Below are positions 1 to 64,000 of a DNA stretch of 64,000 nt, piece after piece; position 1 is the stretch's first letter, and every line of letters starts with the position of its first letter. The DNA is from an uncultured bacterium. Lineage in GTDB: Bacteria; Bacillota; Clostridia; Oscillospirales; Oscillospiraceae. The stretch lies in assembly GCA_947073515.1 (NCBI GenBank), contig CAMTMC010000003.1, positions 1 to 64,000 on the forward strand, written 5' to 3'. Both the position numbers and the translations under genes were made by a program. Below the pieces are notes generated by a model. It saw only the letters and a program-made list of their open reading frames with translations. It did not search any database and was not told the DNA's origin.

Positions 1-540
1 GCTAATCTGGAAAAAATAATCGCAGAGATGGAAGCCGAGTACCAAAGCACAACAGAAAACGGTATCGGGGAATACCTGCGTCGTCTGGAAACAAAGCTGG
101 AATACGGCAGCCTGTCACAGGAGCAGGCGGCGGAGCTGGATAGCCTGCGGCAGAGATGCAGGGAACTGGAAAATGAAATCCAGCGGCTTACAGAAACACT
201 GGAACAGCCGGACGTCAAGGCGCAGATTCAAGACACACAGGAAAAAATTGAAGCCAAAAAACGGCTGGTTGATGATGCACTGTGCTACATGGGGAAGAAA
301 AATGAACTGCTTTTCCGTCCCGTACAGATGAACAAGGTGCAGATTGTGCTGTCTGAGGCACAAAAAACAACGGGTGAAATCAAGGACGTATTCAAATTTA
401 CTTATGATGGGAAGGATTATACGAAGCTGTCGCTGTCGGAAAAGATACGCGCGGGGCTGGAGGTTGCGGAGCTGCTGAAACGGCTTTCAGGCAGACGCTA
501 CCCTACGTTCCTGGACAACGGCAACGCATTTCCGCTCTGA
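1..540 (+). CDS. C-terminal part of an AAA/SMC-like ATPase (cut by left edge, truncated 3' end)
   Basis: The frame is open to the first base, so the gene begins outside the window. Most of the visible part is charged coiled coil (repeated L/E/K/Q heptads over the first ~90 residues). It is followed by a globular end with a KLSLSEKIRAGLEVAELLKRL helix and a YPTFLDNG strand. This resembles the Walker B-side end of RecF/Rad50-like AAA ATPases often carried on conjugative or phage elements (family knowledge). Those proteins normally continue past the F-L/I-D-N-G/A motif; this one stops five residues later, exactly where an unrelated DegV frame begins on the other strand. Base composition is clearly less GC-rich than the next genes, suggesting a mobile-element origin. 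Family confidence is moderate. Confidence 0.55.
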   Translation, partial: ANLEKIIAEMEAEYQSTTENGIGEYLRRLETKLEYGSLSQEQAAELDSLRQRCRELENEIQRLTETLEQPDVKAQIQDTQEKIEAKKRLVDDALCYMGKKNELLFRPVQMNKVQIVLSEAQKTTGEIKDVFKFTYDGKDYTKLSLSEKIRAGLEVAELLKRLSGRRYPTFLDNGNAFPL

Positions 541-1319
541 CGGCTCTGTCCCATATGAATCTCATAACCGGGGAACCGGGCCTCCAGCTCGCCCTTCCAC
601 TCCTGGGCCTCCTCATCGGTGCAGGTGTAGGCGGCGGCAAGATGGATCTCCTGACCGGCGAAGCGCTGGGCGATATCCCGCTCCATGGCGTCCAGCATGA
701 TCTTCTTGGCGGCCTTCCAGCCGCGGGCCTTGGCGAAGGCGTCCAGCTTCGCCCCCTGGATGGTCAGCACCGGCTTGATGTTCAGCACGGTGCCGATGGC
801 GGCTCCGGCGGCGGTGACCCGGCCGCCCTTCTTCAGATACTTCAGGGTATCCACGGTGATGTAGATGCTGGACTCCAGGCGTTCCCGGATCAGCACGTCC
901 AGGATGGCCTGTCCGTCCATACCGGCCTTGGCCATCTCCAGCGCGTCCAGGACGCTCTGCCGCTGGGTGATGGAGATGCGCTGGTTGTCCGCCACGAACA
1001 CCTTGCCCCGGTAGTCGGACGCAAGCATCAGCGCCGTCTCGCAGGAGGCGGACAGGCCGCTGGACATGGGGATATAGACCACCTGGTCATACTCCTCCAG
1101 CAGCTGGTCCCAGAGGTCGGTGACGTCCCCTGGGGAGGGCTGGGAGGTGGAGATGTCCGCGTCCTCCGCCAGACGGCGGTAGAACGCCTCCTGGGTGAGG
1201 GTCACGTCCTCGAAGAACAGCTCCTCGTTGATATAGAAGGGCATGGGCAGCACCCGGGCCAGCAGCACCCGCTCCTCCCCGTCCCGGGCGCACCGGTCCA
1301 ACAGCTCTTTTTTGGTCAC
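498..1319 (-). CDS. Chimeric DegV-family fragment with an S4-protein N-terminus
   Basis: The body is a DegV (EDD-fold fatty-acid-binding) protein: it contains DISTSQPSPGD, IPMSSGLS and YLKKGGRVTAAGA, typical of the family. Its own first ~26 residues are missing. Instead, the frame starts at a GTG (1319) with the first 24 residues of the S4-domain protein encoded at 5820-6620, joined at the shared Val-Leu codons near 1248. The C-terminus is also lost: after FPGYEIHMG the reading frame runs into the 3' end of the AAA-ATPase fragment instead of the usual DegV ending. The gene is therefore broken at both ends. The GTG has the S4 gene's own G-rich ribosome binding site. A functional product is unlikely. 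The structure may be a genomic scar or an assembly chimera. Confidence 0.7.
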   Translation of the reverse strand: MTKKELLDRCARDGEERVLLARVLPMPFYINEELFFEDVTLTQEAFYRRLAEDADISTSQPSPGDVTDLWDQLLEEYDQVVYIPMSSGLSASCETALMLASDYRGKVFVADNQRISITQRQSVLDALEMAKAGMDGQAILDVLIRERLESSIYITVDTLKYLKKGGRVTAAGAAIGTVLNIKPVLTIQGAKLDAFAKARGWKAAKKIMLDAMERDIAQRFAGQEIHLAAAYTCTDEEAQEWKGELEARFPGYEIHMGQSRQSGNALPLSRNVG

Positions 1320-1548
1320 GGGTCTCCCCTCCCCTCTTTGGGAAGAAGTATAAAGGATGGCCTTCGCCTTTGTCAAGGGTTCCGCCTCTGGAGCCAGGCG
1401 GCGGAACTTATAGCAGTCATCGGAAATGTTGACAAAGCCTCCGTAGGGGCGGGTATTACCCGCCCGCAATTCATATTCAGCAGCCCTTTGGAAGCAGGCG
1501 GATGATATCCGCCCCTACAAGTTGTTACAAATTCTGATGATTGCTATA
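1248..1548. repeat. 301-bp perfect direct repeat, copy 1 (partner 6549-6849)
   Basis: This stretch is identical, by eye base for base, to 6549-6849 (offset 5301), and identity stops abruptly at both ends. It contains the first 24 codons of the S4 gene, that gene's upstream region and the MITE at 1409-1548. The left end falls at the DegV/S4 protein junction; the right end is the MITE terminus, next to the htrA terminator. Confidence 0.9.
1409..1548. mobile_element. MITE, copy 1 (~140 bp, TA-flanked)
   Basis: The terminal inverted repeats start TATAGCAGTCATCGGAAAT on the left and, read from the other strand, TATAGCAATCATCAGAATT on the right. Inside are subterminal GTAGGGGCGG...CCGCCC palindromes. 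There is no coding potential. TA at both ends fits an IS630/Tc1-mariner-type transposase acting in trans (inference). The right end abuts the U-tract of the htrA terminator. Confidence 0.75.
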
Positions 1549-1579
1549 AAAAAAGCCCGCGGCCCCAGGGGGCCGCGGG
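1548..1579 (-). terminator. Terminator of htrA
   Basis: CCCGCGGCC pairs with GGCCGCGGG around a short loop and is followed on the minus strand by seven T. It lies 40 bases after the htrA stop codon. Confidence 0.85.
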
Positions 1580-1618
1580 GAAACGGGGGATTGAGATTCA
1601 CAAGCTCAAACCGCCGGC

Positions 1619-2995
1619 TTAGCGGAAAAAGGAGCCGAAGGGCCACTGGTAGTAGGTCCCGCCCTGGCTGGGCTGCTGGATGTTCTGCTGGGGCGGCTGG
1701 TTGGCGGCCTCGGTCTCGGCGTTCTTCTCGTCGAAGGTGACCGTAAGCGTGATCTCCTGCTGCTGGCGGACCACCGTGAGGGTGGCGGTGTCCCCGGCCT
1801 TGTAGTCGGTGGACAGGGCGGCGGTGAGGGCGGAGGGGGAGTCGATGGCGGTACCGTCAATGGCGGTGATGATGTCGTTGAGCTGGAGGCCCGCCTTCTG
1901 GGCGCTGGAGCCCTCCGCAATATAGCTGACCACAGCCCCCGCCGGGATGCCGTACCGCTGGGCGTTCTGGTCCACGGACTCCACCTGGACACCCATGTAG
2001 GGCTTGCCGGTGACGTAGCCGTGCTCAATCAGGTCGGAGATGATCTCCTTCACGTCGTTGATGGGGATGGCGAAGCCCAGGCCCTCGGCGGTGACGCCGG
2101 ACTGGGATTGGGTGTACTTGGCGGACACAATGCCCACCACGTTGCCGTAGCTGTCAAAGAGGGGGCCGCCGGAGTTGCCCGGGTTGATGGCGGCGTTGGT
2201 CTGGAGGACGTTGAGGGTGATGGTCTCCCGCTGGCCGTTCTCGTTGGTGACGGTGGTGGAGATCAGCCGGTCCAGGGCGGACACCATACCGTCGGTATAG
2301 GAGTAGGTCAGCTCCCCCAGGGGGTTGCCGATGGCGTAGACCTTCTCCCCCACCACCAGCTTGCCGCTGTCCCCCAGGGTGACGGGGGTGAGGCCGCTGG
2401 CCTCGATTTTCAAAACAGCCACGTCGTTGTCCTGCTCGCCGCCCACGATCTTGGCGGGGTAGCTGCCGCCGTCGGGGAAGGACACCTCCACGGTGACGCT
2501 GTTGTCCTTGACGGCGTCCTCAATGACGTGGAAATTGGTGACAATGTAGCCGTCCCGGGTGAGGACAAAGCCGGAACCGGAGGCGGCGGAGGTGCTGGTC
2601 TGGCCGAAGATGTTGGTGGTGGTGGTGGACACCCGGATACCCACGGTGGAGTTCACGTTGGCGGCGTAGAGCTGCTCGGGCTCCATGGGCTGGCCGCCGT
2701 TGGTGTTCACCACGGTCTGGACCTGGGGCCGGTCCACCTCCTGGATGGTGGTGGTGTTGTCCGGGCCGGACAGGCGCTGGTACAGGGCGGCCCCTCCCGC
2801 CCCGGCGGAGCCGCCCACCAGGGCGCAGGCCAGCAGGATGGCGATTACCTTGGGGGCGCTCCCCCGCTTCTTAGGGGGCTGGGGAACGGGCTGGGTGGGG
2901 AAATTTTGGGGGGCGTTGGGGTCGGGGTCCGTATATCCCCCGAAGCCGCCCCGGTAGCCGTCGTTCTCGCTGCTGTAAAAGTTGTATCCGTCCAT
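1619..2995 (-). CDS. htrA: HtrA/DegP-like serine protease, membrane anchored
   Basis: An envelope quality-control protease that degrades misfolded exported proteins. The 458 residues show a cytoplasmic Asn/Gly/Pro-rich head, one membrane segment at about 48-71, a trypsin-like domain with the triad His156 (TNFHVIED), Asp191 (NDVAVLKI) and Ser275 (NPGNSGGPLF), then a single PDZ domain at about 333-430 and a Gln-rich tail. This is the usual layout of Firmicute HtrA/YkdA/YyxA proteins. The ATG at 2995 has AAAGGAG ten bases upstream. The gene stands alone, with a strong terminator behind it and an AT-rich 130-bp promoter region in front. The minus-strand -10-like TATGAT near 3065 is the likely promoter element. 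Confidence 0.93.
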   Translation of the reverse strand: MDGYNFYSSENDGYRGGFGGYTDPDPNAPQNFPTQPVPQPPKKRGSAPKVIAILLACALVGGSAGAGGAALYQRLSGPDNTTTIQEVDRPQVQTVVNTNGGQPMEPEQLYAANVNSTVGIRVSTTTTNIFGQTSTSAASGSGFVLTRDGYIVTNFHVIEDAVKDNSVTVEVSFPDGGSYPAKIVGGEQDNDVAVLKIEASGLTPVTLGDSGKLVVGEKVYAIGNPLGELTYSYTDGMVSALDRLISTTVTNENGQRETITLNVLQTNAAINPGNSGGPLFDSYGNVVGIVSAKYTQSQSGVTAEGLGFAIPINDVKEIISDLIEHGYVTGKPYMGVQVESVDQNAQRYGIPAGAVVSYIAEGSSAQKAGLQLNDIITAIDGTAIDSPSALTAALSTDYKAGDTATLTVVRQQQEITLTVTFDEKNAETEAANQPPQQNIQQPSQGGTYYQWPFGSFFR

Positions 2996-3145
2996 TATTA
3001 TAACGCTCCTTTCAAAGCCGAACTATTTTCAGGGGTGTCTGTACCCTCGATGGAAGCCATGATTATCATAACGCGGAATTGTGAAAAAAACATGAAGAAA
3101 AAGCGGGAAATTTTTGAACTTTTATGGGGGAATTTGTGACCGGCC

Positions 3146-4309
3146 TCAGCCGCCCTCCCCGGGGCGGCGGGACAGGATGGCGCAGATATCCCGGGCGGCG
3201 GCGGCCAGGTCCAGCCGCAGGCCCCGGAACATGCCCATCCCCGCCAGGTTCAGGCACACCAGCAGGACAATGGGGCCCAGGATCATCCCCAGCACGCCGG
3301 CCACCTTCATGCCCACATAGATAGAAACCAGGGAGAGGATGGGGGACAGGCCGGTCTGGTCCCCCACGAACTTGGGCTCCATCACCCGGCGGAACAGGGC
3401 GATGATCCCCCAGATCACCATCAGCTCCACCGCCACCTGGAAATCCCGGGCGAACAGGGCGAAGAAGGCCCAGGGCACCATGACCGTGCCCGCCCCGATG
3501 ATGGGGATAAAGTCCATCACCGCCAGGCCAAGGGCCAGCAGCAGGCCGTAGGGCTGGCGGATGATGAGGAAGCCCGCCAGCAGGATGAAAAACACCCCGA
3601 TGGACAGCAGCAGCTCCGCCTTCAGGTACCCGCCGAAGGCCCCCAGGGAGATGACCTTCACCTGCCCCAAAAAGCGGCGCACACTCTCATCCATGCACCG
3701 GGCCGCCCGGCTGCGGAGATAGGGCCAGTCGGCCGCCAGCAGATAGGTGGCCATAATGAAGATCACCAGGGCGACGCAGAAGGAGGGCAATCCCATGGCC
3801 TTGCTCCCCGCCGCCTGCCCCAAGCTGGCCAGGGCATCGGGCACCACGCTGCCCAGCCAGTCCATGAAGGTCTCCCCCGCCGACTGGACCAGCTGGGTCA
3901 CCTGGGCGGGCACCAGGTCCAGCAGGTCGGAGAACAGGGCCTCCGCCCGGGTGAGGGCGGACTGGAGGCCCTCCAGCAGCACGTCCCAGTCCTGGACCAG
4001 GGAGACCAGCTGTCCCGCGGCGGCGTAGCCCAGCAGGGCCAGCACCCCGCCCGCCAGCCCGAAGATCAGCAGCAGGAGCAGCAGCGTCAGCACCTGGCGG
4101 TTCCAGCCCAGCAGGCGCTGGAGGCGCCTCACCGGCGGGTTCAGCATGGCCGCCGCCGCCAGGGCGCACAGGAAGGGGGCGAACAGGGACATCAGCGGCC
4201 GGCCAAACCGGGCGATGACCCACAGGGCCAGGGCGGCCAGCGCAAACCGGATGCCCAGCCGCAGCCACAGCGCCCCCCGCTCCCGCCAGGATAGTTCTTG
4301 ATTTCCCAT
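3146..4309 (-). CDS. AI-2E/PerM family transporter
   Basis: A polytopic membrane protein of 387 residues. Several hydrophobic segments lie in the first third, a hydrophilic amphipathic stretch occupies ~85-150 (LVSLVQDWDVLLEGLQSAL onward), and a cluster of membrane helices ends with GLSPILSLVSIYVGMKVAG and a GMILGPIVLL segment. That pattern, including the PIIGAGTVMVPWA region, is characteristic of the AI-2E exporter/PerM superfamily, whose members move signalling molecules or ions; the substrate here cannot be told. I chose ATG 4309 (MGNQELSW) over an upstream in-frame start because AAAGGAG lies nine bases before it. It follows the degV terminator on the same strand and precedes htrA; it is probably a separate transcript. 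Confidence 0.85.
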   Translation of the reverse strand: MGNQELSWRERGALWLRLGIRFALAALALWVIARFGRPLMSLFAPFLCALAAAAMLNPPVRRLQRLLGWNRQVLTLLLLLLIFGLAGGVLALLGYAAAGQLVSLVQDWDVLLEGLQSALTRAEALFSDLLDLVPAQVTQLVQSAGETFMDWLGSVVPDALASLGQAAGSKAMGLPSFCVALVIFIMATYLLAADWPYLRSRAARCMDESVRRFLGQVKVISLGAFGGYLKAELLLSIGVFFILLAGFLIIRQPYGLLLALGLAVMDFIPIIGAGTVMVPWAFFALFARDFQVAVELMVIWGIIALFRRVMEPKFVGDQTGLSPILSLVSIYVGMKVAGVLGMILGPIVLLVCLNLAGMGMFRGLRLDLAAAARDICAILSRRPGEGG

Positions 4310-4487
4310 GATGTCCCGCTCCTTTCTCTCTCTTCCCGCCCCGGCGGGCACAGGCCGGTGGGCTCCAGCTCCACCAATTCCCCGCCGTCTTTGTTATGTG
4401 CCATATCTTACCGAATCATAGCACAAAAAACATGAACAATGTGTAAAATCAGCGGGGGCAGCGGCCTCCCTTGGGGTACCTCCGGAC

Positions 4488-4523
4488 AAAAAAAATCCTG
4501 GCTGACCTTCGGACAGCCGGGAC
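4488..4523 (-). terminator. Terminator of degV (4531-5394)
   Basis: On the minus strand TCCCGGCTG and CAGCCAGGA form a stem with one mismatch, followed by eight T. It begins just after the degV stop codon. Confidence 0.8.
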
Positions 4524-4530
4524 TTTTGGA

Positions 4531-5394
4531 TCAGGCGCGGTACACCAGGCCCACCAGGTTGGGGCCGGCGTTGATGGCGATGACCCCGCCGATGGGGTAT
4601 TCCAGGGCGGGCTCCTCCCCCAGGGCCTGGAGGCAGGCCTCCCGCAGCTTGGCGGACTGCTCCCGGTTGTTCCCACGGATCAGCAGATAAGGGGAACCGG
4701 GGGCTTTCTCCTTCTGGCACAGGTCCACCAGGGTGGAGATCACGGTCTTCTCCCCCCGGACCTTGGAGACAATCTTGGATTCGCCGTCGGTGAAGGTCAT
4801 GATGGGCTTGAGGCCCAGGGCCTCCCCCACAAAGGCGGCGGCGGCGGAGATCCGCCCGGACTTCTTGGCGAAGCGCAGGTCCAGCGGGGCGAACAGCACC
4901 CGCGCATGGTCCACCCAGTCCTGGATGAAGTCGATCACCGCCTGGGGCTCCGCCCCGCCGGCGGCCATCCTGGCCCCCTGGGCCACCGCCCAGCCGTAGC
5001 TCATGGTGTAGTTATGGGAGTCGATGACGGTGATGGAGAAGCTCCCCTTGGCCTCCGGGTGATCCTGGTAAAACTCCTCACGGGCCTGGAGGGCGTTGCC
5101 GCAGGTAGCGGAGCCCTTGGAGTTGATGGAGGTGTGGATCAGGTGGGTATAGCCCTCCCGCCAGGCCCGCTCAAACAGCTCGGAGAACACGTAGGGGTTG
5201 AGCTGGGCGTGGGTGGGGATCTGGGGGGCGGACAGGAGCAGGTCAAAGAACTCGTCCGGGGTACAGCCGACGCCGTCCTCCATCTCCCGGTCCCCCACGG
5301 CGATGGGGAAGGGGAGGACCTGGATGCCGTACTCCTCCCGCAGGGCGGCGGGGATGTCGGCGGCGGAGTCGGTGGTAAATTTGATACGGGTCAT
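4531..5394 (-). CDS. DegV family fatty-acid-binding protein
   Basis: An intact 287-residue DegV protein. Family members bind an acyl chain (FakB-like) and can present it to a fatty acid kinase. Visible signatures are the N-terminal TTDSAADIP segment, HTSINSKGSATCGNA in the middle, the KKSGRISAAAAFVGEALGLKP segment that packs over the ligand, and a C-terminal IGGVIAINAGPNLVGL. The start at 5394 has AAGGAGG seven bases upstream. A near-consensus promoter (5465-5493) and a terminator bracket it, so it is monocistronic. It is a different paralogue from the broken DegV at 498-1319. No FakA kinase gene is present in the window. Confidence 0.9.
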   Translation of the reverse strand: MTRIKFTTDSAADIPAALREEYGIQVLPFPIAVGDREMEDGVGCTPDEFFDLLLSAPQIPTHAQLNPYVFSELFERAWREGYTHLIHTSINSKGSATCGNALQAREEFYQDHPEAKGSFSITVIDSHNYTMSYGWAVAQGARMAAGGAEPQAVIDFIQDWVDHARVLFAPLDLRFAKKSGRISAAAAFVGEALGLKPIMTFTDGESKIVSKVRGEKTVISTLVDLCQKEKAPGSPYLLIRGNNREQSAKLREACLQALGEEPALEYPIGGVIAINAGPNLVGLVYRA

Positions 5395-5464
5395 GGTGTG
5401 ACCTCCTTATGTCAGGGGGCTGGCCCCGAATTTATTGCTCGGTCAATAAATGAGACGCCCGCTT

Positions 5465-5493
5465 ATTATCCCAAATGCCACGGGACTTGTCAA
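5465..5493 (-). promoter_or_regulatory. Sigma-A promoter of degV
   Basis: On the minus strand, TTGACA (5488-5493) and GATAAT (5465-5470) are separated by 17 bases, about 70 bases upstream of the degV start. Confidence 0.8.
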
Positions 5494-5535
5494 TACATCA
5501 GGGCCCGGAAATCCTTAAATTTTTATAAACAGGCC

Positions 5536-5742
5536 CTATTTGCCCCGGCCCAGCTTCCGCCGGGTGCCATCGGGGTACTGGATCACCGTGTTGTCCAGCT
5601 GGGCGGTGAGGCTGGCCTTGAAGGCGTCGATATACTCCCGGCGCAGGGCGTCCCGCTCGGCGGTCTCCTCCGGGGTGAGGCCGGCGGGGGTCTTGGCCTT
5701 GCGGGCCAGGGCGTTGATGCGGTCGATTTTCTTTTGCTCCAT
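5536..5742 (-). CDS. DUF896 family small protein
   Basis: A 68-residue soluble, highly charged protein starting MEQKKIDRINALARKAK, with LTPEETAERDALRREYI in the middle. This matches the DUF896/YnzC family of small helical-hairpin proteins linked to the SOS response in Bacillus; their biochemical role is not established. The ATG at 5742 has AGAAAGGAG eight bases upstream. It sits 77 bases downstream of the S4-protein gene on the same strand and probably shares its transcript. The length fits the family. Confidence 0.85.
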   Translation of the reverse strand: MEQKKIDRINALARKAKTPAGLTPEETAERDALRREYIDAFKASLTAQLDNTVIQYPDGTRRKLGRGK

Positions 5743-5819
5743 GGGGAATTCTCCTTTCTGGCATGGGAGGGGCTCGGCCCGGCCGCCCTTTGGGCGTTTT
5801 GACATCATTTGAACAGGCC

Positions 5820-6620
5820 CTAGACGTACCGCTCCATCACCAGCATGGCCCGGCCCTTTTTGGACTGGCCGGGGATCTCTTTCACCACGCACTTGCCCAG
5901 CCCCCGGCAGGTGAGGACGTCCCCTTCGCTGACCTGGCGGTCCCCCTTCAGGCACTCCCGGTGGTTCAGGGACACCCGGCCGGAGGAGATCAGGGCGGCG
6001 GCTTTGGAGCGGGACAGGGAGAACCCGGCGGCCACCACCGCGTCCAGCCGGGGGGTGGCCACGGTGTCCCGGATGGTCTTTACCTGGGCGGGCTGGGGGG
6101 AGAGCTGGTCCAGGGGGATCTCCCGCAAACTCACCTTCCAGCGGCCGGCCTCGCCCCACTGGGAGAGGAGGATGGGCAGGGCCTCCCTCAGCAGCACGAT
6201 CTGGCACAGGCCGGGGGCGGGGAACAGGAAATCCCCCAGCTTCTCCCGGGTGATGCCCAGGCCCATCAGGGCCCCTAAGATGTCCCGGTGGCCCAGGCTG
6301 GCGGCGGCGGGGAATTTGGCCTCCAGGGCGGCCAGGGGGCCCTCCGGGTCAGCCAGGAAGTCCTCCTCCCCCTGCCAGTCCGGGAGGAAGGCGCACAGCC
6401 GGCGCTCGGCGTCGGGCCAGCCGCCCCAGAACAGGTGCCGGGGCCGGCCCCAGGCCTCCAGCAGGTTGGACACACAGGCCTGCTCCGCCGGGGACAGGAA
6501 CTGGGTGTGGGCGGGGACGCCCCGGCTCTGGGCCTGGTCCAGCTTGTCCAGCACCCGGGCCAGCAGCACCCGCTCCTCCCCGTCCCGGGCGCACCGGTCC
6601 AACAGCTCTTTTTTGGTCAC
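5820..6620 (-). CDS. YlmH-like S4-domain RNA-binding protein
   Basis: 266 residues from a GTG start at 6620. The last ~85 residues form an S4 RNA-binding domain (LDAVVAAGFSLSRSKAA, then LISSGRVSLNHRECLKG). It is preceded by a YlmH-type domain containing HTQFLSPAEQACVSNLL and LGITREKLGDFL. YlmH proteins bind ribosomal complexes and help rescue stalled peptidyl-tRNA in Bacillus (family knowledge). I start at GTG 6620 because GGGGAGG lies upstream and the protein begins VTKKELLDRC; further upstream the frame runs into the MITE. Its first 24 codons and upstream region are duplicated at 1248-1548. The gene itself is intact. Confidence 0.88.
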   Translation of the reverse strand: MTKKELLDRCARDGEERVLLARVLDKLDQAQSRGVPAHTQFLSPAEQACVSNLLEAWGRPRHLFWGGWPDAERRLCAFLPDWQGEEDFLADPEGPLAALEAKFPAAASLGHRDILGALMGLGITREKLGDFLFPAPGLCQIVLLREALPILLSQWGEAGRWKVSLREIPLDQLSPQPAQVKTIRDTVATPRLDAVVAAGFSLSRSKAAALISSGRVSLNHRECLKGDRQVSEGDVLTCRGLGKCVVKEIPGQSKKGRAMLVMERYV

Positions 6621-6849
6621 GGGTCTCCCCTCCCCTCTTTGGGAAGAAGTATAAAGGATGGCCTTCGCCTTTGTCAAGGGTTCCGCCTCTGGAGCCAGGC
6701 GGCGGAACTTATAGCAGTCATCGGAAATGTTGACAAAGCCTCCGTAGGGGCGGGTATTACCCGCCCGCAATTCATATTCAGCAGCCCTTTGGAAGCAGGC
6801 GGATGATATCCGCCCCTACAAGTTGTTACAAATTCTGATGATTGCTATA
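6549..6849. repeat. 301-bp perfect direct repeat, copy 2
   Basis: Partner of 1248-1548, in the same orientation. Here the repeat sits in what looks like its native setting: the start of an intact S4-protein gene, its leader and the upstream MITE. Confidence 0.9.
6710..6849. mobile_element. MITE, copy 2 (~140 bp, TA-flanked)
   Basis: Identical to 1409-1548, with TATAGC...GCTATA termini and internal GGGGCGG palindromes. It lies ~90 bases upstream of the S4 gene start, between that gene and the divergent thiT leader, and has no coding content. Confidence 0.75.
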
Positions 6850-6925
6850 GGGGAGGGGTTTTCCCCTGTTTCCCCCGCCGCCCCCGGGGAAATGTGAAAA
6901 TACGCCTCCCTTGGGCCCCTCCCCC

Positions 6926-6954
6926 TTGACAAACCGGCCCCCGCTCTATAAAAT
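6926..6954 (+). promoter_or_regulatory. Promoter of the thiT leader
   Basis: TTGACA (6926-6931), 17-base spacer, TAAAAT (6949-6954), about 30 bases before the TPP aptamer. Confidence 0.7.
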
Positions 6955-6977
6955 AGTGCCGAACCGCGCTACAATCG

Positions 6978-7320
6978 AACACAGGGGCGCTGGGAGCCAA
7001 GTTCCCGGCTGAGATGCAGAGACAAACACAGCTGTCTCCGGTCCCTTAGAGCCTGTTTCATATCTTGAAAAATGCCGGTTGGCGAGGGATTTCGCCCGCC
7101 AGACAAGGCAAATTTTTGCAGGCGGGCTGCCGCCCGGCAAGAAAATTTAACGCAGTATGGCTGGAAAAGACCCGCCAAATGGCGTTTTGAGAGATTTGAA
7201 ACAGGCTCTTAAACCTGATCCGGGTAATGCCGGCGTAGGAAGTGGAAGAGAGATTTTGCCGTCGTCTCCTCTAAGACCGCACTACACCCGTCCGGATGTA
7301 CTGCGGTTACGATTTTATTT
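6978..7320 (+). promoter_or_regulatory. TPP riboswitch interrupted by a MITE, with terminator
   Basis: The 5' half of the THI-box is at ~6978-7048: GGGGCGC, then CGGCTGAGATGCAGAGAC and CCCTTA. The 3' half is at 7209-7245: TTAAACCTGATCCGGG, TAATGCCGGCGTAGGAAG. Removing 7049-7208 and one TTA restores CCCTTAAACCTGATCCGGG, the standard THI-box. An expression-platform hairpin follows at 7276-7307 (ACCGCA pairing with TGCGGT, and TACA with TGTA) with a T-rich tail. The regulated gene is the thiamine transporter thiT. The inserted element has complementary ends that would fold into one long helix, so the aptamer halves could still meet. Confidence 0.85.
7049..7208. mobile_element. 160-bp MITE inside the TPP aptamer
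   Basis: The terminal inverted repeats begin GAGCCTGTTTCA on both ends (12 of 12 identical, then ~11 of the next 16). The target duplication is TTA (7046-7048 and 7209-7211). There is no ORF of interest inside. Ends and a TNA-type duplication resemble IS5-family derivatives (inference). Confidence 0.8.
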
Positions 7321-7334
7321 AGGAGGAAACGACT

Positions 7335-7892
7335 ATGAGAACTTCAAGCAAAGGAATCCAGATGCTGGCGGAGGGGGGCGTATTGATCGCCCTGGCCCTG
7401 GCGCTGGGCCTGATGAGGCCCTACGAGTTCCCCAACGGCGGGTCCATCTCCCTGGAGATGCTGCCCCTGTTCGTGTTCTGTATCCGCTGGGGCTTTGGCC
7501 GGGGATTGCTGGCCTGCACCGCCTTCGGGATACTTCAGGTGTTTGTCCAGGGGGCGGTGGCCTATAGCTGGGTGTCCATTATTCTGGACTACATCGTAGC
7601 CTTTATGCCCCTGTGCCTGTGCGGCCTGGGCAAGGGAAAACCCGGCGGGCTGTTCTGGGGCAGCGCCCTGGGCGCTTTTGGGCGTTTCCTCATCCACTTC
7701 ATCAGCGGCATCACCATCTACCGCATCCTGGCCCCCACCGAGGTGCTGGGCACCACTTTCGACAACCCTTATCTGTACTCGGCGGTGTACAACGGCAGCT
7801 ACATCATCGTGGATCTGGCCCTGTGCCTGGTGATCTTCGGTCTGTCCTACCGGGCCCTAAAAAAGTATTATCTGGCGGAAGACCTCCGCTGA
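7335..7892 (+). CDS. thiT: ThiT thiamine-specific ECF transporter component
   Basis: A membrane S-component of an energy-coupling-factor importer that binds thiamine and works with a shared EcfAAT module encoded elsewhere. The 185 residues are mostly hydrophobic helices and carry GGSISLEMLPLFVF, the family's typical ligand-facing loop, and a YNGSYIIVDLALCLVIF helix near the end. RBS AGGAGG lies eight bases before the ATG at 7335. The upstream TPP riboswitch independently supports thiamine as substrate. It is followed closely by a HAD phosphatase (gap 33 bases), which probably shares the transcript. Confidence 0.92.
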   Translation: MRTSSKGIQMLAEGGVLIALALALGLMRPYEFPNGGSISLEMLPLFVFCIRWGFGRGLLACTAFGILQVFVQGAVAYSWVSIILDYIVAFMPLCLCGLGKGKPGGLFWGSALGAFGRFLIHFISGITIYRILAPTEVLGTTFDNPYLYSAVYNGSYIIVDLALCLVIFGLSYRALKKYYLAEDLR

Positions 7893-7925
7893 GCCGGCCC
7901 AACCGGGGCCAGAAAGAGAGGCCCC

Positions 7926-8732
7926 ATGGGAAAATTTGACGGCGTGCTGCTGGTCAGCGACTTTGACGACACCTACTTCGGCTTGAACCATCTGGTCCCG
8001 GCCCGGAATTTAGAGGCCCTGGACTACTTCCGGGGCCAGGGCGGAAAATTCACCATCGCCACCGGCCGGGCCCGCCGGACCTTCGCCCCCCAGCTGGGGC
8101 TGATGCCCCTGGACGCCCCGGTGGTGCTGTCCAACGGCTCCGCCCTGTACGACTTCGAGGAAAACCGGATGCTGGAGCAGACCTTCCTCCCCCGGGAGGC
8201 CCCGGAGCACTTCCGGGCCCTGTTCCAGCGGTTCCCCGCCCTGGGGGTGGAGACCTACTGCGGGGAGGCGATCTCCGTGTGGAACCCCAACCCCATCACC
8301 GACGCCCACATGAAAAAAGTGGGCACCGATTACACCGTCCGCCCCCTGGCGGAGATGCCCCTCCCTTGGAGCAAGGCCATCCTCCAGCAGGAACACCCCC
8401 TCCTGCTGGAGGCCCAGGCGTGGCTGCTGGGGCGGTACGGGGACCGGTATGAGGCCATCTTCTCCAACCAGTACTACCTGGAGGTCACCCGGAAGGGGAG
8501 CACCAAGGGCGGGATGGTGGACAGGCTGGTGGAACATCTGGGGGTTGACCCTGGGAAGCTCTACTGCGTGGGGGACAACCAGAATGACATCCCTATGCTG
8601 GAGCGGTCGGCCATCCCCTTCGCCCCCGCCAACTGCGCCCAGGAGGTCAAAGACTGGGGGGCCCGGGTGCTGTGCCACTGTGACGACGGGGTCATCGGGG
8701 ATATTGTGGACATATTAGACGGCATCTATTGA
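7926..8732 (+). CDS. HAD-superfamily (Cof-type) hydrolase
   Basis: A 268-residue HAD phosphatase of the Cof/C2B-cap class. Motif I is DFDDTYFG (residues 11-18, nucleophile first Asp), motif II the TIATGRA segment, motif III a lysine in RKGSTKGG, and motif IV GDNQNDIPML near residue 218. Such enzymes dephosphorylate sugar phosphates or cofactors such as FMN or thiamine phosphates. Its place right behind thiT raises the possibility of a thiamine-phosphate or related substrate, but this is inference from position only. It ends in a strong bidirectional terminator shared with metG. Confidence 0.85.
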   Translation: MGKFDGVLLVSDFDDTYFGLNHLVPARNLEALDYFRGQGGKFTIATGRARRTFAPQLGLMPLDAPVVLSNGSALYDFEENRMLEQTFLPREAPEHFRALFQRFPALGVETYCGEAISVWNPNPITDAHMKKVGTDYTVRPLAEMPLPWSKAILQQEHPLLLEAQAWLLGRYGDRYEAIFSNQYYLEVTRKGSTKGGMVDRLVEHLGVDPGKLYCVGDNQNDIPMLERSAIPFAPANCAQEVKDWGARVLCHCDDGVIGDIVDILDGIY

Positions 8733-8772
8733 AAAAGGCCCGCCCACCGCTACGCGGTGGGCGGGCCTTTTT
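8732..8772. terminator. Bidirectional terminator between the HAD gene and metG
   Basis: AAAAAGGCCCGCCCACCG, loop, CGGTGGGCGGGCCTTTTT: a perfect GC stem with A and T runs on each side, between convergent genes. Confidence 0.95.
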
Positions 8773-8778
8773 CATTTC

Positions 8779-10749
<1,971 letters not shown>

Positions 10750-10772
10750 GGTAGTCATCCTCCCTAATATGG

Positions 10773-11666
10773 TCATCCGGCCTGGGGGCCGGCGGCGGTG
10801 TCTTTACTCTCATCGTCCTCAGTCCCAAGGGGCATTCGCTCCTCCGGACCCCAGGCCGGGCCGAAGGAGTTGGCCAGCAGGGCCCGGGCCAGGGCCAGGG
10901 CGGACAGGGCGAAGGCCAGGGTGACGACGGCGTTGAACAGGCTGAGGCCGTCCGCCAGAGAGGTGAGGCCCGTCACCACCCCCATCAGGGCGCAGAACAC
11001 GGTCCCCCGCCGGCGGGGGCGGCCGAAGAGGAAGCCGGCCGCGCGGTAGTGGGCCAGCGTCAGCAGGCCGGCGGCCAGCAGGGTGAAGAGATACCGCATC
11101 AGCACCGGCTCGGTGCTGTGGGACAGATAGGTGATAAACAGCCAGAACAGCCCCGCCGCCGCGGGGACGGGGGCCATGCGGCAGCCGGCGTCAGACAGCT
11201 CCCCCCGGTAAGCCATTTTGCCCAGCCCCAGGACGGCAACCCCCGCCAGGACGCACAGCAGGGCGGTGACCGCCAGGGCGGCGGCGAAGGTGAACTGGGT
11301 GGGCTGGCGGTCCAGCTCCGGGGTGATCCGCCACAGCTGGAGGTGGGACAGGCCCTCCCGGACACCCAGCGCCCCGGCGGCCATCATCAGCAGGCCGGCG
11401 GCGGCCTGGACGGTCATCTGGCCGGCCTGGGGGCAGCCAAAGGCGGGGAGAAACTCCTCGGGCCCCTCCCTCCACCCCAGCAGGGGGAGGAAAAAGGCCA
11501 GGGCTACCAGGGCCATCAGGGCGGCCAAGGCAATGGTGGCGGGGGCCCAGTGGACAAACAGGCCCAGCTCCGGCTGGAAGGCGGAGGCCAGCTGCCACCG
11601 GCGCAGCCCAAAGCCCGCCAGGCCCCCAAACAGGGCCAAGCCGGGCAGGAGAACATCTTTTCTCAT
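10773..11666 (-). CDS. Polytopic membrane protein of unknown function
   Basis: A 297-residue integral membrane protein, not recognised. There are about eight hydrophobic segments, with short Arg-rich loops such as FGRPRRRG, and an acidic C-terminal tail (GTEDDESKD). I chose ATG 11666 (MRKDVLLPGLALFGG), which has AGGGGG upstream; a longer frame exists but includes the promoter. It is the first gene of a transcript with metG, 23 bases apart. A promoter lies at 11724-11752. Nothing in the sequence points to a substrate. Confidence 0.75.
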   Translation of the reverse strand: MRKDVLLPGLALFGGLAGFGLRRWQLASAFQPELGLFVHWAPATIALAALMALVALAFFLPLLGWREGPEEFLPAFGCPQAGQMTVQAAAGLLMMAAGALGVREGLSHLQLWRITPELDRQPTQFTFAAALAVTALLCVLAGVAVLGLGKMAYRGELSDAGCRMAPVPAAAGLFWLFITYLSHSTEPVLMRYLFTLLAAGLLTLAHYRAAGFLFGRPRRRGTVFCALMGVVTGLTSLADGLSLFNAVVTLAFALSALALARALLANSFGPAWGPEERMPLGTEDDESKDTAAGPQAG

Positions 11667-11723
11667 GGGTATCGCCCCCTGAAGCAATCCAAAATTGGTG
11701 CACCCTGGGGTGCGGAGAACCAT

Positions 11724-11752
11724 ATCATATACCAAATGGCGGGAAAAAGCAA
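11724..11752 (-). promoter_or_regulatory. Promoter of the membrane protein-metG operon
   Basis: Minus strand TTGCTT (11747-11752), 17 bases, TATGAT (11724-11729), ~60 bases upstream of the first start codon. Confidence 0.7.
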
Positions 11753-11775
11753 CCGCCTGCCGGGGATTTCTCCTC

Positions 11776-12087
11776 CTATTTCAGCCTGGGGCCGGAGGGG
11801 CCGCCCCCTCTCCCCTTTTTACCGAACTGGAAGTACAGGGCGGCGGCCAGCAGGACAATGCCCAGGCCGGTGCCGGCGGCGTTCAGCGTTGGGGAGAGCA
11901 ACCCGTTCCGGTCTAGAATGGACAGGAATGCCAGGAACACCAGATCCCCCAGCAATAGAAGCCGGGCGGCGGGGTCCATCCGCTTGCGCTCTTTATCCTT
12001 CTGGTCGGCGATCTGATCCTGGACCGCCTGGCGCTTCACCGCCTCCGCCGAGGCGCTGTGGCGCTTTTTATGTTTCTTTCCGCTCAT
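11776..12087 (-). CDS. Small membrane protein, unknown function
   Basis: 103 residues: a very basic N-terminus (MSGKKHKKRHSASAEAVKRQ), a charged helix, two hydrophobic segments (about 43-60 and 71-90) and a Gly/Arg tail. The ATG overlaps the mnmA stop as ATGA, with GGGGGAG just upstream inside mnmA, so it is translationally coupled to mnmA. I do not recognise the family. No terminator is evident after it. Confidence 0.65.
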   Translation of the reverse strand: MSGKKHKKRHSASAEAVKRQAVQDQIADQKDKERKRMDPAARLLLLGDLVFLAFLSILDRNGLLSPTLNAAGTGLGIVLLAAALYFQFGKKGRGGGPSGPRLK

Positions 12088-13136
12088 AGAGGCTCCCCCT
12101 TCGTGATGACGGCCCCGCCCACCACCGTTTCCCCGTCGTACAGGGCCACGGTCTGGCCGGGGGTGATGGCCCGCTGGGGCTGGTCAAAGGCGAGGCGGAT
12201 GGAACCGGGGCCGGTCTGTTCCACGACGCAGGGCTGTTCCGCCATGCGGTAGCGGATTTTAGCGGACAGGCGGACGGGGCCGTCCAACTGATCGCAGGCA
12301 ATGAGGTTCAGGCCCTCCGCCGTGAGGGTACGGCCAAAGAGGCTGGCGTTGTCCGACAGCACCACCGTGTTGTCCCGGGGGCGGATCTCCCTCACATACA
12401 GGCGGCCAGAGGAGGACACCCCCAGCCCCCGGCGCTGGCCCAGGGTGTAGTCCACAATGCCGGTGTGCCGGCCCAGGAGGTTCCCCTCCCCGTCCACAAA
12501 ATCGCCGGAGGGGTAGTCCTTCCCCGTGTACCGGCGGAGGAAGGAGGCGTAGTCCCCGTCGGGGATGAAGCAGATGTCCTGGCTGTCCCGCTTCTGGGCC
12601 ACGTCCAGGCCGGCCTCCCGGGCCAGGGCCCGGACCTCCTCCTTGGACATGCCCCCCAGGGGTAACAGGGCCCGGGCGAGCTGTTCCTGGGTGAGCATGG
12701 CCAGCACGTAGCTCTGGTCCTTGTCCCGGTGGACCGCTTTTTTCAGCAGGAAACGGCCGGAGCCGCTGTCCCGCTCCACCCGGGCGTAGTGGCCGGTGGC
12801 CAGGCTGCCACACCCCAGCTCCAGGGCCCGGTCCAGCAGGGCCCCGAACTTCACCGCCCGGTTGCACAGGACGCAGGGGTTGGGGGTGAGGCCGGCCTCG
12901 TACCCGGCCGCGAAGGGGTCCATCACCGCCCGGGCGAACTCCCGGGACAGGTCCAGAACCCGGTGGGGGAAGGACAGGCGGGCGGCCACCCGGGCGGCGT
13001 CCGCCGGGGCGTCCCCCTCCCCGGGAAAGAGGGTGAGGGTGAGTCCGGTCAGCGCCCTCCCCTCCCCCTGGAGGAGGACGGCGGCGGCGGAGCTGTCCAC
13101 TCCCCCGCTCATGGCTACCGCTGTCTTTTGTACCAT
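12084..13136 (-). CDS. mnmA: tRNA-specific 2-thiouridylase MnmA
   Basis: Thiolates U34 of tRNAs for Lys, Glu and Gln using ATP and a persulfide donor. 350 residues: the PP-loop SGGVDSS at 10-16 adenylates the tRNA; NPCVLCNRAVKFG carries the first catalytic cysteine and SQDICFIPDGDY the second; the C-terminal beta-barrel ends with ITPGQTVALYDGETVVGG. ATG 13136 has AGGGAGG six bases upstream; earlier in-frame starts would include its promoter. A promoter lies at 13174-13202, back to back with nrdD. Confidence 0.95.
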   Translation of the reverse strand: MVQKTAVAMSGGVDSSAAAVLLQGEGRALTGLTLTLFPGEGDAPADAARVAARLSFPHRVLDLSREFARAVMDPFAAGYEAGLTPNPCVLCNRAVKFGALLDRALELGCGSLATGHYARVERDSGSGRFLLKKAVHRDKDQSYVLAMLTQEQLARALLPLGGMSKEEVRALAREAGLDVAQKRDSQDICFIPDGDYASFLRRYTGKDYPSGDFVDGEGNLLGRHTGIVDYTLGQRRGLGVSSSGRLYVREIRPRDNTVVLSDNASLFGRTLTAEGLNLIACDQLDGPVRLSAKIRYRMAEQPCVVEQTGPGSIRLAFDQPQRAITPGQTVALYDGETVVGGAVITKGEPL

Positions 13137-13173
13137 AGAAACCTCCCTGGGCATTTCGCCGAATTTTAGACTG

Positions 13174-13202
13174 AGTATACCACATTTTTCCCCCGGGGGC
13201 AA
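13174..13202 (-). promoter_or_regulatory. Promoter of mnmA
   Basis: Minus strand TTGCCC (13197-13202), 17 bases, TATACT (13174-13179). Confidence 0.7.
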
Positions 13203-13245
13203 CCGGAAACCCCTGGGGCCAGCGGGGGACAAGGTGCACAAGGCC

Positions 13246-13305
13246 AAAATACATCTTGTATTCTCCCCTGGCCTTTTAAAAAAATAAGCACAAGATATTG
13301 TAGAC
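13246..13305 (+). promoter_or_regulatory. Two NrdR-box-like sites before nrdD
   Basis: GCACAAGATATTGTAG at about 13289-13303 matches 12 of 16 positions of the NrdR box as I recall it (ACACWATATATWGTGT). A weaker site, AAAATACATCTTGTAT, lies 42 bases upstream, that is, about four helical turns apart. The proximal site overlaps the -35 box. NrdR is the ATP-cone repressor of nrd operons. Confidence 0.55.
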
Positions 13306-13329
13306 AAGGGGAGGGGGCTATGCTATAAT
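13301..13329 (+). promoter_or_regulatory. Promoter of nrdD
   Basis: TAGACA (13301-13306), 17 bases, TATAAT (13324-13329). Confidence 0.8.
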
Positions 13330-13403
13330 GCCCCTTGGACTTCATTCCGGGGCCCACGCCCCTGTCACGATAATGGTCTGATACGAAGGAGAGGAGCGCA
13401 ACC

Positions 13404-15530
<2,127 letters not shown>

Positions 15531-15533
15531 AAA

Positions 15534-15684
15534 CAGCGGGGCCTCCACCGCCAACCTCTTCTTGATTATGAGCAAATCCCGCCAGTTCCTGCTGGTGTTC
15601 AAGGACTGCCTGACCCCGGAACAGCGGGAGAGCTTCCTGCCCTTCCTGAAAGAGAAGTGCCCCAAGCTGAAGGTGATGAGGTGA
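15534..15684 (+). pseudogene. C-terminal remnant of another gene between nrdD and nrdG
   Basis: After the nrdD stop, an open frame without a usable start encodes ~49 residues including SRQFLLVFKDCLTPEQ and FLPFLKEKCPKLKV, then TGA. This resembles the conserved end of YcxB-like membrane proteins (weak recognition). The only ATG inside (15568) has no ribosome binding site. It probably marks a deletion or an insertion scar within the nrdDG operon, with readthrough from nrdD still reaching nrdG. Confidence 0.5.
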
Positions 15685-15691
15685 AACAACG

Positions 15692-16216
15692 ATGATGAAC
15701 TACGCCGATATCAAAAAGGTAGACGTGGCCAACGGGCCGGGGGTGCGGGTGTCCCTGTTTGTGTCCGGGTGCTCCCACCGCTGCGAGGGGTGCTTCAACC
15801 CGGAAACCTGGGACTTCCAATACGGCCGGCCCTTCGGCCCGGAACAGATCCAGGAGATTTTGTCCCTGCTGGACAGGCCCCACATCAAGGGGCTGTCCCT
15901 GCTGGGGGGCGAGCCCTTTGACCCCCAGAACCAGGGCCCGGTGCTGGAGCTGGCCCGGCTGGTACGGCAGAATCTGCCGGGCAAGACCATCTGGTGTTAC
16001 TCCGGCTACCTCTTTGAGGACCTGGCCGCCGGAACAATCGGGGATCACGGCCGGGCCCTGCTGGAACAGCTGGATGTGCTGGTGGACGGCCCCTTTGTCC
16101 TGTCGAAGAAGGATCTGGGGCTGCGGTTCCGGGGCTCCGCCAACCAGCGGATCATTGACGTGCCCGCCTCGCTGAAGGCGGGGGAAACGCGACTGGCGCT
16201 GGAATATATGAGCTGA
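15692..16216 (+). CDS. nrdG: Anaerobic RNR-activating radical SAM protein
   Basis: Generates the glycyl radical on NrdD with S-adenosylmethionine and a 4Fe-4S cluster. 174 residues beginning MMNYADIKKVDVANGPG; the cluster motif is SGCSHRCEGC (Cx3Cx2C), followed by the LLGGEPF glycine motif and VLVDGPF near the end. Length and order fit the family. It lies on the same strand as nrdD. A perfect AT-rich palindrome directly after the stop is the probable terminator. Confidence 0.95.
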   Translation: MMNYADIKKVDVANGPGVRVSLFVSGCSHRCEGCFNPETWDFQYGRPFGPEQIQEILSLLDRPHIKGLSLLGGEPFDPQNQGPVLELARLVRQNLPGKTIWCYSGYLFEDLAAGTIGDHGRALLEQLDVLVDGPFVLSKKDLGLRFRGSANQRIIDVPASLKAGETRLALEYMS

Positions 16217-16220
16217 TCTT

Positions 16221-16248
16221 GTTCTTTTCTTTTATAAAAGAAAAGAAC
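16221..16248. terminator. 28-bp perfect palindrome, terminator of nrdG
   Basis: GTTCTTTTCTTTTA is followed at once by its own reverse complement. The AT-only stem lies four bases after the nrdG stop. A very similar palindrome follows csoR at 32413-32444. Confidence 0.6.
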
Positions 16249-16261
16249 CAAAAGAAAATTT

Positions 16262-16335
16262 AGCGCAAAACTGCGTTTTGCTTCCGTGGAACCGGGAATG
16301 GTTCCGTTTTAGGAAGCAAAACGCGGTTTTGCGTT
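16262..16335. repeat. Large inverted repeat at a convergent gene end
   Basis: 24-base arms (16262-16285 and 16312-16335; GCAAAAC-GCGTTTTGCTTCC type) differ at two or three positions and enclose a smaller GGAACC/GGTTCC hairpin. Outer bases (CCAAAAGAAAATTTAGC against GTTAAAGCTCTTTTTGG) extend the pairing to ~110 bp. The right arm overlaps the end of the ABC ATPase gene. Confidence 0.7.
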
Positions 16336-16942
16336 AAAGCTCTTTTTGGTTGCTTTTTCTCTCGAGAAAAAGTAACGGCGGGCCGTCCAGCTCCACCACC
16401 TGATCCGCCCGGGCCAGGAGGGCGGGCTCGTGGCTGACCAGCAGGACGGGGGCGGGGAGGGCTTTCAGCCGCTCTAAAATCCGCAGGGCCCGGGCCGGGT
16501 CCACCCCGGCGAAGGGCTCGTCCAGCAGGTAGAGCCGGGCGTCCAGGGCCAGGGTGCGGGCCAGGGCCAGCCGCCGGCCCATCCCCCCGGACAGGGCGGC
16601 GGGATAGGACTTCTCCTCCCCGGACAGCTCCACCAGCTCCAGCAGGGAACCGGCCTCCCCCCGGCGCTCCCGGGGCAGGACGTCGGTGAGGTGCCGCTCC
16701 ACTGTCCGCCAGGGGAGCAGGCGGTCCTCCTGAAACAGGATGGCGGTCTGTCCGGGAGCGAGGCCGGACAGGGAGCCGCCTTGCGGGATCTCCAGGCCGG
16801 CCAGCACCCGGAGGAGGGTGGTCTTCCCGCAGCCCGAGGGGCCCCGGAGGGCGGTGACGCCCCGGCCGGGCAGCTCCAGGCTGAAAGAATCCAGTACCCG
16901 TTTTTCCCCAAAAGAGAGGGTGAGGTTCTGGCAGGAGATCAA
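16334..16942 (-). CDS. ABC transporter ATP-binding protein (SsuB/TauB type)
   Basis: Energises the importer formed with the next two genes. 202 residues from a TTG start (16942) overlapping the permease stop as TTGA; a GTG nine bases further up is an alternative. Walker [10 protein letters not shown] (~30-38), Q-loop [10 protein letters not shown], signature [14 protein letters not shown], Walker B LYLLDEPF and the H-loop VSHEP are all present. It is shorter than the usual ~240 residues. The last ~15 residues ([13 protein letters not shown]) are encoded by the palindromic repeat at the convergent junction and are probably acquired. The nitrate/sulfonate/taurine/NMT1-like subgroup is suggested by the partners. 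Confidence 0.88.
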
Positions 16943-17766
16943 CCGCCCCACCCCCTTCCCCACCGGGCCAGGAGGCGGCTGAGAAGCCGCTCCAGCAGGA
17001 GGCTGAGGGCCACCGCCACCGCCGTCCAGGCGAAGAGCTCCGGGATATCCAGGTAGTACTTGCTGTAATAAATCTGTCCGCCCAGGGCGGGGCTGGGGAG
17101 GCAGAGCACCTCCGCCGCCACCCCGGACTTCCAGGCCAGGCCGGCGGAGGCGGTGAGGGCGGACTGGAGGTAGGGCCGCAGGGAGGGCAGGTAGATCAGC
17201 CAGGCGGTTTTCATCCGGGAGAAGCGGCAGGCCCAGGCCAGCTCCAGCAGCTTCCGGTCTACCGCCCGGATGCCCTGGGAGAGGGAGCCCCACACCACCG
17301 GGGTGACCATCAGGGCGGAGATCACGGCGGGGACGGCGTCCCGGCCCGTCCACAGCAGCACCAGCAGGATGAAGGAGGCCACCGGGGCGGCCTGTACCAC
17401 CCGGATGGCCGGGGACAGCAGGCGGTCCGCCCACCGGAAGGCACTGGTGAGCCCGGCCAGCAGGGCCCCCAGGGCGATGCCGGCCAGCAGGCCCAGGGCG
17501 ATCCGCCCCAGGGAGGCCAGCACCGTCCCCCAGAACCCCCCCGTCCCCGCCAGGGAGAGCAGGGCCCGGCCCACGGAAGCGGGGTAGGGCAGCAGCAGCT
17601 CGTTGCCCCTGCCCCCCACGCTCCGATCCACCAAGACAGCGCACAGCTGCCACACCCCCAGCCAGAAGGCCGGGGGCAGCAGAAGATCGAATAATTTTTT
17701 CCGGTATTCCCCTCCCCCTCGGGGAGGGGAGTACCCAGGGCTGGATGAACGCTCAGTCCACCCCAT
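16939..17766 (-). CDS. ABC transporter permease (SsuC/TauC type)
   Basis: Inner-membrane channel subunit, 275 residues with about six hydrophobic helices. The cytoplasmic coupling helix is visible as [21 protein letters not shown], the EAA loop of importers. It overlaps the binding-protein gene by 14 bases if the ATG at 17766 is used. The N-terminal ~20 residues then fall on a stem-loop (17703-17735), so a later start is possible; I kept the ATG as the only clear start codon. The substrate is decided by the lipoprotein and is not evident. Confidence 0.85.
17703..17735 (-). other. Stem-loop between binding-protein and permease genes
   Basis: GGTACTCCCCTCCCC pairs with GGGGAGGGGAATACC around a four-base loop, just after the binding-protein stop. 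Without a T tract it is more likely a processing or stabilising hairpin than a terminator, of the kind often used to make more binding protein than membrane subunits. Confidence 0.6.
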
Positions 17767-18841
17767 AGTAGAACGAGTCGTAGGGCAGGCCGCCGCCGAT
17801 GGACTCCGGGGCCGCCTGGAACAGGACGGCGTAGTACTCTTCCAGGGTGGACTTCATCTCCTGGCCGGTGAGGAGGGTGAGGGCGCACTGGGGGATGGCC
17901 CGCTCCGCCACCTTCTCGTTGGGCAGGATGCCCATTTTCACCGCCAGGGCGGCGGCGTCAGGCAGGTTCCCCTCCCCCGTCATGAAGGAGATGGAGTCGC
18001 CGTACAGAGCCACAAAGGCCTCCGCCAGCTCCGGGTTCTCCTGGATGAAGTCGGAGCTGGCCACCAGACAGCCCATGGGCAGCTCGCCGCCCTCCAGCTC
18101 CCGCCAGGCCTCGGACAAGGAGACCGCCTCCCGGACCGCGCTGTCCTGGACCAGCAGGGCGGTGGCGGCGGGGACGGGGAGCATGCAGATCCCGGCGTCG
18201 GAGGAGGTCATTTTTACGGTGATCTCCTGGGGGGTGAGCCACTGGATGTCCACGCTGGCGGGGTCCACGCCGTTCCCTTCCAGCAGATGGTTGAGGATGT
18301 GCTCCGGGTTGGCCCCCTTGGTGTTGGAGGGGGCGTACAGGGTCTGTCCCGCCAGGTCGGAGAGCTGGGCGACCGTCTCCCCCTTCTCCAGGATATACAG
18401 CACACCCAGGGTGTTCACCGCCAGCACCTGGATGGCCCCGCCGCTCTTGGCGTATAGGTTGGCGGCCACGTTGGTGGCGATGGCGGCCACGTCGGCGTCG
18501 CCGTTGACCAGGGCGTTGCTCACCTCCTGGTTGTCGGTGGCGATGGCGCTGTCCAGGACGAAGGGCATATCCGGGAAGGCGTTTTCAGCGGAGTAGTACT
18601 CCATCAGCCAGGAGGCCCCCACCCCGGTAGGGCCGCTGAGGGCCATGAATTTGACCACGGGGGCGTCTACCTCCACAACAGGCTGGTCCGGGGAGGCGTC
18701 CGGCTGGCTGGAGCTGGAGCCGGGCTGTCCGGAACCGGACGTGGAGGAGCCGGAACCGGCAGGGGGATTTTTGGGCCCGCAGCCAGCCAGCAGAGACAGG
18801 GACAGGGCGGCGGCCAGGGCAAGGGCTAAGGATCGTTTCAC
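17753..18841 (-). CDS. ABC transporter substrate-binding lipoprotein (SsuA/NMT1-like)
   Basis: 362 residues from a GTG start (18841) with AAAGGAAG seven bases upstream. A lipoprotein signal (KRSLALALAAALSLSL, lipobox LLAGC with Cys21) is followed by a Gly/Ser/Pro linker and a two-lobed periplasmic-binding fold. Segments such as VSNALVNGDADVAAIATNVA and LAGQTLYAPSNTKG are typical of SsuA/TauA/NMT1-like proteins that bind sulfonates, nitrate or thiamine precursors. Substrate unresolved. It is first gene of a three-gene operon; a MITE lies just upstream (18918-19077). Confidence 0.88.
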   Translation of the reverse strand: MKRSLALALAAALSLSLLAGCGPKNPPAGSGSSTSGSGQPGSSSSQPDASPDQPVVEVDAPVVKFMALSGPTGVGASWLMEYYSAENAFPDMPFVLDSAIATDNQEVSNALVNGDADVAAIATNVAANLYAKSGGAIQVLAVNTLGVLYILEKGETVAQLSDLAGQTLYAPSNTKGANPEHILNHLLEGNGVDPASVDIQWLTPQEITVKMTSSDAGICMLPVPAATALLVQDSAVREAVSLSEAWRELEGGELPMGCLVASSDFIQENPELAEAFVALYGDSISFMTGEGNLPDAAALAVKMGILPNEKVAERAIPQCALTLLTGQEMKSTLEEYYAVLFQAAPESIGGGLPYDSFYYGVD

Positions 18842-18917
18842 GAAATCGCTTCCTTTCTCGGGAATCTCAGGGGCCGGGGCGGCGTAGCGCCCCGCTCCGG
18901 TTGGCTGGGAACAAGGA

Positions 18918-19077
18918 TATAGTCGACATACTTGAGAAGAGATCAAAAGGAGGCGGAAAAAAATGGTGCGGGACAAGGCGGAGGATGCGGGCGGGCTGAC
19001 GCCCGCCAAAGACGACAACGCCACCCCGTGCCATTTTGGCCGCTGAACTTGACCGATTTTCAAGTGTGTCGACTATA
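18918..19077. mobile_element. 160-bp MITE, third family
   Basis: Ends read TATAGTCGACATACTTGA and, from the other strand, TATAGTCGACACACTTGA: an 18-base terminal inverted repeat with one mismatch, TA-flanked. Inside, AAAATGGTGCGGG and CCCCGTGCCATTTT form a second inverted repeat. It lies between the ABC importer and glgP and makes up most of that 318-bp gap. Confidence 0.75.
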
Positions 19078-19114
19078 CAATACCTCCTTTTCCCGGTTCT
19101 GTCAAATGTGAGAC

Positions 19115-19138
19115 AGCGCCCGGCCGGAGCCGGGCGCT
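19115..19138. terminator. Hairpin after glgP
   Basis: AGCGCCCGGC / GCCGGGCGCT perfect 10-bp stem with a four-base loop, 22 bases after the glgP stop. The T tract is weak. Confidence 0.55.
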
Positions 19139-19159
19139 GCTTTTGAATGGTACAGCTTC

Positions 19160-21592
19160 TTACTTCCGGGTAGGGACGTGCCAGATGTCCCGGGCGTAGT
19201 CGCAGATGGAGCGGTCGGCGGCGAAGATCCCCGACCGGGCGATGTTGATCAGGGACATCCGGTTCCAGCGCCGGCGGTCGGCGTACGCCTCCAGAGCCCG
19301 CTGATGGGCCTGGCAGTAGCTGTCAAAGTCGGCCAGGAGCATATACTCATCGGCCATGCTGCCCCCGGCCCCGAACAGCAGCCGCTGGGTCAGGGAGGAG
19401 AACGGCACCCCGTCGCCAAAGCCGGCGGCGATCTGGTCGATGACCCGCTTGAGGCCGTTGTTGTGCTGGTAGATATCCCCGGGACGGTAGCCCTCCCGCT
19501 TGCGCTGGTTCACCTGGTCGGTGGTCAGGCCGAAGATGAAGATGTTCTCGTCCCCCAGCTGCTGGTGCATCTCCACATTGGCGCCGTCCAAGGTGCCGAT
19601 GGTGAGGGCGCCGTTGATCATGAACTTCATGTTGCCGGTGCCGGAGGCCTCCTTGCCGGCGGTGGAGATCTGCTCGGACAGCTCGCTGGCGGGCATCAGC
19701 TTCTCCGCCAGGGAGACCCGGTAGTTCTCCAGGAAGACCACCTGGAGCTTATCCTTGCACACCGGGTCCTTGGCGATCTGGACGGCCAGGGAGTTGATCA
19801 GCTGGATGATCTCCTTGGCCACGTAGTAGCCCGGGGCGGCCTTGGCCCCGAAGAGGAAGGTCTGGGGGGTGAACTCCATATTGGGGTTATCCCGCAGCTG
19901 GTTATACAGGTGGACGATGTGCAGCACGTTGAGCAGCTGGCGCTTGTACTCGTGCAGGCGCTTCACCTGGACGTCGAAAATGGCGTCGGTGTTGAGGATC
20001 ACGCCGCTCTCCCGGCCCAGATAGCTGGCGAACCGGCGCTTGTTCTCGCTTTTAATGGCCTCCAGCCGCTGGAGAACCGTGTTGTCATCCTTATGCTTTT
20101 CCAGTCCCCGCAGCTCCTCCGGGTGGAGGAGGTGGCTGTCCCCGCCGATGCAGTCCCGGATCAGGGCGTCCAGCTTGGGGTTGACCTGGGACAGCCAGCG
20201 GCGGTGGTCAATGCCGTTGGTCACATTCTTGAACTTGCCCGGCTGGGCCTGGTAGGCGTCCAGGAAAACATCCCGCTTCAGGATCTCAGAGTGGAGGGCG
20301 GACACGCCGTTGATGGCCTGGCAGGCGCACACGCACAGGTTGGCCATACGCACCTCGCCCCCCCAGATGATGGCCATATGGCCGATCTTGCCGGTGTCGC
20401 CGCCGTAGCGGTTCTCCAGCTCGTTCTGGTAGCGGCGGGCGATCTCGGTGAGGATCTGCCAGATCCGGGGCAGCAGGGTCTCAATCAGGTTCTGGGGCCA
20501 GCGCTCCAGGGCCTCGGACAAAATGGTGTGGTTGGTGTAGCACACCGCGTCGGTGACGATGTGCCAGGCCTCGTCCCAGCCGTAGCCCTCCTCGTCCAGC
20601 AGGATGCGCATCAGCTCGGGGATGACCAGGGTGGGGTGGGTATCGTTGATCTGGATCACGTGCTTCCGGGCGAAGTTACGCAGGGTGCCGTACTGGGCCT
20701 TGTGCCGGCGGCAGATGGACTGGGCGGTGGCGGAGACAAAGAAGTACTGCTGCTTCAGCCGCAGGGATTTGCCCTCGGCGTGGTTGTCGTCGGGGTAGAG
20801 CACCTTGGCGATGACCTCGGCCATGGCCTGCTGCTCCACCGCCTTCAGGTACTCGCCCCGGGAATAGAGGGACATATCCACCGGCACGGGGCTCTTGGCG
20901 TCCCACAGGCGCAGGGTGTTGGTGTGGTGGGTGCTGTAGCCGGAGATCTTCATATCCCGGGGGATGGCCAGCACGGCGGTATAGCCCACGTGCTCCGGAT
21001 GGTTGACGCCGTTCTCCCAGCGGTCGGTGATCTGGCCGCCGAAGCGGACCTCCTCCGCCTCCTCCATCTTGGGGATCAGCCAGGCGTCGCCCAGGGTCAG
21101 CCAGTTGTCTGCCAGCTCCACCTGCTTGCCGTCGATGATCTTCTGCTTGAAGATGCCCAGCTCATAGCAGATGGAGTAGCCGGTGGCGGGGATCTCCAGG
21201 GTGGTCATGGAGTCCAGGTAGCAGGCGGCCAGGCGGCCCAGGCCGCCGTTGCCCAGGCCGGCGTCCGGCTCCCGCTCAAACAGGTCGGAAGCGGAGAAGC
21301 CCAGGCCCTCCAGCGCCTCCTTCATGGGCTCCAGCAGGCCCAGGTTGTAGGCGTTCTTCTCCAGCGAGCGTCCCATGAGGAACTCCAGGGAGAGGTAGTG
21401 GACCTGGCGCTGCTGCTTCTCCCACACCTGGTTGCTGGTCTCCACCCGGTGGACGGACATGATATCCCGCAAAACCAGGGCGCAGGCCTTGAACATGTGG
21501 TCGGGGGTGGCCTCGTCTACCGCGCAGCCGAAGTTGCGCTGGAGCTTTCCGACGATCATTTCGGTGAGCTGGGCCTTGTTATAATCAGCCAT
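19160..21592 (-). CDS. glgP: Glycogen/maltodextrin phosphorylase
   Basis: Releases glucose-1-phosphate from alpha-1,4-glucans using pyridoxal phosphate. 810 residues, the usual length. LGNGGLGRLAACYLDSM lies in the N-terminal half; EASGTGNMKFMINGALTIG carries the PLP lysine near the C-terminus; NGIDHRRWL and the HEYKRQLLN segment are also typical. I start at ATG 21592 (MADYNKAQL), with GAGGAGG nine bases upstream. A promoter at 21661-21689 drives it alone. Its synthetic counterparts glgB-C-D lie at the right end of the window. Confidence 0.96.
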   Translation of the reverse strand: MADYNKAQLTEMIVGKLQRNFGCAVDEATPDHMFKACALVLRDIMSVHRVETSNQVWEKQQRQVHYLSLEFLMGRSLEKNAYNLGLLEPMKEALEGLGFSASDLFEREPDAGLGNGGLGRLAACYLDSMTTLEIPATGYSICYELGIFKQKIIDGKQVELADNWLTLGDAWLIPKMEEAEEVRFGGQITDRWENGVNHPEHVGYTAVLAIPRDMKISGYSTHHTNTLRLWDAKSPVPVDMSLYSRGEYLKAVEQQAMAEVIAKVLYPDDNHAEGKSLRLKQQYFFVSATAQSICRRHKAQYGTLRNFARKHVIQINDTHPTLVIPELMRILLDEEGYGWDEAWHIVTDAVCYTNHTILSEALERWPQNLIETLLPRIWQILTEIARRYQNELENRYGGDTGKIGHMAIIWGGEVRMANLCVCACQAINGVSALHSEILKRDVFLDAYQAQPGKFKNVTNGIDHRRWLSQVNPKLDALIRDCIGGDSHLLHPEELRGLEKHKDDNTVLQRLEAIKSENKRRFASYLGRESGVILNTDAIFDVQVKRLHEYKRQLLNVLHIVHLYNQLRDNPNMEFTPQTFLFGAKAAPGYYVAKEIIQLINSLAVQIAKDPVCKDKLQVVFLENYRVSLAEKLMPASELSEQISTAGKEASGTGNMKFMINGALTIGTLDGANVEMHQQLGDENIFIFGLTTDQVNQRKREGYRPGDIYQHNNGLKRVIDQIAAGFGDGVPFSSLTQRLLFGAGGSMADEYMLLADFDSYCQAHQRALEAYADRRRWNRMSLINIARSGIFAADRSICDYARDIWHVPTRK

Positions 21593-21660
21593 TGGGGGGA
21601 TGCCTCCTCTATTAAAATTGGCGGAGCGGTCCGCAAACATATAAACGCTTCGACTTGGCT

Positions 21661-21689
21661 ATTTTACCAGGTTTTCCGGGGAACCGCAA
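21661..21689 (-). promoter_or_regulatory. Promoter of glgP
   Basis: Minus strand TTGCGG (21684-21689), 17 bases, TAAAAT (21661-21666). Confidence 0.65.
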
Positions 21690-21775
21690 TGGGCAGATGG
21701 GCCCCAGCGGCCGGCAGATTCAAATTTTTCCCGGACGGCGCCGGGACGGGCCCCTCAATCCTCCAGGGCCGGACG

Positions 21776-22936
21776 CTATCCCACTACCTGTCTGCCACCG
21801 ATGAACACCGCCCGGACCCGGCTGAGGACATTCAGCGGGTGGCCACTGGTGACGACAATATCCGCCTGCTTGCCCGGCGTCAGGGAGCCCACCAGATGGC
21901 CGATCCCGGCGATCTCCGCGGCGTTGATGGTGATGGCTGCCAGGGCGGCCTCCGGGGGCATGCCCCCCCGCACCGCCAGGGCGGCGCACAGGGGCAGGTA
22001 CTGGACGGGGATGACCGGGTGGTCGGTGCAGATGGCCACCTTCACCCCGTGCATCGCCAGGATCGCCGGGTTCTCCAGGGTCATATGGGCCAGCTCCGGC
22101 TTGGAGCGGTCCCCCAGGGAGGGGCCGGTGATCACCCGGGCCCCCTCCTGGGCCAGCAGGTCGGGGATCCGGTGGGCCTCCGTGCCGTGGACGATCACAT
22201 AGTCCAGGGAAAATTCCTTGGCGAGCCGGATGCCGGTGGCGATGTCGTCCGCCCGGTGGGCGTGGATGTGGACGGGCAGCTCCCCCCGGACCACCGGGAG
22301 GAGGGCCTCCAGCTTGGGGTCGAAGTCGGGCTTGTCCTCCTCCTCGTCGGCGGCGGCCCGCTCCAGCTTTTCGGCGTACTCCAGGGCTTTTCTCAGATTT
22401 TCCCGGATGAGGGAGGCGGTGGCCATGCGGGTGACAGGGGTCTCGTGCCGCTCGTTGTAGACGCTCTTGGGGTTCTCCCCCAGGGCCAGCTTCATGGCCG
22501 CCGGGGCTTTGACCACCATGGCGTCCACCCACCGGCCTGTGGTCTTGATGGCGGCGAACTGGCCGGCGACGGGGTTGGCGGAGCCGGGGCCGGTGAGGAC
22601 GGTGGTCACCCCGGCGGCCCGGGCCTCCTCAAAGCACCGGTCCAGGGGGTTGACGCCGTCGATGGCCCGGAGCTGGGGGGTGCAGGGGTCGGTGGACTCG
22701 TTGCCGTCGTCCCCCTCAAACCCCAGGGCGTCGCCAAACATCCCCAGGTGGCAGTGGGCGTCGATCAGGCCCGGGAGGACATAGCCCCCCTGGGCGTCCA
22801 AGGTCTCCCCCTCCCAGTTCTCGGGGCACTCCTCCATGGGGCCCACCCGGGCGATCTGATCCCCGGACACGGCCACGTAGCCGCTGGGGATGGTCAGGCC
22901 GTCCATCGTCAGGACGTTGCCGTTGATGATGCGCAT
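21776..22936 (-). CDS. Metal-dependent amidohydrolase
   Basis: 386 residues of the amidohydrolase superfamily (imidazolonepropionase/prolidase-like branch). Metal ligands are visible as DAHCH (His61, His63), HIHAHR, the HGTEAHR segment and TDHPV. The small beta-sandwich is formed by both ends (MRIINGNVLTMDG and GKQADIVVTSGHPL...VFIGG). It probably hydrolyses a cyclic amide, imide or Xaa-Pro-type bond in the cytoplasm; the substrate is not inferable. The ATG at 22936 has GGGAGGAG upstream and overlaps the end of the next upstream gene by 28 bases, so the two are coupled. Confidence 0.85.
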   Translation of the reverse strand: MRIINGNVLTMDGLTIPSGYVAVSGDQIARVGPMEECPENWEGETLDAQGGYVLPGLIDAHCHLGMFGDALGFEGDDGNESTDPCTPQLRAIDGVNPLDRCFEEARAAGVTTVLTGPGSANPVAGQFAAIKTTGRWVDAMVVKAPAAMKLALGENPKSVYNERHETPVTRMATASLIRENLRKALEYAEKLERAAADEEEDKPDFDPKLEALLPVVRGELPVHIHAHRADDIATGIRLAKEFSLDYVIVHGTEAHRIPDLLAQEGARVITGPSLGDRSKPELAHMTLENPAILAMHGVKVAICTDHPVIPVQYLPLCAALAVRGGMPPEAALAAITINAAEIAGIGHLVGSLTPGKQADIVVTSGHPLNVLSRVRAVFIGGRQVVG

Positions 22937-23448
22937 GCTTTTTTCTCCTCCCTCGGGCCCAGCCCCTCCGCCTCCATCCGCAGAAGGTAGAAGGGGCGGA
23001 CCCAGTCCAGCTCCTGTTCCATATTTTCCTCCAGGGCGGCCAGCCGCCGCTTGCCCAGCCGGCGGTCCAGCAGGGCGAAAATACGGACAATGGGGTTTTC
23101 ATCGGCCAGGCTGGCCTCGAGGCTCTGGTTGTCAAATTTCTGAAAGGCGGCGTAGAAGTCCCGCTGGTCGAAGTGGCCGTCATCCACGACGGCCTTGATG
23201 ATTTGCCGGTATGACTCCCAGTCGTTTCCCTCTTGCGCGCGCAGATCGTTCTTACGATCCCAGATGGCGATGGCATACTCATAATAGCTGCTTTTCAGCA
23301 CTTCCACACCGTCCACCAGAATAGCGGCCCGGCCCTCCTGGTCGTGGCTCGCCCGGTAGGTGGTGGCGAAGTACCGCACCCGGCCCCGCAGGGCCGGGCA
23401 GAGGTAGTCCTCCTCCAGCTTTTTTCTGATTCCGCTCCAGGTGGGCAT
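22909..23448 (-). CDS. Conserved protein of unknown function (SF0329-like)
   Basis: 179 residues, soluble, no signal peptide. The start MPTWSGIRKKLEEDYL and the RVRYFATTYRASHDQEGRA segment recall the SF0329 family found in Bacillus and clostridia, for which I know no function. Aromatic-rich conserved stretches (SSYYEYAIAIWDR) suggest a compact globular fold. ATG 23448 has GGAGGAGG five bases upstream. It is first gene of a pair with the amidohydrolase. The last ~10 residues lie in the overlap. Confidence 0.7.
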   Translation of the reverse strand: MPTWSGIRKKLEEDYLCPALRGRVRYFATTYRASHDQEGRAAILVDGVEVLKSSYYEYAIAIWDRKNDLRAQEGNDWESYRQIIKAVVDDGHFDQRDFYAAFQKFDNQSLEASLADENPIVRIFALLDRRLGKRRLAALEENMEQELDWVRPFYLLRMEAEGLGPREEKKACASSTATS

Positions 23449-23480
23449 AGCCGCCTCCTCCAATTCGACAAAGGTTCCCA

Positions 23481-23592
23481 TTGACTTTTCTGGAAAAATA
23501 TAGTAAATTATACCCAGCTCGACCAATATGCTTTTGTGCGAGTGATTTGTCTCTCCCCGCACACTGGGCGCCCTTTCAGGGCGTCCTTTTTT
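23481..23592 (+). ncRNA. Candidate small RNA (~77 nt) with promoter and terminator
   Basis: On the plus strand TTGACT (23481-23486) and TAAATT (23504-23509) are 17 bases apart. About 75 bases downstream a terminator hairpin (GGGCGCCC, loop, GGGCGTCC; 23566-23586) ends in six T. No plus-strand gene precedes this terminator. The predicted transcript (~23516-23592) has a first hairpin GTGCG...CGCAC whose loop carries CTCTCC, a C-rich seed of the type used by Firmicute antisense RNAs against Shine-Dalgarno sites (inference). No ORF is seen. Confidence 0.4.
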
Positions 23593-23598
23593 ACGGCG

Positions 23599-23631
23599 AA
23601 AAGGGGCCGCCGCGGACGCGGCGGCCCCTTT
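23599..23631 (-). terminator. Terminator of the yabPQ-divIC-yabR operon
   Basis: AAAGGGGCCGCC pairs with GGCGGCCCCTTTT around a GC-rich loop, starting 11 bases after the S1-protein stop. Confidence 0.75.
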
Positions 23632-23642
23632 GATATGCTCGC

Positions 23643-24110
23643 TTACCGGCGGCCCCCGCCGCCACGGCGGTTGCCGCCCTTCTTCTCAATGTACCGCAGC
23701 TCGGACAGTTTGCTGTCTGAGGACTGCATAAACTGCTTCAGCCGGTCCTCGAAGTCGGTAGGCTCCTTGGGGGCCTGGCGGACAAAGCCCATGGGCCGGG
23801 GGGCGCTGTTCTGCCGGGGACGCCCGCCCCCGGGCCTCTGGCCAGGCCCGCCCTGGCGGGGCGCCCGCTGGGGGGGCGGCTCCACCTGTTTGATGGACAG
23901 ATTGATCCGGTTGGACTGGTCAATGCCGATGACCTTCACCTTGACCTCCTGGCCCTCTTTCAGGTGGTCACTCACCTCATTGACATAGGAATAGGCGATC
24001 TCTGAGATATGGACCAGGCCGGACTTCCCCTCCGGCAGGGACACGAAGGCCCCAAATTTTGTGATCCCCGTTACTTTGCCGTCTACAACGGCTCCAACAC
24101 CAAACTCCAT
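23643..24110 (-). CDS. yabR: S1-domain RNA-binding protein (YabR-like)
   Basis: 155 residues. The first ~75 form one S1 RNA-binding domain (GAVVDGKVTGITKFGAFVS, then GLVHISEIA). A Pro/Arg/Gly/Gln-rich disordered linker follows, then a short helix and an RRGGGGRR tail. B. subtilis YabR and general stress protein 13 have the same S1 domain, and the gene order yabP-yabQ-divIC-yabR is conserved, which supports the name. ATG 24110 lies ~14 bases after GGGAGG, a long spacing, but no better start exists. Confidence 0.88.
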   Translation of the reverse strand: MEFGVGAVVDGKVTGITKFGAFVSLPEGKSGLVHISEIAYSYVNEVSDHLKEGQEVKVKVIGIDQSNRINLSIKQVEPPPQRAPRQGGPGQRPGGGRPRQNSAPRPMGFVRQAPKEPTDFEDRLKQFMQSSDSKLSELRYIEKKGGNRRGGGGRR

Positions 24111-24175
24111 GCTGACTGAATTGTCCTCCCTTGTAAATTTAGCAGCTGTCTTTCCACACACTTGCCTGAGCTCCC

Positions 24176-24451
24176 TCAGTTGGTCACGTCAATGTACAGC
24201 TCCTCCCCCCGCTTCACCAGGCCCCGGTCACGGGCGACCTGCTCCTGCACGGCGGGATCGCCGCTGTTTGTGATGGCCTCTTCCAGCTCCTGGTTTGCCA
24301 GCCGCTGCTCGTCCACCTGGGCGGCCAGGGTATCCCGCTGGGCCTGGACCCCCTGGATCTTCCCCCGCAGATCCATCAGGGAGGTGGCCATGTAGATCAG
24401 CAGGGCCAAAACCACGATTTTGGTCATAAAACCGGCGCGTTTGAACCGCAT
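24176..24451 (-). CDS. divIC: DivIC/FtsB-like septum formation initiator
   Basis: A 91-residue bitopic membrane protein: a basic head (MRFKRAG), one membrane helix (~9-25), a heptad coiled coil (~30-65) and a short beta-rich end GLVKRGEELYIDV. This is the DivIC/FtsB layout that bridges FtsL and division synthases at the septum. I start at ATG 24451, nine bases after GGGGAG; an ATG nine bases earlier touches that site. The yabQ frame overlaps this gene over ~220 bases. Confidence 0.9.
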   Translation of the reverse strand: MRFKRAGFMTKIVVLALLIYMATSLMDLRGKIQGVQAQRDTLAAQVDEQRLANQELEEAITNSGDPAVQEQVARDRGLVKRGEELYIDVTN

Positions 24452-24944
24452 GGCGGACATCTCCCCTCTCCCGGGCGGTGCGGCGGCGGGCCGCCGCGTC
24501 CATCCACCCTGTTTTCCGCTCTATTCTATACCATTTTCTCCAGGAAAGGAAGATGTTTTTGATAAGTTTTCTGAATTTTTTTAAAACGGCTGCCCCGAGG
24601 CCGATTGGAAAGGCCAAAATGCCCAAAAACAGGGTGACCAGATCGGCGGCCAGATAGCCCAATTTCAGCAGCCAGGGGCTGATGGCCAGGAAGTACAGCC
24701 CTCCCCCCGCCAGGCAGAAGGCCGCCCCGTACAGCCGGATCTGTCCCCCCCAGGCCCACTGGGACCAGAGGAACAGCGCCGCCGTGGCCCCCAGCCAGAA
24801 CAGCAGGTCCAGGACCTGGCCCAGGAGGGGCAGCCTCACCCGCACCCGGAGGATCCGGAACAGGTCGTAGGTCACCCCGAAGGCGCCCCCCAGCAGCAGG
24901 GCCTGGCACAGGGCCCGGAGCTGCTGGGCGGTGTCTACCGTCAC
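24228..24944 (-). CDS. yabQ: Spore cortex biosynthesis protein YabQ, frame extended into divIC
   Basis: The first ~140 residues are a membrane protein with four to five hydrophobic helices, starting MTVDTAQQLRALCQALLLGG, and match YabQ, needed for spore cortex formation. After a basic stretch (KKFRKLIKNIFLSWRKWY) the family normally ends. Here the frame continues ~90 residues as an Arg/Gly/Pro-rich tail that reads divIC in another frame, to a stop at 24228. Either a native stop was lost or the tail is a sequencing or frameshift effect. The start overlaps the yabP stop as ATGA. Confidence 0.8.
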   Translation of the reverse strand: MTVDTAQQLRALCQALLLGGAFGVTYDLFRILRVRVRLPLLGQVLDLLFWLGATAALFLWSQWAWGGQIRLYGAAFCLAGGGLYFLAISPWLLKLGYLAADLVTLFLGILAFPIGLGAAVLKKFRKLIKNIFLSWRKWYRIERKTGWMDAAARRRTARERGDVRHAVQTRRFYDQNRGFGPADLHGHLPDGSAGEDPGGPGPAGYPGRPGGRAAAGKPGAGRGHHKQRRSRRAGAGRP

Positions 24945-25228
24945 CCGAACAGGCGGCCCAGCAGGCCGCCCCGGCCCCGCTCCCCGGTCTCGTAGAGCAG
25001 GGCGTCCACCCGGCCCTCCACCTTCAGGTCGCCGCCGTCCAGGGACAGCTTCTCAATGTGCAGGCCCTCCCCCTGGATCTCCAGCCCGCCCTGGGCGGTG
25101 GTGAGGAGGATGGTGTTCTCGTCAAAGCTCTCCACCTCCTCCACGCCGGACACCACCAGCTGCTCCCGCTCCTCCAGGATGATGTGGTGGCCCAGCTCCG
25201 GGCGGGCCCGGTCGTCCGCGTAGGTCAT
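24941..25228 (-). CDS. yabP: Sporulation protein YabP
   Basis: 95 residues, all-beta, soluble: HHIILEEREQLVVSGVEEV, FDENTILLTTAQGGLEIQG and a C-terminal YETGERGRGGLLGRLFG are diagnostic of YabP/YqfC. YabP is a mother-cell protein required with YabQ for spore cortex assembly. AAAGGGGG lies eight bases before the ATG. It is first gene of yabP-yabQ-divIC-yabR and good evidence that the organism forms spores. Confidence 0.92.
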   Translation of the reverse strand: MTYADDRARPELGHHIILEEREQLVVSGVEEVESFDENTILLTTAQGGLEIQGEGLHIEKLSLDGGDLKVEGRVDALLYETGERGRGGLLGRLFG

Positions 25229-25451
25229 GGAACTACCCCCTTTCTCTACCCCATCTTATGGAGACAGCCCCCGGCTTTATGCCAAAATCGTCCCGGGGAA
25301 GTGCCCGCCGGGGTTTTCTCCTCTCCCGTACCGGCGGGGGAAACGGAGAGAAAAACCCTCCGCCCGGGAAACTTCCTCGTCCAATTCGCATATGGAAACC
25401 GGCCCGCTTTTATTGTACAATGGGGAAAACATCTCTTTGGGAGGTCTCCCT

Positions 25452-26225
25452 ATGATAAAAGCCATCTTCTTTGACGTGGACGGAACCCTGGTCAGCTTCC
25501 AGACCCACCGGGCCTCCGACGCCGTGCTGGACGGGCTGGCCCGCCTGCGGGAGAAGGGGATCAAGCTCTTTCTGGCCACCGGCCGGCACCAGGTGATGAT
25601 CGCCCCCCTCCGGGCCCGCTTCGACTTTGACGGCTACGTCACCCTCAGCGGCCAGTACTGCTTCGCCGGCGGCAAGATCCTGCGCCGGGTCCCCATTGAG
25701 CCCGCCGGGGTGGCGGAGCTGGTAGCGGCCGCCCAGTCAAACGCCTTCTCCTGCGTGTTTTTGGAGGGGGAGGAGATCTACATCAACTGCTCCAACCAGT
25801 ACACCGTCCAGTTTATGGAGGACCTGTGCCTGCCCATGCCCCCGGTGGCCCACCCCAGCCGGGCCCTGGAGGGGGAGCTGTTTCAGGCGGTGACCTTCCT
25901 CACCAGGGACAGGGAGCACCTGCTGCTGGACCGGGCCCCCCACCTGAAGACCACCCGGTGGCACCCCAACTTCCTGGACGTCATCCCCTCCGCCGGCGGG
26001 AAGGACCTGGGCATGGACGCCATCCTGGAGCACTTCCACATCGCCCCAGAGGAGGCCATGGCCTTCGGCGACGGGGAGAATGACCTGTCTATGCTCCGCC
26101 ATGCCGGGATCGGGGTTGCCATGGGCTCCGCCAGCGAGTTTGTCAAGTCCCAGGCGGACTACGTCACCGGCTCGGTGGACGAGGAGGGCATCCTCGCCGC
26201 CCTGACGCGCTTTGGGCTGCTATAA
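25452..26225 (+). CDS. HAD-superfamily (Cof-type) hydrolase
   Basis: 257-residue phosphatase of the Cof family: DVDGTL motif I (residues 8-13), FLATGRH motif II, a lysine in GGKDLGM, and GDGENDLSML motif IV near residue 206. The C2 cap lies between motifs II and III. Probable substrates are phosphosugars or flavin/pyridoxal phosphates; nothing nearby narrows this. The ATG has GGGAGG seven bases upstream. It is a paralogue of the gene at 7926, not a duplicate. Confidence 0.86.
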   Translation: MIKAIFFDVDGTLVSFQTHRASDAVLDGLARLREKGIKLFLATGRHQVMIAPLRARFDFDGYVTLSGQYCFAGGKILRRVPIEPAGVAELVAAAQSNAFSCVFLEGEEIYINCSNQYTVQFMEDLCLPMPPVAHPSRALEGELFQAVTFLTRDREHLLLDRAPHLKTTRWHPNFLDVIPSAGGKDLGMDAILEHFHIAPEEAMAFGDGENDLSMLRHAGIGVAMGSASEFVKSQADYVTGSVDEEGILAALTRFGLL

Positions 26226-26327
26226 AAAGCGACAGCTTTTGCGCGTTTTTCACAAATAAGTGTGGAATTAATTCGGGATATGGTGTACAATAGAGCTAAG
26301 CACTTGGCTTGAAAAGGAGATGACACC

Positions 26328-27923
26328 ATGAAATTGACATTTTTCGGCGCCGCCCACGCGGTAACCGGCAGCTGCCACTGCCTGGAGGTCAACGGGAAGA
26401 AAATCCTCATCGACTGCGGCCTGGAACAGGGCCGGGATGAGCACGACGACAACTCCCTGGACTTTTCTCCCAACTACATCGACTATGTGCTGGTCACCCA
26501 CGCCCACATCGACCACTCCGGCCGTATCCCCCTGCTGGTGAAGGAGGGCTTTAACGGCCGCATCCTCACCACCGGACTCACCGCCCAGCTGATGAGCGTT
26601 ATGCTCCGGGACTCCGCCCACATCCAGGAGGGGGACGCCAACTGGCACAACCAGAAGGGCAAGCGGGCCGGCCTGCCCCCGGTGGAACCGCTGTACACCC
26701 TGATGGACGCCGAGGAGGCCATCCATATGCTGGAGACGGTGGAGTACGGCTGGCTCTTCGACCTGTGCGAGGGGGTCAAGGTCCGCTTCAGCGACGCGGG
26801 CCACCTGCTGGGCTCCTCCATCCTGGAGATCTGGGCCACGGAGAACGGGGTCACCAAAAAGATCGTCTTCTCCGGCGACCTGGGCAACGTGGACCAGCCC
26901 ATCATCCGGGACCCCTCCTTTGTGGAGGAGGCCGACTACGTGGTGATGGAGTCCACCTACGGCGACCGGAACCACGAGCCCCCGGAGAGCTACACCCACG
27001 CCCTGGCCGGGCTCATTGACGAGGTGTTCTCCAAGGGGGGGAACATCATCATCCCCTCCTTCGCCGTGGGCCGCACCCAGGAGCTGCTGTACTACCTGCG
27101 GGAGATCAAGCGGGACGGTTTGGTCCAGTCCCTGCCCAGCTTTAAGGTCTACGTGGACTCCCCCCTGGCCGCCGAGGCCACCAAGATCTACTCCGGCAAC
27201 CTGAGGGGCTATCTGGACGACGACGCCATCCACGTCCTCCAGGGGGGCGAGAACCTGTTCACCTTCCCCGGGCTCACCCTCACCCACTCCACCGAGGAGT
27301 CCCGGGCCCTCAACGACGACAAGAGCCCCAAGATTATCATCTCCGCCTCCGGCATGTGCGACGCCGGCCGCATCCGCCACCACCTGAAGCACAACCTGTG
27401 GCGGCCTGAGTGCGCCGTGGTGTTCGTGGGCTATCAGGGGGAGGGCACCCTGGGCCGCCATCTGCTGGACGGGGCCAAATCCGTCAAGCTCTTTGGCGAG
27501 GACATCTCTGTCCGGGCCAAGATCGTCAACTTCAAGGGCCTGTCCTCCCACGCCGACCGGGATCACCTGCTGGGCTGGGTGGAGCACTTCTCCCCCAGGC
27601 CGGAGCAGGTCTTTGTGGTCCACGGGGACAACGAGGTCACCGAGCTCTTCGCCCACGACCTGAACCAGCGGGGCATCCCCGCCCACGCCCCCCTCTATGA
27701 GGAGGTCTACGACCTGGCCACCAACTGCATGCTGGCCAAGGGCGTGGTGCTGGAGGTCAAGCGGACCGCCGGCTCCGCCGCCGCCCCCTCCGCCGCCTAC
27801 CTGCGCCTACAGGACGTGTCCAAGGAGCTGGCCAGCCTGGTCAGCCGCAGCCGGGGCCGGTCCAACAAGGACCTGGCCAAGCTGGCGGAGCAGATCAAGC
27901 AGATTATGGAGAAATGGGAATAA
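26328..27923 (+). CDS. MBL-fold beta-CASP RNA-processing hydrolase
   Basis: 531 residues. The metallo-beta-lactamase core has HAHIDHSG (His58, His60, Asp62, His63), SDAGHLLGSS and SGDLGN; the beta-CASP insert and C-terminal RMMBL part follow (SASGMCDAGRIRHH, GYQGEGTLG, LSSHADRDHL with the last His ligand). This is the CPSF/Ysh1-like nuclease group, usually annotated RNA exonuclease or endonuclease. The extra ~40 C-terminal residues are charged and helical. RBS AAAGGAG lies before the ATG. A structured repeat element starts right after the stop. Confidence 0.9.
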   Translation: MKLTFFGAAHAVTGSCHCLEVNGKKILIDCGLEQGRDEHDDNSLDFSPNYIDYVLVTHAHIDHSGRIPLLVKEGFNGRILTTGLTAQLMSVMLRDSAHIQEGDANWHNQKGKRAGLPPVEPLYTLMDAEEAIHMLETVEYGWLFDLCEGVKVRFSDAGHLLGSSILEIWATENGVTKKIVFSGDLGNVDQPIIRDPSFVEEADYVVMESTYGDRNHEPPESYTHALAGLIDEVFSKGGNIIIPSFAVGRTQELLYYLREIKRDGLVQSLPSFKVYVDSPLAAEATKIYSGNLRGYLDDDAIHVLQGGENLFTFPGLTLTHSTEESRALNDDKSPKIIISASGMCDAGRIRHHLKHNLWRPECAVVFVGYQGEGTLGRHLLDGAKSVKLFGEDISVRAKIVNFKGLSSHADRDHLLGWVEHFSPRPEQVFVVHGDNEVTELFAHDLNQRGIPAHAPLYEEVYDLATNCMLAKGVVLEVKRTAGSAAAPSAAYLRLQDVSKELASLVSRSRGRSNKDLAKLAEQIKQIMEKWE

Positions 27924-27928
27924 GAATA

Positions 27929-28131
27929 AGAAGCGCCGGATTTCCGAACAGGGGAGCCTGGACCGGAGCGAGGGATGCAAACCAAGCGGCGTAGCCCGGC
28001 TGTTTGTATCCCGAGTCGGAGGGAAGGCGACCCGGCCGTGAGGAAACCGAGGCGTGACACCAAAGAAGCGCCGGATTTCCGAACAGGGGAGCCTGGACCG
28101 GAGCGAGGGATACAAACCAAGCCGGCGCAGC
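27929..28131 (+). repeat. Structured interspersed repeat, locus 1 (A-B-A, period 135)
   Basis: A ~68-base unit starting AGAAGCGCCGGATTTCCG occurs at 27929 and again at 28064, nearly identical, with a middle part between. It begins six bases after the stop of the nuclease gene. Within it GGGATGCAAAC (27972-27982) pairs with GTTTGTATCCC (28002-28012). The same layout is at 30579-30779 with compensatory changes in this stem. Confidence 0.7.
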
Positions 28132-28161
28132 CACAAATTTATCACAGAACGGAGATACAAT

Positions 28162-29076
28162 ATGGAGATTGACCGCAAGGCCCTGAAAGAGCAGGCCAAA
28201 GACGCCTTGGAGCTCGCCCGGCCCAGGGGCTGGACGGTAGCCCTGCTGTATATTTTCATGACTACCGGGGTTTCTGTCCTGCTGTCCCTCATCCCCCTGC
28301 CCGTGGATCCAGAGACCGGGCTCAGCTCCCCCGCCCTGTTTCTCAATATCCTGTACTCCATGTACGGGACCGTGGTGGGGTTCGGCCTTGTTCTGTGGGC
28401 CCTGTGGGTGGGCCGGAGGCTGTCCGCCGGGGCGTCCGCCCTCACCCAGGGCTTCTCTGTGGCGGGACGGGTTATCGTGATGAACGTGCTGATTTTCCTC
28501 CGGGTTGTGGGGTGGACCGCCCTGTTCTACCTGGGTTACCTCATCCTGCTGAGCAGCGCCCTCATGCTGTTCCCCCTCCTCTCCCCGGGGGCCGCGGCGC
28601 TCCTCCTCCTGCTCTCCTACGGCGTGTTCTTCGGGTTTTACGTGTCTGTCATACTCCGTTACGCCCTGGCCCCCTATCTGCTGGCCGACCACCCGGACGA
28701 CGGCCCCTCCGCCGCCATCCGCCGCAGCGTGTCCCTGATGTGGGGGTGGAAGTGGGAATTATTTAAGCTGGACCTGTCTTTTTTGAACTGGCAGATCCCC
28801 ATCTCCCTGCTGAGCCTGGCCGGCCTGGCCGCCTGCCTGTGGTACTTCGATTTCTTCCTGCTCCCCCTCCCCGCCACTCTGGAGGAAGCCATGACCACTG
28901 GGGTATACTTTGCCGCTGTATCCAGCCACCCGCTGACCGTCCTGGTGATGACCCTGATCCCCCTCCCCCTGTCTCTGAAATTCCTCCCCTACCGGGAGGT
29001 CACCCTGGCCGGGTTCTACGACGCCCGCCTCCAGGCCCCCTCCGGCCCGGACCTGCCCATGATGCCGCCGGTATGA
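28162..29076 (+). CDS. DUF975 family membrane protein
   Basis: 304 residues. The start MEIDRKALKEQAKDALELAR and five to six hydrophobic segments, with RYALAPYLLADHPDDGPSAA and SVSLMWGWKWELFKLDL between them, are typical of DUF975 integral membrane proteins of clostridia; function unknown. I start at ATG 28162 with ACGGAG eight bases upstream; a longer in-frame start would translate the repeat at locus 1. The stop overlaps the next start as ATGA, so it is coupled to the lipoprotein gene. Confidence 0.82.
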   Translation: MEIDRKALKEQAKDALELARPRGWTVALLYIFMTTGVSVLLSLIPLPVDPETGLSSPALFLNILYSMYGTVVGFGLVLWALWVGRRLSAGASALTQGFSVAGRVIVMNVLIFLRVVGWTALFYLGYLILLSSALMLFPLLSPGAAALLLLLSYGVFFGFYVSVILRYALAPYLLADHPDDGPSAAIRRSVSLMWGWKWELFKLDLSFLNWQIPISLLSLAGLAACLWYFDFFLLPLPATLEEAMTTGVYFAAVSSHPLTVLVMTLIPLPLSLKFLPYREVTLAGFYDARLQAPSGPDLPMMPPV

Positions 29077-29762
29077 GGAGCAAGCGTGTTTCGATCCGCC
29101 GCCCCCTGGCCGCCCTGGGGCTGGTGTTGATTCTCCTGGCCGGGGGCGGCTGCGGGGCCTCCCAGTCCGGCGGGCAGGCGGCCTCTGTCCAGCAGGCCTG
29201 GCTGGATCACCTGGCCGGGAAATACGGGGGCCATTTCTCCCTGGAGGGGGCCAGCGTCACGGCGGACGACCATCCCGAGTGGCCGCTGTTCCTCACCCCC
29301 GCCTCCGGTGGGGAGGGCTATCTGGACAACTACGCCCCCCGCCTGCTGCGGGAGGAGCTGGAGATGGTTCTGGCCCCCCTGGCCCAGGAGGCGCTGGGGG
29401 ACTGCCAGCTCTACCTGGAGCCCAACTGTCCCCCCTCCGCCCTGGGGCCGGAGTCCACGGCGGAGGAGCTGCTCACCCAGTCCCAGACCGATTATACCCT
29501 CTTTACCCCCGCCAGCGGCCAGGAGGAGGACGAGGCCCGGGTCCAGGCGTTTCTGGACGGGATCCGGGCCCAGGGCTACCAGCTGCGGTATGTGCGGGTG
29601 CTGTTTATGGACCCCAGCCCCTATGTGCCGGTGGAACGGCCGGAGGGCTCCTACTGCCAGGGGGAGGAGATCGACCAGTGCCAGTACTGGCTCCAGGCCT
29701 CTCTGGAGGACGGCGGCTATGACCTGGTATGGCGGGAACCCTCCCAGCTCCTGGGCCTCTGA
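29073..29762 (+). CDS. Predicted lipoprotein, unknown function
   Basis: 229 residues. A basic head (MRSKRVSIRR), a hydrophobic segment and lipobox LAGGGC (Cys near residue 26) indicate a membrane-anchored, extracytoplasmic protein. The rest is acidic and Gln/Glu-rich with conserved-looking aromatic motifs (SQTDYTLFTPA, YQLRYVRVLFMDPS). I do not recognise the family. Four-base overlap with the DUF975 gene and a terminator after it define a two-gene operon. Confidence 0.7.
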   Translation: MRSKRVSIRRPLAALGLVLILLAGGGCGASQSGGQAASVQQAWLDHLAGKYGGHFSLEGASVTADDHPEWPLFLTPASGGEGYLDNYAPRLLREELEMVLAPLAQEALGDCQLYLEPNCPPSALGPESTAEELLTQSQTDYTLFTPASGQEEDEARVQAFLDGIRAQGYQLRYVRVLFMDPSPYVPVERPEGSYCQGEEIDQCQYWLQASLEDGGYDLVWREPSQLLGL

Positions 29763-29804
29763 CGGCGCTGATTGGCCGCCGGGAGCGGCCCTGTCGACTA
29801 TATG

Positions 29805-29842
29805 AAAAAGGCTGGCTGCCCCTACGGCAGCCGGCCTTTTTT
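29805..29842 (+). terminator. Terminator of the DUF975-lipoprotein operon
   Basis: AAAAAGGCTGGCTGC, loop, GCAGCCGGCC followed by six T. Confidence 0.9.
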
Positions 29843-29871
29843 CCCAGTGAAAATTATTTTTCAATTTCTTG

Positions 29872-29910
29872 GAACATTTGTTTGACAAATGCTGAAATTT
29901 ATGTTATAAT
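29872..29910 (+). promoter_or_regulatory. lexA promoter with LexA box
   Basis: TTGACA (29882-29887), 17 bases, TATAAT (29905-29910): consensus. GAACATTTGTTT (29872-29883) matches the Gram-positive LexA box GAACN4GTTC with one change and overlaps the -35, indicating autoregulation. Confidence 0.75.
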
Positions 29911-29963
29911 AGGCCAAATTTGCCGGACGCCTCCCGGCCCGCATGCGGAAAGGAGCGGTCATT

Positions 29964-30581
29964 ATGGCCAATTTGACCCGGAAACAGCAAGAGATCTATG
30001 ATTTTATCCTGTCCTTCACCAGCGAATACGGCTATCCCCCCTCTGTGCGGGAGATCGGCGCCGCAATGGGGCTCAAGTCCCCCTCCACCGTCCACTTCCA
30101 CCTGAAGGGGCTGGAGGAGGCGGGGGCCATCGTCAAGGCGGAGGGTAAAACCCGGGCCATCTCCCTGCCCGGCGTCCCCCGGGGGCCGGTGTCAGAGGAG
30201 GAGACCCCCCGGGCTAACCAGGTGCCCGTGGTGGGCAACGTGGCTGCCGGCTCCCCCATCCTGGCCCAGGAGTGCGTTGAGGACTACCTCACCTTCGACA
30301 CCCAGGGGTTATCCGGGGAGCACTTCGCCCTCCGGGTCCGAGGGGAGTCCATGCTCAACGCCGGCATCCTCCCCGGCGACCTGGTGGTGGTCCACCGCCA
30401 GCAGGAGGCCCGGAACGGGGAGATCGTGGTGGCCCTCTTTGAGGACGAGGCCACGGTTAAGACCTATCAGCTGAAAAACGGCCACCTGTGGCTGCTGCCG
30501 GAGAACCCGGAGTATGAGCCCATTGACGGCGCCCAGGCCGAGATCATCGGCAAAGTGGTGGCCGTGGTCCGGCGCTACTAA
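29964..30581 (+). CDS. lexA: LexA SOS repressor
   Basis: 205 residues. N-terminal winged-helix DNA-binding domain (LTRKQQEIYDFILSF, PPSVREIGAAMGLKSPSTV), linker, and an S24 peptidase domain with cleavage site Ala95-Gly96 (NVAAGSP), nucleophile Ser129 (GESML) and Lys166 (EATVKTY). RecA-stimulated self-cleavage should relieve repression of SOS genes. ATG 29964 has AAAGGAG eight bases upstream. It is monocistronic. The stop codon is the first triplet of repeat locus 2. Confidence 0.97.
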   Translation: MANLTRKQQEIYDFILSFTSEYGYPPSVREIGAAMGLKSPSTVHFHLKGLEEAGAIVKAEGKTRAISLPGVPRGPVSEEETPRANQVPVVGNVAAGSPILAQECVEDYLTFDTQGLSGEHFALRVRGESMLNAGILPGDLVVVHRQQEARNGEIVVALFEDEATVKTYQLKNGHLWLLPENPEYEPIDGAQAEIIGKVVAVVRRY

Positions 30582-30779
30582 GCGCCCGAGCCGTCGTGAG
30601 CAGCGAGCCTGGACCGGAGCGAGGAACACAAACCAAGGAGGACCGGAGGTCCGTATGTTTGTGTTCCGAGTCGGAGGGAAGGGGAGCGTCGCGAACAGGC
30701 GAGGCGTGATACCATTAAGCGCCCGAGCCGTCGTGAGCAGCGAGCCTGGACCGGAGCGAGGAACACAGACCCATATACA
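30579..30779 (+). repeat. Structured interspersed repeat, locus 2 (A-B-A, period 137)
   Basis: TAAGCGCCCGAGCCGTCGTG occurs at 30579 and 30716, each followed by AGCAGCGAGCCTGGACCGGA. The stem GGAACACAAAC (30623-30633) / GTTTGTGTTCC (30657-30667) corresponds to that of locus 1 with paired base changes. The loop holds a smaller hairpin, GGACC...GGTCC. The first copy overlaps the lexA stop codon. Confidence 0.7.
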
Positions 30780-30783
30780 CATC

Positions 30784-30815
30784 CGAGGGGGCCGGCCGGG
30801 CCCCCTCATTTTTTC
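30784..30815 (+). terminator. Terminator downstream of lexA and repeat locus 2
   Basis: GAGGGGGCC / GGCCCCCTC stem followed on the plus strand by ATTTTTT. It overlaps the end region of the convergent TauE gene. Confidence 0.75.
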
Positions 30816-31171
30816 TCTTTGCCGAACAGCTCCATCAGGCCCACAGCGATGAGAAAACCCCCGAACAGCTTCCGCAGCAGCCCCACCTCCATGGAGGTGG
30901 CCGCCCAGGCGGCCAGGGCGGCGCAGACCAGCCCGGCGCCGATGGCGGGGATGAGGGCTGCCTTTTCAATATAGCCGTTTTTCAGGTGGGCCGGCAGGGC
31001 CAACAGCCCGGCGGGGAGGAAATACAGCAGGTTGATCCCCTGGGCCAGCCGCTGGTCCACCCCTGCGAAGGCGGTCATATAGACCAGCAGCAGGGTGCCG
31101 CCCCCCACGCCAAAGCCGGACAGCACACCGGTGGCCGCCCCCACCGCCAGAGGGAGAATCCAGTCTGTCAT
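30806..31171 (-). CDS. Half-size TauE/SafE permease, second of a pair
   Basis: 121 residues with four hydrophobic helices; GVLSGFGVGGGTLLLVYM and LAQGINLLYFLPAGLLALP are the TauE/SafE glycine-rich signatures. Ordinary family members (~250 residues) contain two such halves. This gene overlaps its partner by four bases (ATGA) with GGAG inside the partner, so the two halves probably assemble as one transporter for an anion such as sulfite or an organosulfonate (family-level inference; the substrate is unknown). Confidence 0.82.
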   Translation of the reverse strand: MTDWILPLAVGAATGVLSGFGVGGGTLLLVYMTAFAGVDQRLAQGINLLYFLPAGLLALPAHLKNGYIEKAALIPAIGAGLVCAALAAWAATSMEVGLLRKLFGGFLIAVGLMELFGKEKK

Positions 31172-31521
31172 AGGAAGCTCCTCACCCCTCCGTAGATCAG
31201 CAGCAGGCCGAAGGCCCGCTTCAGCCACAGCATTTTCATCCCCTTGAACCACCTGCCCCCGGCCCAGCCGCCCAGGGCGCCCCCTATGAGATAGGGCAGG
31301 GCGGCCATAAAATCCAGCCCGCCCCGGAGGAAGTAGATCACCACCGACAGGGCGCACAGGGGCAGGATCACCGCCACCGAGGTGGCGAAGGCCCTGCGCT
31401 GGTCCAGCTTGCAGCAGCCCGTCAGCACAGGGACGAGCACCGACCCGCCCCCGCCGCCAAAGAGCCCGTTGGCCAGCCCCGCCAGCCCTCCAGCCAGCCC
31501 ATATCTCCATTTTGACCGCAA
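31168..31521 (-). CDS. Half-size TauE/SafE permease, first of a pair
   Basis: 117 residues from a TTG start (31521), four hydrophobic segments. GLANGLFGGGGGSVLVPVL and AFATSVAVILPLCALSVV are the first-half signatures of TauE/SafE. The ribosome binding site AAAGGGGG lies in the 3' arm of a strong hairpin (31519-31566) and the TTG falls in the following T run, so translation or transcription is probably controlled there. Coupled to the second half by ATGA overlap. Confidence 0.82.
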   Translation of the reverse strand: MRSKWRYGLAGGLAGLANGLFGGGGGSVLVPVLTGCCKLDQRRAFATSVAVILPLCALSVVIYFLRGGLDFMAALPYLIGGALGGWAGGRWFKGMKMLWLKRAFGLLLIYGGVRSFL

Positions 31522-31566
31522 AAAACCGCCCCCTTTGGGCTTAGTGTGCCATCAAAAGGGCGGTTT
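31519..31566 (-). promoter_or_regulatory. Terminator-like hairpin hiding the TauE ribosome binding site
   Basis: On the minus strand AAACCGCCCTTT pairs with AAAGGGGGCGGTTT, followed by six T that run into the TTG start. It could act as an attenuator or RBS-sequestering leader. Confidence 0.55.
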
Positions 31567-31628
31567 ATGTATCGCCCGGCGGGGCAGGGACGGCGGCTTT
31601 TGAGGTGAAAAATATTTTACATTTCCCC

Positions 31629-31689
31629 TTGACAGCGTCTATGGCGGGTGATATATTTATAACACCGCAAAGTTATAAATATATCACCC
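31629..31689 (+). promoter_or_regulatory. Promoter with 18-bp inverted repeat before the membrane protein-XRE pair
   Basis: TTGACA (31629-31634), 17 bases, TATATT (31652-31657). A perfect inverted repeat with arms 31646-31663 (GGGTGATATATTTATAAC) and 31672-31689 covers the -10 and ends at the ribosome binding site GGAGG. It is probably the operator of the XRE protein, or a 5' mRNA hairpin. Confidence 0.7.
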
Positions 31690-31702
31690 GGAGGAATACG
31701 CT

Positions 31703-32110
31703 ATGAAAAAGTCGAAAGTTACCCTGAAGGAACTGGTCGGGACAAAAATTATTTACGCCGCTCTTCTGGTCTGCTACTACTGGATGTGGGCCAGGCGGGA
31801 CTGGCATAATTATTATGATATCATTCAGGATGTAGTTTCCGTCTTTACGATCGTGTTCTTTATCCTACAGGCCAGCCGCATCCATAAATACAGCAAGGAG
31901 GAGAAGGACGAGCTGGCCATTCAAAACCTGCGCCGGGCGGACTCCGCCGGACTGAAAATTTTGGTGGTGGCTGTAAGTGTCATCGCTTTCGCCTGCGCCG
32001 TCAAGGCCATCAGCGGGACAGTGGCGGGCTACGCCCTGGTGGGGGCCGTCCTGGCGATCACTGTGGTACGGTTCGCCCTATTCTGTGTGATGGACAGCAA
32101 GGGAATTTGA
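31703..32110 (+). CDS. Small polytopic membrane protein paired with an XRE regulator
   Basis: 135 residues with four hydrophobic segments: IIYAALLVCYYWMW, VVSVFTIVFFILQASR, ILVVAVSVIAFACAV and a last one near the C-terminus. The head is basic and the central loop charged (KYSKEEKDELAIQNLRRAD). It resembles the DUF-type membrane partners that commonly precede a 67-residue XRE protein in clostridia. Function unknown; perhaps it senses something at the membrane and relays to the regulator. Stop and next start are one base apart. Confidence 0.75.
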   Translation: MKKSKVTLKELVGTKIIYAALLVCYYWMWARRDWHNYYDIIQDVVSVFTIVFFILQASRIHKYSKEEKDELAIQNLRRADSAGLKILVVAVSVIAFACAVKAISGTVAGYALVGAVLAITVVRFALFCVMDSKGI

Positions 32111-32111
32111 C

Positions 32112-32315
32112 ATGGGCCTTAAAACAAAGGTCAAAGAGTACCGGGAACAAGCCGGGCTGAAACAGAGCGAGCTGGCGGAACTGGTACACGCAAGGCGGGA
32201 GACCATCGTCCACTTGGAAAACGGCCGGTATAACCCCTCCCTGAAGCTGGCGATGGAGATCGCCAAAGTCTTCCATGTGACGGTGGAGGAGCTGTTTGAG
32301 TTCACAGACGACTGA
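32112..32315 (+). CDS. XRE (Cro/CI) family regulator, 67 residues
   Basis: A single helix-turn-helix domain of the minimal Cro/CI type: LKTKVKEYREQAGLKQSELA, then ARRETIVHLENGRYNPSL and the family end VFHVTVEELFEF. Cytoplasmic DNA-binding protein; the obvious target is the palindrome in its own promoter (31646-31689). Co-transcribed with the membrane protein; ends at a strong terminator. Confidence 0.88.
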   Translation: MGLKTKVKEYREQAGLKQSELAELVHARRETIVHLENGRYNPSLKLAMEIAKVFHVTVEELFEFTDD

Positions 32316-32336
32316 CCTCACTTCATATATGATATT

Positions 32337-32393
32337 AAAAACTTCGTTTTTCTCCTGTCTCGCCCCTGGGACAGGAAGAAAAACGAAGTTTTT
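32337..32393. terminator. Bidirectional terminator after the XRE gene
   Basis: AAAAACTTCGTTTTTC...TCCTGTC pairs with GACAGGA...GAAAAACGAAGTTTTT: a >20-bp stem. Confidence 0.85.
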
Positions 32394-32412
32394 CGCAAAT
32401 GTTTCTTTTTTG

Positions 32413-32444
32413 GTTCCTTTTTTCTTTGAAAAGAAAAAAGGAAC
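32413..32444. terminator. AT-rich palindrome ending copA-csoR
   Basis: GTTCCTTTTTTCTTT and AAAGAAAAAAGGAAC arms, directly after the csoR stop; similar in style to the palindrome after nrdG. Confidence 0.6.
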
Positions 32445-32708
32445 TCACTCCACCAGCTTATCCAGCAGGACGGCCAGCTCCTCCAGCTTCTTCTCCGGGG
32501 CGCCGGAGGAGGCCGCCTCCCGGACGCAGCAGTCCATGTGGGCCCGGAGCACCATCCGGTTGGCCTTCTTCAGGATGGACTGGGCGGCCATGAGCTGGCT
32601 GGACACGTCCAGGCAGTAGCGGTCCTCCTCCACCATCTTCAAAATCCCGTCGATCTGGCCCCGGGCGGTCTTCAGCAGGCGGTTGACCTGGGCGTGGTCG
32701 GCTCTCAC
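32445..32708 (-). CDS. csoR: CsoR-family copper-sensing repressor
   Basis: 87 residues, all-helical. The Cu(I) ligands are visible as Cys in [10 protein letters not shown] and the His/Cys pair in RAHMDCCV (the C-H-C set of CsoR). The start [16 protein letters not shown] is also family-typical. It should release copA on Cu(I) binding. The GTG start overlaps the copA stop as GTGA. A palindromic GC-rich operator lies before copA at 35302-35323. Confidence 0.9.
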
Positions 32709-32914
32709 TGGATGGACACCACCTCATAGCCCGCCTGGGTGACGGCGTCGGTGAGGATCTGGTCCGGCACCTCCTTGGACAGGGTCAAGGAGGCGGACTT
32801 GCCCTCCAGGCTCATCTCCACAGCGGAGACGCCGTCGATGGCGGACAGGGCCTTCTCCACCCGGCCGGTGCAGTGGGCGCACATCATGCCCTCGATCATC
32901 ATGGTCTTGTTCAT
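32705..32914 (-). CDS. copZ: Internal CopZ-like copper chaperone (possible separate product)
   Basis: In frame with copA, an ATG at 32914 is preceded by AAAAGGAG at eight to nine bases. It would give a 69-residue protein starting [19 protein letters not shown], the size and motif of a CopZ chaperone. This suggests that copA and copZ were adjacent genes joined by loss of the copA stop, and that free CopZ may still be made. No direct evidence of internal initiation. Confidence 0.5.
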
Positions 32915-35269
32915 CGTGATCTCTCCTTTTTTGTCGTTTATCTCCACAGGACAGGCACAGGGGGCCTGTTCCGCTGTGTGCTCACACTGGAATCTGCTTT
33001 TAAAGAACCGCAGGCGCAATGCGTTAGTCACCACACACACCGAGGACAGGCTCATGGCGGCGGAGGCGAACATGGGGTTGAGCTGCCAGTTCAGGGCCGA
33101 GTAGAACACGCCGGCGGCCAGAGGGATGCCCAGGGCGTTGTAGAAAAAGGCCCAGAACAGGTTCTGGCGGATGTTCCGGATGGTGGCCCGGGACAGCTCC
33201 ACCGCCGCGGCCACGTCCAGCAGGTCGGACTTCATCAGCACCAGGTCGGCGGACTCAATGGCCACGTCGGTGCCCGCCCCGATGGCCAGGCCCACGTCCG
33301 CCCGGGCCAGGGCGGGGGCGTCGTTGATGCCGTCCCCCACCATGGCCACCTTTTTGCCGGCCTGCTGGAGCTCCTTCACCTTGCGCTCCTTGTCCTGGGG
33401 GAGCACCTCGGCCAGCACCTGGGTGACCCCCAGCTCTCCGCCGATGGCGGCGGCGGTGCGGCGGTTGTCGCCGGTGAGCATGACCACCTCCAGCCCCAAT
33501 TCCTTGAAAGCGGCCACCGCCTGGGCGCTGGTGGGCTTGGGGGTGTCGGCCACAGCGATGATGCCTAGTAATTTTTTGTCGGTTTCGTCCCCGAAGTAGA
33601 GCGGGGTCTTGCCCTGGGCGGCCAAGGCGTCAGCCCGGGCGGACAGAGGGCCGGGGGCGATGCCCGCCTCCTCCATCATAACATGGCTGCCGCCGATATA
33701 GGTGTGTTGATTGAACTCGGCCCGGACGCCCCGGCCGTGGACGGCGGTAAACCCGCTTACGGAGGCAAGGGCTAGATTCCGCTTCACCGCCTCCTCCACG
33801 ATGGCGGTGGCTAAGGGGTGCTCCGAGGGGCCCTCCAGGCAGTAGGCGATGGAGAGCAGGCCCTCCTCCCCCTCCGGCCCGGGGACGGCGGGGATGATGT
33901 CGGTGACCACCGGCTTGCCCTGGGTGAGGGTGCCCGTCTTATCCAGCACCACCGTGTCCACGGTGTGGAGGGTCTCCAGGGCCTCGGCGGATTTAATCAA
34001 AATACCGTTCTCCGCCCCCTTGCCGGTGCCCACCATAATGGCCACCGGGGTGGCCAGGCCCAGGGCGCATGGGCAGGAGATCACCAGCACGGCCACCCCG
34101 GCGGTGAGGGCCCGGGTGATGTCCCCTCCGGTGGCAAACAGCCACACGGCGGCGGTCACCAGGGCGATGGCCATCACCACCGGCACAAAGACCCCGGCTA
34201 CCTTGTCGGCCAGCTTGGCGATGGGGGCCTTGGAGGCGCTGGCCTCCTCCACCAGGCGGGTCATCTGGGCCAGGGTGGTGTCCTCCCCCACCCGGCTGGC
34301 CCGGAAGATGAAGGAGCCGGACTTGTTGATGGAGGCGGCGGCCACCTTGTCCCCCACGGATTTATCCACGGGGAGGGACTCGCCGGTGAGGGCGGACTCG
34401 TCCACGGCGGACTGGCCCTCGAGAATCACGCCGTCCACCGGGATGGACTGGCCGGGCCGGACCACCACCCGGTCCCCCACCTGGACCTCCTCCACCGGGA
34501 TTTCCGTCTCCCCGCCGTCCCGCAGGACGGTGGCCGTCTTGGGCGCCAAGTCCATCAGGCGGGTGATGGCCTCACCGGTCTTGCCCTTGGAACGGGTCTC
34601 CAAAAATTTCCCCAGGGTGATGAGGGTCAGGATCATACCGGCGGACTCGAAGTACAGGTCCATATGGTACCGGGACACCAGCTCCATGTCCCCATGGCCC
34701 AGGCCGTAGCCCATCTGGTAGATGGCAAAGACGCCGTAGACCACGGCGGCGGCGGAGCCCACGGCGATCAGGCTGTCCATGTTGGGCGCCCGATTCCAGA
34801 GGGTTTTGAAGCCCACCCTAAAATACTTGTCGTTGATATACATAATGGGCAGGGTGAGGAGCAGCTGGGTGAGGCCGAAGGCCACGGCGTTCTCATGGCC
34901 CAGGAGGAACCCCGGCAGGGGCGCCCCCATCATGTGACCCATAGAGATATAGAACAGGGGGATCAGAAAGACGAAGGACCAGATCAGCCGGGATTTCATG
35001 GAGGAGAGCTCCTGTCCCATGGCGTCCTCCCGCTGGGCCGGGGCGGCCTTGCCCTTCTCCGCCGGGAGGGAGGCCCCGTAGCCCGAGGCCGTCACCGCTG
35101 CGATGATGTCCTGGGGGGACACCGCCCCCTCGTCGTACTCCGCTGTCATAGAGTTGGACAGGAGGTTGACTGTGGCGGAGACCCCCTCCAGCTTGTTGAC
35201 GGCCTTCTCCACGTGGGCGGAGCAGGCGGAGCAGGTCATGCCTGTTATGTTAAACTTTTGCTTGGTCAT
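32705..35269 (-). CDS. copA: Copper-exporting P-type ATPase CopA with fused CopZ-like end
   Basis: 854 residues. N-terminal metal-binding domain (GMTCSAC, Cys13/Cys16), membrane helices, TGES (295-298), the CPC motif at 399-401, phosphorylation site DKTGT (Asp443), SEHPLA in the nucleotide domain and [10 protein letters not shown] near the hinge. After the last helices and a Cys/His-rich linker, residues 786-854 form a second complete metal-binding domain (GMMCAHC) that begins with Met and has its own ribosome binding site. Exports Cu(I) from the cytoplasm. AT-rich promoter and CsoR operator upstream. Confidence 0.95.
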
Positions 35270-35301
35270 AAAAATTCACCTGGCTTTCATGTTCCGGATT
35301 A

Positions 35302-35356
35302 ATACCCCCCTGGGGTGGGGTATCTATATGGTAACCCGGGGAGGCGGATTTGTCAA
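35302..35356 (-). promoter_or_regulatory. copA promoter and CsoR operator
   Basis: Minus strand TTGACA (35351-35356), 17 bases, TACCAT (35328-35333). The dyad ATACCCCCCTGGGGTGGGG followed by TAT at 35302-35323 is a typical G-tract CsoR site, overlapping the transcription start. Confidence 0.75.
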
Positions 35357-35390
35357 GTATTAGTCTCTCCCGGTTAGGGGAAAACATGTG

Positions 35391-35420
35391 AAAACGCCGG
35401 AGCCTTCCGGCTCCGGCGCT
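35391..35420 (-). terminator. Terminator of queT
   Basis: GCGCCGGAGCC, four-base loop, GGCTCCGGCGTTTTC on the minus strand, about 12 bases after the stop codon. Confidence 0.85.
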
Positions 35421-35432
35421 GGTGGTTCCGTA

Positions 35433-35951
35433 TTACGCGGCGGACAGCCGCTCCACCGGGATGAAGGGCCGCAGGGCGGGCACCTTGGGCAGGGCGGACA
35501 GCAGCAGCTGGCCCAGCACCACGCAGGCGGCCAGCTCGCCCAGGCCGACGGTGAGCGCGTTGAGGGCGTAGGCCTGCCAAAAGGCGGGGCCAAAGCCCAC
35601 GGTGGACCAGGCGATCACTCCGCCCACAATGGCGGCGTTGCACAGCACCGGCGGCAGGGAGGCCAGCCAGCGGTTGGGCATCCGCTGGGTCATCAGGCAG
35701 GCCAGGAGAGTCGCCAGAGAACCGGCCACCACATCAATCAGCCCAAAAGGAGAGAACAGGTTGGCCAGAAGACAGCCGGCAAACAGCCCCGGCACGGCCG
35801 CCGGGAAGAGAAAGGGCAGAACGGTGAGGGCCTCCGCCACACGGAACTGCACCCCCATGTGCTGGGGGATGGGCAGAAACATCGTGAGGGTGGCGTACAC
35901 CGCCGCGATGAGGGCGGCAAGGGTCAGGTCTTTGACGGTGAATTTGGACAT
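35433..35951 (-). CDS. queT: QueT family transporter (predicted queuosine-precursor uptake)
   Basis: 172 residues with five to six hydrophobic segments. TVKDLTLAALIAAVYATLT and the QFRVAEALTVLPFLFPAAVP region are the QueT signatures; QueT is the predicted substrate-binding component for preQ0/preQ1 or queuine, sharing the ECF module with ThiT. RBS GGAGG is eight bases before the ATG. I looked for a preQ1 riboswitch upstream and could not support one. Upstream lies repeat locus 3. Confidence 0.85.
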   Translation of the reverse strand: MSKFTVKDLTLAALIAAVYATLTMFLPIPQHMGVQFRVAEALTVLPFLFPAAVPGLFAGCLLANLFSPFGLIDVVAGSLATLLACLMTQRMPNRWLASLPPVLCNAAIVGGVIAWSTVGFGPAFWQAYALNALTVGLGELAACVVLGQLLLSALPKVPALRPFIPVERLSAA

Positions 35952-35983
35952 AAAAAAACCTCCATTTTTTGTTTAGAGAACGG

Positions 35984-36165
35984 CGGGAAACCGCCGAACG
36001 AACACAAAGGTGTCACGCCCCGCCTGTTCGCGGCGCTCCCCCCCTCCGTCTCGAAACAAGGCCAGATCCGCCAGGCGGTTCTTGGGCCGTATTTCTCCCT
36101 TCGGCGCAGGCTCGCCGCTCGCGGCGGCTCAGACACTTCTTCGCGCTTGGACGAGGTGTGGAAAC
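35984..36165 (-). repeat. Structured interspersed repeat, locus 3 (diverged, single copy)
   Basis: Read on the minus strand it contains AAGCGCGAAGAAG, GAGCGGCGAGCCTGCGCCGA, GAGACGGAGGGGGGGAGCG and CGCGAACAGGCGGGGCGTGA, then CACC. These match, in order, the A and B parts of locus 2 (30579-30779). It lies after the XRE gene at 36242 and before queT. It makes up most of the 290-bp gap; I see no ORF in it. Confidence 0.55.
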
Positions 36166-36241
36166 TCGTCGGAGACATTTTATCACAGTCACAGCGGCTT
36201 GTCCAGAAAAAAATCGGGGGCCGCCCCAGCGGGGCAGCTCC

Positions 36242-36484
36242 CTATTCAATTTCCTGTTCCAGGTCTTGAAAAATCGGGTGATTATAGAATTCTGAAATGG
36301 AAATTCCCAGTCCATCACACAATTTTTTCACCGTGATCGCCGAAATATCTTTGCGGCTGGCATCCATCATGCTGTAAACAGTGGACGGTGTCACACCGGA
36401 CATAGTCGCCAGCTTATTATATTTTATTTTGCGCTCCTCGCACAGCAGCCGAAAGCGGAGCACAGTGGCCTCTTTTATCCGCAT
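36242..36484 (-). CDS. XRE-family regulator, 80 residues
   Basis: A single Cro/CI helix-turn-helix domain: LRFRLLCEERKIKYNKLA, SGVTPSTVYSMMDASRK (recognition helix) and VKKLCDGLGISISEFY. A short acidic tail follows. Likely autoregulatory: the upstream 80 bases hold three TTACGCA/TGCGCAA-type half-sites. No partner gene on its strand before the repeat. Confidence 0.85.
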   Translation of the reverse strand: MRIKEATVLRFRLLCEERKIKYNKLATMSGVTPSTVYSMMDASRKDISAITVKKLCDGLGISISEFYNHPIFQDLEQEIE

Positions 36485-36720
36485 AATTCTTCACCCATCC
36501 GTAGGATAAATTATTATGCGCAAGTTCGTATACGCACTTGCGTAATCTCAAAAGTTCTGGTAATATTATTACGCATCTGCGCAAAAGTCTTCGGTTGCGC
36601 CCTCCGCCGGGAAAAACGGGGGCTGATCCGGGTGGAACAGCTGGCGCTGCCCCCTATATAACCCCGCTCCGGCGGGGGCCTTCCCTTAAGGGCACCGAAT
36701 CCCCATCATGGCAAAACGCC
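36485..36720. other. AT-rich operator region, otherwise no gene seen
   Basis: 36513-36585 contains TTATGCGCAAGT, ACTTGCGTAA and TTACGCATCTGCGCAA in alternating orientation, probably binding sites of the adjacent XRE protein. 36620-36720 is GC-rich with short stem-loops (CCCCGCTCCGGCGGGG) and a GGCAAAACG...CGTTTTGCC palindrome. No ORF convinces. Confidence 0.45.
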
Positions 36721-36754
36721 TTGCGTTTTGCCATCGACAGTGTTATACTGTCGA
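36721..36754 (+). promoter_or_regulatory. traX promoter with dyad
   Basis: TTGCGT (36721-36726), 17 bases, TATACT (36744-36749). The perfect dyad TCGACAGT/ACTGTCGA (36734-36754) encloses the -10 and suggests a repressor site. Confidence 0.6.
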
Positions 36755-36778
36755 AACAATATTTAAGGAGGCCACACT

Positions 36779-37504
36779 ATGGAACCTCAGCAGCTCCCCG
36801 CTCAACCCAAGCTGAAAACCAACCTAGACACCGATTTCCTAAAACTAATCGCCATCATCTCCATGCTCATCGACCACGTGGGCGGGAACCTATTCCCCCA
36901 GTCCCCGGCCTTTCGCTGGATTGGCCGGCTGGCCTTTCCCATTTTCGCCTACTGCCTGACCGTTGGCCTGCTGTACACCCGTGATATCAAAAAATACATC
37001 CTCCGGCTGTCTGTTTTCGCCCTGATCTCCCAGCCCTTTTACATCTTCGCCACCCACCCCTGGGACTGGCAGGCCGAGTGGATGAATCTGAACATCTTTT
37101 TCACCCTGGTGGTCAGCCTGGTGGCGATGTGGGGGCTCCACACCCAAAAGTGGTGGCTGTTCGTCGCCATGTTCCTGCTGGCCAGCCTGGTCAACTTCGA
37201 TTACTCCAGCCAGGGAATCATCCTGATGCTGATCTTCTATTTCTGCCGGAACAAGCCCGCCATGGGGGCCGGGCTCTATGTCCTGACCTGGCTCCCCGCC
37301 CTGTGGAGCGGATATCTGGAGGACCCCCTCAGCGTTGTGATCGGCGGCCACGCCATCAACTGGACGGTCTTTGGCCTGCTGTCCGTGTTCCCCATCTTCA
37401 TCCCCACCCACACCGGCGTCAAAATCCCCAAGTGGTTTTTCTACGGCTTCTATCCCGCCCATCTGGCGGTAATCGGCGTCATCCGGGTGATTTGGAAGGT
37501 ATGA
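36779..37504 (+). CDS. TraX-family membrane protein
   Basis: 241 residues with seven to eight hydrophobic helices. LKLIAIISMLIDHVGG, IGRLAFPIFAYCLTVG and FYGFYPAHLAVIGVIR are the TraX family marks. TraX of F plasmid acetylates pilin; chromosomal Firmicute members have unknown targets, perhaps envelope acyl transfer. RBS AAGGAGG is nine bases before the ATG. It is monocistronic with its own promoter and terminator. Confidence 0.88.
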   Translation: MEPQQLPAQPKLKTNLDTDFLKLIAIISMLIDHVGGNLFPQSPAFRWIGRLAFPIFAYCLTVGLLYTRDIKKYILRLSVFALISQPFYIFATHPWDWQAEWMNLNIFFTLVVSLVAMWGLHTQKWWLFVAMFLLASLVNFDYSSQGIILMLIFYFCRNKPAMGAGLYVLTWLPALWSGYLEDPLSVVIGGHAINWTVFGLLSVFPIFIPTHTGVKIPKWFFYGFYPAHLAVIGVIRVIWKV

Positions 37505-37523
37505 CGCCCCCTGCCCCAGCCAC

Positions 37524-37569
37524 AAAAAAATCCCCCGCTCCGGCGACGCCGGGGCGGGGGTTCATCTTT
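37524..37569. terminator. Bidirectional terminator between traX and ACT genes
   Basis: AAAAAAATCCCCCGCTCCGGC, three-base loop, GCCGGGGCGGGGG then T-rich; convergent genes end on both sides. Confidence 0.85.
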
Positions 37570-38004
37570 TTACAGGTTGTCCATCTCCTCCTGGTCCACG
37601 GTCTTGATGTCCCGCTCAGCCAGGGCGGCGGCGGCTTTCCCGTTGTCCGCCACTCGGAAGATCATGTAGGCGTGCTCCACGTCCTTGCCCCCCAGGAAGG
37701 CGTACATATATTCCACGTTCACCTGGGCGTCGGTGAGCACCTGGAGGACCTTGTTCAGCCCGCCGGGGACGTCGGGGATGGCCACCCCCAGCACCGGGGT
37801 GATGTTGTGGACATACCCGGCTTCCCGCAGGACGGCGGAGGCCCTGTCCGTGTCGTCCACAATCAGGCGGGCGATGCCGAAATCGCTGGTCTCCGCCACG
37901 CTCAGCGCCCGCAGGTCCACCTCATTCCGGGCCAGCACGCCGGTCATGGCGTACAGGGCGCCGGGTTTATTTTCCAGAAAAATAGAGATCTGCTTGATGT
38001 TCAT
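37570..38004 (-). CDS. ACT-domain protein associated with arylacetate-CoA ligase
   Basis: 144 residues made of two ACT domains (about 1-70 and 71-144): NIKQISIFLENKPGALYAMT starts the first and VEYMYAFLGGKDVEHAYMIF lies in the second. ACT domains bind amino acids, so this probably senses an aromatic amino acid and regulates PaaK or its pathway; the pairing with paaK is recurrent in clostridia. ATG 38004 lies seven bases after GGGAGG. 18 bases downstream of paaK, same operon. Confidence 0.88.
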   Translation of the reverse strand: MNIKQISIFLENKPGALYAMTGVLARNEVDLRALSVAETSDFGIARLIVDDTDRASAVLREAGYVHNITPVLGVAIPDVPGGLNKVLQVLTDAQVNVEYMYAFLGGKDVEHAYMIFRVADNGKAAAALAERDIKTVDQEEMDNL

Positions 38005-38022
38005 CAAAATTCCTCCCCTCGA

Positions 38023-39324
38023 TTAAATCTTCCGCCTGTCAATGACCCGGACGGCCTTGCCCTCGCTGCGGACAATGGACTTGGGGGCCACCAGGGTCAC
38101 CTTGGCCGCCAGGCCCAGCATGGCCCGCAGGCCGTCCACCAGCTCCTTCTGCCGGCGGGAGATCTCGCCCATGTTGTCGGTGAACATCTCGGGGGTCATC
38201 TCCACTTGGACGTCCAGGGTGTCGGTGTTCCGCACCCGGTCCACGATCATCTGGTAGTTGGCGGGGTAGCCGGCGTTGAGGAGGACGGTCTCAATCTGGG
38301 ACGGGAAGACGTTCACCCCCCGGATGATGAGCATGTCATCGGTACGGCCCCTGGGCTTGGCCATACGGACGTGGGTGCGGCCACAGGGGCACTTCTCCCG
38401 GCTGAGGACGCAGATGTCCCGGGTGCGGTAGCGCAGGAGGGGGAAGGCCTCCTTGGTGATGGCGGTGAACACCAGCTCTCCCTGGCTGCCCTCCGGGAGG
38501 ACCTCGCCGGTGTCGGGGTCGATGATCTCGGCGATGAAGTGGTCCTCGTTGATGTGCATCCCGCTCTGGGCGGAGCACTCGAAGGCCACGCCGGGGCCGG
38601 ACAGCTCCGTCAGGCCGTAGATGTCGTAGGCCTTGATGCCCAGGGTGTTCTGGATGTCCCGGCGCATCTCCTCCGACCAGGCCTCGGCGCCGAAGATGCC
38701 CGCCTTCAGGGGGATCTGGTCGGGGGTGAGGCCCATCTCCTTCATGGTCTCGCCGATGTAGGCGGCGTAGGAGGGGGTGCAGCACAGGATGGTGGCGTTC
38801 AGATCCTGGATGAACATGATCTGCCGCTCGGTGTTGCCCGAGGAGGTGGGGATGGTGAGGCAGCCCACCTTGTGGCTTCCGCCGTTGAGGCCCGGGCCGC
38901 CGGTGAACAGGCCGTAGCCGTAGGACACCTGGCACACGTCCTCATCGGTGCCCCCGGCGGCCACGATGGCCCGGGCGCAGCAGTCCTCCCACAGGTCGAT
39001 ATCGTGCTGGGTGTAGAAGGCCACCACCCGCTTGCCCGTGGTGCCGGAGGTGGACTGGATTCGCACGCAGTCCTTCACCGGCCGGGCCATCAGGCCGTAG
39101 GGGTAGGCCTCCCGCAGGTCGGCCTTGGTGACGAAGGGCAGTTTATGCAGGTCGTCCACGCCCTTGATGTCAGCGGGCGTCAACCCCTTCTCCTCCATCT
39201 TTTTCCGGTAATAGGGCACGTGGTCCCACACGTTCTTGACCTGGTTCACCAGGCGCTCGTCCTGCCAGGCCCTGATCTGCTCCTGAGACGCGCGCTCGAT
39301 CTCAGGCTGATAATATCGCTCCAT
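38023..39324 (-). CDS. paaK: Phenylacetate-CoA ligase
   Basis: Activates phenylacetate (or indoleacetate) to the CoA thioester with ATP. 433 residues: STSGTTGKRVV is the AMP-binding P-loop, IFGAEAWSEEM and YDIYGLTELSGPG the adenylate core, YRTRDIC the A-domain hinge, and VFPSQIETVLL lies in the C-terminal lid. ATG 39324 has AAAGGA upstream. With iorAB (separated here by a terminator) it can interconvert arylpyruvate and arylacetate. The neighbouring Phe T-box argues for a biosynthetic direction. Confidence 0.93.
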   Translation of the reverse strand: MERYYQPEIERASQEQIRAWQDERLVNQVKNVWDHVPYYRKKMEEKGLTPADIKGVDDLHKLPFVTKADLREAYPYGLMARPVKDCVRIQSTSGTTGKRVVAFYTQHDIDLWEDCCARAIVAAGGTDEDVCQVSYGYGLFTGGPGLNGGSHKVGCLTIPTSSGNTERQIMFIQDLNATILCCTPSYAAYIGETMKEMGLTPDQIPLKAGIFGAEAWSEEMRRDIQNTLGIKAYDIYGLTELSGPGVAFECSAQSGMHINEDHFIAEIIDPDTGEVLPEGSQGELVFTAITKEAFPLLRYRTRDICVLSREKCPCGRTHVRMAKPRGRTDDMLIIRGVNVFPSQIETVLLNAGYPANYQMIVDRVRNTDTLDVQVEMTPEMFTDNMGEISRRQKELVDGLRAMLGLAAKVTLVAPKSIVRSEGKAVRVIDRRKI

Positions 39325-39448
39325 GGGTATCAGTCCTTTCCTCAAATCTTACATTTCAATAGGGGATTTTTATTCAAAAATGCCGCAATATATCACGACT
39401 TTTTTGCAATTATTAGATATTTTTAGTATTTTTATCCGTATCAGGTTC

Positions 39449-39484
39449 AAAAAAGAGCGGGGCGGCGGCAGAGGCCGCCCCTGT
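39449..39484 (-). terminator. Terminator after iorB
   Basis: AGGGGCGGC and GCCGCCCCGCTC form a stem followed by six T on the minus strand, separating iorAB from paaK. The AT-rich 39330-39448 region then holds room for a paaK promoter. Confidence 0.7.
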
Positions 39485-39496
39485 GCTCCTATTCTG

Positions 39497-40069
39497 TTAC
39501 GCCTTTTTCCCCAGCTGGAAGGCCTTTTTGTTCAGCTCCAAAAACTTGGGGGGAACCATGGCCTCCAGGGACTTCTGCCAGGCCTCGTCAGGCAGGTCGA
39601 AGTAATGGGACAGCCGGCCCATGAGGACGATGTTCACCGCCTTGCTGCTGCCGGCCTCCTCGGCCAGCTTCAGGCAGTCCAGGGCGTCCACCTTGGCCCC
39701 GGCGGCACGCATCTTCTCCACCAGGTTTTCCGGGTACCGGGCCGCCCCGGTGATGACGGGCATGGGGTCGATCTGCTGGGTGGAGGTGACGATCTGGCCG
39801 TCGGGCTTGAGGTAGCTCAGCCACCGGGCGGCCTCCAGCAGCTCAAAGGAGACGATGTAGTCGGCCTCCCCCTTGTCAATAACGGGGGAGTTTACCTTGT
39901 CGCCATAGCGGACGTAAGTGACCACCGAGCCGCCCCGCTGGGACATGCCGTGGACCTCGGACACCTTGACATCATGGCCCTGCTCCATCAGCAGATGGCC
40001 CAGCAGCTTGCTGGCCAGCAGGGAGCCCTGGCCCCCCACGCCCACGATCATAATATTTTTGGTTTCCAC
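39497..40069 (-). CDS. iorB: Indolepyruvate ferredoxin oxidoreductase, beta subunit
   Basis: 190 residues, the gamma-like subunit domain of 2-oxoacid:ferredoxin oxidoreductases: NIMIVGVGGQGSLLASKLLG at the start, HGMSQRGGSVVTYVRYG in the middle. It works with IorA to oxidise arylpyruvates to aryl-CoA, or to run the reaction in reverse with reduced ferredoxin. GTG start 40069 with GGAGGG six bases upstream, two bases after the iorA stop. Confidence 0.94.
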   Translation of the reverse strand: METKNIMIVGVGGQGSLLASKLLGHLLMEQGHDVKVSEVHGMSQRGGSVVTYVRYGDKVNSPVIDKGEADYIVSFELLEAARWLSYLKPDGQIVTSTQQIDPMPVITGAARYPENLVEKMRAAGAKVDALDCLKLAEEAGSSKAVNIVLMGRLSHYFDLPDEAWQKSLEAMVPPKFLELNKKAFQLGKKA

Positions 40070-40071
40070 GA

Positions 40072-41817
40072 TTAGCCCTCCTTTTTGGTGCTGGCAAAGG
40101 CCTTCACGGCGCACAGCTGCTGGCACACGCCGCAGCCCACGCACAGGGTGGCGTCCACCCGGGCCTTGCCCTCCTTCATGGAGATGGCGGGACAGCCGAT
40201 CTTCATGCAGCTCTTACAGCCCACGCACTTGCCGGTGTCCACCGTAAGAGGGGCGCTGTGCTTGACATACTTCAGCAGGGCGCAGGGCCGGCGGCTGATG
40301 ATCACCGAGGGCTCGGCGGCGGCCAGCTCCTCCTTCAGGACGGTGTCGCAGGCTTTCAGATCGTAGGGGTCCACCACCCGCACCCGGTTGAAGCCCATGG
40401 CCTTACACAGGGACTCCAGGTCGATTTTCCCGGCGGGGTCACCCTTGATGTTGTAGCCCGTGGTGGGGTTCTGCTGGTGGCCGGTCATGCCGGTGATGGA
40501 GTTATCCAGGATGATGACGGTGGAATTGGACCGGTTATAGGCGATGTTGGCCAGGCCGGTCATGCCCGAATGCATAAAGGTGGAGTCACCGATGACGGCC
40601 ACGGTTTTCCCCTCGGTCTCCGCCCCGCCGGCCTTATTGAAGCCGTGGATGGCGGAGATGGAGCCGCCCATGCACAGGGTCATGTCCATGGCGGACAGGG
40701 GGGCGACGGCGCCCAGGGTGTAGCAGCCGATATCGCCCAGCACGGTACACTTGTTCTTGCTCAGGGTGTAGAACAGCCCTCTGTGGGGACAGCCGGCGCA
40801 CATGACCGGGGGACGGTTGGGGATCTCGTCCTCCAAGGCCCGGCCCATGGGGAAGGTATGGGTCAGGCGGTCGGCCACCAGATTCTGGGAGAACTCGCCC
40901 AGCCGGGGGAAGTCGTACTCCCCGGAGGGCTTCAGCCCCAGGGCGGCGCAGTAGTCGGAGATGATGGGATCCAGCTCCTCCACCACCACCAGCTCCTCCA
41001 CCGACTTGGCGAAGTCTATGAGCTTCTGGTCGGGCAGGGGCCAGGCCATCCCCAGCTTTAAAACGGGGTATGTATCGCCGCAGACCTCTTTCACGTACTG
41101 GTAGGAGGTGGAGGAGGTGATGATGCCGAGCTTGTGATCCCTTCCCTCCTCCACCCGGTTGATGGGGGCGGTCTCCGCCCACCGCTGAAGCTTCTGGGTG
41201 CGCTCCTCCACGAAGGGGTGGCGGCGGATGGCGTTGGCGGGCATCATCACATATTTGGCGATGTTCTTTTCATAGGGCTTCCCGTCCCGCTCGACCCGCT
41301 CCGAGGTCCTGACAATGGACTGGGAGTGGGCGATCCGGGTACACATCTTCAAAAGGACGGGGGTGTCGAACTCCTCGCTGAGCTCGTAGGCCAGCTTGGC
41401 GAACTCCAGGGCCTCGGCGGAGTCGGAGGGCTCCAGCATGGGCACCTTGGCGGCCCGGGCGTAGTGGCGGGAGTCCTGCTCGTTCTGGGAGGAGTGCATC
41501 CCCGGGTCGTCGGCCACGCCGATGACCATGCCGGCGTTGACCCCGGTGTAGGCCATGGTAAACAGGGGGTCGGCGGCCACGTTCAATCCCACGTGCTTCA
41601 TGGCGCAGAAGGAACGCTTGCCCGCCAGGCAGGCCCCGAAGGCGGTCTCCATAGCGACCTTCTCGTTGGGGGCCCACTCGCAGTAGATCTCGTCGTACTT
41701 GGCGGCCTCCTCGGTGATCTCGGTACTGGGGGTGCCGGGGTAGCTGGAGATCACAGCGCAGCCGGCCTCATACAGTCCTCTGGCAACGGCGGCGTTGCCC
41801 AGCATCAGCTCTCTCAT
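40072..41817 (-). CDS. iorA: Indolepyruvate ferredoxin oxidoreductase, alpha subunit
   Basis: 581 residues, thiamine-diphosphate enzyme. The N-terminal domain has SSYPGTPSTEITE; the TPP-binding part GDSTFMHSGMTGLAN and ILDNSITGMTGHQQNP; the C-terminus carries two 4Fe-4S motifs (CVGCKSCMKIGCP and CVGCGVCQQLC). Acts on indolepyruvate, phenylpyruvate and hydroxyphenylpyruvate in the family. ATG 41817 has GGGAAGGA upstream. It follows a TrpR-like gene and a T-box leader, giving amino-acid-responsive control. Confidence 0.96.
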   Translation of the reverse strand: MRELMLGNAAVARGLYEAGCAVISSYPGTPSTEITEEAAKYDEIYCEWAPNEKVAMETAFGACLAGKRSFCAMKHVGLNVAADPLFTMAYTGVNAGMVIGVADDPGMHSSQNEQDSRHYARAAKVPMLEPSDSAEALEFAKLAYELSEEFDTPVLLKMCTRIAHSQSIVRTSERVERDGKPYEKNIAKYVMMPANAIRRHPFVEERTQKLQRWAETAPINRVEEGRDHKLGIITSSTSYQYVKEVCGDTYPVLKLGMAWPLPDQKLIDFAKSVEELVVVEELDPIISDYCAALGLKPSGEYDFPRLGEFSQNLVADRLTHTFPMGRALEDEIPNRPPVMCAGCPHRGLFYTLSKNKCTVLGDIGCYTLGAVAPLSAMDMTLCMGGSISAIHGFNKAGGAETEGKTVAVIGDSTFMHSGMTGLANIAYNRSNSTVIILDNSITGMTGHQQNPTTGYNIKGDPAGKIDLESLCKAMGFNRVRVVDPYDLKACDTVLKEELAAAEPSVIISRRPCALLKYVKHSAPLTVDTGKCVGCKSCMKIGCPAISMKEGKARVDATLCVGCGVCQQLCAVKAFASTKKEG

Positions 41818-41873
41818 ATCCTTCCCTGCTTTCTGTGTGATGGATTGTGTCTGGCGGATGGGGGGCGCCCCGT

Positions 41874-42191
41874 TCACTGGGGTTCCCCGGGCTTCTCGTG
41901 CAGGCCCTGGCGCTGAATGACCTCCCGCATGACGCCGCCGGCGCCGTTGTCCAGCATGGACCGCCGGACCCGGCTGATGGTGGCGCTGGAGGCGCCGGTC
42001 TTCTCCAGAATGTCCAGATAGACCAGGCCCTGCTGGAGGTACACCGCCACATCAAACCGCTGCTCCAAGGAGCGCAGCTCTGTGGGGGTGCACAGGTCGT
42101 CGAAAAATTTGCAGCACTCGTCCAGGTCCTTCAGCCGCAGGATGGTTTCGTACAGGGCCGTACTCCGGGCCCGATTTTCTACTTTGGCCAT
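41874..42191 (-). CDS. TrpR-like YerC/YecD family DNA-binding protein
   Basis: 105 residues, all-helical. LYETILRLKDLDECCKFFDD, CTPTELRSLEQRFDVA and TGASSATISRVRRSM (helix-turn-helix) are typical of YerC/YecD, relatives of the Trp repressor. It may sense an aromatic amino acid. RBS AAAGGAG is seven bases before the ATG at 42191. It is the first gene behind the T-box leader, in line with iorA and iorB; the gap to iorA is 56 bases. Confidence 0.9.
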   Translation of the reverse strand: MAKVENRARSTALYETILRLKDLDECCKFFDDLCTPTELRSLEQRFDVAVYLQQGLVYLDILEKTGASSATISRVRRSMLDNGAGGVMREVIQRQGLHEKPGEPQ

Positions 42192-42289
42192 TTAACCACT
42201 CCTTTTTTCTCTTCCTGGTGAGACTTACGCAAGGATAGTGTAGCACACAAAAGTGTAAAAGTAAAGGGAGCGGCCCCAGAAAAGACCTG

Positions 42290-42583
42290 GAAAAACAAAA
42301 AACCCCTAACGGCTCATCTGCCGTTAGAGGACGGGAAAGGCTCTCCCGTGGTACCACCTCTGTTCGCCGGGCCCTTGCGGGACACGGCCTCATAGGGCGT
42401 CTGACAACGCCCGGCCCCTGTAACGGGAGGCCCCGTTCCGCTCTACTCGGTCCTTAAAAACCTTTCCTCGGACAGCTCAGGAGATGAAATTTCAAGCGCG
42501 CAGCCATGCCCCTCGCACCAACCGGGAACTCTCTGAAACAGCTGAAGCCGCGCCCTACTTTGTCTCCGTCCACGCCTTTGTTA
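42290..42583 (-). promoter_or_regulatory. T-box leader, specifier reads phenylalanine
   Basis: On the minus strand: Stem I base GGAGA...UCUCC, the AGUA S-turn, distal GGUUGGUGCGA, then the specifier side GAAAUUUCA (plus 42485-42493). In the glyQS arrangement (GAA, spacer, codon) this gives UUU or UUC, both Phe. The T-box AGGTGGTACCACGGG (42346-42360) has the bulge UGGU that pairs with tRNA ending ACCA, as tRNA-Phe does. Terminator CTAACGGC...GCCGTTAG with a T tract at ~42296-42328. The leader precedes the trpR-like gene and iorAB. The 580-bp gap between genes is filled by this leader and its promoter. Confidence 0.88.
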
Positions 42584-42589
42584 TTCCGC

Positions 42590-42617
42590 ATTATACACCC
42601 CTCAGCCCATTTGTCAA
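42590..42617 (-). promoter_or_regulatory. Promoter of the T-box operon
   Basis: Minus strand TTGACA (42612-42617), 16 bases, TATAAT (42590-42595): consensus hexamers. Confidence 0.85.
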
Positions 42618-42770
42618 GAGAAAATTTTTTAAAAAACAAAACACCGGCGCAACAGCAGGTTGCTTGCCAAGCGCCGGAACCGGGGCCATAATACAGGGTA
42701 AGGATTCCTTTGGGCCCGCGGACACAGAAGCTTGGAATATCTAAACAACACAAACACAGGAGGAATGAAC

Positions 42771-43214
42771 ATGGAAATCCACGAAATTTTGAGGGATTTA
42801 CGGGAGCAAAACCACCTCACCCAGGAGGAGATGGCCCAGCGGCTCCACCTCACCCGGCAGGCCGTCAGCCGCTGGGAGACCGGCGAGACCCAGCCCAACA
42901 ACGACACCCTGAGACTACTGTCCCAGGAGTTCGGGGTGTCCATCAACACCCTGCTGGGTTCCCCCCGGCAGCTGGTCTGCCAGTGCTGCGGGATGCCGCT
43001 GACGGAAGACGGCCTGATCAGCCGGGAGACGGACGGGAGCCTCAACCAGGACTACTGCAAATGGTGCTACGACAGCGGCCAGTTCGCCTACCAAACGAAG
43101 GAGGAGCTGCTGGACTATCTAGTGGCCCACATGCCCAACCCCGGCCAGCTGGCGGAGGGGGAGCGGCGGGCCCAGTTTGACGCCCTCCTCTCCCAGCTGA
43201 AGCGCTGGCGGTAA
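42771..43214 (+). CDS. XRE regulator with C-terminal zinc ribbon
   Basis: 147 residues. An N-terminal Cro/CI domain (LRDLREQNHLTQEEMAQRLH, RQAVSRWETGETQPNN) is fused to a four-cysteine ribbon (QCCGMPL...DYCKWCYDSG) of the putative zinc-ribbon type and a helical tail. A two-domain repressor that may respond to metal or redox state (inference). ATG 42771 has AGGAGG seven bases upstream; two earlier ATGs are too close to that site. Single gene, divergent from the T-box operon. Confidence 0.87.
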   Translation: MEIHEILRDLREQNHLTQEEMAQRLHLTRQAVSRWETGETQPNNDTLRLLSQEFGVSINTLLGSPRQLVCQCCGMPLTEDGLISRETDGSLNQDYCKWCYDSGQFAYQTKEELLDYLVAHMPNPGQLAEGERRAQFDALLSQLKRWR

Positions 43215-43328
43215 GCCGCTCCAGACAGGACGGCCCAGGCCCCGGGGTTTTTATTGGGTTTCCCCCGCCTCTGGCCGGGGGAGCCCATAAACGAATTTCC
43301 TCCGCCGGCCCCCCCTCAAAATCCCCTC

Positions 43329-43357
43329 TTGACATTTGCTCGGAAATCCGCTATGAT
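43329..43357 (+). promoter_or_regulatory. Promoter of the acyl-CoA synthetase gene
   Basis: TTGACA (43329-43334), 17 bases, TATGAT (43352-43357). Confidence 0.8.
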
Positions 43358-43429
43358 ACTTCAACAGGTTAAAGCCAAAAACCATTAAAGTATCTGGGCC
43401 GTCCGGCCCTCAGGAAAGGAACGAGCGCT

Positions 43430-45064
43430 ATGCCTATCACCGATCTGCTGGAGCGCAACAGCAAACTGTACGGCGACGAGACCGCCCTGGTGGAAATCAA
43501 CCCGGAGATCCAGGAGGAGCAGCGGGTGACCTGGAAGGAGTACGCCCTGATCCAGCCCACCGCCACCGCCCCCTACCGCCGGGAGATCACCTGGTCCGTC
43601 TTTGACGAGAAGGCCAACCGGGTGGCCAACATGCTGCTGGGCCGGGGCATCCGCAAGGGGCAGAAGGTGGCCATCCTGCTGATGAACTGCCTGGAGTGGC
43701 TGCCCATCTATTTCGGGATTTTGAAGGCCGGGGCCATCGCCGTGCCGCTGAATTTCCGGTACACCTCCGGCGAGATCGACTACTGCCTGCGGCTGGCGGA
43801 CGCCGACGTGCTGTTTTTCGGGCCGGAGTTCATCGGCCGGGTGGAGGAGATCGTGCCCAAGATCTCCCACCAGATGCTCCTGCTGTTTGTGGGGGAGGGC
43901 TCCCCCTCCTTCGCTGAGGACTACCTGCGGGCCACCGCCAACTGCTCCAGCCAGGCCCCCAAGGTGCTGGTGGATGACGAGGACGAGGGGGCCATCTACT
44001 ACTCCTCCGGCACCACCGGCTTCCCCAAGGCCATTTTGCTCAAGCACGCCGCCCTCCTCCAGTCCGCCCGGATGGAGGCCATCCACCACGAGACCACCCA
44101 CGAGGACGTGTTCCTGTGCATCCCGCCCCTGTACCACACCGGGGCGAAAATGCACTGGTTTGGCTCCCTGTTCACCGGGAGCAAGGCCGTGCTGCTGAAG
44201 GGGAGCTCCCCCCAGGCCATCTTCCAGGCCGCCAGCCAGGAGCGGTGTACCATCGTCTGGCTGCTGGTGCCCTGGTGCCAGGACATCCTGGCCGCCCTGG
44301 ACCGGGGGGACTTGAACCTTGACAGCTACCATTTAGACCAGTGGCGGCTGATGCACATCGGCGCCCAGCCGGTGCCCCCCTCCCTCATCAAGCACTGGAT
44401 GGATTACTTCCCCCGCCACAAGTATGACACCAACTACGGCCTGTCCGAGTCCACCGGCCCGGGCTGCGTCCACCTGGGGATGGACCACATCCACAAGGTG
44501 GGGGCCATCGGCGTGCCCGGCTACGGCTGGAAGGTGAAAATTGTGGACGAGGGAAATGTCCCCGTCCCCCAGGGCGAGGTGGGGGAGCTGTGCGTGAAGG
44601 GCCCCGGCGTCATGGTGTGCTACTACCACAACCAGGAGGCTACCGGCGAGGTGCTGGAAAACGGCTGGCTCCACACCGGGGACATGGCCCGGCAGGACGG
44701 GGAGGGCTTCATCTTCCTGGTGGACCGGAAAAAGGACGTGATCATCTCCGGCGGCGAGAACCTGTACCCGGTACAGATTGAGGACTTCCTGTCCGCCTAC
44801 CCCAAGATCCACGACGTGGCGGTCATCGGCCTGCCCGACCAGCGGCTGGGGGAGATTGCCGCCGCCATCGTCCAGATCAAGGAGGGCATGTCCTGCACTG
44901 AGAGCGAGATCAACCAGTTCTGTATGGACCTGCCCCGGTACAAGCGGCCCCGGAAGATCATCTTCGCTGACGTCCCCCGGAACCCCACCGGCAAGATAGA
45001 AAAGCCCAAGCTGCGGGAGAAGTACTGCGGCGTCCGGCTGGTGGAGGCCCAGAACCAGGGCTGA
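43430..45064 (+). CDS. Class I adenylate-forming acyl-CoA synthetase
   Basis: 544 residues. Core motifs: YYSSGTTGFPKAILL (AMP P-loop, ~184-198), YGLSESTGPG, WLHTGDMARQDGEGF, and the lid with VDRKKDVIISGGENLYP and PRNPTGKIEK (catalytic lysine). Activates a carboxylic acid to its CoA thioester; the LCFA/o-succinylbenzoate-type group fits, but chain length or aromatic preference cannot be read. Residues ~33-50 form an insertion (EEQRVTWKEYALIQPTAT) before the usual start of the fold. RBS AAAGGAA. Monocistronic. Confidence 0.9.
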   Translation: MPITDLLERNSKLYGDETALVEINPEIQEEQRVTWKEYALIQPTATAPYRREITWSVFDEKANRVANMLLGRGIRKGQKVAILLMNCLEWLPIYFGILKAGAIAVPLNFRYTSGEIDYCLRLADADVLFFGPEFIGRVEEIVPKISHQMLLLFVGEGSPSFAEDYLRATANCSSQAPKVLVDDEDEGAIYYSSGTTGFPKAILLKHAALLQSARMEAIHHETTHEDVFLCIPPLYHTGAKMHWFGSLFTGSKAVLLKGSSPQAIFQAASQERCTIVWLLVPWCQDILAALDRGDLNLDSYHLDQWRLMHIGAQPVPPSLIKHWMDYFPRHKYDTNYGLSESTGPGCVHLGMDHIHKVGAIGVPGYGWKVKIVDEGNVPVPQGEVGELCVKGPGVMVCYYHNQEATGEVLENGWLHTGDMARQDGEGFIFLVDRKKDVIISGGENLYPVQIEDFLSAYPKIHDVAVIGLPDQRLGEIAAAIVQIKEGMSCTESEINQFCMDLPRYKRPRKIIFADVPRNPTGKIEKPKLREKYCGVRLVEAQNQG

Positions 45065-45082
45065 TTTCCCCGATACGCCCAC

Positions 45083-45120
45083 AAGAAAGCGCCCGCGGCT
45101 TCCGCTGCGGGCGCTTTCTT
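45083..45120. terminator. Bidirectional terminator between the synthetase and the phage-like cluster
   Basis: AAGAAAGCGCCCGCGGC, four-base loop, GCTGCGGGCGCTTTCTT; marks the 3' end of the phage-like operon. Confidence 0.9.
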
Positions 45121-45688
45121 ACATGTACTCCACACAGACCTCCAGCTGTTCCCAGGTCAGCTCCAGCTCATCCAGGGACTGCCAGGTGGGGAAGAGCTCC
45201 TCCAGCTCCCTCCAGGTGAGGTACCAGAAGCGGTACTCAATCCCCAGGTGGGCGGGGAGGATGTCCTCGATGATCTTCTTCAGCTCCTCGAAGCTGTCCG
45301 GCTTCCCGGCCACCCCGGGGAAGGAGACGGCCACCTGCCCCACCCCGGTCTCCTCCACCACGGCGGGGATGCCGCAGCCGGAGATGGTATCGTTGATGGC
45401 GGCCAGGGTGAAGCTGTCCCCGCCGATCCGCAGCAGGGCGGCCAGGGCGGCGGCCAGCCGCCTGGGCTCAGTGGCCACCGGGCGGCGGACCAGCAGGCGG
45501 GCGATGTTCTCCAGCCCCCAGCTCTCCGCTGTCACCAGGGAGGACTCCCGCTGGATCTCCTCCAGCCAGCCCCCCAGGTGGTCCAGGGCCGCCCCCTGGG
45601 CGTCCAGCTCCCCGCCGTTGAAGGGGGCCTCCAGGTTGTAGACCCCCAGGGGGCGGAGCAGCTCCCTCAAATACAAAGCGTGGTTCAT
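45119..45688 (-). CDS. Phage tail protein I / YmfQ-like (DUF2313)
   Basis: 189 residues, last gene of the phage-like operon. MNHALYLRELLRPLGVYNL at the start and the AINDTISGCGIPAVVEE segment fit the YmfQ/XkdT-associated DUF2313 family that sits at the edge of contractile baseplates. The C-terminus repeats a W-x-ELEELF/W-x-LDELEL/W-x-QLEV pattern, three aromatic-acidic repeats that may bind a fibre. Overlaps the baseplate J gene as ATGA. A terminator follows with no fibre gene. Confidence 0.8.
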   Translation of the reverse strand: MNHALYLRELLRPLGVYNLEAPFNGGELDAQGAALDHLGGWLEEIQRESSLVTAESWGLENIARLLVRRPVATEPRRLAAALAALLRIGGDSFTLAAINDTISGCGIPAVVEETGVGQVAVSFPGVAGKPDSFEELKKIIEDILPAHLGIEYRFWYLTWRELEELFPTWQSLDELELTWEQLEVCVEYM

Positions 45689-46749
45689 GTCAGCCCCTCC
45701 ACGTTCAGCTCCCCCAGCCGGGGCAGCTGATCGGGCTCCACCGTCAGGTCGGCGGCGGGGGCTTTGATCTTATAGTTTACTACCCCGTCACATCCGAAGA
45801 TCAGGTGGCCCAGCTGGGCCCGGAGGATGTCCCGGCCCAGGAGCCTGCCGTTGAACCAGTCCCGGATGGCCGCCTCCACCCCGTCCAGCACCTGGCGTTT
45901 CTCCCAGCCCTCCTTGGCCTCCACCTGGATGTCCAGATCCACCGTCATCGGCTCCGGCGCCCGGACCTGGACATCCACGGCGATCTCCCGCCGCTCCTGG
46001 AAGTACTCCTCCAGCTCCGCCAGCAGCTCCTCGCCGGGCATCCCGGCCAGGGTGGCCGGGATGACATCCACCGTCCCGATCCCCCGGGGCCGGGAGATGA
46101 CCGTGGCCGCCGCCACCTGGTCGAAGGACAGGGCCCCCTGCTGGTAGAAGGCGGCGTTGGCGCCGTTGGGCAGGCGCTGGAAGGTGTCCAGCACCCGCTG
46201 GCGCAGCTCCCCGTCCCCCTCCCCGTCGGCGCCGCCGGCGCAGGGCAGGGGGTTGGTACAGGCGGCGATCCCCATGGGGGCCACCGCCATAGACACGATG
46301 GCGCCGGCGGATACGTTGCCGGCGGCGCCGGGCTCCAGGGCCCGGATGGGCACGTCCACCGTCACATCCCCCGCCGGCAGGACGGCGGGCCGGACGGTCT
46401 CAAAGCGCACCAGGCCCGCCGTCATGCACACCGTCCCCTGGGGGATATCCCGGGGGGAGGCGGAGGCCTCCCCGGCGATCAGCCGAACCGTCCCCTCCGC
46501 CGCCACCGGCGCCTTGCGCTCCAGACCCCGCAGTTGGGCGTGGCAGTCCAGATAGCGCCCCTCGGCGGTCTGGGGGAAAGCCTGCCTCGTCACCCAGTCC
46601 GCCTGGACGTACAGGGCGTACACCTGGGCCGCCAGGGCATACATGCGGGCGGACAGGTCGGCCCCCTCCCGGGGCTCCAGACCGGTCTTCTCCCCAAAAT
46701 CCGCCAGCATCTGGCGATAAATTTCCTCAATCGTCTTTATGGCCTTCAC
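45685..46749 (-). CDS. Baseplate J-like protein
   Basis: 354 residues, gpJ/XkdT wedge protein of contractile tails. DIPQGTVCMTAGLVRFET, PIRALEPGAAGNVSAGAI and LRQRVLDTFQRLPNGANAAF are typical of the family, followed by the VISRPRGIGTVDVIPAT segment. GTG start 46749 lies close behind the stop of the gp25-like gene. Likely forms the wedge with the gp25-like and gpI-like products. Confidence 0.9.
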   Translation of the reverse strand: MKAIKTIEEIYRQMLADFGEKTGLEPREGADLSARMYALAAQVYALYVQADWVTRQAFPQTAEGRYLDCHAQLRGLERKAPVAAEGTVRLIAGEASASPRDIPQGTVCMTAGLVRFETVRPAVLPAGDVTVDVPIRALEPGAAGNVSAGAIVSMAVAPMGIAACTNPLPCAGGADGEGDGELRQRVLDTFQRLPNGANAAFYQQGALSFDQVAAATVISRPRGIGTVDVIPATLAGMPGEELLAELEEYFQERREIAVDVQVRAPEPMTVDLDIQVEAKEGWEKRQVLDGVEAAIRDWFNGRLLGRDILRAQLGHLIFGCDGVVNYKIKAPAADLTVEPDQLPRLGELNVEGLT

Positions 46750-46755
46750 TCCCTC

Positions 46756-47100
46756 TCATACCTTCAGCTGGACGGCCAGCGTCTCCCCCCGCCAATCCAG
46801 GAACACGGCGACCTGGGCCCCGTCCCCCTCCGGGGTGAGCTCCACGGAGCGCACCTTCAGCTCCCGCTCCCCCTGGAGGGCCTCGGCCACGTACTGGGCG
46901 GCCAGGGCCTGGCGGGCGGCGGGCTTCTCCCGGCCCAGCTGGTACAGGCGGCTGCCCATCTCCGGCAGAAAAGGCAGGCCGCCCCGCCGGGCGGTGAGGA
47001 GAAAGAGCGCCCGGGCCAGCACCTCCTGGCCTCCGTCTAGGGTGGTTAGCCCTCCTGCCCCGTCAGGGACATAGTCCCCCTCCATCAGTTTTCGTTCCAT
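46756..47100 (-). CDS. gp25/gpW-like baseplate wedge protein
   Basis: 114 residues with the gp25 pattern: a GGLTTLDGGQEVLARALFLL start, a helix-rich middle (FLPEMGSRLYQL) and a C-terminal beta pair ending VAVFLDWRGETLAVQLKV. It links sheath initiation to the baseplate. RBS GGAGGGG before the ATG. Confidence 0.82.
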   Translation of the reverse strand: MERKLMEGDYVPDGAGGLTTLDGGQEVLARALFLLTARRGGLPFLPEMGSRLYQLGREKPAARQALAAQYVAEALQGERELKVRSVELTPEGDGAQVAVFLDWRGETLAVQLKV

Positions 47101-47113
47101 CGTCCCCTCCTCG

Positions 47114-47551
47114 CTATCCCAGCAGCTCCATCACGATCTGGATGATATACTCCTTCAGCTCCTGGCCATTGACATAGACAGGGCCGGCCAGCTCCGTCCT
47201 GCTCTGGCTCAGGCGGACGGCGCTCCCCTGATAGGCGAGGGCCAGCTCATCCCGGCCCAGAAGAACGGAGCTCTCCCCACCGGTCAATTTCACTTCCCCC
47301 GGATTCAGCTCCACCTCCTTCTGGACCGTGCCCAGGACGCAGGGGGACTCCCCCTCCGCCCCGGCCTTCAAGACCAGCACCTTCTCCCCTGACCCGGGCC
47401 GCCAGCAGTAGCCTCCGGGGCTGTATACCGTCAGCCACCGCCGCTCGCCCCCCAGGCTCACCCCGGCGGGGTCGCCCCCCAGGGTCACGGTCCCCAGCTC
47501 CGCCGGGGCCTCCCGGACGGGGGCCTCCCGCCTGCGCTCTGATGTCCACAT
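47114..47551 (-). CDS. Baseplate spike / gpV-like protein
   Basis: 145 residues, beta-rich OB-like core (VTLGGDPAGVSLGG, WRPGSGEKVLVLKAG, VLGTVQKEVELNPGEVKL). The order between the gpD-like and gp25-like genes matches baseplate assembly protein V, the puncturing spike. No metal-binding HxH tip is seen at the C-terminus. Identification rests mainly on position and beta pattern. Confidence 0.65.
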   Translation of the reverse strand: MWTSERRREAPVREAPAELGTVTLGGDPAGVSLGGERRWLTVYSPGGYCWRPGSGEKVLVLKAGAEGESPCVLGTVQKEVELNPGEVKLTGGESSVLLGRDELALAYQGSAVRLSQSRTELAGPVYVNGQELKEYIIQIVMELLG

Positions 47552-47562
47552 CGTCCCTCACC

Positions 47563-48513
47563 TCACAGTAAAATATCCGGGGGCGCCAGCTCCAGCCGGC
47601 TCCAATAGCCCCTTCGATCCATACCCACGCACACCCGAACCGCCCGGTAGCGGCCGTTCCAATCCCAGCCGGAGCGCTGGACGCTCACCAGCTCCCCCGG
47701 CCAGGCGCAGAAGGGCTGGGCGATGGTCACCTCCAGCCGCTGGCGCTCCGCCCCCGATTTTTCCAGCTGGAACTGGCCGGAGTAGCGGGTGGCTTTGAAG
47801 CTGCTCTTGCTGGGCATGGTGATCACCCGCCGGGCCATACCCCCGGCCTGCTGGAACTGGCTGTCATCCACCGGCTCCACCCGTCCGCTCCACCGGTTTC
47901 GCACCAGCACCTGGGACAGCGCGCCGTACCTCCGGTCCCGCCGGGTGATGGCGGTGACCGGGGCGTTGTCCCCGATCACCCGCTCCTGGCCGTCGCTCCA
48001 CGGGGAGAGCACCAGCCGGCCCATCCGGTCGAAGCGGGGGGACACCCCGCCGTAGTACCGGGCGAAGTCGTACACCACCGACCACTCGCTGCTGCCCGTG
48101 GACACCGAGAACTGGGACACCGCCGGCAGCTGGCCCCCCGGCGCCGCCTCCACCCCGTAGGGGGTGACGTGATCCCGCAGGATATCCGCCTGGGTGGCGG
48201 ACAGGTAGTCCTGGCTCAGGGCCTCGTTGTCCAGCAGGCGGGCGGCCATCCCCCGGCCGGAGAGCTCCAGCATCCGGCCGGCGGAGGTGATGGTCACCTC
48301 GCACTCGTCCACCACGCCGGTGAATACCCGCTCCCCCTCCCGCTCCCCCTGGAACATCACCCAGTCCTCCGGCTTGGTGGGGTTTTCCCCGTCCCAGGGA
48401 CAGCGCAGCCAGAAGCTGTCGCAGGGCACCCCGGCGGTGTAGTCCATCTGCCAGCTCTCCGCCGGGGGGAGGGCCCACCGGACGCCAGAGCAGTCCACCA
48501 CATAGGCGTTCAC
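47563..48513 (-). CDS. XkdQ/gpD-like late tail protein
   Basis: 316 residues from a GTG start overlapping the LysM gene stop (GTGA). The SWQMDYTAGVPCDSFWL start and the EVTITSAGRMLELSGRGMAA segment (a hub-domain signature), followed by DILRDHVTPYGVEA, resemble XkdQ and phage Mu gp44/gpD hub proteins. It should form the central baseplate hub with the spike. Confidence 0.82.
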   Translation of the reverse strand: MNAYVVDCSGVRWALPPAESWQMDYTAGVPCDSFWLRCPWDGENPTKPEDWVMFQGEREGERVFTGVVDECEVTITSAGRMLELSGRGMAARLLDNEALSQDYLSATQADILRDHVTPYGVEAAPGGQLPAVSQFSVSTGSSEWSVVYDFARYYGGVSPRFDRMGRLVLSPWSDGQERVIGDNAPVTAITRRDRRYGALSQVLVRNRWSGRVEPVDDSQFQQAGGMARRVITMPSKSSFKATRYSGQFQLEKSGAERQRLEVTIAQPFCAWPGELVSVQRSGWDWNGRYRAVRVCVGMDRRGYWSRLELAPPDILL

Positions 48514-49088
48514 CGCACCCGCACCTCCTCCCCCACCCGGATCAGGTTGGGATTTTTGATCTGGGGGTTCAGCGCCACCAGCTCGGGCAGGCTCACCCCG
48601 TATTTTCTGGCCAGGTCCCACAGGGTATCCCCCTTCACCACCCGGTGGTAGACGGCGCCGGAGGAGGCCCCGCCGTCCTCCAGCCCTCCGCCGCCCTGGG
48701 CCAGGCCGGTGTCCTGGTTGGCCAGCCCGGACCAGCCGCTGTTGTCCTCCCAGAAGGTGAAGGAGTAGCGGACATAGTCGGGCCGGGGCTCCTGCTCCAG
48801 CCGGAGGCTGACAAAGTAGGCGCTGGACACCTGCCAGAGGGGGTGGATCAGCAGCCCGGGGCCGCTGTTGTAGAAGACGTTGGCCAGCTGGCCAAACTGC
48901 CCGTAGGCCCCCTCCCCCACAAATTCCCCCTCCCCCTCCATCACCCGGTTGCTCAGCCCCAGATCCTGGAGCTGGTACAGGCCGAAGGGGGTCTTGTGCA
49001 GGGCCATTTTCCGCTCATAGTCAATGGAGTACACCCGGGGGTTGTGGGGCCAGATGTAGTTCTTGTAGCGCATGGGTGACAGCACCAT
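48510..49088 (-). CDS. LysM-containing tail protein (XkdP-like)
   Basis: 192 residues. A ~115-residue N-terminal domain ending near RYSFTFWEDNSG is followed by a Gly-rich linker and a C-terminal LysM domain (YHRVVKGDTLWDLARKYG...LNPQIKNPNLIRVGEEV). XkdP of PBSX has the same arrangement; LysM probably anchors the hub to the tube or peptidoglycan. RBS AGGAGGGG seven bases before the ATG at 49088. Confidence 0.88.
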   Translation of the reverse strand: MVLSPMRYKNYIWPHNPRVYSIDYERKMALHKTPFGLYQLQDLGLSNRVMEGEGEFVGEGAYGQFGQLANVFYNSGPGLLIHPLWQVSSAYFVSLRLEQEPRPDYVRYSFTFWEDNSGWSGLANQDTGLAQGGGGLEDGGASSGAVYHRVVKGDTLWDLARKYGVSLPELVALNPQIKNPNLIRVGEEVRVR

Positions 49089-49105
49089 AGACCGTCCCCT
49101 CCTTT

Positions 49106-49810
49106 TCAGTATAGATAAAAGCCGCCGTCATACCGGCGGCTGTCCCGGCGGAAGGCCCGGTCGGCCCGCTCCGCCCAGCGGATCTCCCCGCCGGGGAGAG
49201 GGGCGTCCCGCTCCGGGACAGGGCCGCTCCCCCAGGCCCCGAGCTGGCCCGGTTCCACCTCCGGCCAGCCGGGGACAGAGGGGGCCTCCACCCCGGGCAT
49301 CGCCGTCCGCCGCCCGCCGCTTCTAGGATTTCCGCTCTCCCCGCTCTGAGGCCGGGAGGCGGAACCGCCCTCCAGCGGAAGGGCCGCCGCCCGATCCAGC
49401 CGCTCCAGCTGAGTCAGCAGGGCGGAGGGCCGCTCCTCCCCGTCCGGCCAGTCCCGCCAGGGGGCGGCGGTGCGGCCGGGGCGCTGGGGCTCCACCGTCT
49501 CAGGCAGGTTGTTGGCCGCCCGACAGTCCTCCTCCCGGGTAGAGACGGAGACGTCTGTTCCCAAAACCTCCTCCGCCGCTCTGTAGACGGAACCGTCTGC
49601 TTTGAGTTCCGCCCCCTCTCCGGGGAGGGCGGGGGAGGGCATTCCGCCCTCCCCCCGCGCCGCTTCTCTCCCCGCCCTGGCAGGAAAGCTCTCCTCCAGC
49701 TCCAGCTCCAGCCCCGGCCCCAGGCCGGACAGGGCGGCGGACAGCCTCCGGGCCTCCTCCAGCAGGGCGTCCACGTTATCCTCCGTCAGGGGCTCTAAAT
49801 AGTCGGTCAC
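49106..49810 (-). CDS. Unrecognised 234-residue protein in the tape-measure position
   Basis: From a GTG overlapping the chaperone stop (GTGA). The sequence is rich in Glu, Arg, Pro, Gly and Ala with little predicted regular structure, apart from an N-terminal helix (TDYLEPLTEDNVDALLEEAR) and a basic-aromatic C-terminus (RAFRRDSRRYDGGFYLY). In tailed phages this slot holds the tape-measure protein, typically 600-1500 residues with long helices and hydrophobic segments; none of those features is seen. Function unknown. Confidence 0.7.
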   Translation of the reverse strand: MTDYLEPLTEDNVDALLEEARRLSAALSGLGPGLELELEESFPARAGREAARGEGGMPSPALPGEGAELKADGSVYRAAEEVLGTDVSVSTREEDCRAANNLPETVEPQRPGRTAAPWRDWPDGEERPSALLTQLERLDRAAALPLEGGSASRPQSGESGNPRSGGRRTAMPGVEAPSVPGWPEVEPGQLGAWGSGPVPERDAPLPGGEIRWAERADRAFRRDSRRYDGGFYLY

Positions 49811-50444
49811 TGTCCGCTCCCTCCTCTCAATTCCTCAAATCGGACCAAATCAAAGGCGGGGTTTTGGAATCCCTCCCCGGCCCCGGCGGTCTCCCGCCCG
49901 CAGACGGGACAGTGCTCCGCCAGCGCCCTGGCCTGGCAGCCGGGGCACAGCCTCTCCAGCTCCTCCTCCCGGTCCATAAGGGTGTTGGCCAGGCACCACA
50001 GGTAGTCCCGATCCTTCATGGCCCGGGCCCGCTCCTCGGTGGGCAGGGCGTGAAACTCCCTTAGCACCCGCCAGCGCAGCCGCTCTCCCGGGCTGTCACG
50101 GAGTTTTTTTTTACGTTGTCCAGCTCCTCCCGGGGCAAATCCAGCCCCGGGTTCTCCTGCCAGTTGAACTGGCTCCACCGGGCGGCCAAGGCGGAGATTT
50201 CCCCCACCGTCAGCCCGGCCAGCACCGCCCCGCCGTCGGGGAAGACGGGACTGTGATCCTCCGTGTGCTCCAGGGCCCGGGCCAGCAGGCAGGCGTTGGA
50301 GCACAGCGCCCGCTCCCGGTCCTCCTCCGCCAGGCCAGCGGCCTCCCGCCGGGCCTGGAGCACCTCCAAGGCAGACAGCAGGCGCAAGTCCATACCGTTG
50401 CCCAGCCCCAGCCGGTCCCGGCCCGCCAAAATGGACAGCCCCAT
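49807..50444 (-). CDS. Tail assembly chaperone fusion made by -1 frameshift (gpGT-like)
   Basis: Frame 0 (50444-50061) encodes 127 residues. At GTA-AAA-AAA-AAC, inside nine A (50104-50112), a shift of -1 enters a second frame that continues to 49807, giving a ~212-residue fusion. The second frame has a coherent protein sequence: RLRWRVLREFHALPTEERAR, WCLANTLMDREEELERLC and a zinc-like CPGC...CPVC pair. It has no start of its own. This is the arrangement of lambda G/GT and PBSX-like tail chaperones, located, as expected, after the tube gene. Confidence 0.8.
50061..50444 (-). CDS. Tail assembly chaperone, unshifted form (gpG-like)
   Basis: 127 residues, helical (MDLRLLSALEVLQARREAAG, ALCSNACLLARALEHTED), ending shortly after the slippery A run. 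Product of frame 0 translation. The ATG at 50444 follows the tube-gene stop by three bases, with GGGG upstream. It should bind the tail polymerisation machinery together with the shifted form. Confidence 0.8.
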   Translation of the reverse strand: MGLSILAGRDRLGLGNGMDLRLLSALEVLQARREAAGLAEEDRERALCSNACLLARALEHTEDHSPVFPDGGAVLAGLTVGEISALAARWSQFNWQENPGLDLPREELDNVKKNSVTARESGCAGGC

Positions 50445-50447
50445 CCT

Positions 50448-50837
50448 TTATACCCCCGTCTCGATCCGGCGGGAGGCCACCAGGGTGACCTTCTCCAGCA
50501 CCATGGTACCGATGGAGGCGCTCTCCTGGATGGAGCTCCACTCACAGTCGGAGTAGATGATCTTCTTGTCCGGCTTGCAGATGACCAGGGAAAAGCCGGA
50601 CATGGAGTAGAAGTCGATGTTGTCCCGGATGGCCTCGCTGGTGGCGTACAGCCGGGTCAGCTCCACCACATGGGCGGCCTGACCGGGAACGGTGGCCACC
50701 GGCTCCGGCTCACCGAAGGCCTCCACCGACGTGCTGCCCTTGGTGGTCTTGGCGCTGTAGCTCTGAACCACCGCCACCCGAACGCCGTCTACCTCCAGGT
50801 AGATGTCGCCGCTGGTGGGAAAGCCCGCGATACTCAT
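50448..50837 (-). CDS. Tail tube protein
   Basis: 129 residues, beta-rich, starting MSIAGFPTSGDIYLEVDGV, with YSAKTTKGSTSVEAFGEPEP and CEWSSIQESASIGTMVLEKV. Size, fold pattern and position right after the sheath gene fit the XkdM-like tube protein that polymerises inside the sheath. RBS AGGAGG with a ten-base spacer. Confidence 0.88.
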   Translation of the reverse strand: MSIAGFPTSGDIYLEVDGVRVAVVQSYSAKTTKGSTSVEAFGEPEPVATVPGQAAHVVELTRLYATSEAIRDNIDFYSMSGFSLVICKPDKKIIYSDCEWSSIQESASIGTMVLEKVTLVASRRIETGV

Positions 50838-50873
50838 ATATTACCTCCTTTTTTGATCTTGTGGCTGGGACGC

Positions 50874-51932
50874 TTACACGGTGATATGCGCCGTCAGCCA
50901 AATCTGGTTGAGCCCGTGGGCCACCGTGAAGGAGAAGTCCACCAGGCACCGGGAGCTGTCCTCCGGGTCGGTGTCCACCGCCACGTCCCCGTAGCTGGTG
51001 ATGATCTCCTGGGCCCGTTTATTCTCCAGCTCCAGCACCACCTGGGAGCGGATGGCCCCCCGGCTCTGGGGGGTGTTCTTGGCCCGGCGGAACCTGCCCC
51101 GCAGGGCGGAGCGCAGGCTGGGGATCACATTGTCCACCACCCGGATGGTGGACAAATCCCGCCAGGTGGCATCGGGCGCGCCGCCGGTGGATGTCCGGGT
51201 GGTCACGCCCCGCACCACGCTGACCACGCCGCCCACGCTCTCCACGGGGGTGACACCGCCCAGGATCAGCAGATCCAGATCCTTGTCCTCCAGCCGGGCG
51301 GCCAGGCCGTTGAGGCCGGACAGCTCCGCGCCCCCCAGGGGGACGGCGGGGTCGGGCTCCCCGGCGATGGCCCCGGCGGCGGCCGCCGCCACGCACAAGC
51401 CGGAGAGGGCCTCTCCCTTCCCGTCCAGGGCGCCGGGGGCCACCAGCACCACCCGCTCGTGGTTGAGCTCCTTGGCCCGGGCGATGAGGTCTTCCACGCT
51501 CTCGTCCGCCGCTCCGGCCACCACGCACAGCCGCTCCCGGCGCAGGTCGGAGGCGGCGGCGACGCTGTCCCGCAGGGCCTTCTGAACCTCGGCGGCGGTG
51601 CTGTCACACAGCACCAGGGCGATGTCCTCCACTCCGGCCAGGGTCTCGAAGGCCGCTTTGTAGCCCTCCCCGTCGGCCACCGGGACGGCCACCACGCCGC
51701 TGGCCCCGTTGCTCAGAGCCAGGCGGATCAGCTCCGCCATGCCCTCATCGCCGTCGGAGCCGAAAGCGGCCACCGCCCGGTCATAGCTGGTGATGGTCTG
51801 GGGGACGCCCGCCTGGGCGGTGGTATTGATGGCCGCCAGGCCCACCAGCCGGCCCGCCCCTCTGCCGCTGATGATAGACGACGCGTCGTAGGAGGAATAG
51901 ACCCCCGGACGCTGATGTACAGTAATACTCAC
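50874..51932 (-). CDS. Contractile tail sheath protein
   Basis: 352 residues. The start VSITVHQRPGVYSSYDASSI and the C-terminal TIRVVDNVIPSLRSALRGRF and VDFSFTVAHGLNQIWLTAHI stretches are typical of the XkdK/gpL sheath family. It shows that the particle has a contractile (myovirus-type) tail. GTG start overlapping the previous stop (GTGA). The length is at the short end for sheaths (usually 380-480), lacking outer decoration domains. Confidence 0.92.
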   Translation of the reverse strand: MSITVHQRPGVYSSYDASSIISGRGAGRLVGLAAINTTAQAGVPQTITSYDRAVAAFGSDGDEGMAELIRLALSNGASGVVAVPVADGEGYKAAFETLAGVEDIALVLCDSTAAEVQKALRDSVAAASDLRRERLCVVAGAADESVEDLIARAKELNHERVVLVAPGALDGKGEALSGLCVAAAAAGAIAGEPDPAVPLGGAELSGLNGLAARLEDKDLDLLILGGVTPVESVGGVVSVVRGVTTRTSTGGAPDATWRDLSTIRVVDNVIPSLRSALRGRFRRAKNTPQSRGAIRSQVVLELENKRAQEIITSYGDVAVDTDPEDSSRCLVDFSFTVAHGLNQIWLTAHITV

Positions 51933-52432
51933 GCTTTCATCACACCTCTCAGTTCAAAATCAACAAAAGCGCCGTCTGTGCTGGTAATCCCGCACAGATA
52001 GGCGGCGCACACCGCCTGGGCCGGCCTTGTCAGGCGCCGGCTGGCGGAATCGTAGCCGGTCTGGCCGCAGGAGAACTCCTCCACCGCCAGTCCCTCCGGC
52101 CCGCCCAGCACCAGGGCCCCCGCCAGGGCGTCGAAAGCCTCCTGAACGGCCTGGCCGTCCCCTTTCTCCGGGGCGTAGATGTCCAGGCCGAAGGTGAGCT
52201 GGGCCTTCCGGCCGTAGCGCTCCTCCCACTGGCCGGTGTCCTCGTTGTACCGCTCTCCCAGATAGTCCTGAAAGCCGGAGGGCCCGGCCTTGCACCCCCG
52301 GAGGGAGACCACCACCACTGGGACGTCCCGCTCCCGCCGGGGTTCCATGGGCCAGGCGGTAAGGGCCTCCACCCCATGGCTGTTCAGGTAGTCCGCCATG
52401 GCCTGGCGGATTTTTTCCAATCCGGCGCTCAC
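51929..52432 (-). CDS. Tail completion/terminator-like protein
   Basis: 167 residues from a GTG (GTGA overlap). LEKIRQAMADYLNSHGVEA and VPVVVVSLRGCKAGPSGFQD followed by a KAQLTFGLDIYAPE strand are consistent with a gpU/XkdJ-like tail terminator between head and sheath. Assigned mainly by position just before the sheath gene. Confidence 0.65.
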   Translation of the reverse strand: MSAGLEKIRQAMADYLNSHGVEALTAWPMEPRRERDVPVVVVSLRGCKAGPSGFQDYLGERYNEDTGQWEERYGRKAQLTFGLDIYAPEKGDGQAVQEAFDALAGALVLGGPEGLAVEEFSCGQTGYDSASRRLTRPAQAVCAAYLCGITSTDGAFVDFELRGVMKA

Positions 52433-52752
52433 AGGGCCGCCTCCTCTCTGGGGTACAGCACAGCCCACCAGTGGGGACAGACCCCCGTCCCCACCAGATG
52501 GGCGGTCCGCGCCCGGTACATCTTGTCCTTCCACTCCACCAGGGTGTCCCGGTCCAGGGGAGAGCCGGCGGGGCCCAGGTACAAAAACCGATCCTGGCAG
52601 CCCAGCCCCAGAGGGGAGGGGATCTCCTGATCCCGCCCCCGGTCCAGGGCGGGCTGGATCAGGGCCCTCACCGGCGTCCGTTCCTCTCCCTGGACGAGGG
52701 TCACGGGCTGGCCGTACTTGGACAGGATGCCCTGCCACTCCCGTTCCATCAT
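52429..52752 (-). CDS. Head-closure-like protein
   Basis: 107 residues, beta-barrel-like pattern (GILSKYGQPVTLVQGEERTP, DRFLYLGPAGSPLDRDTLVE) with a C-terminal WWAVLYPREE. Fits the gp16/XkdH head-closure group that joins connector and tail. ATGA overlap with the upstream connector gene. Confidence 0.62.
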   Translation of the reverse strand: MMEREWQGILSKYGQPVTLVQGEERTPVRALIQPALDRGRDQEIPSPLGLGCQDRFLYLGPAGSPLDRDTLVEWKDKMYRARTAHLVGTGVCPHWWAVLYPREEAAL

Positions 52753-53105
52753 CCCCTCACCCCCTGGAAGTGGAAGCCGGCGTCCGCCAGCCAGGGGGCC
52801 AGCCACTTTTCCGCCTGGCCGGACAGGACCGCCTTGCTCTTGCCGCCGGTCTCCCTGTGGATGGTCAGGTCTCCCGCCGTGAAGGAGGAAACCTCCTGGC
52901 TGGAGCTGGTGGAGGCCTCCAGCCCCTCCATAGCGGCCAGGGCGCAGGCCAGGGGGAAGGCGGGGCCGCAGTCCTCCGGCGCCACCCCCAGCCTCAACCG
53001 GGCGGCAAACCGCTCCTGAGCGGCCTGGATCAGGGGGAGCAGCAGCTCCTCCTGATCCTCACTGGCCCCCATGGCCCGGCACAGGGCCAGAATCCGCTCA
53101 GCCAC
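52749..53105 (-). CDS. Head-tail connector protein (gp6/XkdG-neighbour type)
   Basis: 118 residues, mostly helical (MAERILALCRAMGASEDQEE, LIQAAQERFAARLRLG), GTG start overlapping the capsid stop by eight bases. Position straight after the major capsid gene and the helical start fit the gp6-like adaptor that binds the portal ring. Confidence 0.65.
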   Translation of the reverse strand: MAERILALCRAMGASEDQEELLLPLIQAAQERFAARLRLGVAPEDCGPAFPLACALAAMEGLEASTSSSQEVSSFTAGDLTIHRETGGKSKAVLSGQAEKWLAPWLADAGFHFQGVRG

Positions 53106-54114
53106 CCTTGCTCACCTTCAGCACCCGGCTGGCCTCGGGGAACACCTTGGCGAAGCCGCTGATGGCGGTGATGGCCGCCCGCTCCAGCTGGCGGTCAATG
53201 AGCTTGTCGTACTCCACCACCACGTCGCCGCCCTGCACCAGCTCCAGGGCGTACCGCTTGTCCAGGCCGATGGCGGTGCCGGCGGGCAGGACAGAGGTGC
53301 GCAGCAGCGCGGCCCCCATGGGGGCGGTGAGCTTGCCGGTGCCCTGGAAGTTCAGGCCAGTGAGGGGGTTCTGGAACTCCTCCATCTTCAGCATATCCAC
53401 CATCATGTCGCCGGACACCAGCAGGGCGTTCATCTCATAGGGGTGGAACTTGGCCCAGAAGTCCACCAGGGCGTCGTAGGTCAGGGCGGACACCGTGTCC
53501 ACGGCGGCGGGGTTGCCGTTGCCGTCGCCGTGGATAAGCACGTCCACCGCGTCCTCCAGCTGGGTGCGGGCGATGTGGGCGCCCAGCTGGCGCAGGGTGA
53601 CAGAGAACAGGTCCAGCTTCTGGAAGCGCACCGCCTCATAGCTGGCCACCAGCATCCGGCCCCGCTTACGCAGCTTCACCAGGTTGGCCTGTACCTTGAT
53701 GGTGGTAGAGGGGATCTCAGCGCCCTCCTCCACCAGCTTCATCTCCTTGTCATCGCCGTCCGCCTGGGCGGTGATGGAGCGGTAGTCCATACCCTCCACC
53801 TGGGTCACAGCGGCGGTGATCTGGGGGAGGATGTCCCCCTCATCCATGCCCTGCTTCACCGCGCGGGCGATGTACTCCGGGAACAGGACGGCGGAGTCGG
53901 CGGTGCGGAAGAACTTCTCCACCACGTCGCTGCCGCTGCCCCGAACCTTGATGTCAAACCGCTTGAGCTGCCGCTGGAAGGCGTCCAGGCCCTCCAGGCT
54001 GGTACCCTTGTACCGCTCGCTGGGGTCCAGGCCCTCCAGCACCTGGGTGAACGAGCGGCCCGCCTCCTGGTACATTCCCTTGTCCAGCTTCACATTGTCA
54101 TAAGCAAACGCCAT
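53098..54114 (-). CDS. Major capsid protein (HK97 fold)
   Basis: 338 residues. The MAFAYDNVKLDKGMY start, IPSTTIKVQANLVKLRKRGR and VRFQKLDLFSVTLRQLGAHI in the middle, and KRYALELVQGGDVVVEYDKL near the end follow the XkdG-type capsid pattern. No long N-terminal delta domain is present, so a separate scaffold or the protease may handle assembly; none was recognised separately. RBS AAAGGAG before ATG 54114. Confidence 0.87.
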   Translation of the reverse strand: MAFAYDNVKLDKGMYQEAGRSFTQVLEGLDPSERYKGTSLEGLDAFQRQLKRFDIKVRGSGSDVVEKFFRTADSAVLFPEYIARAVKQGMDEGDILPQITAAVTQVEGMDYRSITAQADGDDKEMKLVEEGAEIPSTTIKVQANLVKLRKRGRMLVASYEAVRFQKLDLFSVTLRQLGAHIARTQLEDAVDVLIHGDGNGNPAAVDTVSALTYDALVDFWAKFHPYEMNALLVSGDMMVDMLKMEEFQNPLTGLNFQGTGKLTAPMGAALLRTSVLPAGTAIGLDKRYALELVQGGDVVVEYDKLIDRQLERAAITAISGFAKVFPEASRVLKVSKGG

Positions 54115-54136
54115 GTGTTTCACACTCCTTTCTAAA

Positions 54137-54481
54137 TTACAGGCAGATGACGGCGGTGCCGTCCTCCTCCACGCTGACCACCAGAACCTCCGCCCCGGCG
54201 GAGCCAGGGGCGGCGGCCTTGACCCCGCCATTGCCGTCAGCGGCCAGCAGGGCCCGGCCCACCGTCAGGCCGGTTCCGGACACGGCGCAAAACCCCTTCA
54301 CCTGGACAGCGGCCATGCCGCCCCGGGGCTCCAGGGCCACGCCGGCAAAGGCGTCGCCGGCCTCGCAGGGGCCCACCGTGCCATTGCCAGTGAGCTTCAC
54401 CACCTGGCCCCCCGCTACCCCGGCGGCGGCCTCAAAGGTGGCCACGACGGCGCCCACGCCGTCAAAGGAAATGTGTTTCAT
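54137..54481 (-). CDS. Capsid decoration-like protein
   Basis: 114 residues, beta-rich, Gly/Ala/Val-dominated (VVKLTGNGTVGPCEAGDAFA, GVALEPRGGMAAVQVKGFC). Position between protease and capsid, size and the glycine pattern fit DUF2190-like/gpD-type decoration proteins. ATG 54481 with GGGAGGG nearby. Confidence 0.7.
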   Translation of the reverse strand: MKHISFDGVGAVVATFEAAAGVAGGQVVKLTGNGTVGPCEAGDAFAGVALEPRGGMAAVQVKGFCAVSGTGLTVGRALLAADGNGGVKAAAPGSAGAEVLVVSVEEDGTAVICL

Positions 54482-54533
54482 CTCATACCCTCCCAACTTC
54501 ATCATTCAGAAAAACCGGATCTTCCGGCTCCTC

Positions 54534-55475
54534 TCACACCAAAAACGCCTGGTCGGCGCTGTTGGACACAGCGGGCCGCTCCCCGTACTCCAGCTGGGTT
54601 TTCAGGGGGTACTTCTCCCCCGCCCGGCGGGCGTAGGACTTGGCCATCTCCTCCAGCTCAGCGGGGGAGAGTTTCATCGCCAGGGACTTTATCGCCCGGC
54701 TGTCCAGCTCCCGGTCGGCCAGCAGAGCCAGCCGGACCACGTCCTCCCGCAGGCCGTCCAGGTACTTCCGGCCCAGCCGGGCCTCGGCCTCCAGCTCCTC
54801 CAGGGCCAGCACACAGCGGGGGTTACCCCGGACCAGCTCCTTCAGGCCAATCAGGGGGTAGGGGGAACCGGCGCCCTTCACCACCCCGGCCCGGGGCTGG
54901 GCGGGCACCGCCACAAAGGAGAACTCATAGGCGTCGCTGGCCCCCTCCAGGCTGGCGTAGCACAGCTGCCCGCCGTACTCCTGGCCCTTGACGTGGCCGC
55001 AGTCCCCCTGGTTCCGGTCGGCCCCGCAGATGGAGCAGACCGCCCGCTCCACCGAGCAGCCCACGCTGACCTCCTTCTTGATCCCCCCCTCAATCTCAGC
55101 GATCAGATCCCGGTTGCCCTCGGTACGCACCATATAGGCATAGCCCTTCAGCCAGCAGTAATGATCCCCGGCCCGGGTAGGCCGTTCCGGCTCATAGACC
55201 ACCTCGGTCCTGTAGATCCGGGCCGCCTGGCCCCGCGCCGACCACTGGTGGTCGAAGATGCCGCTCTTGCCCACAAACATGGTGGCAAGCTCCTCCAGCG
55301 TCAGGGGGTCAAAGCGGTCGAAGTCCCGATCCACCTCGTTGTCGCACAGCCGGACGGAGAAGGTATAGACCTCCTCCGGGCTCAAGGGCCGTCTGGCCAG
55401 CTGGCCGATCAGCTCCAGATCGCCGGGGGCCAGGGCCGCCCCCTCGCCTCCCAGGGCCTCTTTCACGATTCTCAT
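54534..55475 (-). CDS. Putative prohead maturation protease
   Basis: 313 residues. EVDRDFDRFDPLTLEELATM, the IFDHQWSARGQAARIY segment (candidate catalytic His) and KKEVSVGCSVERAVC (candidate Ser, plus a Cys-rich CSICGADRNQGDCGH stretch) resemble HK97/XkdF-type proteases fused to a scaffold-like helical C-terminus. The position between portal and capsid supports it. ATGA overlap with the portal gene. Confidence 0.72.
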   Translation of the reverse strand: MRIVKEALGGEGAALAPGDLELIGQLARRPLSPEEVYTFSVRLCDNEVDRDFDRFDPLTLEELATMFVGKSGIFDHQWSARGQAARIYRTEVVYEPERPTRAGDHYCWLKGYAYMVRTEGNRDLIAEIEGGIKKEVSVGCSVERAVCSICGADRNQGDCGHVKGQEYGGQLCYASLEGASDAYEFSFVAVPAQPRAGVVKGAGSPYPLIGLKELVRGNPRCVLALEELEAEARLGRKYLDGLREDVVRLALLADRELDSRAIKSLAMKLSPAELEEMAKSYARRAGEKYPLKTQLEYGERPAVSNSADQAFLV

Positions 55476-56611
55476 ACAGTTCCCTCCCTCAATTTTTCCG
55501 CCTGGGCCAGATAGAGCTGGGCCCTCGCCTCCTCCACCTGATCCTGCAAGTTGATGTCCTCCCAGAGGATCTCCGCCTTAGGCGGGAAGCCGTGTAGCCT
55601 CAGCCACAAGTCCGCCACCCGGAGCAGAGCGGGCTCCACGCTCCGGCGGATGGCGGTGATCTCGCTGGTGAGCATGTCCGACTGCTGGCTGCTCATCCGC
55701 TCGGTGGTGGCCCAGGACAGCCCCAGCATGAAGGGCGGGATGCCCGTCCGGGCCACCAGCTGCTCCAAAATCTGCCGCACGGGCACCTGGCTGTCCAGCA
55801 CTGGGCTGTCCGCCCCGATCACCTTGATGTCCACGTCCCCCACCGCCACAAAATCCCGGACGGTGCCGTTCCTGCCCGCCTGCATAGCGGCCGACCACTC
55901 CTGGGCCACCTGGGCGCACCGCTCCTGGGCGAAGGCCTCCTCCCCCTGGCCGGGCTTGCATACCACGGCAAAGCGCAGGTTGCCCGCCCGCTCCCAGTTC
56001 TGGCCGGTGGCCTGGTAGATTTTCAGCAAAATCCCCGCCAGGAAGGGCATTGACCGCAGGAGGGACACCCCGCAGGGGTCGTCTCCCGTGGGCTGGAAGG
56101 GGGTGAACAGCAGCAGGTCCTGATAGGGCAGCTCCCGCCCCTCCCCAAGCCCCGCCCGGCACAGCCGGAAGTCCAGCGGGGTACTCCCCAGCCTGGCCTC
56201 CACCTGCTCCGGGTCGGCGCGCAGCAGGGCGGCGATGTCTCTCCCGTCCGGGGTGAGCACCATCTCCCCCAGGCCGTGGCCGCAGGTGAACAGGTCGTCC
56301 AGATAGCGGTCTAAAAAGGACTGTATCCCCCGCTGGCCCCAGCCGGTGTCCACATTACGGAAGAACTCCTCCAGCCCCGACTGGGCCTGGGCGTCCCCGC
56401 ACCGGACCGTCAGCCCGCCGCACAGCCGGACCAGTTTCCAGATGGCGGCGTCCACAATGGGCACCCCTTCCCGGATCGCCCGGTACAGGGCCATTTCCCC
56501 GGTACGCAGGGGGATGTAGCGGTCCAGGGCCCCGAAGGGGTGTCCCTCCTCCCGGCGCACCTGAACCAGGGCGGCGGGGGGCTCCCGCCGCTTCTGTTTC
56601 CACCATTTCAT
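55472..56611 (-). CDS. Phage portal protein
   Basis: 379 residues. MALYRAIREGVPIVDAAIWK, the YLDDLFTCGHGLGEMVL stretch, and LEQLVARTGIPPFMLGLSWA followed by the ADLWLRLHGFPP end are portal signatures (the last helices line the DNA channel). A dodecameric ring at the capsid vertex. ATG 56611 with GGGAGGAG six bases upstream; overlaps nothing, 15 bases after terL. Confidence 0.88.
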   Translation of the reverse strand: MKWWKQKRREPPAALVQVRREEGHPFGALDRYIPLRTGEMALYRAIREGVPIVDAAIWKLVRLCGGLTVRCGDAQAQSGLEEFFRNVDTGWGQRGIQSFLDRYLDDLFTCGHGLGEMVLTPDGRDIAALLRADPEQVEARLGSTPLDFRLCRAGLGEGRELPYQDLLLFTPFQPTGDDPCGVSLLRSMPFLAGILLKIYQATGQNWERAGNLRFAVVCKPGQGEEAFAQERCAQVAQEWSAAMQAGRNGTVRDFVAVGDVDIKVIGADSPVLDSQVPVRQILEQLVARTGIPPFMLGLSWATTERMSSQQSDMLTSEITAIRRSVEPALLRVADLWLRLHGFPPKAEILWEDINLQDQVEEARAQLYLAQAEKLREGTV

Positions 56612-56625
56612 TGTCGTCTCCTCCC

Positions 56626-57888
56626 TCAAAATGAACTTCTCTCCACCGCCCCGGCGAAAAAGCCGCTCCCCCGGCCCTCCCGGGCGGCGACAGTGGCGGC
56701 GAAGTAGCGGATCTCGTCCATAGCGTGGTCGTGCTCCTTGAGCGCCTGATCCTGGCCCTGGCTCTTCTCGTCCCAGCGGTAGAGGGCGAACTCCCGGATG
56801 GCGTCCTCACACCCCTGGCAGATGACCAGCCTGCCGTTCTTCAGCAGCTGGGCGGTAAGGCGGATGCCGGATAGCACCTGGTTGTCCGCCTTCCGCACCC
56901 GCCAGCCCCGGCGGCGCAGGGTCTCGCAGAAGCTGGCCGCCGACGGGTCGGCCACCACCGCCTGGATGTCCCGCCCCCCGGCCAGCCGGGCCAGGTCGTC
57001 GGCGTACTCCTCGTCGGTCTTCTGCCGCCGCTCCGCCCGGCCGTCGTAGTAAAACTCCTTCACCCGGTACCACACCCCGTCCCGCCAGCCCCACAGCCCC
57101 ATAGAGGTGGGGTTGGCGGTACCGTAGTCCACCGAGATGTGCCACCGCTCCAGCTCCCCCTCCGGCGGCTCCTGGAGGAACGAGCTGTCGAAGAAGTCGT
57201 ACACCAGCCCCTCGGCGGCCACCCACTCCCCCAGGATGAACCGGCGGTAAAACGGCCCGGAGAAGGTGGCGGCGTACCGCTCCTTCACCTCCCGGGACAG
57301 CCCGGGGTTGTCCTCCATGGTAAATTGCAGGCGCAGGGCGTTTTTTTCCTCTGTTTTGCACACCCACTCCCGATAGAACCAGTGGGCGGGGGACTCCGGG
57401 TTGCAGGAGAACCACAGCTTGCTCCCTGTCACCGAGCACCGGGCCATTGTCTGCTCCACGAACGACCGGGGCATAAGGGCCACCTCGTCCAGCAGCGCCC
57501 CCGCCAGGGTGATGCCCTGGATGAGGGCGGCGGAGCTCTCGTCCTTCCCTCCAAAGAGGTAGAAGGTGTTGCGCCGCTGTCCCAGCCGCACATGGATCAG
57601 GTTCTGGGACCGTTTCTGCTGGCAGGAGAAGCCCATCCTCTCCAGCATGGGCAGCAGCTCCGACAGCGCGTTCCGCCGCACGCTCTGAATGGTCCGGCCG
57701 CACAGGGCGAAGTTCCGGTTGTGGAAGGAACGCATAGCCCAGCAAAAAAAGGAGAGGCCGGTACACAGCGTCTTACCGCTGCGCACCGCCCCGTCGCAGA
57801 TAATGGCCTGCCGGCCCCGGAAAGGGGATCCGGGCCGCCACCAGGTCAACACCTGCTTCTGCTTGGGTGAAAACATCATGGCTCCCAT
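56626..57888 (-). CDS. Terminase large subunit (PBSX type)
   Basis: 420 residues, ATP-driven packaging motor and nuclease. Walker A GAVRSGKT (33-40), Walker B GALLDEVALM, coupling motif SCNPESPAHWFY, and the RNase H-like nuclease with SVDYGTANPTSMG and VADPSAASF carrying the acidic residues. Complete and with all motifs, so packaging should be possible. Start two bases after the small-subunit stop. Confidence 0.94.
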   Translation of the reverse strand: MGAMMFSPKQKQVLTWWRPGSPFRGRQAIICDGAVRSGKTLCTGLSFFCWAMRSFHNRNFALCGRTIQSVRRNALSELLPMLERMGFSCQQKRSQNLIHVRLGQRRNTFYLFGGKDESSAALIQGITLAGALLDEVALMPRSFVEQTMARCSVTGSKLWFSCNPESPAHWFYREWVCKTEEKNALRLQFTMEDNPGLSREVKERYAATFSGPFYRRFILGEWVAAEGLVYDFFDSSFLQEPPEGELERWHISVDYGTANPTSMGLWGWRDGVWYRVKEFYYDGRAERRQKTDEEYADDLARLAGGRDIQAVVADPSAASFCETLRRRGWRVRKADNQVLSGIRLTAQLLKNGRLVICQGCEDAIREFALYRWDEKSQGQDQALKEHDHAMDEIRYFAATVAAREGRGSGFFAGAVERSSF

Positions 57889-57889
57889 A

Positions 57890-58189
57890 CTATCCCCCCT
57901 GCTCCTCCATGGCCTGGAGGAACCGGTCCACCTGCTCCTCCCCGCTGTGGTCCACCGCGTCCAGCAGCCGCTCCAGCAGCCGCCCCCGGTCGGCGAATTT
58001 CAGCTCCACCGCCCCGTTGCTCCCCCGCTTAAACTCCGTCAGGGCGTCCAGCTCCAGCTGATCTGTCGCGCACCACTCTTCCGGCGGAAAACAGGCCAGC
58101 TTCACGGCGTCCCCCGCCCCGGCGTTGGCCAGCCGCCACATCCGCCGGATGATCTGCTCCCGGTCGGGGAGCTTCTCTTTTCTAGCCAC
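57890..58189 (-). CDS. Terminase small subunit-like protein
   Basis: 99 residues from a GTG (58189) with AGGAGGG upstream. ARKEKLPDREQIIRRMWRLA resembles the start of the PBSX/XtmA-like group; no classical N-terminal helix-turn-helix is evident. It is placed immediately before terL, as small subunits are. Identification is by position and weak similarity. Confidence 0.6.
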   Translation of the reverse strand: MARKEKLPDREQIIRRMWRLANAGAGDAVKLACFPPEEWCATDQLELDALTEFKRGSNGAVELKFADRGRLLERLLDAVDHSGEEQVDRFLQAMEEQGG

Positions 58190-58257
58190 CTCATCCCTCC
58201 TCACCCATACCGGGCACGGGGGAAAAGTTGTACGTTTCCGTCCCTCTTTCTCCTGGA

Positions 58258-58386
58258 TCAAAAAAATTTTTCCTCTCCCCCGTTCGCCGCTTTTTTCACC
58301 CGCCTGGGGATATGGTATGGTAATCGCCCGTCCGCCAAGGGCGGGAAGTCCAGCTCAGAAAAAAATACCGGTTCCAACTGGCGCAT
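58258..58386 (-). CDS. Small ORF at the head of the phage-like operon
   Basis: 42 residues, MRQLEPVFFSELDFPPLADG and a basic end. The ATG at 58386 has GGAGG at an ideal eight-base spacing, and the gene runs into the small-terminase leader. No family recognised. Real translation is plausible because the ribosome binding site is good, but the protein is too short to be sure. Confidence 0.45.
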   Translation of the reverse strand: MRQLEPVFFSELDFPPLADGRLPYHIPRRVKKAANGGEEKFF

Positions 58387-58457
58387 AGATTTTTCCTCCC
58401 CGCCGCATCCTGACCATATCCACAAATTTGAAATCCACGGATCAGGAGGAACCATAT

Positions 58458-59606
58458 ATGAAGCGACTTTTATCCCTGTGTCTGGCAGTCTGCTGCCTGG
58501 CCGCCGTCCCCTCCGCCTCCGCCGCCCCGGCGGCGGGCTCCCCCCTGGCGCTGTCCTGCCCCTCCGCCATTTTGATGGAGAAGGAGACCGGGACCATCCT
58601 ATACGACCAGAACTCCCGGGAGAAGCTGGAGCCCGCCTCCGTCACCAAGGTGATGACCCTGCTGCTGGTGATGGAAGCTCTGGACTCCGGCCGCCTAGCC
58701 CTGGATGACCTGGTCACCGTGTCCGCCTACGCCGCCGGCATGGGCGGCTCCCAGGTCTATCTGGAGGAGGGGGAGCAGATGCCGGTATCCGAGATGCTCA
58801 AATGCGTCACGGTGGTCTCAGGCAACGACTGCGCCGTGGCCCTGGCCGAGCACCTGGCGGGCAGCGAGTCCGCCTTTGTGGCCCAGATGAACCAGCGGGC
58901 CCAGGAGCTGGGCATGGCGGACACCACCTTCCTCAACTGCACCGGCCTGCCCGCCCAAGGCCATGTGACCACCGCTTATGACATCGCCCTCATGTCCCGG
59001 GAGCTGATTTTAAACCACCCCGCCATCCGGACGTACACCACCATCTGGATGGACACCATCCGCGGCGGGGAGTTCGGCCTGACTAACACCAACCGGCTTG
59101 TCCGCTTCTACGAGGGGGCCACCGGCCTGAAGACCGGCTCTACCGACGGAGCCCTGTACTGTATGTCCGCCACCGCCGAGCGGGACGGCATGGAGCTGAT
59201 CGCCGTGGTGATGAAGGCCCCCACCACCAGCCAGCGCTTTGACGACGCCAAGGCCCTGCTGGACTACGGCTTTGCTGGCTGGTCCCTGGCGCCGGTCTAC
59301 CCCGACGCCCCCCTGGCCCCGGTGGAGGTTCTCCTGGGCGTCCAGAGCCAGGTCCAGCCCCAGCTCCAGCGGGACTGCCGCCTGCTGGTGCGCCGGGGGG
59401 AGGAGGGCCAGGTGTCCACCCGGCTCACCCTGGCGGAAAATGTGGAGGCCCCAGTGGAACAGGGGCAGACCCTGGGCCAGCTGGAGGTATACGTGGGGGA
59501 GGAGCTCCGGGATACCATCCCCGTCCAGGCCGCCCAGGGGGTGGAACGGCTGTCCATCCCAGGAATATTCTCCCAGATGCTCAGCCGGCTGTTTCTGGCC
59601 CGTTAG
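58458..59606 (+). CDS. dacF: D-alanyl-D-alanine carboxypeptidase (DacF-like)
   Basis: 382 residues, exported: signal peptide MKRLLSLCLAVCCLAAVPSA with an ASA cleavage site. Penicillin-binding active site SVTK (Ser61, Lys64), SGN (Ser121) and KTG (225-227) are all present, followed by a C-terminal PBP5-like beta domain and an amphipathic end (IFSQMLSRLF) for membrane attachment. Trims the fifth residue of peptidoglycan stem peptides; DacF-type genes are often sporulation-linked. RBS AGGAGG eight bases upstream of ATG 58458. Confidence 0.94.
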   Translation: MKRLLSLCLAVCCLAAVPSASAAPAAGSPLALSCPSAILMEKETGTILYDQNSREKLEPASVTKVMTLLLVMEALDSGRLALDDLVTVSAYAAGMGGSQVYLEEGEQMPVSEMLKCVTVVSGNDCAVALAEHLAGSESAFVAQMNQRAQELGMADTTFLNCTGLPAQGHVTTAYDIALMSRELILNHPAIRTYTTIWMDTIRGGEFGLTNTNRLVRFYEGATGLKTGSTDGALYCMSATAERDGMELIAVVMKAPTTSQRFDDAKALLDYGFAGWSLAPVYPDAPLAPVEVLLGVQSQVQPQLQRDCRLLVRRGEEGQVSTRLTLAENVEAPVEQGQTLGQLEVYVGEELRDTIPVQAAQGVERLSIPGIFSQMLSRLFLAR

Positions 59607-59805
59607 CCCCAGTGCCCGCCCTGCCCGGGGCAGGGCGGGGAAGGCCGTACATGCTAGCCAAAAGCCCGTATACTTTTCCCTGTTTTTGCTTGACTGTTCC
59701 AGAACATTGTTGTATAATTTTTATAAATATCTTTAGGTTCTTTTGGGCGCTTCTTGTTGGATTTAGCCGATACAGCCGCCTATACCACACTTTGAGGTGA
59801 TGATT

Positions 59806-61917
59806 ATGTCGAAATACCAGGAAAATCTTTCCCCCTCCGACCTTTTTTTAGAATTAGAGGCCTTTTCCGAGGGCCGCTCCACCCGCGCCTGGAAGTGCTT
59901 CGGCGCCCATCCGGCCAAGGATGAAAACGGGACTGAGGGCTACCTCTTCCGGGTCTGGGCCCCCAACGCCCCCAAAGTCACCGTCATCGGCGATTTCAAC
60001 GGCTGGGATCTGGAGGCCACCCCCATGGCCCAGGTGGAAGGCGGCATCTGGGAGGCCTTTGTCCCCGGGCTCCAGCGGTACGACGCCTACCAATACGCCA
60101 TCCACAAGGCGGACGGCTCCAACTTTGTCGGCAAAGCCGACCCCTACGCCTTCCACGCCGCCACCCGTCCCGACGTGTCCTCCAAGCTCTACGACCTGGA
60201 AACCGGCTACCAGTGGGGCGACCAGGACTGGCTGGACTTCCGGGCCAAGAATCCCCCCTACCGCCGGCCCATGAACATCTATGAGTGCCACCTGGGCTCC
60301 TGGCGGCGCACTGGCGAGGGCGAGTTCCTCTCCTACCGGGAGCTGACCTCCTACTTAGTGCCCTACGTAAAGGAGATGGGCTTCACCCACGTGGAGCTCC
60401 TCCCCGTCACCGAGCATCCCCTGGACGCCTCCTGGGGGTACCAGTGTACCGGCTACTTCGCCGCCACCAGCCGCTTCGGCGTCCCCGATGACTTGAAATA
60501 CCTGGTCGACCAGCTCCATCAGGCGGGGGTTGGCGTCATTATGGACTGGGTGCCCGCCCACTTCCCACGGGACGCCTTCGGCCTGTACAACTTCGACGGC
60601 ACCCCTACATACGAGTACCAGGACCCCCGGAAAGGGGAGCACGCCGACTGGGGCACCAACGTCTTTGACCTGGGGAGGAACGAGGTCCGCTCCTTCCTGT
60701 TCTCCTCCGCCATGTTCTGGCTGGAGGAATACCACATGGACGGCCTGCGGGTGGATGCGGTGTCCTCCATGCTCTACCTGGACTATGGCCGGCAGGACGG
60801 AGCCTGGATGCCCAACGTCAACGGCGGCAATGAGAACCTGGAGGCCATCAAATTCTTCCAGGATCTGAACACCGCGATTTTCGGCGCCCACCCCGACGTG
60901 CTGATGGTGGCCGAGGAATCCACCGCCTGGCCGAAGGTGACCAAGCCGGTGGACGACGGCGGCCTGGGCTTCAACTTCAAATGGAACATGGGCTGGATGA
61001 ACGACATCTGCCACTACATCAAGCTGGATCCCTATTTCCGCCAGTTCAACCACCGGGATATCACCTTCTCCCTGATGTACGCCTTCTCGGAGAACTATAT
61101 CCTCCCCCTCTCCCACGATGAGGTGGTCCACATGAAGGGCTCCTTCTTCGGCAAGATGCCGGGGGAGAACCCCCAGAAGTTCGCCGGAGTCCGGGCTTTC
61201 TACGCCTACATGATGACCCATCCGGGGAAAAAGCTCACCTTTATGGGGGCGGAGCTGGCCCAGTGGAACGAGTGGCACTACGAGTACTCCCTGGACTGGC
61301 ACCTGCTGCAATACGCCCCTCACCGCCAGACCCAGGAGTTCTTCAAGGCCATGAACAACTTCTACCTGGAGCAGCCCCCCCTGTGGGACCAGGACGACTC
61401 CTGGCAGGGCTTCCAGTGGCTGTGCGCTGACGACAACCAGGCCAATACCGTGGCCTTCCTGCGCTGGGACCGGACAGGCACCCCCCTGATCGTGCTGTGC
61501 AACTTCTCCCCGGAGCACCGCAAGGGCTACCGGGTCGGCGCCCCCTTCGGCGGGGCCTGGGCGGCTGTCTTCAATACCGACGACGAGGCCTTCGGCGGCC
61601 AGGGCCTGGGAGACAAGTCACCGGTCAAGACTGAGAAAATCCCCTGCCACGACCAGCAGCAGTCCCTGGAGATCGACCTGCCCCCCATGTCCACAGTGAT
61701 CTACCGCTGCACGCGGAAAAACCCCGTCCGCAAGCCCAAGGAGCAGGGGGGGAAGACGGTCGCCAAGGCCAAAGCCCCGGCCAAAAAGGCCAAGACAGCC
61801 GCCAAACCGAAAAAAGTTTCCGCCAAGGCCGAGAAGGCCACGCCCGCCGGGCAGACGGAATCCGTCCCCGCCGCCCCCGTTAAAAAGGCTTCCAAGGCGA
61901 AGAAAGCCCCGAAATAG
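59806..61917 (+). CDS. glgB: 1,4-alpha-glucan branching enzyme with Lys/Ala-rich tail
   Basis: 703 residues. N-terminal CBM48 domain ([18 protein letters not shown]), GH13 barrel with catalytic Asp317 ([10 protein letters not shown]), Glu370 (VAEESTAWP) and Asp438 (LSHDEVVH), and a C-terminal beta domain. The last ~60 residues are a histone H1-like Lys/Ala/Pro tail ([18 protein letters not shown] and similar), unusual for GlgB. Introduces alpha-1,6 branches in glycogen. ATG 59806 chosen from three in-frame starts by spacing to GAGG. First gene of glgBCD. Confidence 0.95.
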
Positions 61918-61991
61918 CCCAGGCCCCTTTCGAGGGGCCACCGGGCTCCTTTCGGATCCTCCGTAATTGTAAAGAGAGAGGTGTAATCCCC

Positions 61992-63200
61992 ATGAAAAAA
62001 GAAGTTGTGGCCATGCTGCTGGCCGGCGGACAGGGCAGCCGGCTCTACGCCCTGACCAGCCACGTGGCCAAGCCCGCCGTCCCCTTCGGCGGCAAGTACC
62101 GCATCATTGATTTCCCGCTGTCCAACTGCGTCAACTCCGGCATTGACACGGTGGGCGTCCTCACCCAGTACCGCCCCCTGGAGCTGAACAGCTACATCGG
62201 CAACGGCCAGCCCTGGGACCTGGACCGGTCCGACGGCGGCGTCCACATCCTCCCCCCCTACCAGCGGGAGGGGGAGCAGGGCACCTGGTACAAGGGCACC
62301 GCCAACGCCATCTACCAGAACATCGGCTTCCTCGACCTGTACGATCCGGACTATGTCGTCATCCTGTCCGGCGACCACATCTATAAGATGGACTACTCCG
62401 ACATGGTGGACCAGCACAAGCGCACCCAGGCCGACTGCACCATCTCCGTGCTGGAGGTCACCCTGGAGGAGGCCAAGCGCTTTGGCATCATGAACGCCCA
62501 CCCCGACGGCCAGGTCTACGAGTTTGAGGAGAAGCCCCAGCATCCCAAGAGCACGCTCGCCTCCATGGGCATCTACGTGTTCACCTGGTCGAAGCTGCGT
62601 AAATACCTGATTGACGACGAGGCCAACCCCGACTCCTCCAATGACTTTGGCAAAAATATTATCCCCAATATGCTGGGCGCCGGCGAGAAGCTGATGACCT
62701 ACCGCTTCGACGGCTATTGGAAGGACGTGGGCACCATCGACTCCCTGTGGGACGCCAACATGGATATGCTGGCCCCCCGCAGCAGCATCGACCTGCGGGA
62801 CAACGAGTGGCCCATCTACGCCCGCACCCCCATCCGTCCCCCCCACGTCACCGGCCCGGACGCCAAGCTGTCCCACTCCCTGGTCACCGGCGGCTGCCGG
62901 GTGGACGGCTCGGTGGAGAATTCCGTCCTCTTCCACTCCGTCACGGTGGAGGAGGGGGCTGAGGTGGAGTACTCCATCCTCATGCCCGGCGCTACGGTCA
63001 AAGCCGGCGCCAAGGTGTCCTACGCCATTGTGGCCGAGGAGGCCACCGTTCAGGCCCAGGCCACTGTTGGCTCCGCCCCGGACGGCAGCGAAGGCTGGGG
63101 CATCGCCGTGGTGGCCGGAGGGGTCACCATCGGGGAAAAGGCCGTGGTCGCCCCCAGCGCCATGGTCCGGGAAGATGTGAAAGGAGGTGAGCAGGTATGA
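61992..63200 (+). CDS. glgC: Glucose-1-phosphate adenylyltransferase
   Basis: Makes ADP-glucose from ATP and glucose-1-phosphate. 402 residues: [20 protein letters not shown] (nucleotide loop), [26 protein letters not shown] (metal Asp), VYEFEEKP and a C-terminal left-handed beta-helix ([26 protein letters not shown]). Length fits bacterial GlgC. RBS AGAGAGG. Followed by glgD with ATGA overlap, so the two are coupled, as in the heteromeric GlgCD of Firmicutes. Confidence 0.96.
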
Positions 63201-64000
63201 ACGATCTCCACGGCATCCTGTTCGCATATCACTCTGACGCCAACCTGGGAGAGCTGACCCGCCCCCGGAACACCTGCTCCCTGGCGTTTGGCGGCCGGTA
63301 CCGCCTGATCGACTTTATGCTGTCCAGCTATGTCAACGCCGGCATCACCGACGTGGGTATCATTGTCCATGAGGGCTATCAGTCCCTGCTGGACCACCTG
63401 GGCTCCGGCAAGGACTGGGATCTGAGCCGCAAGCACGGCGGCCTGCGGATCCTGCCCCCCTTCGGCTACGCCGAGCAGGGCCACGGCACCTACCGGGGCA
63501 ATATGGAGGCCCTGGCCGGTGTCTCCGGCTACCTGAACAACATCCGCCAGGACTACGTCATCATGGGCTGGGGCGACATCGCCCTCAACCTGCCCGTGGC
63601 CAAGGTGCTGGAGGAGCACCTGGCCTCTAAGGCCGACATCACCGTGGTGTGCTCCCCCGCGCTGAAGGGGGCCCCCCGGTTCTCCGAGTATGTAGAGGTG
63701 AGCGGCGAGGGCCGGATCACCGACTTGTCCATCCACCCCAGCGCCGCCGACAAGGCCCTGGAGTCCCTGGAGGTCTACATCCTGTCCAAGCAGCTGCTGC
63801 TGGACATGGTGGAGTACTGCGCCGCCCACGATGTCCACAGCTTCAGCCGGGGAGTTCTCCAGCCCAGGCTGAAATCCCTGAAGCTGGTGCCCTATATCCA
63901 CCAGGGCTATGTGGGCCGGTTCCAGTCGGTGGGCGACTACTTCCAGCGGTCTATGGATCTGCTGGACCCGGCGGTCCGGGACGACCTGTTCAGCCCCGTC
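63197..64000 (+). CDS. glgD: GlgD, regulatory partner of GlgC (cut by right edge)
   Basis: 268 codons visible, frame still open at the last base. [40 protein letters not shown] and [12 protein letters not shown] correspond to the GlgC landmarks but lack the conserved catalytic residues of the nucleotide loop and metal site (no GGxGxRL), as expected for GlgD, which activates GlgC rather than catalysing. GGAGGTG precedes the ATG. The rest lies beyond the window. Confidence 0.95.

Follow-up and report, generated by a model that had tools for sequence, protein, structure and literature searches.

A T-box switches the genes behind it on when its tRNA is uncharged. Indolepyruvate:ferredoxin oxidoreductase (IOR) is commonly regarded as an enzyme that degrades aromatic amino acids. 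Its sequence alone cannot tell whether it makes or destroys them, and a Phe T-box in front of its genes, which would turn them on at a shortage of Phe, is separate, genetic testimony on that direction. Among the systems described so far, Methanococcus maripaludis uses aryl acids, according to the part of the report available to us (PMC4162585), and for rumen anaerobes the reference list of PMC7356843 has an entry (Allison, 1965) on phenylacetic acid as a source of Phe. AMP-forming ligases favour acyl-CoA synthesis, and an IOR encoded beside one may be biosynthetic, as has been proposed in a methanogen (PMC13285125, accessible sections); from an adjoining AMP-forming ligase, a biosynthetic IOR is likewise suspected there for Bacteroides (PMC13285125, 2026).

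The locus described here lies in a stretch of 64,000 nucleotides (hereafter the window; GenBank assembly GCA_947073515.1, contig CAMTMC010000003.1, positions 1 to 64,000 of the forward strand) from an uncultured bacterium of the Oscillospiraceae, and its features are collected in Table 1. In our main reading, to which we would assign a probability of about 0.77, a Phe-specific T-box turns yerC-iorA-iorB on at uncharged tRNA-Phe, and IorAB works in the reductive direction, from phenylacetyl-CoA to phenylpyruvate and so to Phe.

Table 1. Features of the ior locus, in window coordinates.
Feature	Position	Strand	Evidence
Promoter P1, TTGACA-16-TATAAT	42590..42617	-	exact hexamers
T-box leader RNA, Stem I to antiterminator	42324..42581	-	RF00230 match; covariation in 12 orthologs
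Specifier codon UUC (Phe)	42486..42488	-	one base before Stem I helix UCUCC/GGAGA
Antiterminator with T-box sequence GGUGGUACC	42326..42361	-	UGGU bulge, would pair with ACCA end of uncharged tRNA-Phe
Intrinsic terminator overlapping antiterminator 3' arm	42290..42330	-	CCTCTAACGGC...GCCGTTAGGGG + T6
P2, promoter-like (TTTACT-17-TACACT, includes CACTTT); possible operator for YerC	42237..42265	-	motif in 62/63 loci
yerC, TrpR-family regulator	41874..42191	-	TIGR02531 87.3 bits (cut-off 42.2); PF01371 70.8 (27)
iorA, indolepyruvate:ferredoxin oxidoreductase alpha	40072..41817	-	TIGR03336 710.1 bits (cut-off 650.9)
iorB, beta subunit	39497..40069	-	NF005325 274.8 bits (cut-off 230)
Intrinsic terminator ending yerC-iorA-iorB	39449..39481	-	GGGGCGGC ... 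GCCGCCCC + T-rich run directly after iorB stop, by eye
paaK-like arylacetate-CoA ligase, separate unit	38023..39324	-	TIGR02155 506.5 bits; PF14535
ACT-domain-pair protein adjoining paaK	37570..38004	-	PF19571
Divergent AMP-forming acyl-CoA ligase	43430..45064	+	PF00501 247 bits

The analysis confirms a complete predicted transcriptional T-box leader at 42617..42290 on the minus strand, with promoter, Stem I, UGGU antiterminator and terminator. The T-box sequence, UGGU bulge and terminator named in a preliminary description of this DNA were all found, together with a promoter (TTGACA-16-TATAAT) that starts at 42617, and the leader end given there, 42290, agrees with the terminator T-run. Modelling with the T-box covariance model, which that description had proposed, gives a full-length match to RF00230 (model positions 1-219; window 42581..42324, minus strand; 88.1 bits, E = 1.9e-19, Infernal), with the specifier read as UUC. 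A UGGN bulge is present and the antiterminator is mutually exclusive with the terminator; the UGGU form of the bulge fits A73, the discriminator base of tRNA-Phe, whereas UGGA stands at this place in this genome's leaders for Gly and Thr. The match lies below the Rfam gathering score of 93, a curation cut-off rather than a biological feature, and a scan of the whole window at the gathering score reported no RNA, the T-box being visible only in E-value mode; routine Rfam annotation thus overlooks the leader. In the whole assembly, 12 T-boxes are found at E < 0.001, of which 6 exceed the gathering score.

Across 12 aligned sequences, 29 of the 78 predicted pairs have at least one sequence that is changed on both sides with pairing kept, and compensated variation is also seen in the lower Stem I helix, where one pair is G-C in 6/12 sequences and A-U in 6/12. 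These compensated pairs, together with the orthologous leaders in 24 of 64 genomes, exclude a chance origin of the leader. RNAalifold placed pairs within the specifier loop as well (columns 30-33 with 102-105), which were taken as the usual loop-E modelling failure and left unused; model R1 rests on such an RNAalifold consensus and served for detection only.

The specifier was read by the rule that a single base separates the codon from the 3' arm of the lower Stem I helix. Calibrated on nine T-boxes of the same genome, the rule yields the expected amino acid for ileS (AUC), leuA (CUG), valS (GUG), ilvB (CUC), a trpX-like target (UGG), glyS (GGC), tyrS (UAC), pheS (UUC) and thrS (ACC); these targets were recognised by eye from translations, without a profile search, and in the case of valS, tyrS and pheS another long frame comes first after the leader. 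Two further T-boxes of this genome, L011 (UGC) and L012 (GCC), have no recognisable target in the retrieved stretch. On the sequence evidence, the Phe specificity of the ior T-box is solid.

The unit controlled by the leader is yerC-iorA-iorB, three genes that lie downstream of it in the same orientation. The start of iorA was set at the first ATG of the frame and that of iorB was inferred; against a second model, TIGR03334 IOR_beta, IorB scores 180.4 bits, below the cut-off of 205.8. The preliminary description had placed trpR-like-iorA-iorB behind the T-box, with paaK-ACT perhaps included. The first part stands, but paaK-ACT is not obviously in the unit, the terminator at 39481..39449 lying between; because of this intrinsic terminator after iorB, some 125 bases before the paaK start, paaK-ACT is treated as a second unit. 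The ligase is named PaaK-like only, its TIGR02155 score (506.5 bits) being below the equivalog cut-off of 646.3 bits. In L045, a paaK-like frame is found about 1.4 kb past iorB with another gene between. The divergent AMP-forming ligase flanks the T-box in the four T-box loci whose gene order was compared (L013, L031, L036 and L045), as it does in the window. Between T-box and divergent ligase the window also has a helix-turn-helix and zinc-ribbon gene (42771..43214; PF01381, PF12674), which was not seen at that place in L013, L031, L036 or L045. A fluoride riboswitch is found downstream of the ior operon in L031 (4617-4690) and L045 (7096-7169), on the minus strand (46.4 bits, gathering score 34).

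Orthologous leaders were sought in 64 genomes of the same genus with a Stem I model built from 12 leaders, under the stricter filters that are the setting for more than 40 genomes. The search gave 24 hits of 91-123 bits, one per genome, the next hit scoring 48.7; 12 of the 24 detected leaders were in the model itself. In 23 of the 24 the leader precedes yerC on the same strand, and the remaining locus (G083) ends before yerC. In all 23 leaders with yerC in the locus, a promoter pair of the TTGACA/TATAAT type is found at a similar distance, with no more than one mismatch in either hexamer, and a terminator T-run of at least 6 lies at core +48 to +62. The iorA gene itself is present in 64/64 genomes, in some cut by contig ends. 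RF00230 matches at the same place are above the gathering score in L045 (102.5), G001 (100.2), G023 (100.2) and G025 (93.4), and below it in G019 (92.9), G014 (91.8), G020 (82) and G017 (67.6). Rfam in E-value mode, applied to 27 same-genus loci thought to be T-box-free and to three T-box loci, brought to light a single further T-box, that of G023, and BLASTN with the leaders of the window, G025 and G014 found no leader remnant at E 0.05 in the loci of the 40 T-box-less genomes. In the ior T-box of G020 (L131, 2314-2568) the core has GGTGGTAACACG instead of ACC, and the element still scores 82 bits.

Beyond the genus, a 12-base T-box pattern (at most 2 mismatches) was found upstream of iorA in 8 (L045, L048, L053, L062, L076, L085, L087 and L107) of the best 80 of at least 595 ior loci, at least four of the 80 being of the same genus (L043, L044, L045, L046). 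Rfam, run on four of the eight, reports a T-box in L045 (the same as G073), L085 and L076 and none in L053; the other four (L048, L062, L087, L107) match the pattern poorly. The T-boxes of L085 and L076 lie 1.7 and 3.4 kb upstream, and their specifier was read as UAC (Tyr). Several ior loci have little upstream sequence (fewer than 150 bases in L049, L098 and L118), and on such incomplete evidence a Phe T-box upstream of ior seems to be a peculiarity of the genus. A pattern search of the 1.5-2.5 kb upstream of ior in five PDT-lacking genomes of other families (G039, G041, G050, G054 and G056) found no T-box core, so that loss of PDT does not generally go together with the Phe T-box.

As to mechanism, uncharged tRNA-Phe would base-pair with the leader at two places, through its anticodon GAA at the UUC specifier and through its ACCA end at the UGGU bulge, so that the antiterminator would form and transcription from P1 would continue into yerC-iorA-iorB; with charged tRNA-Phe, the terminator would be left standing. 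Phenylacetate would be converted to phenylacetyl-CoA by a paaK-type AMP-forming ligase, IorAB would act reductively on phenylacetyl-CoA, CO2 and reduced ferredoxin to give phenylpyruvate, and transamination of the latter would yield Phe. A Phe T-box on a phenylpyruvate-consuming enzyme would be senseless, whereas on a phenylpyruvate-making one it is to be expected, and this points to the anabolic direction. The proposed anabolic role of the IOR, from phenylacetyl-CoA through phenylpyruvate to Phe, appears well supported. The salvage route put forward in the preliminary description gains support from the absence of matches to prephenate dehydratase and to other genes of the de novo pathway, and from the association of the T-box with chorismate synthase loss across 64 genomes.

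Whether the genome lacks prephenate dehydratase had been singled out there as a check, and the window's own assembly, which is 94.4% complete, indeed has no PF00800 match, whereas 36/36 same-genus genomes of that search have one. Nor does this assembly have a match to chorismate synthase, PDH_N (prephenate dehydrogenase), aroB (dehydroquinate synthase) or trpA, and for aroA (EPSP synthase) it has MurA-like matches only (101.9 bits versus a cut-off of 287); the usual aromatic amino acid pathway appears to have been lost in this gut-type bacterium. The absence of aroB and trpA is weak, unspecific evidence, since both are also missing from G004, which has chorismate synthase, and since few genomes were searched (aroB present in 1/7, trpA in 2/9). 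In G004 (C203:18848-19789 and C40), the chorismate synthase is accompanied by a split EPSP synthase match, with no aroB or trpA match.

The absence of trpA, PDH_N and chorismate synthase from the window's assembly would also suit a broader scheme, in which IorAB would salvage phenylacetate, 4-hydroxyphenylacetate and indoleacetate, serving the synthesis of Phe, Tyr and Trp alike, with sensing limited to Phe. We regard this as possible, if on balance doubtful. In the same genome, the gene for an ABC transporter substrate-binding protein has a separate UGG T-box upstream, and the genes for an EamA-like permease and tyrS are preceded by one with UAC (all recognised by eye). From these transporter-like and permease-like targets it would seem that Trp and Tyr are taken up from outside, while the ior operon and pheS are there for Phe. 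Salvage of several aryl acids would in any case widen the phenylacetate-to-Phe reading and does not contradict it.

Absent from the preliminary description is a second, conserved promoter-like block, P2 (TTTACTTTTACACTTTTGTGTGCTACACT), which lies downstream of the T-box, between its terminator and yerC. In relaxed form it is present in 62 of the 63 same-genus loci with yerC, T-box present or absent, the exception being G008; the strict pattern is found in 39/63, and the relaxation was chosen after inspecting the sequences. The block is also visible by eye in G083. The gene that follows had been described as trpR-like, which is right as to the TrpR family, but it is more exactly YerC, of the family described as the histidine repressor HisR, a point which that description had missed; in B. 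subtilis, YerC is this repressor (PMC9413887, in the part accessible to us). Comparison by eye of P2 with the 20-bp HisR palindrome cacTTTAnnnnnnTAAAgtg shows a first half that is alike (CACTTT-like letters) and a second half that is unlike. YerC may control P2, possibly as autoregulation, and the P1-T-box module was perhaps added in front of P2, or else disappeared several times over. A transcript started at P2 would bypass the T-box, and this T-box-independent promoter, perhaps under YerC, would provide basal or differently regulated expression of the operon.

A more substantial departure from the anabolic reading would be that the Phe T-box is real while IorAB mainly ferments aromatic amino acids, with P2 and YerC driving the operon and the T-box adding a minor starvation layer. 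The P2 block, conserved in 62/63 loci, and the occurrence of the operon without a T-box in 40/64 genomes would accord with this, the enzyme is reversible in principle, and IOR is described as fermentative in Pyrococcus and has been reported in phenylacetate formation by Bacteroides (as cited in the accessible part of PMC13285125). However, inducing a Phe-consuming enzyme at Phe scarcity would be senseless, yet 24 genomes retain the leader, and its presence tracks chorismate synthase loss. An iorAB operon of C. difficile has a different layout, with an aminotransferase and a butyrate kinase, and is listed as SigL-dependent, as far as the available text of PMC7438776 goes. We consider a mainly fermentative role unlikely.

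Chorismate synthase is missing in 11 of the 64 same-genus genomes, and the T-box is found in 10 of these 11 versus 14 of the 53 with the gene (Fisher p = 1.1e-4). Among genomes at least 75% complete, the figures are 10/10 versus 12/49 (p = 1e-5); at cut-offs of 80%, 85% and 90% p is 5e-4, 6e-4 and 0.056, respectively, only 2 genomes lacking the gene at ≥90%. On a YerC+IorA tree of 63 genomes (G083 was left out, having too little sequence), the combined T-box/chorismate synthase labels need 17 changes, and in a Pagel-type test the dependent model of the two traits beats the independent one (LR 16.7, 4 df, p = 0.002); this fit comes from a custom script and one tree of the linked operon, with single rates poorly determined, and only the overall test was used. 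Of the independent pairs, about 3 agree and 0 disagree, with no difference in the remainder; these numbers are too small to reach significance.

The shikimate loss might nevertheless be an assembly gap and the T-box association chance or shared ancestry, which we hold to be improbable, slightly more so than the fermentative role. The assemblies are drafts, the aro genes are clustered, so that one missing contig takes many, and incompleteness alone would remove any one gene from about 7.5 of the 64 genomes, a number that the 11 observed losses do not far exceed; part of these absences may well be gaps. Gaps do not, however, explain the link with the T-box, which persists when only genomes of up to 85% minimum completeness are admitted and when the tree is taken into account, nor the gene order in G001, where, with the flanks present, tyrA is directly followed by pheA, as against aroB-aroA-aroC between them in G007. 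The pheA of G025 has no aro gene beside it but is flanked on both sides by unrelated ones. Also, 5 of 11 genomes tested have no genuine aroA match, and they are the same five that lack chorismate synthase (aroC).

Loss of the pathway and presence of the T-box do not coincide throughout. Besides the 14 T-box genomes that keep chorismate synthase, one genome (G069) has neither the gene nor a T-box, and 39/64 have yerC-iorA with neither T-box nor chorismate synthase loss. In G001, G025 and G031, in which aroC and aroA were not found, pheA is kept (in G001 also tyrA). The 14 genomes and these three show that the proposed salvage would do more than stand in for a missing pathway. The tyrA-pheA or pheA genes concerned are intact (L148 of G001, 5383-7476; L156 of G025, 826-1995; L157 of G031, 8519-9655), which would leave the three genomes with a chorismate mutase in use but no chorismate supply. 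In G014, which lacks chorismate synthase, the PF00800 match is an atypical stand-alone 191-aa prephenate dehydratase-like protein beside a prephenate dehydrogenase-like protein (L147, 9652-11165). A further T-box-positive genome, G066, has a chorismate synthase match in two pieces with an in-frame TGA (C13:67828-68858), perhaps a decaying gene. That several lineages of the genus gave up the shikimate pathway and live on their neighbours' phenylacetate, turned into Phe by a CO2-fixing ferredoxin enzyme under tRNA-Phe control, seems to us somewhat likelier to be true than false.

The comparison of homologous loci that the preliminary description had called for bears on the codon as well: of the 64 same-genus genomes, the 24 with the leader have UUC in every case, also where the flanking bases differ (20 leaders were parsed by script; G060, G063, G073 and G083 were read singly). 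The specifier loop is GAAGGUUCA in G078 and G084 and GAAAGUUCC in G032, the base before UUC being G, and with these loop sequences UUU, AUU and UCA cannot serve in all orthologs, whereas UUC can. The earlier reading of the specifier as UUU or UUC therefore stands as to the amino acid, with UUC at 42488..42486, and UUU is made unlikely by that G. That another codon, AUU (Ile) or UCA (Ser), both of which are present in GAAAUUUCA, is the specifier can be put aside as highly improbable, in that UUC alone stays one base from the helix in 24/24 orthologs, through the loops of G078, G084 and G032, and TBDB, in the accessible part of its description, gives priority to bases 2-4 from the bulge end and has UUC in 99% of Phe T-boxes (PMC7778990).

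The locus adds regulatory and phyletic evidence from the Oscillospiraceae to the doubt that PMC13285125, in the sections available, raises for Bacteroides. If lineages of the genus do live on phenylacetate from their neighbours, the presence of ior in such gut genomes would point to organisms that consume phenylacetate rather than release it, and IOR direction could be read from the T-box; the question of direction is testable in one growth experiment. T-box, IOR and aryl acid route are each known, the chemistry since the 1960s, and control of ior by a Phe T-box was not found in the literature searched. No paper was found that joins a T-box with indolepyruvate, or with phenylalanine and phenylacetate together, most subscription papers and the TBDB tables lying outside this search, and the text of the T-box survey PMC2494555 contains neither indolepyruvate nor phenylacet-; a prior listing of the ior leader in TBDB is possible.

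In its architecture, the leader resembles the Phe-class transcriptional T-boxes (RF00230) found, for example, before pheST, with Stem I, UUC, UGGU and antiterminator/terminator, and a second UUC T-box of the same genome (L009) lies about 1 kb upstream of pheS. It differs from this class in its target, an arylpyruvate:ferredoxin oxidoreductase operon, in scoring below the Rfam gathering score in the window's genome, and in the spacing of GAA and codon, which in the window copy amounts to two bases instead of one. The window YerC shares the TIGR02531 family with HisR, and CACTTT-like letters are common to P2 and the first half of the HisR motif (PMC9413887, accessible part), but the gene precedes iorAB and not his genes. 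Geobacter likewise has iorAB with paaK and a conserved leader element, treated under tryptophan biosynthesis, although the T-box named in the portion of that paper available to us precedes leuA, not ior (PMC2700814). A close metabolic parallel is the aryl acid route via IOR of Methanococcus maripaludis and Methanothermobacter, which has in common with the present case the enzyme family, the proposed direction and a nearby AMP-forming ligase; the case in the window, in contrast, is bacterial, would be under tRNA-Phe control and is tied, within its genus, to chorismate synthase loss.
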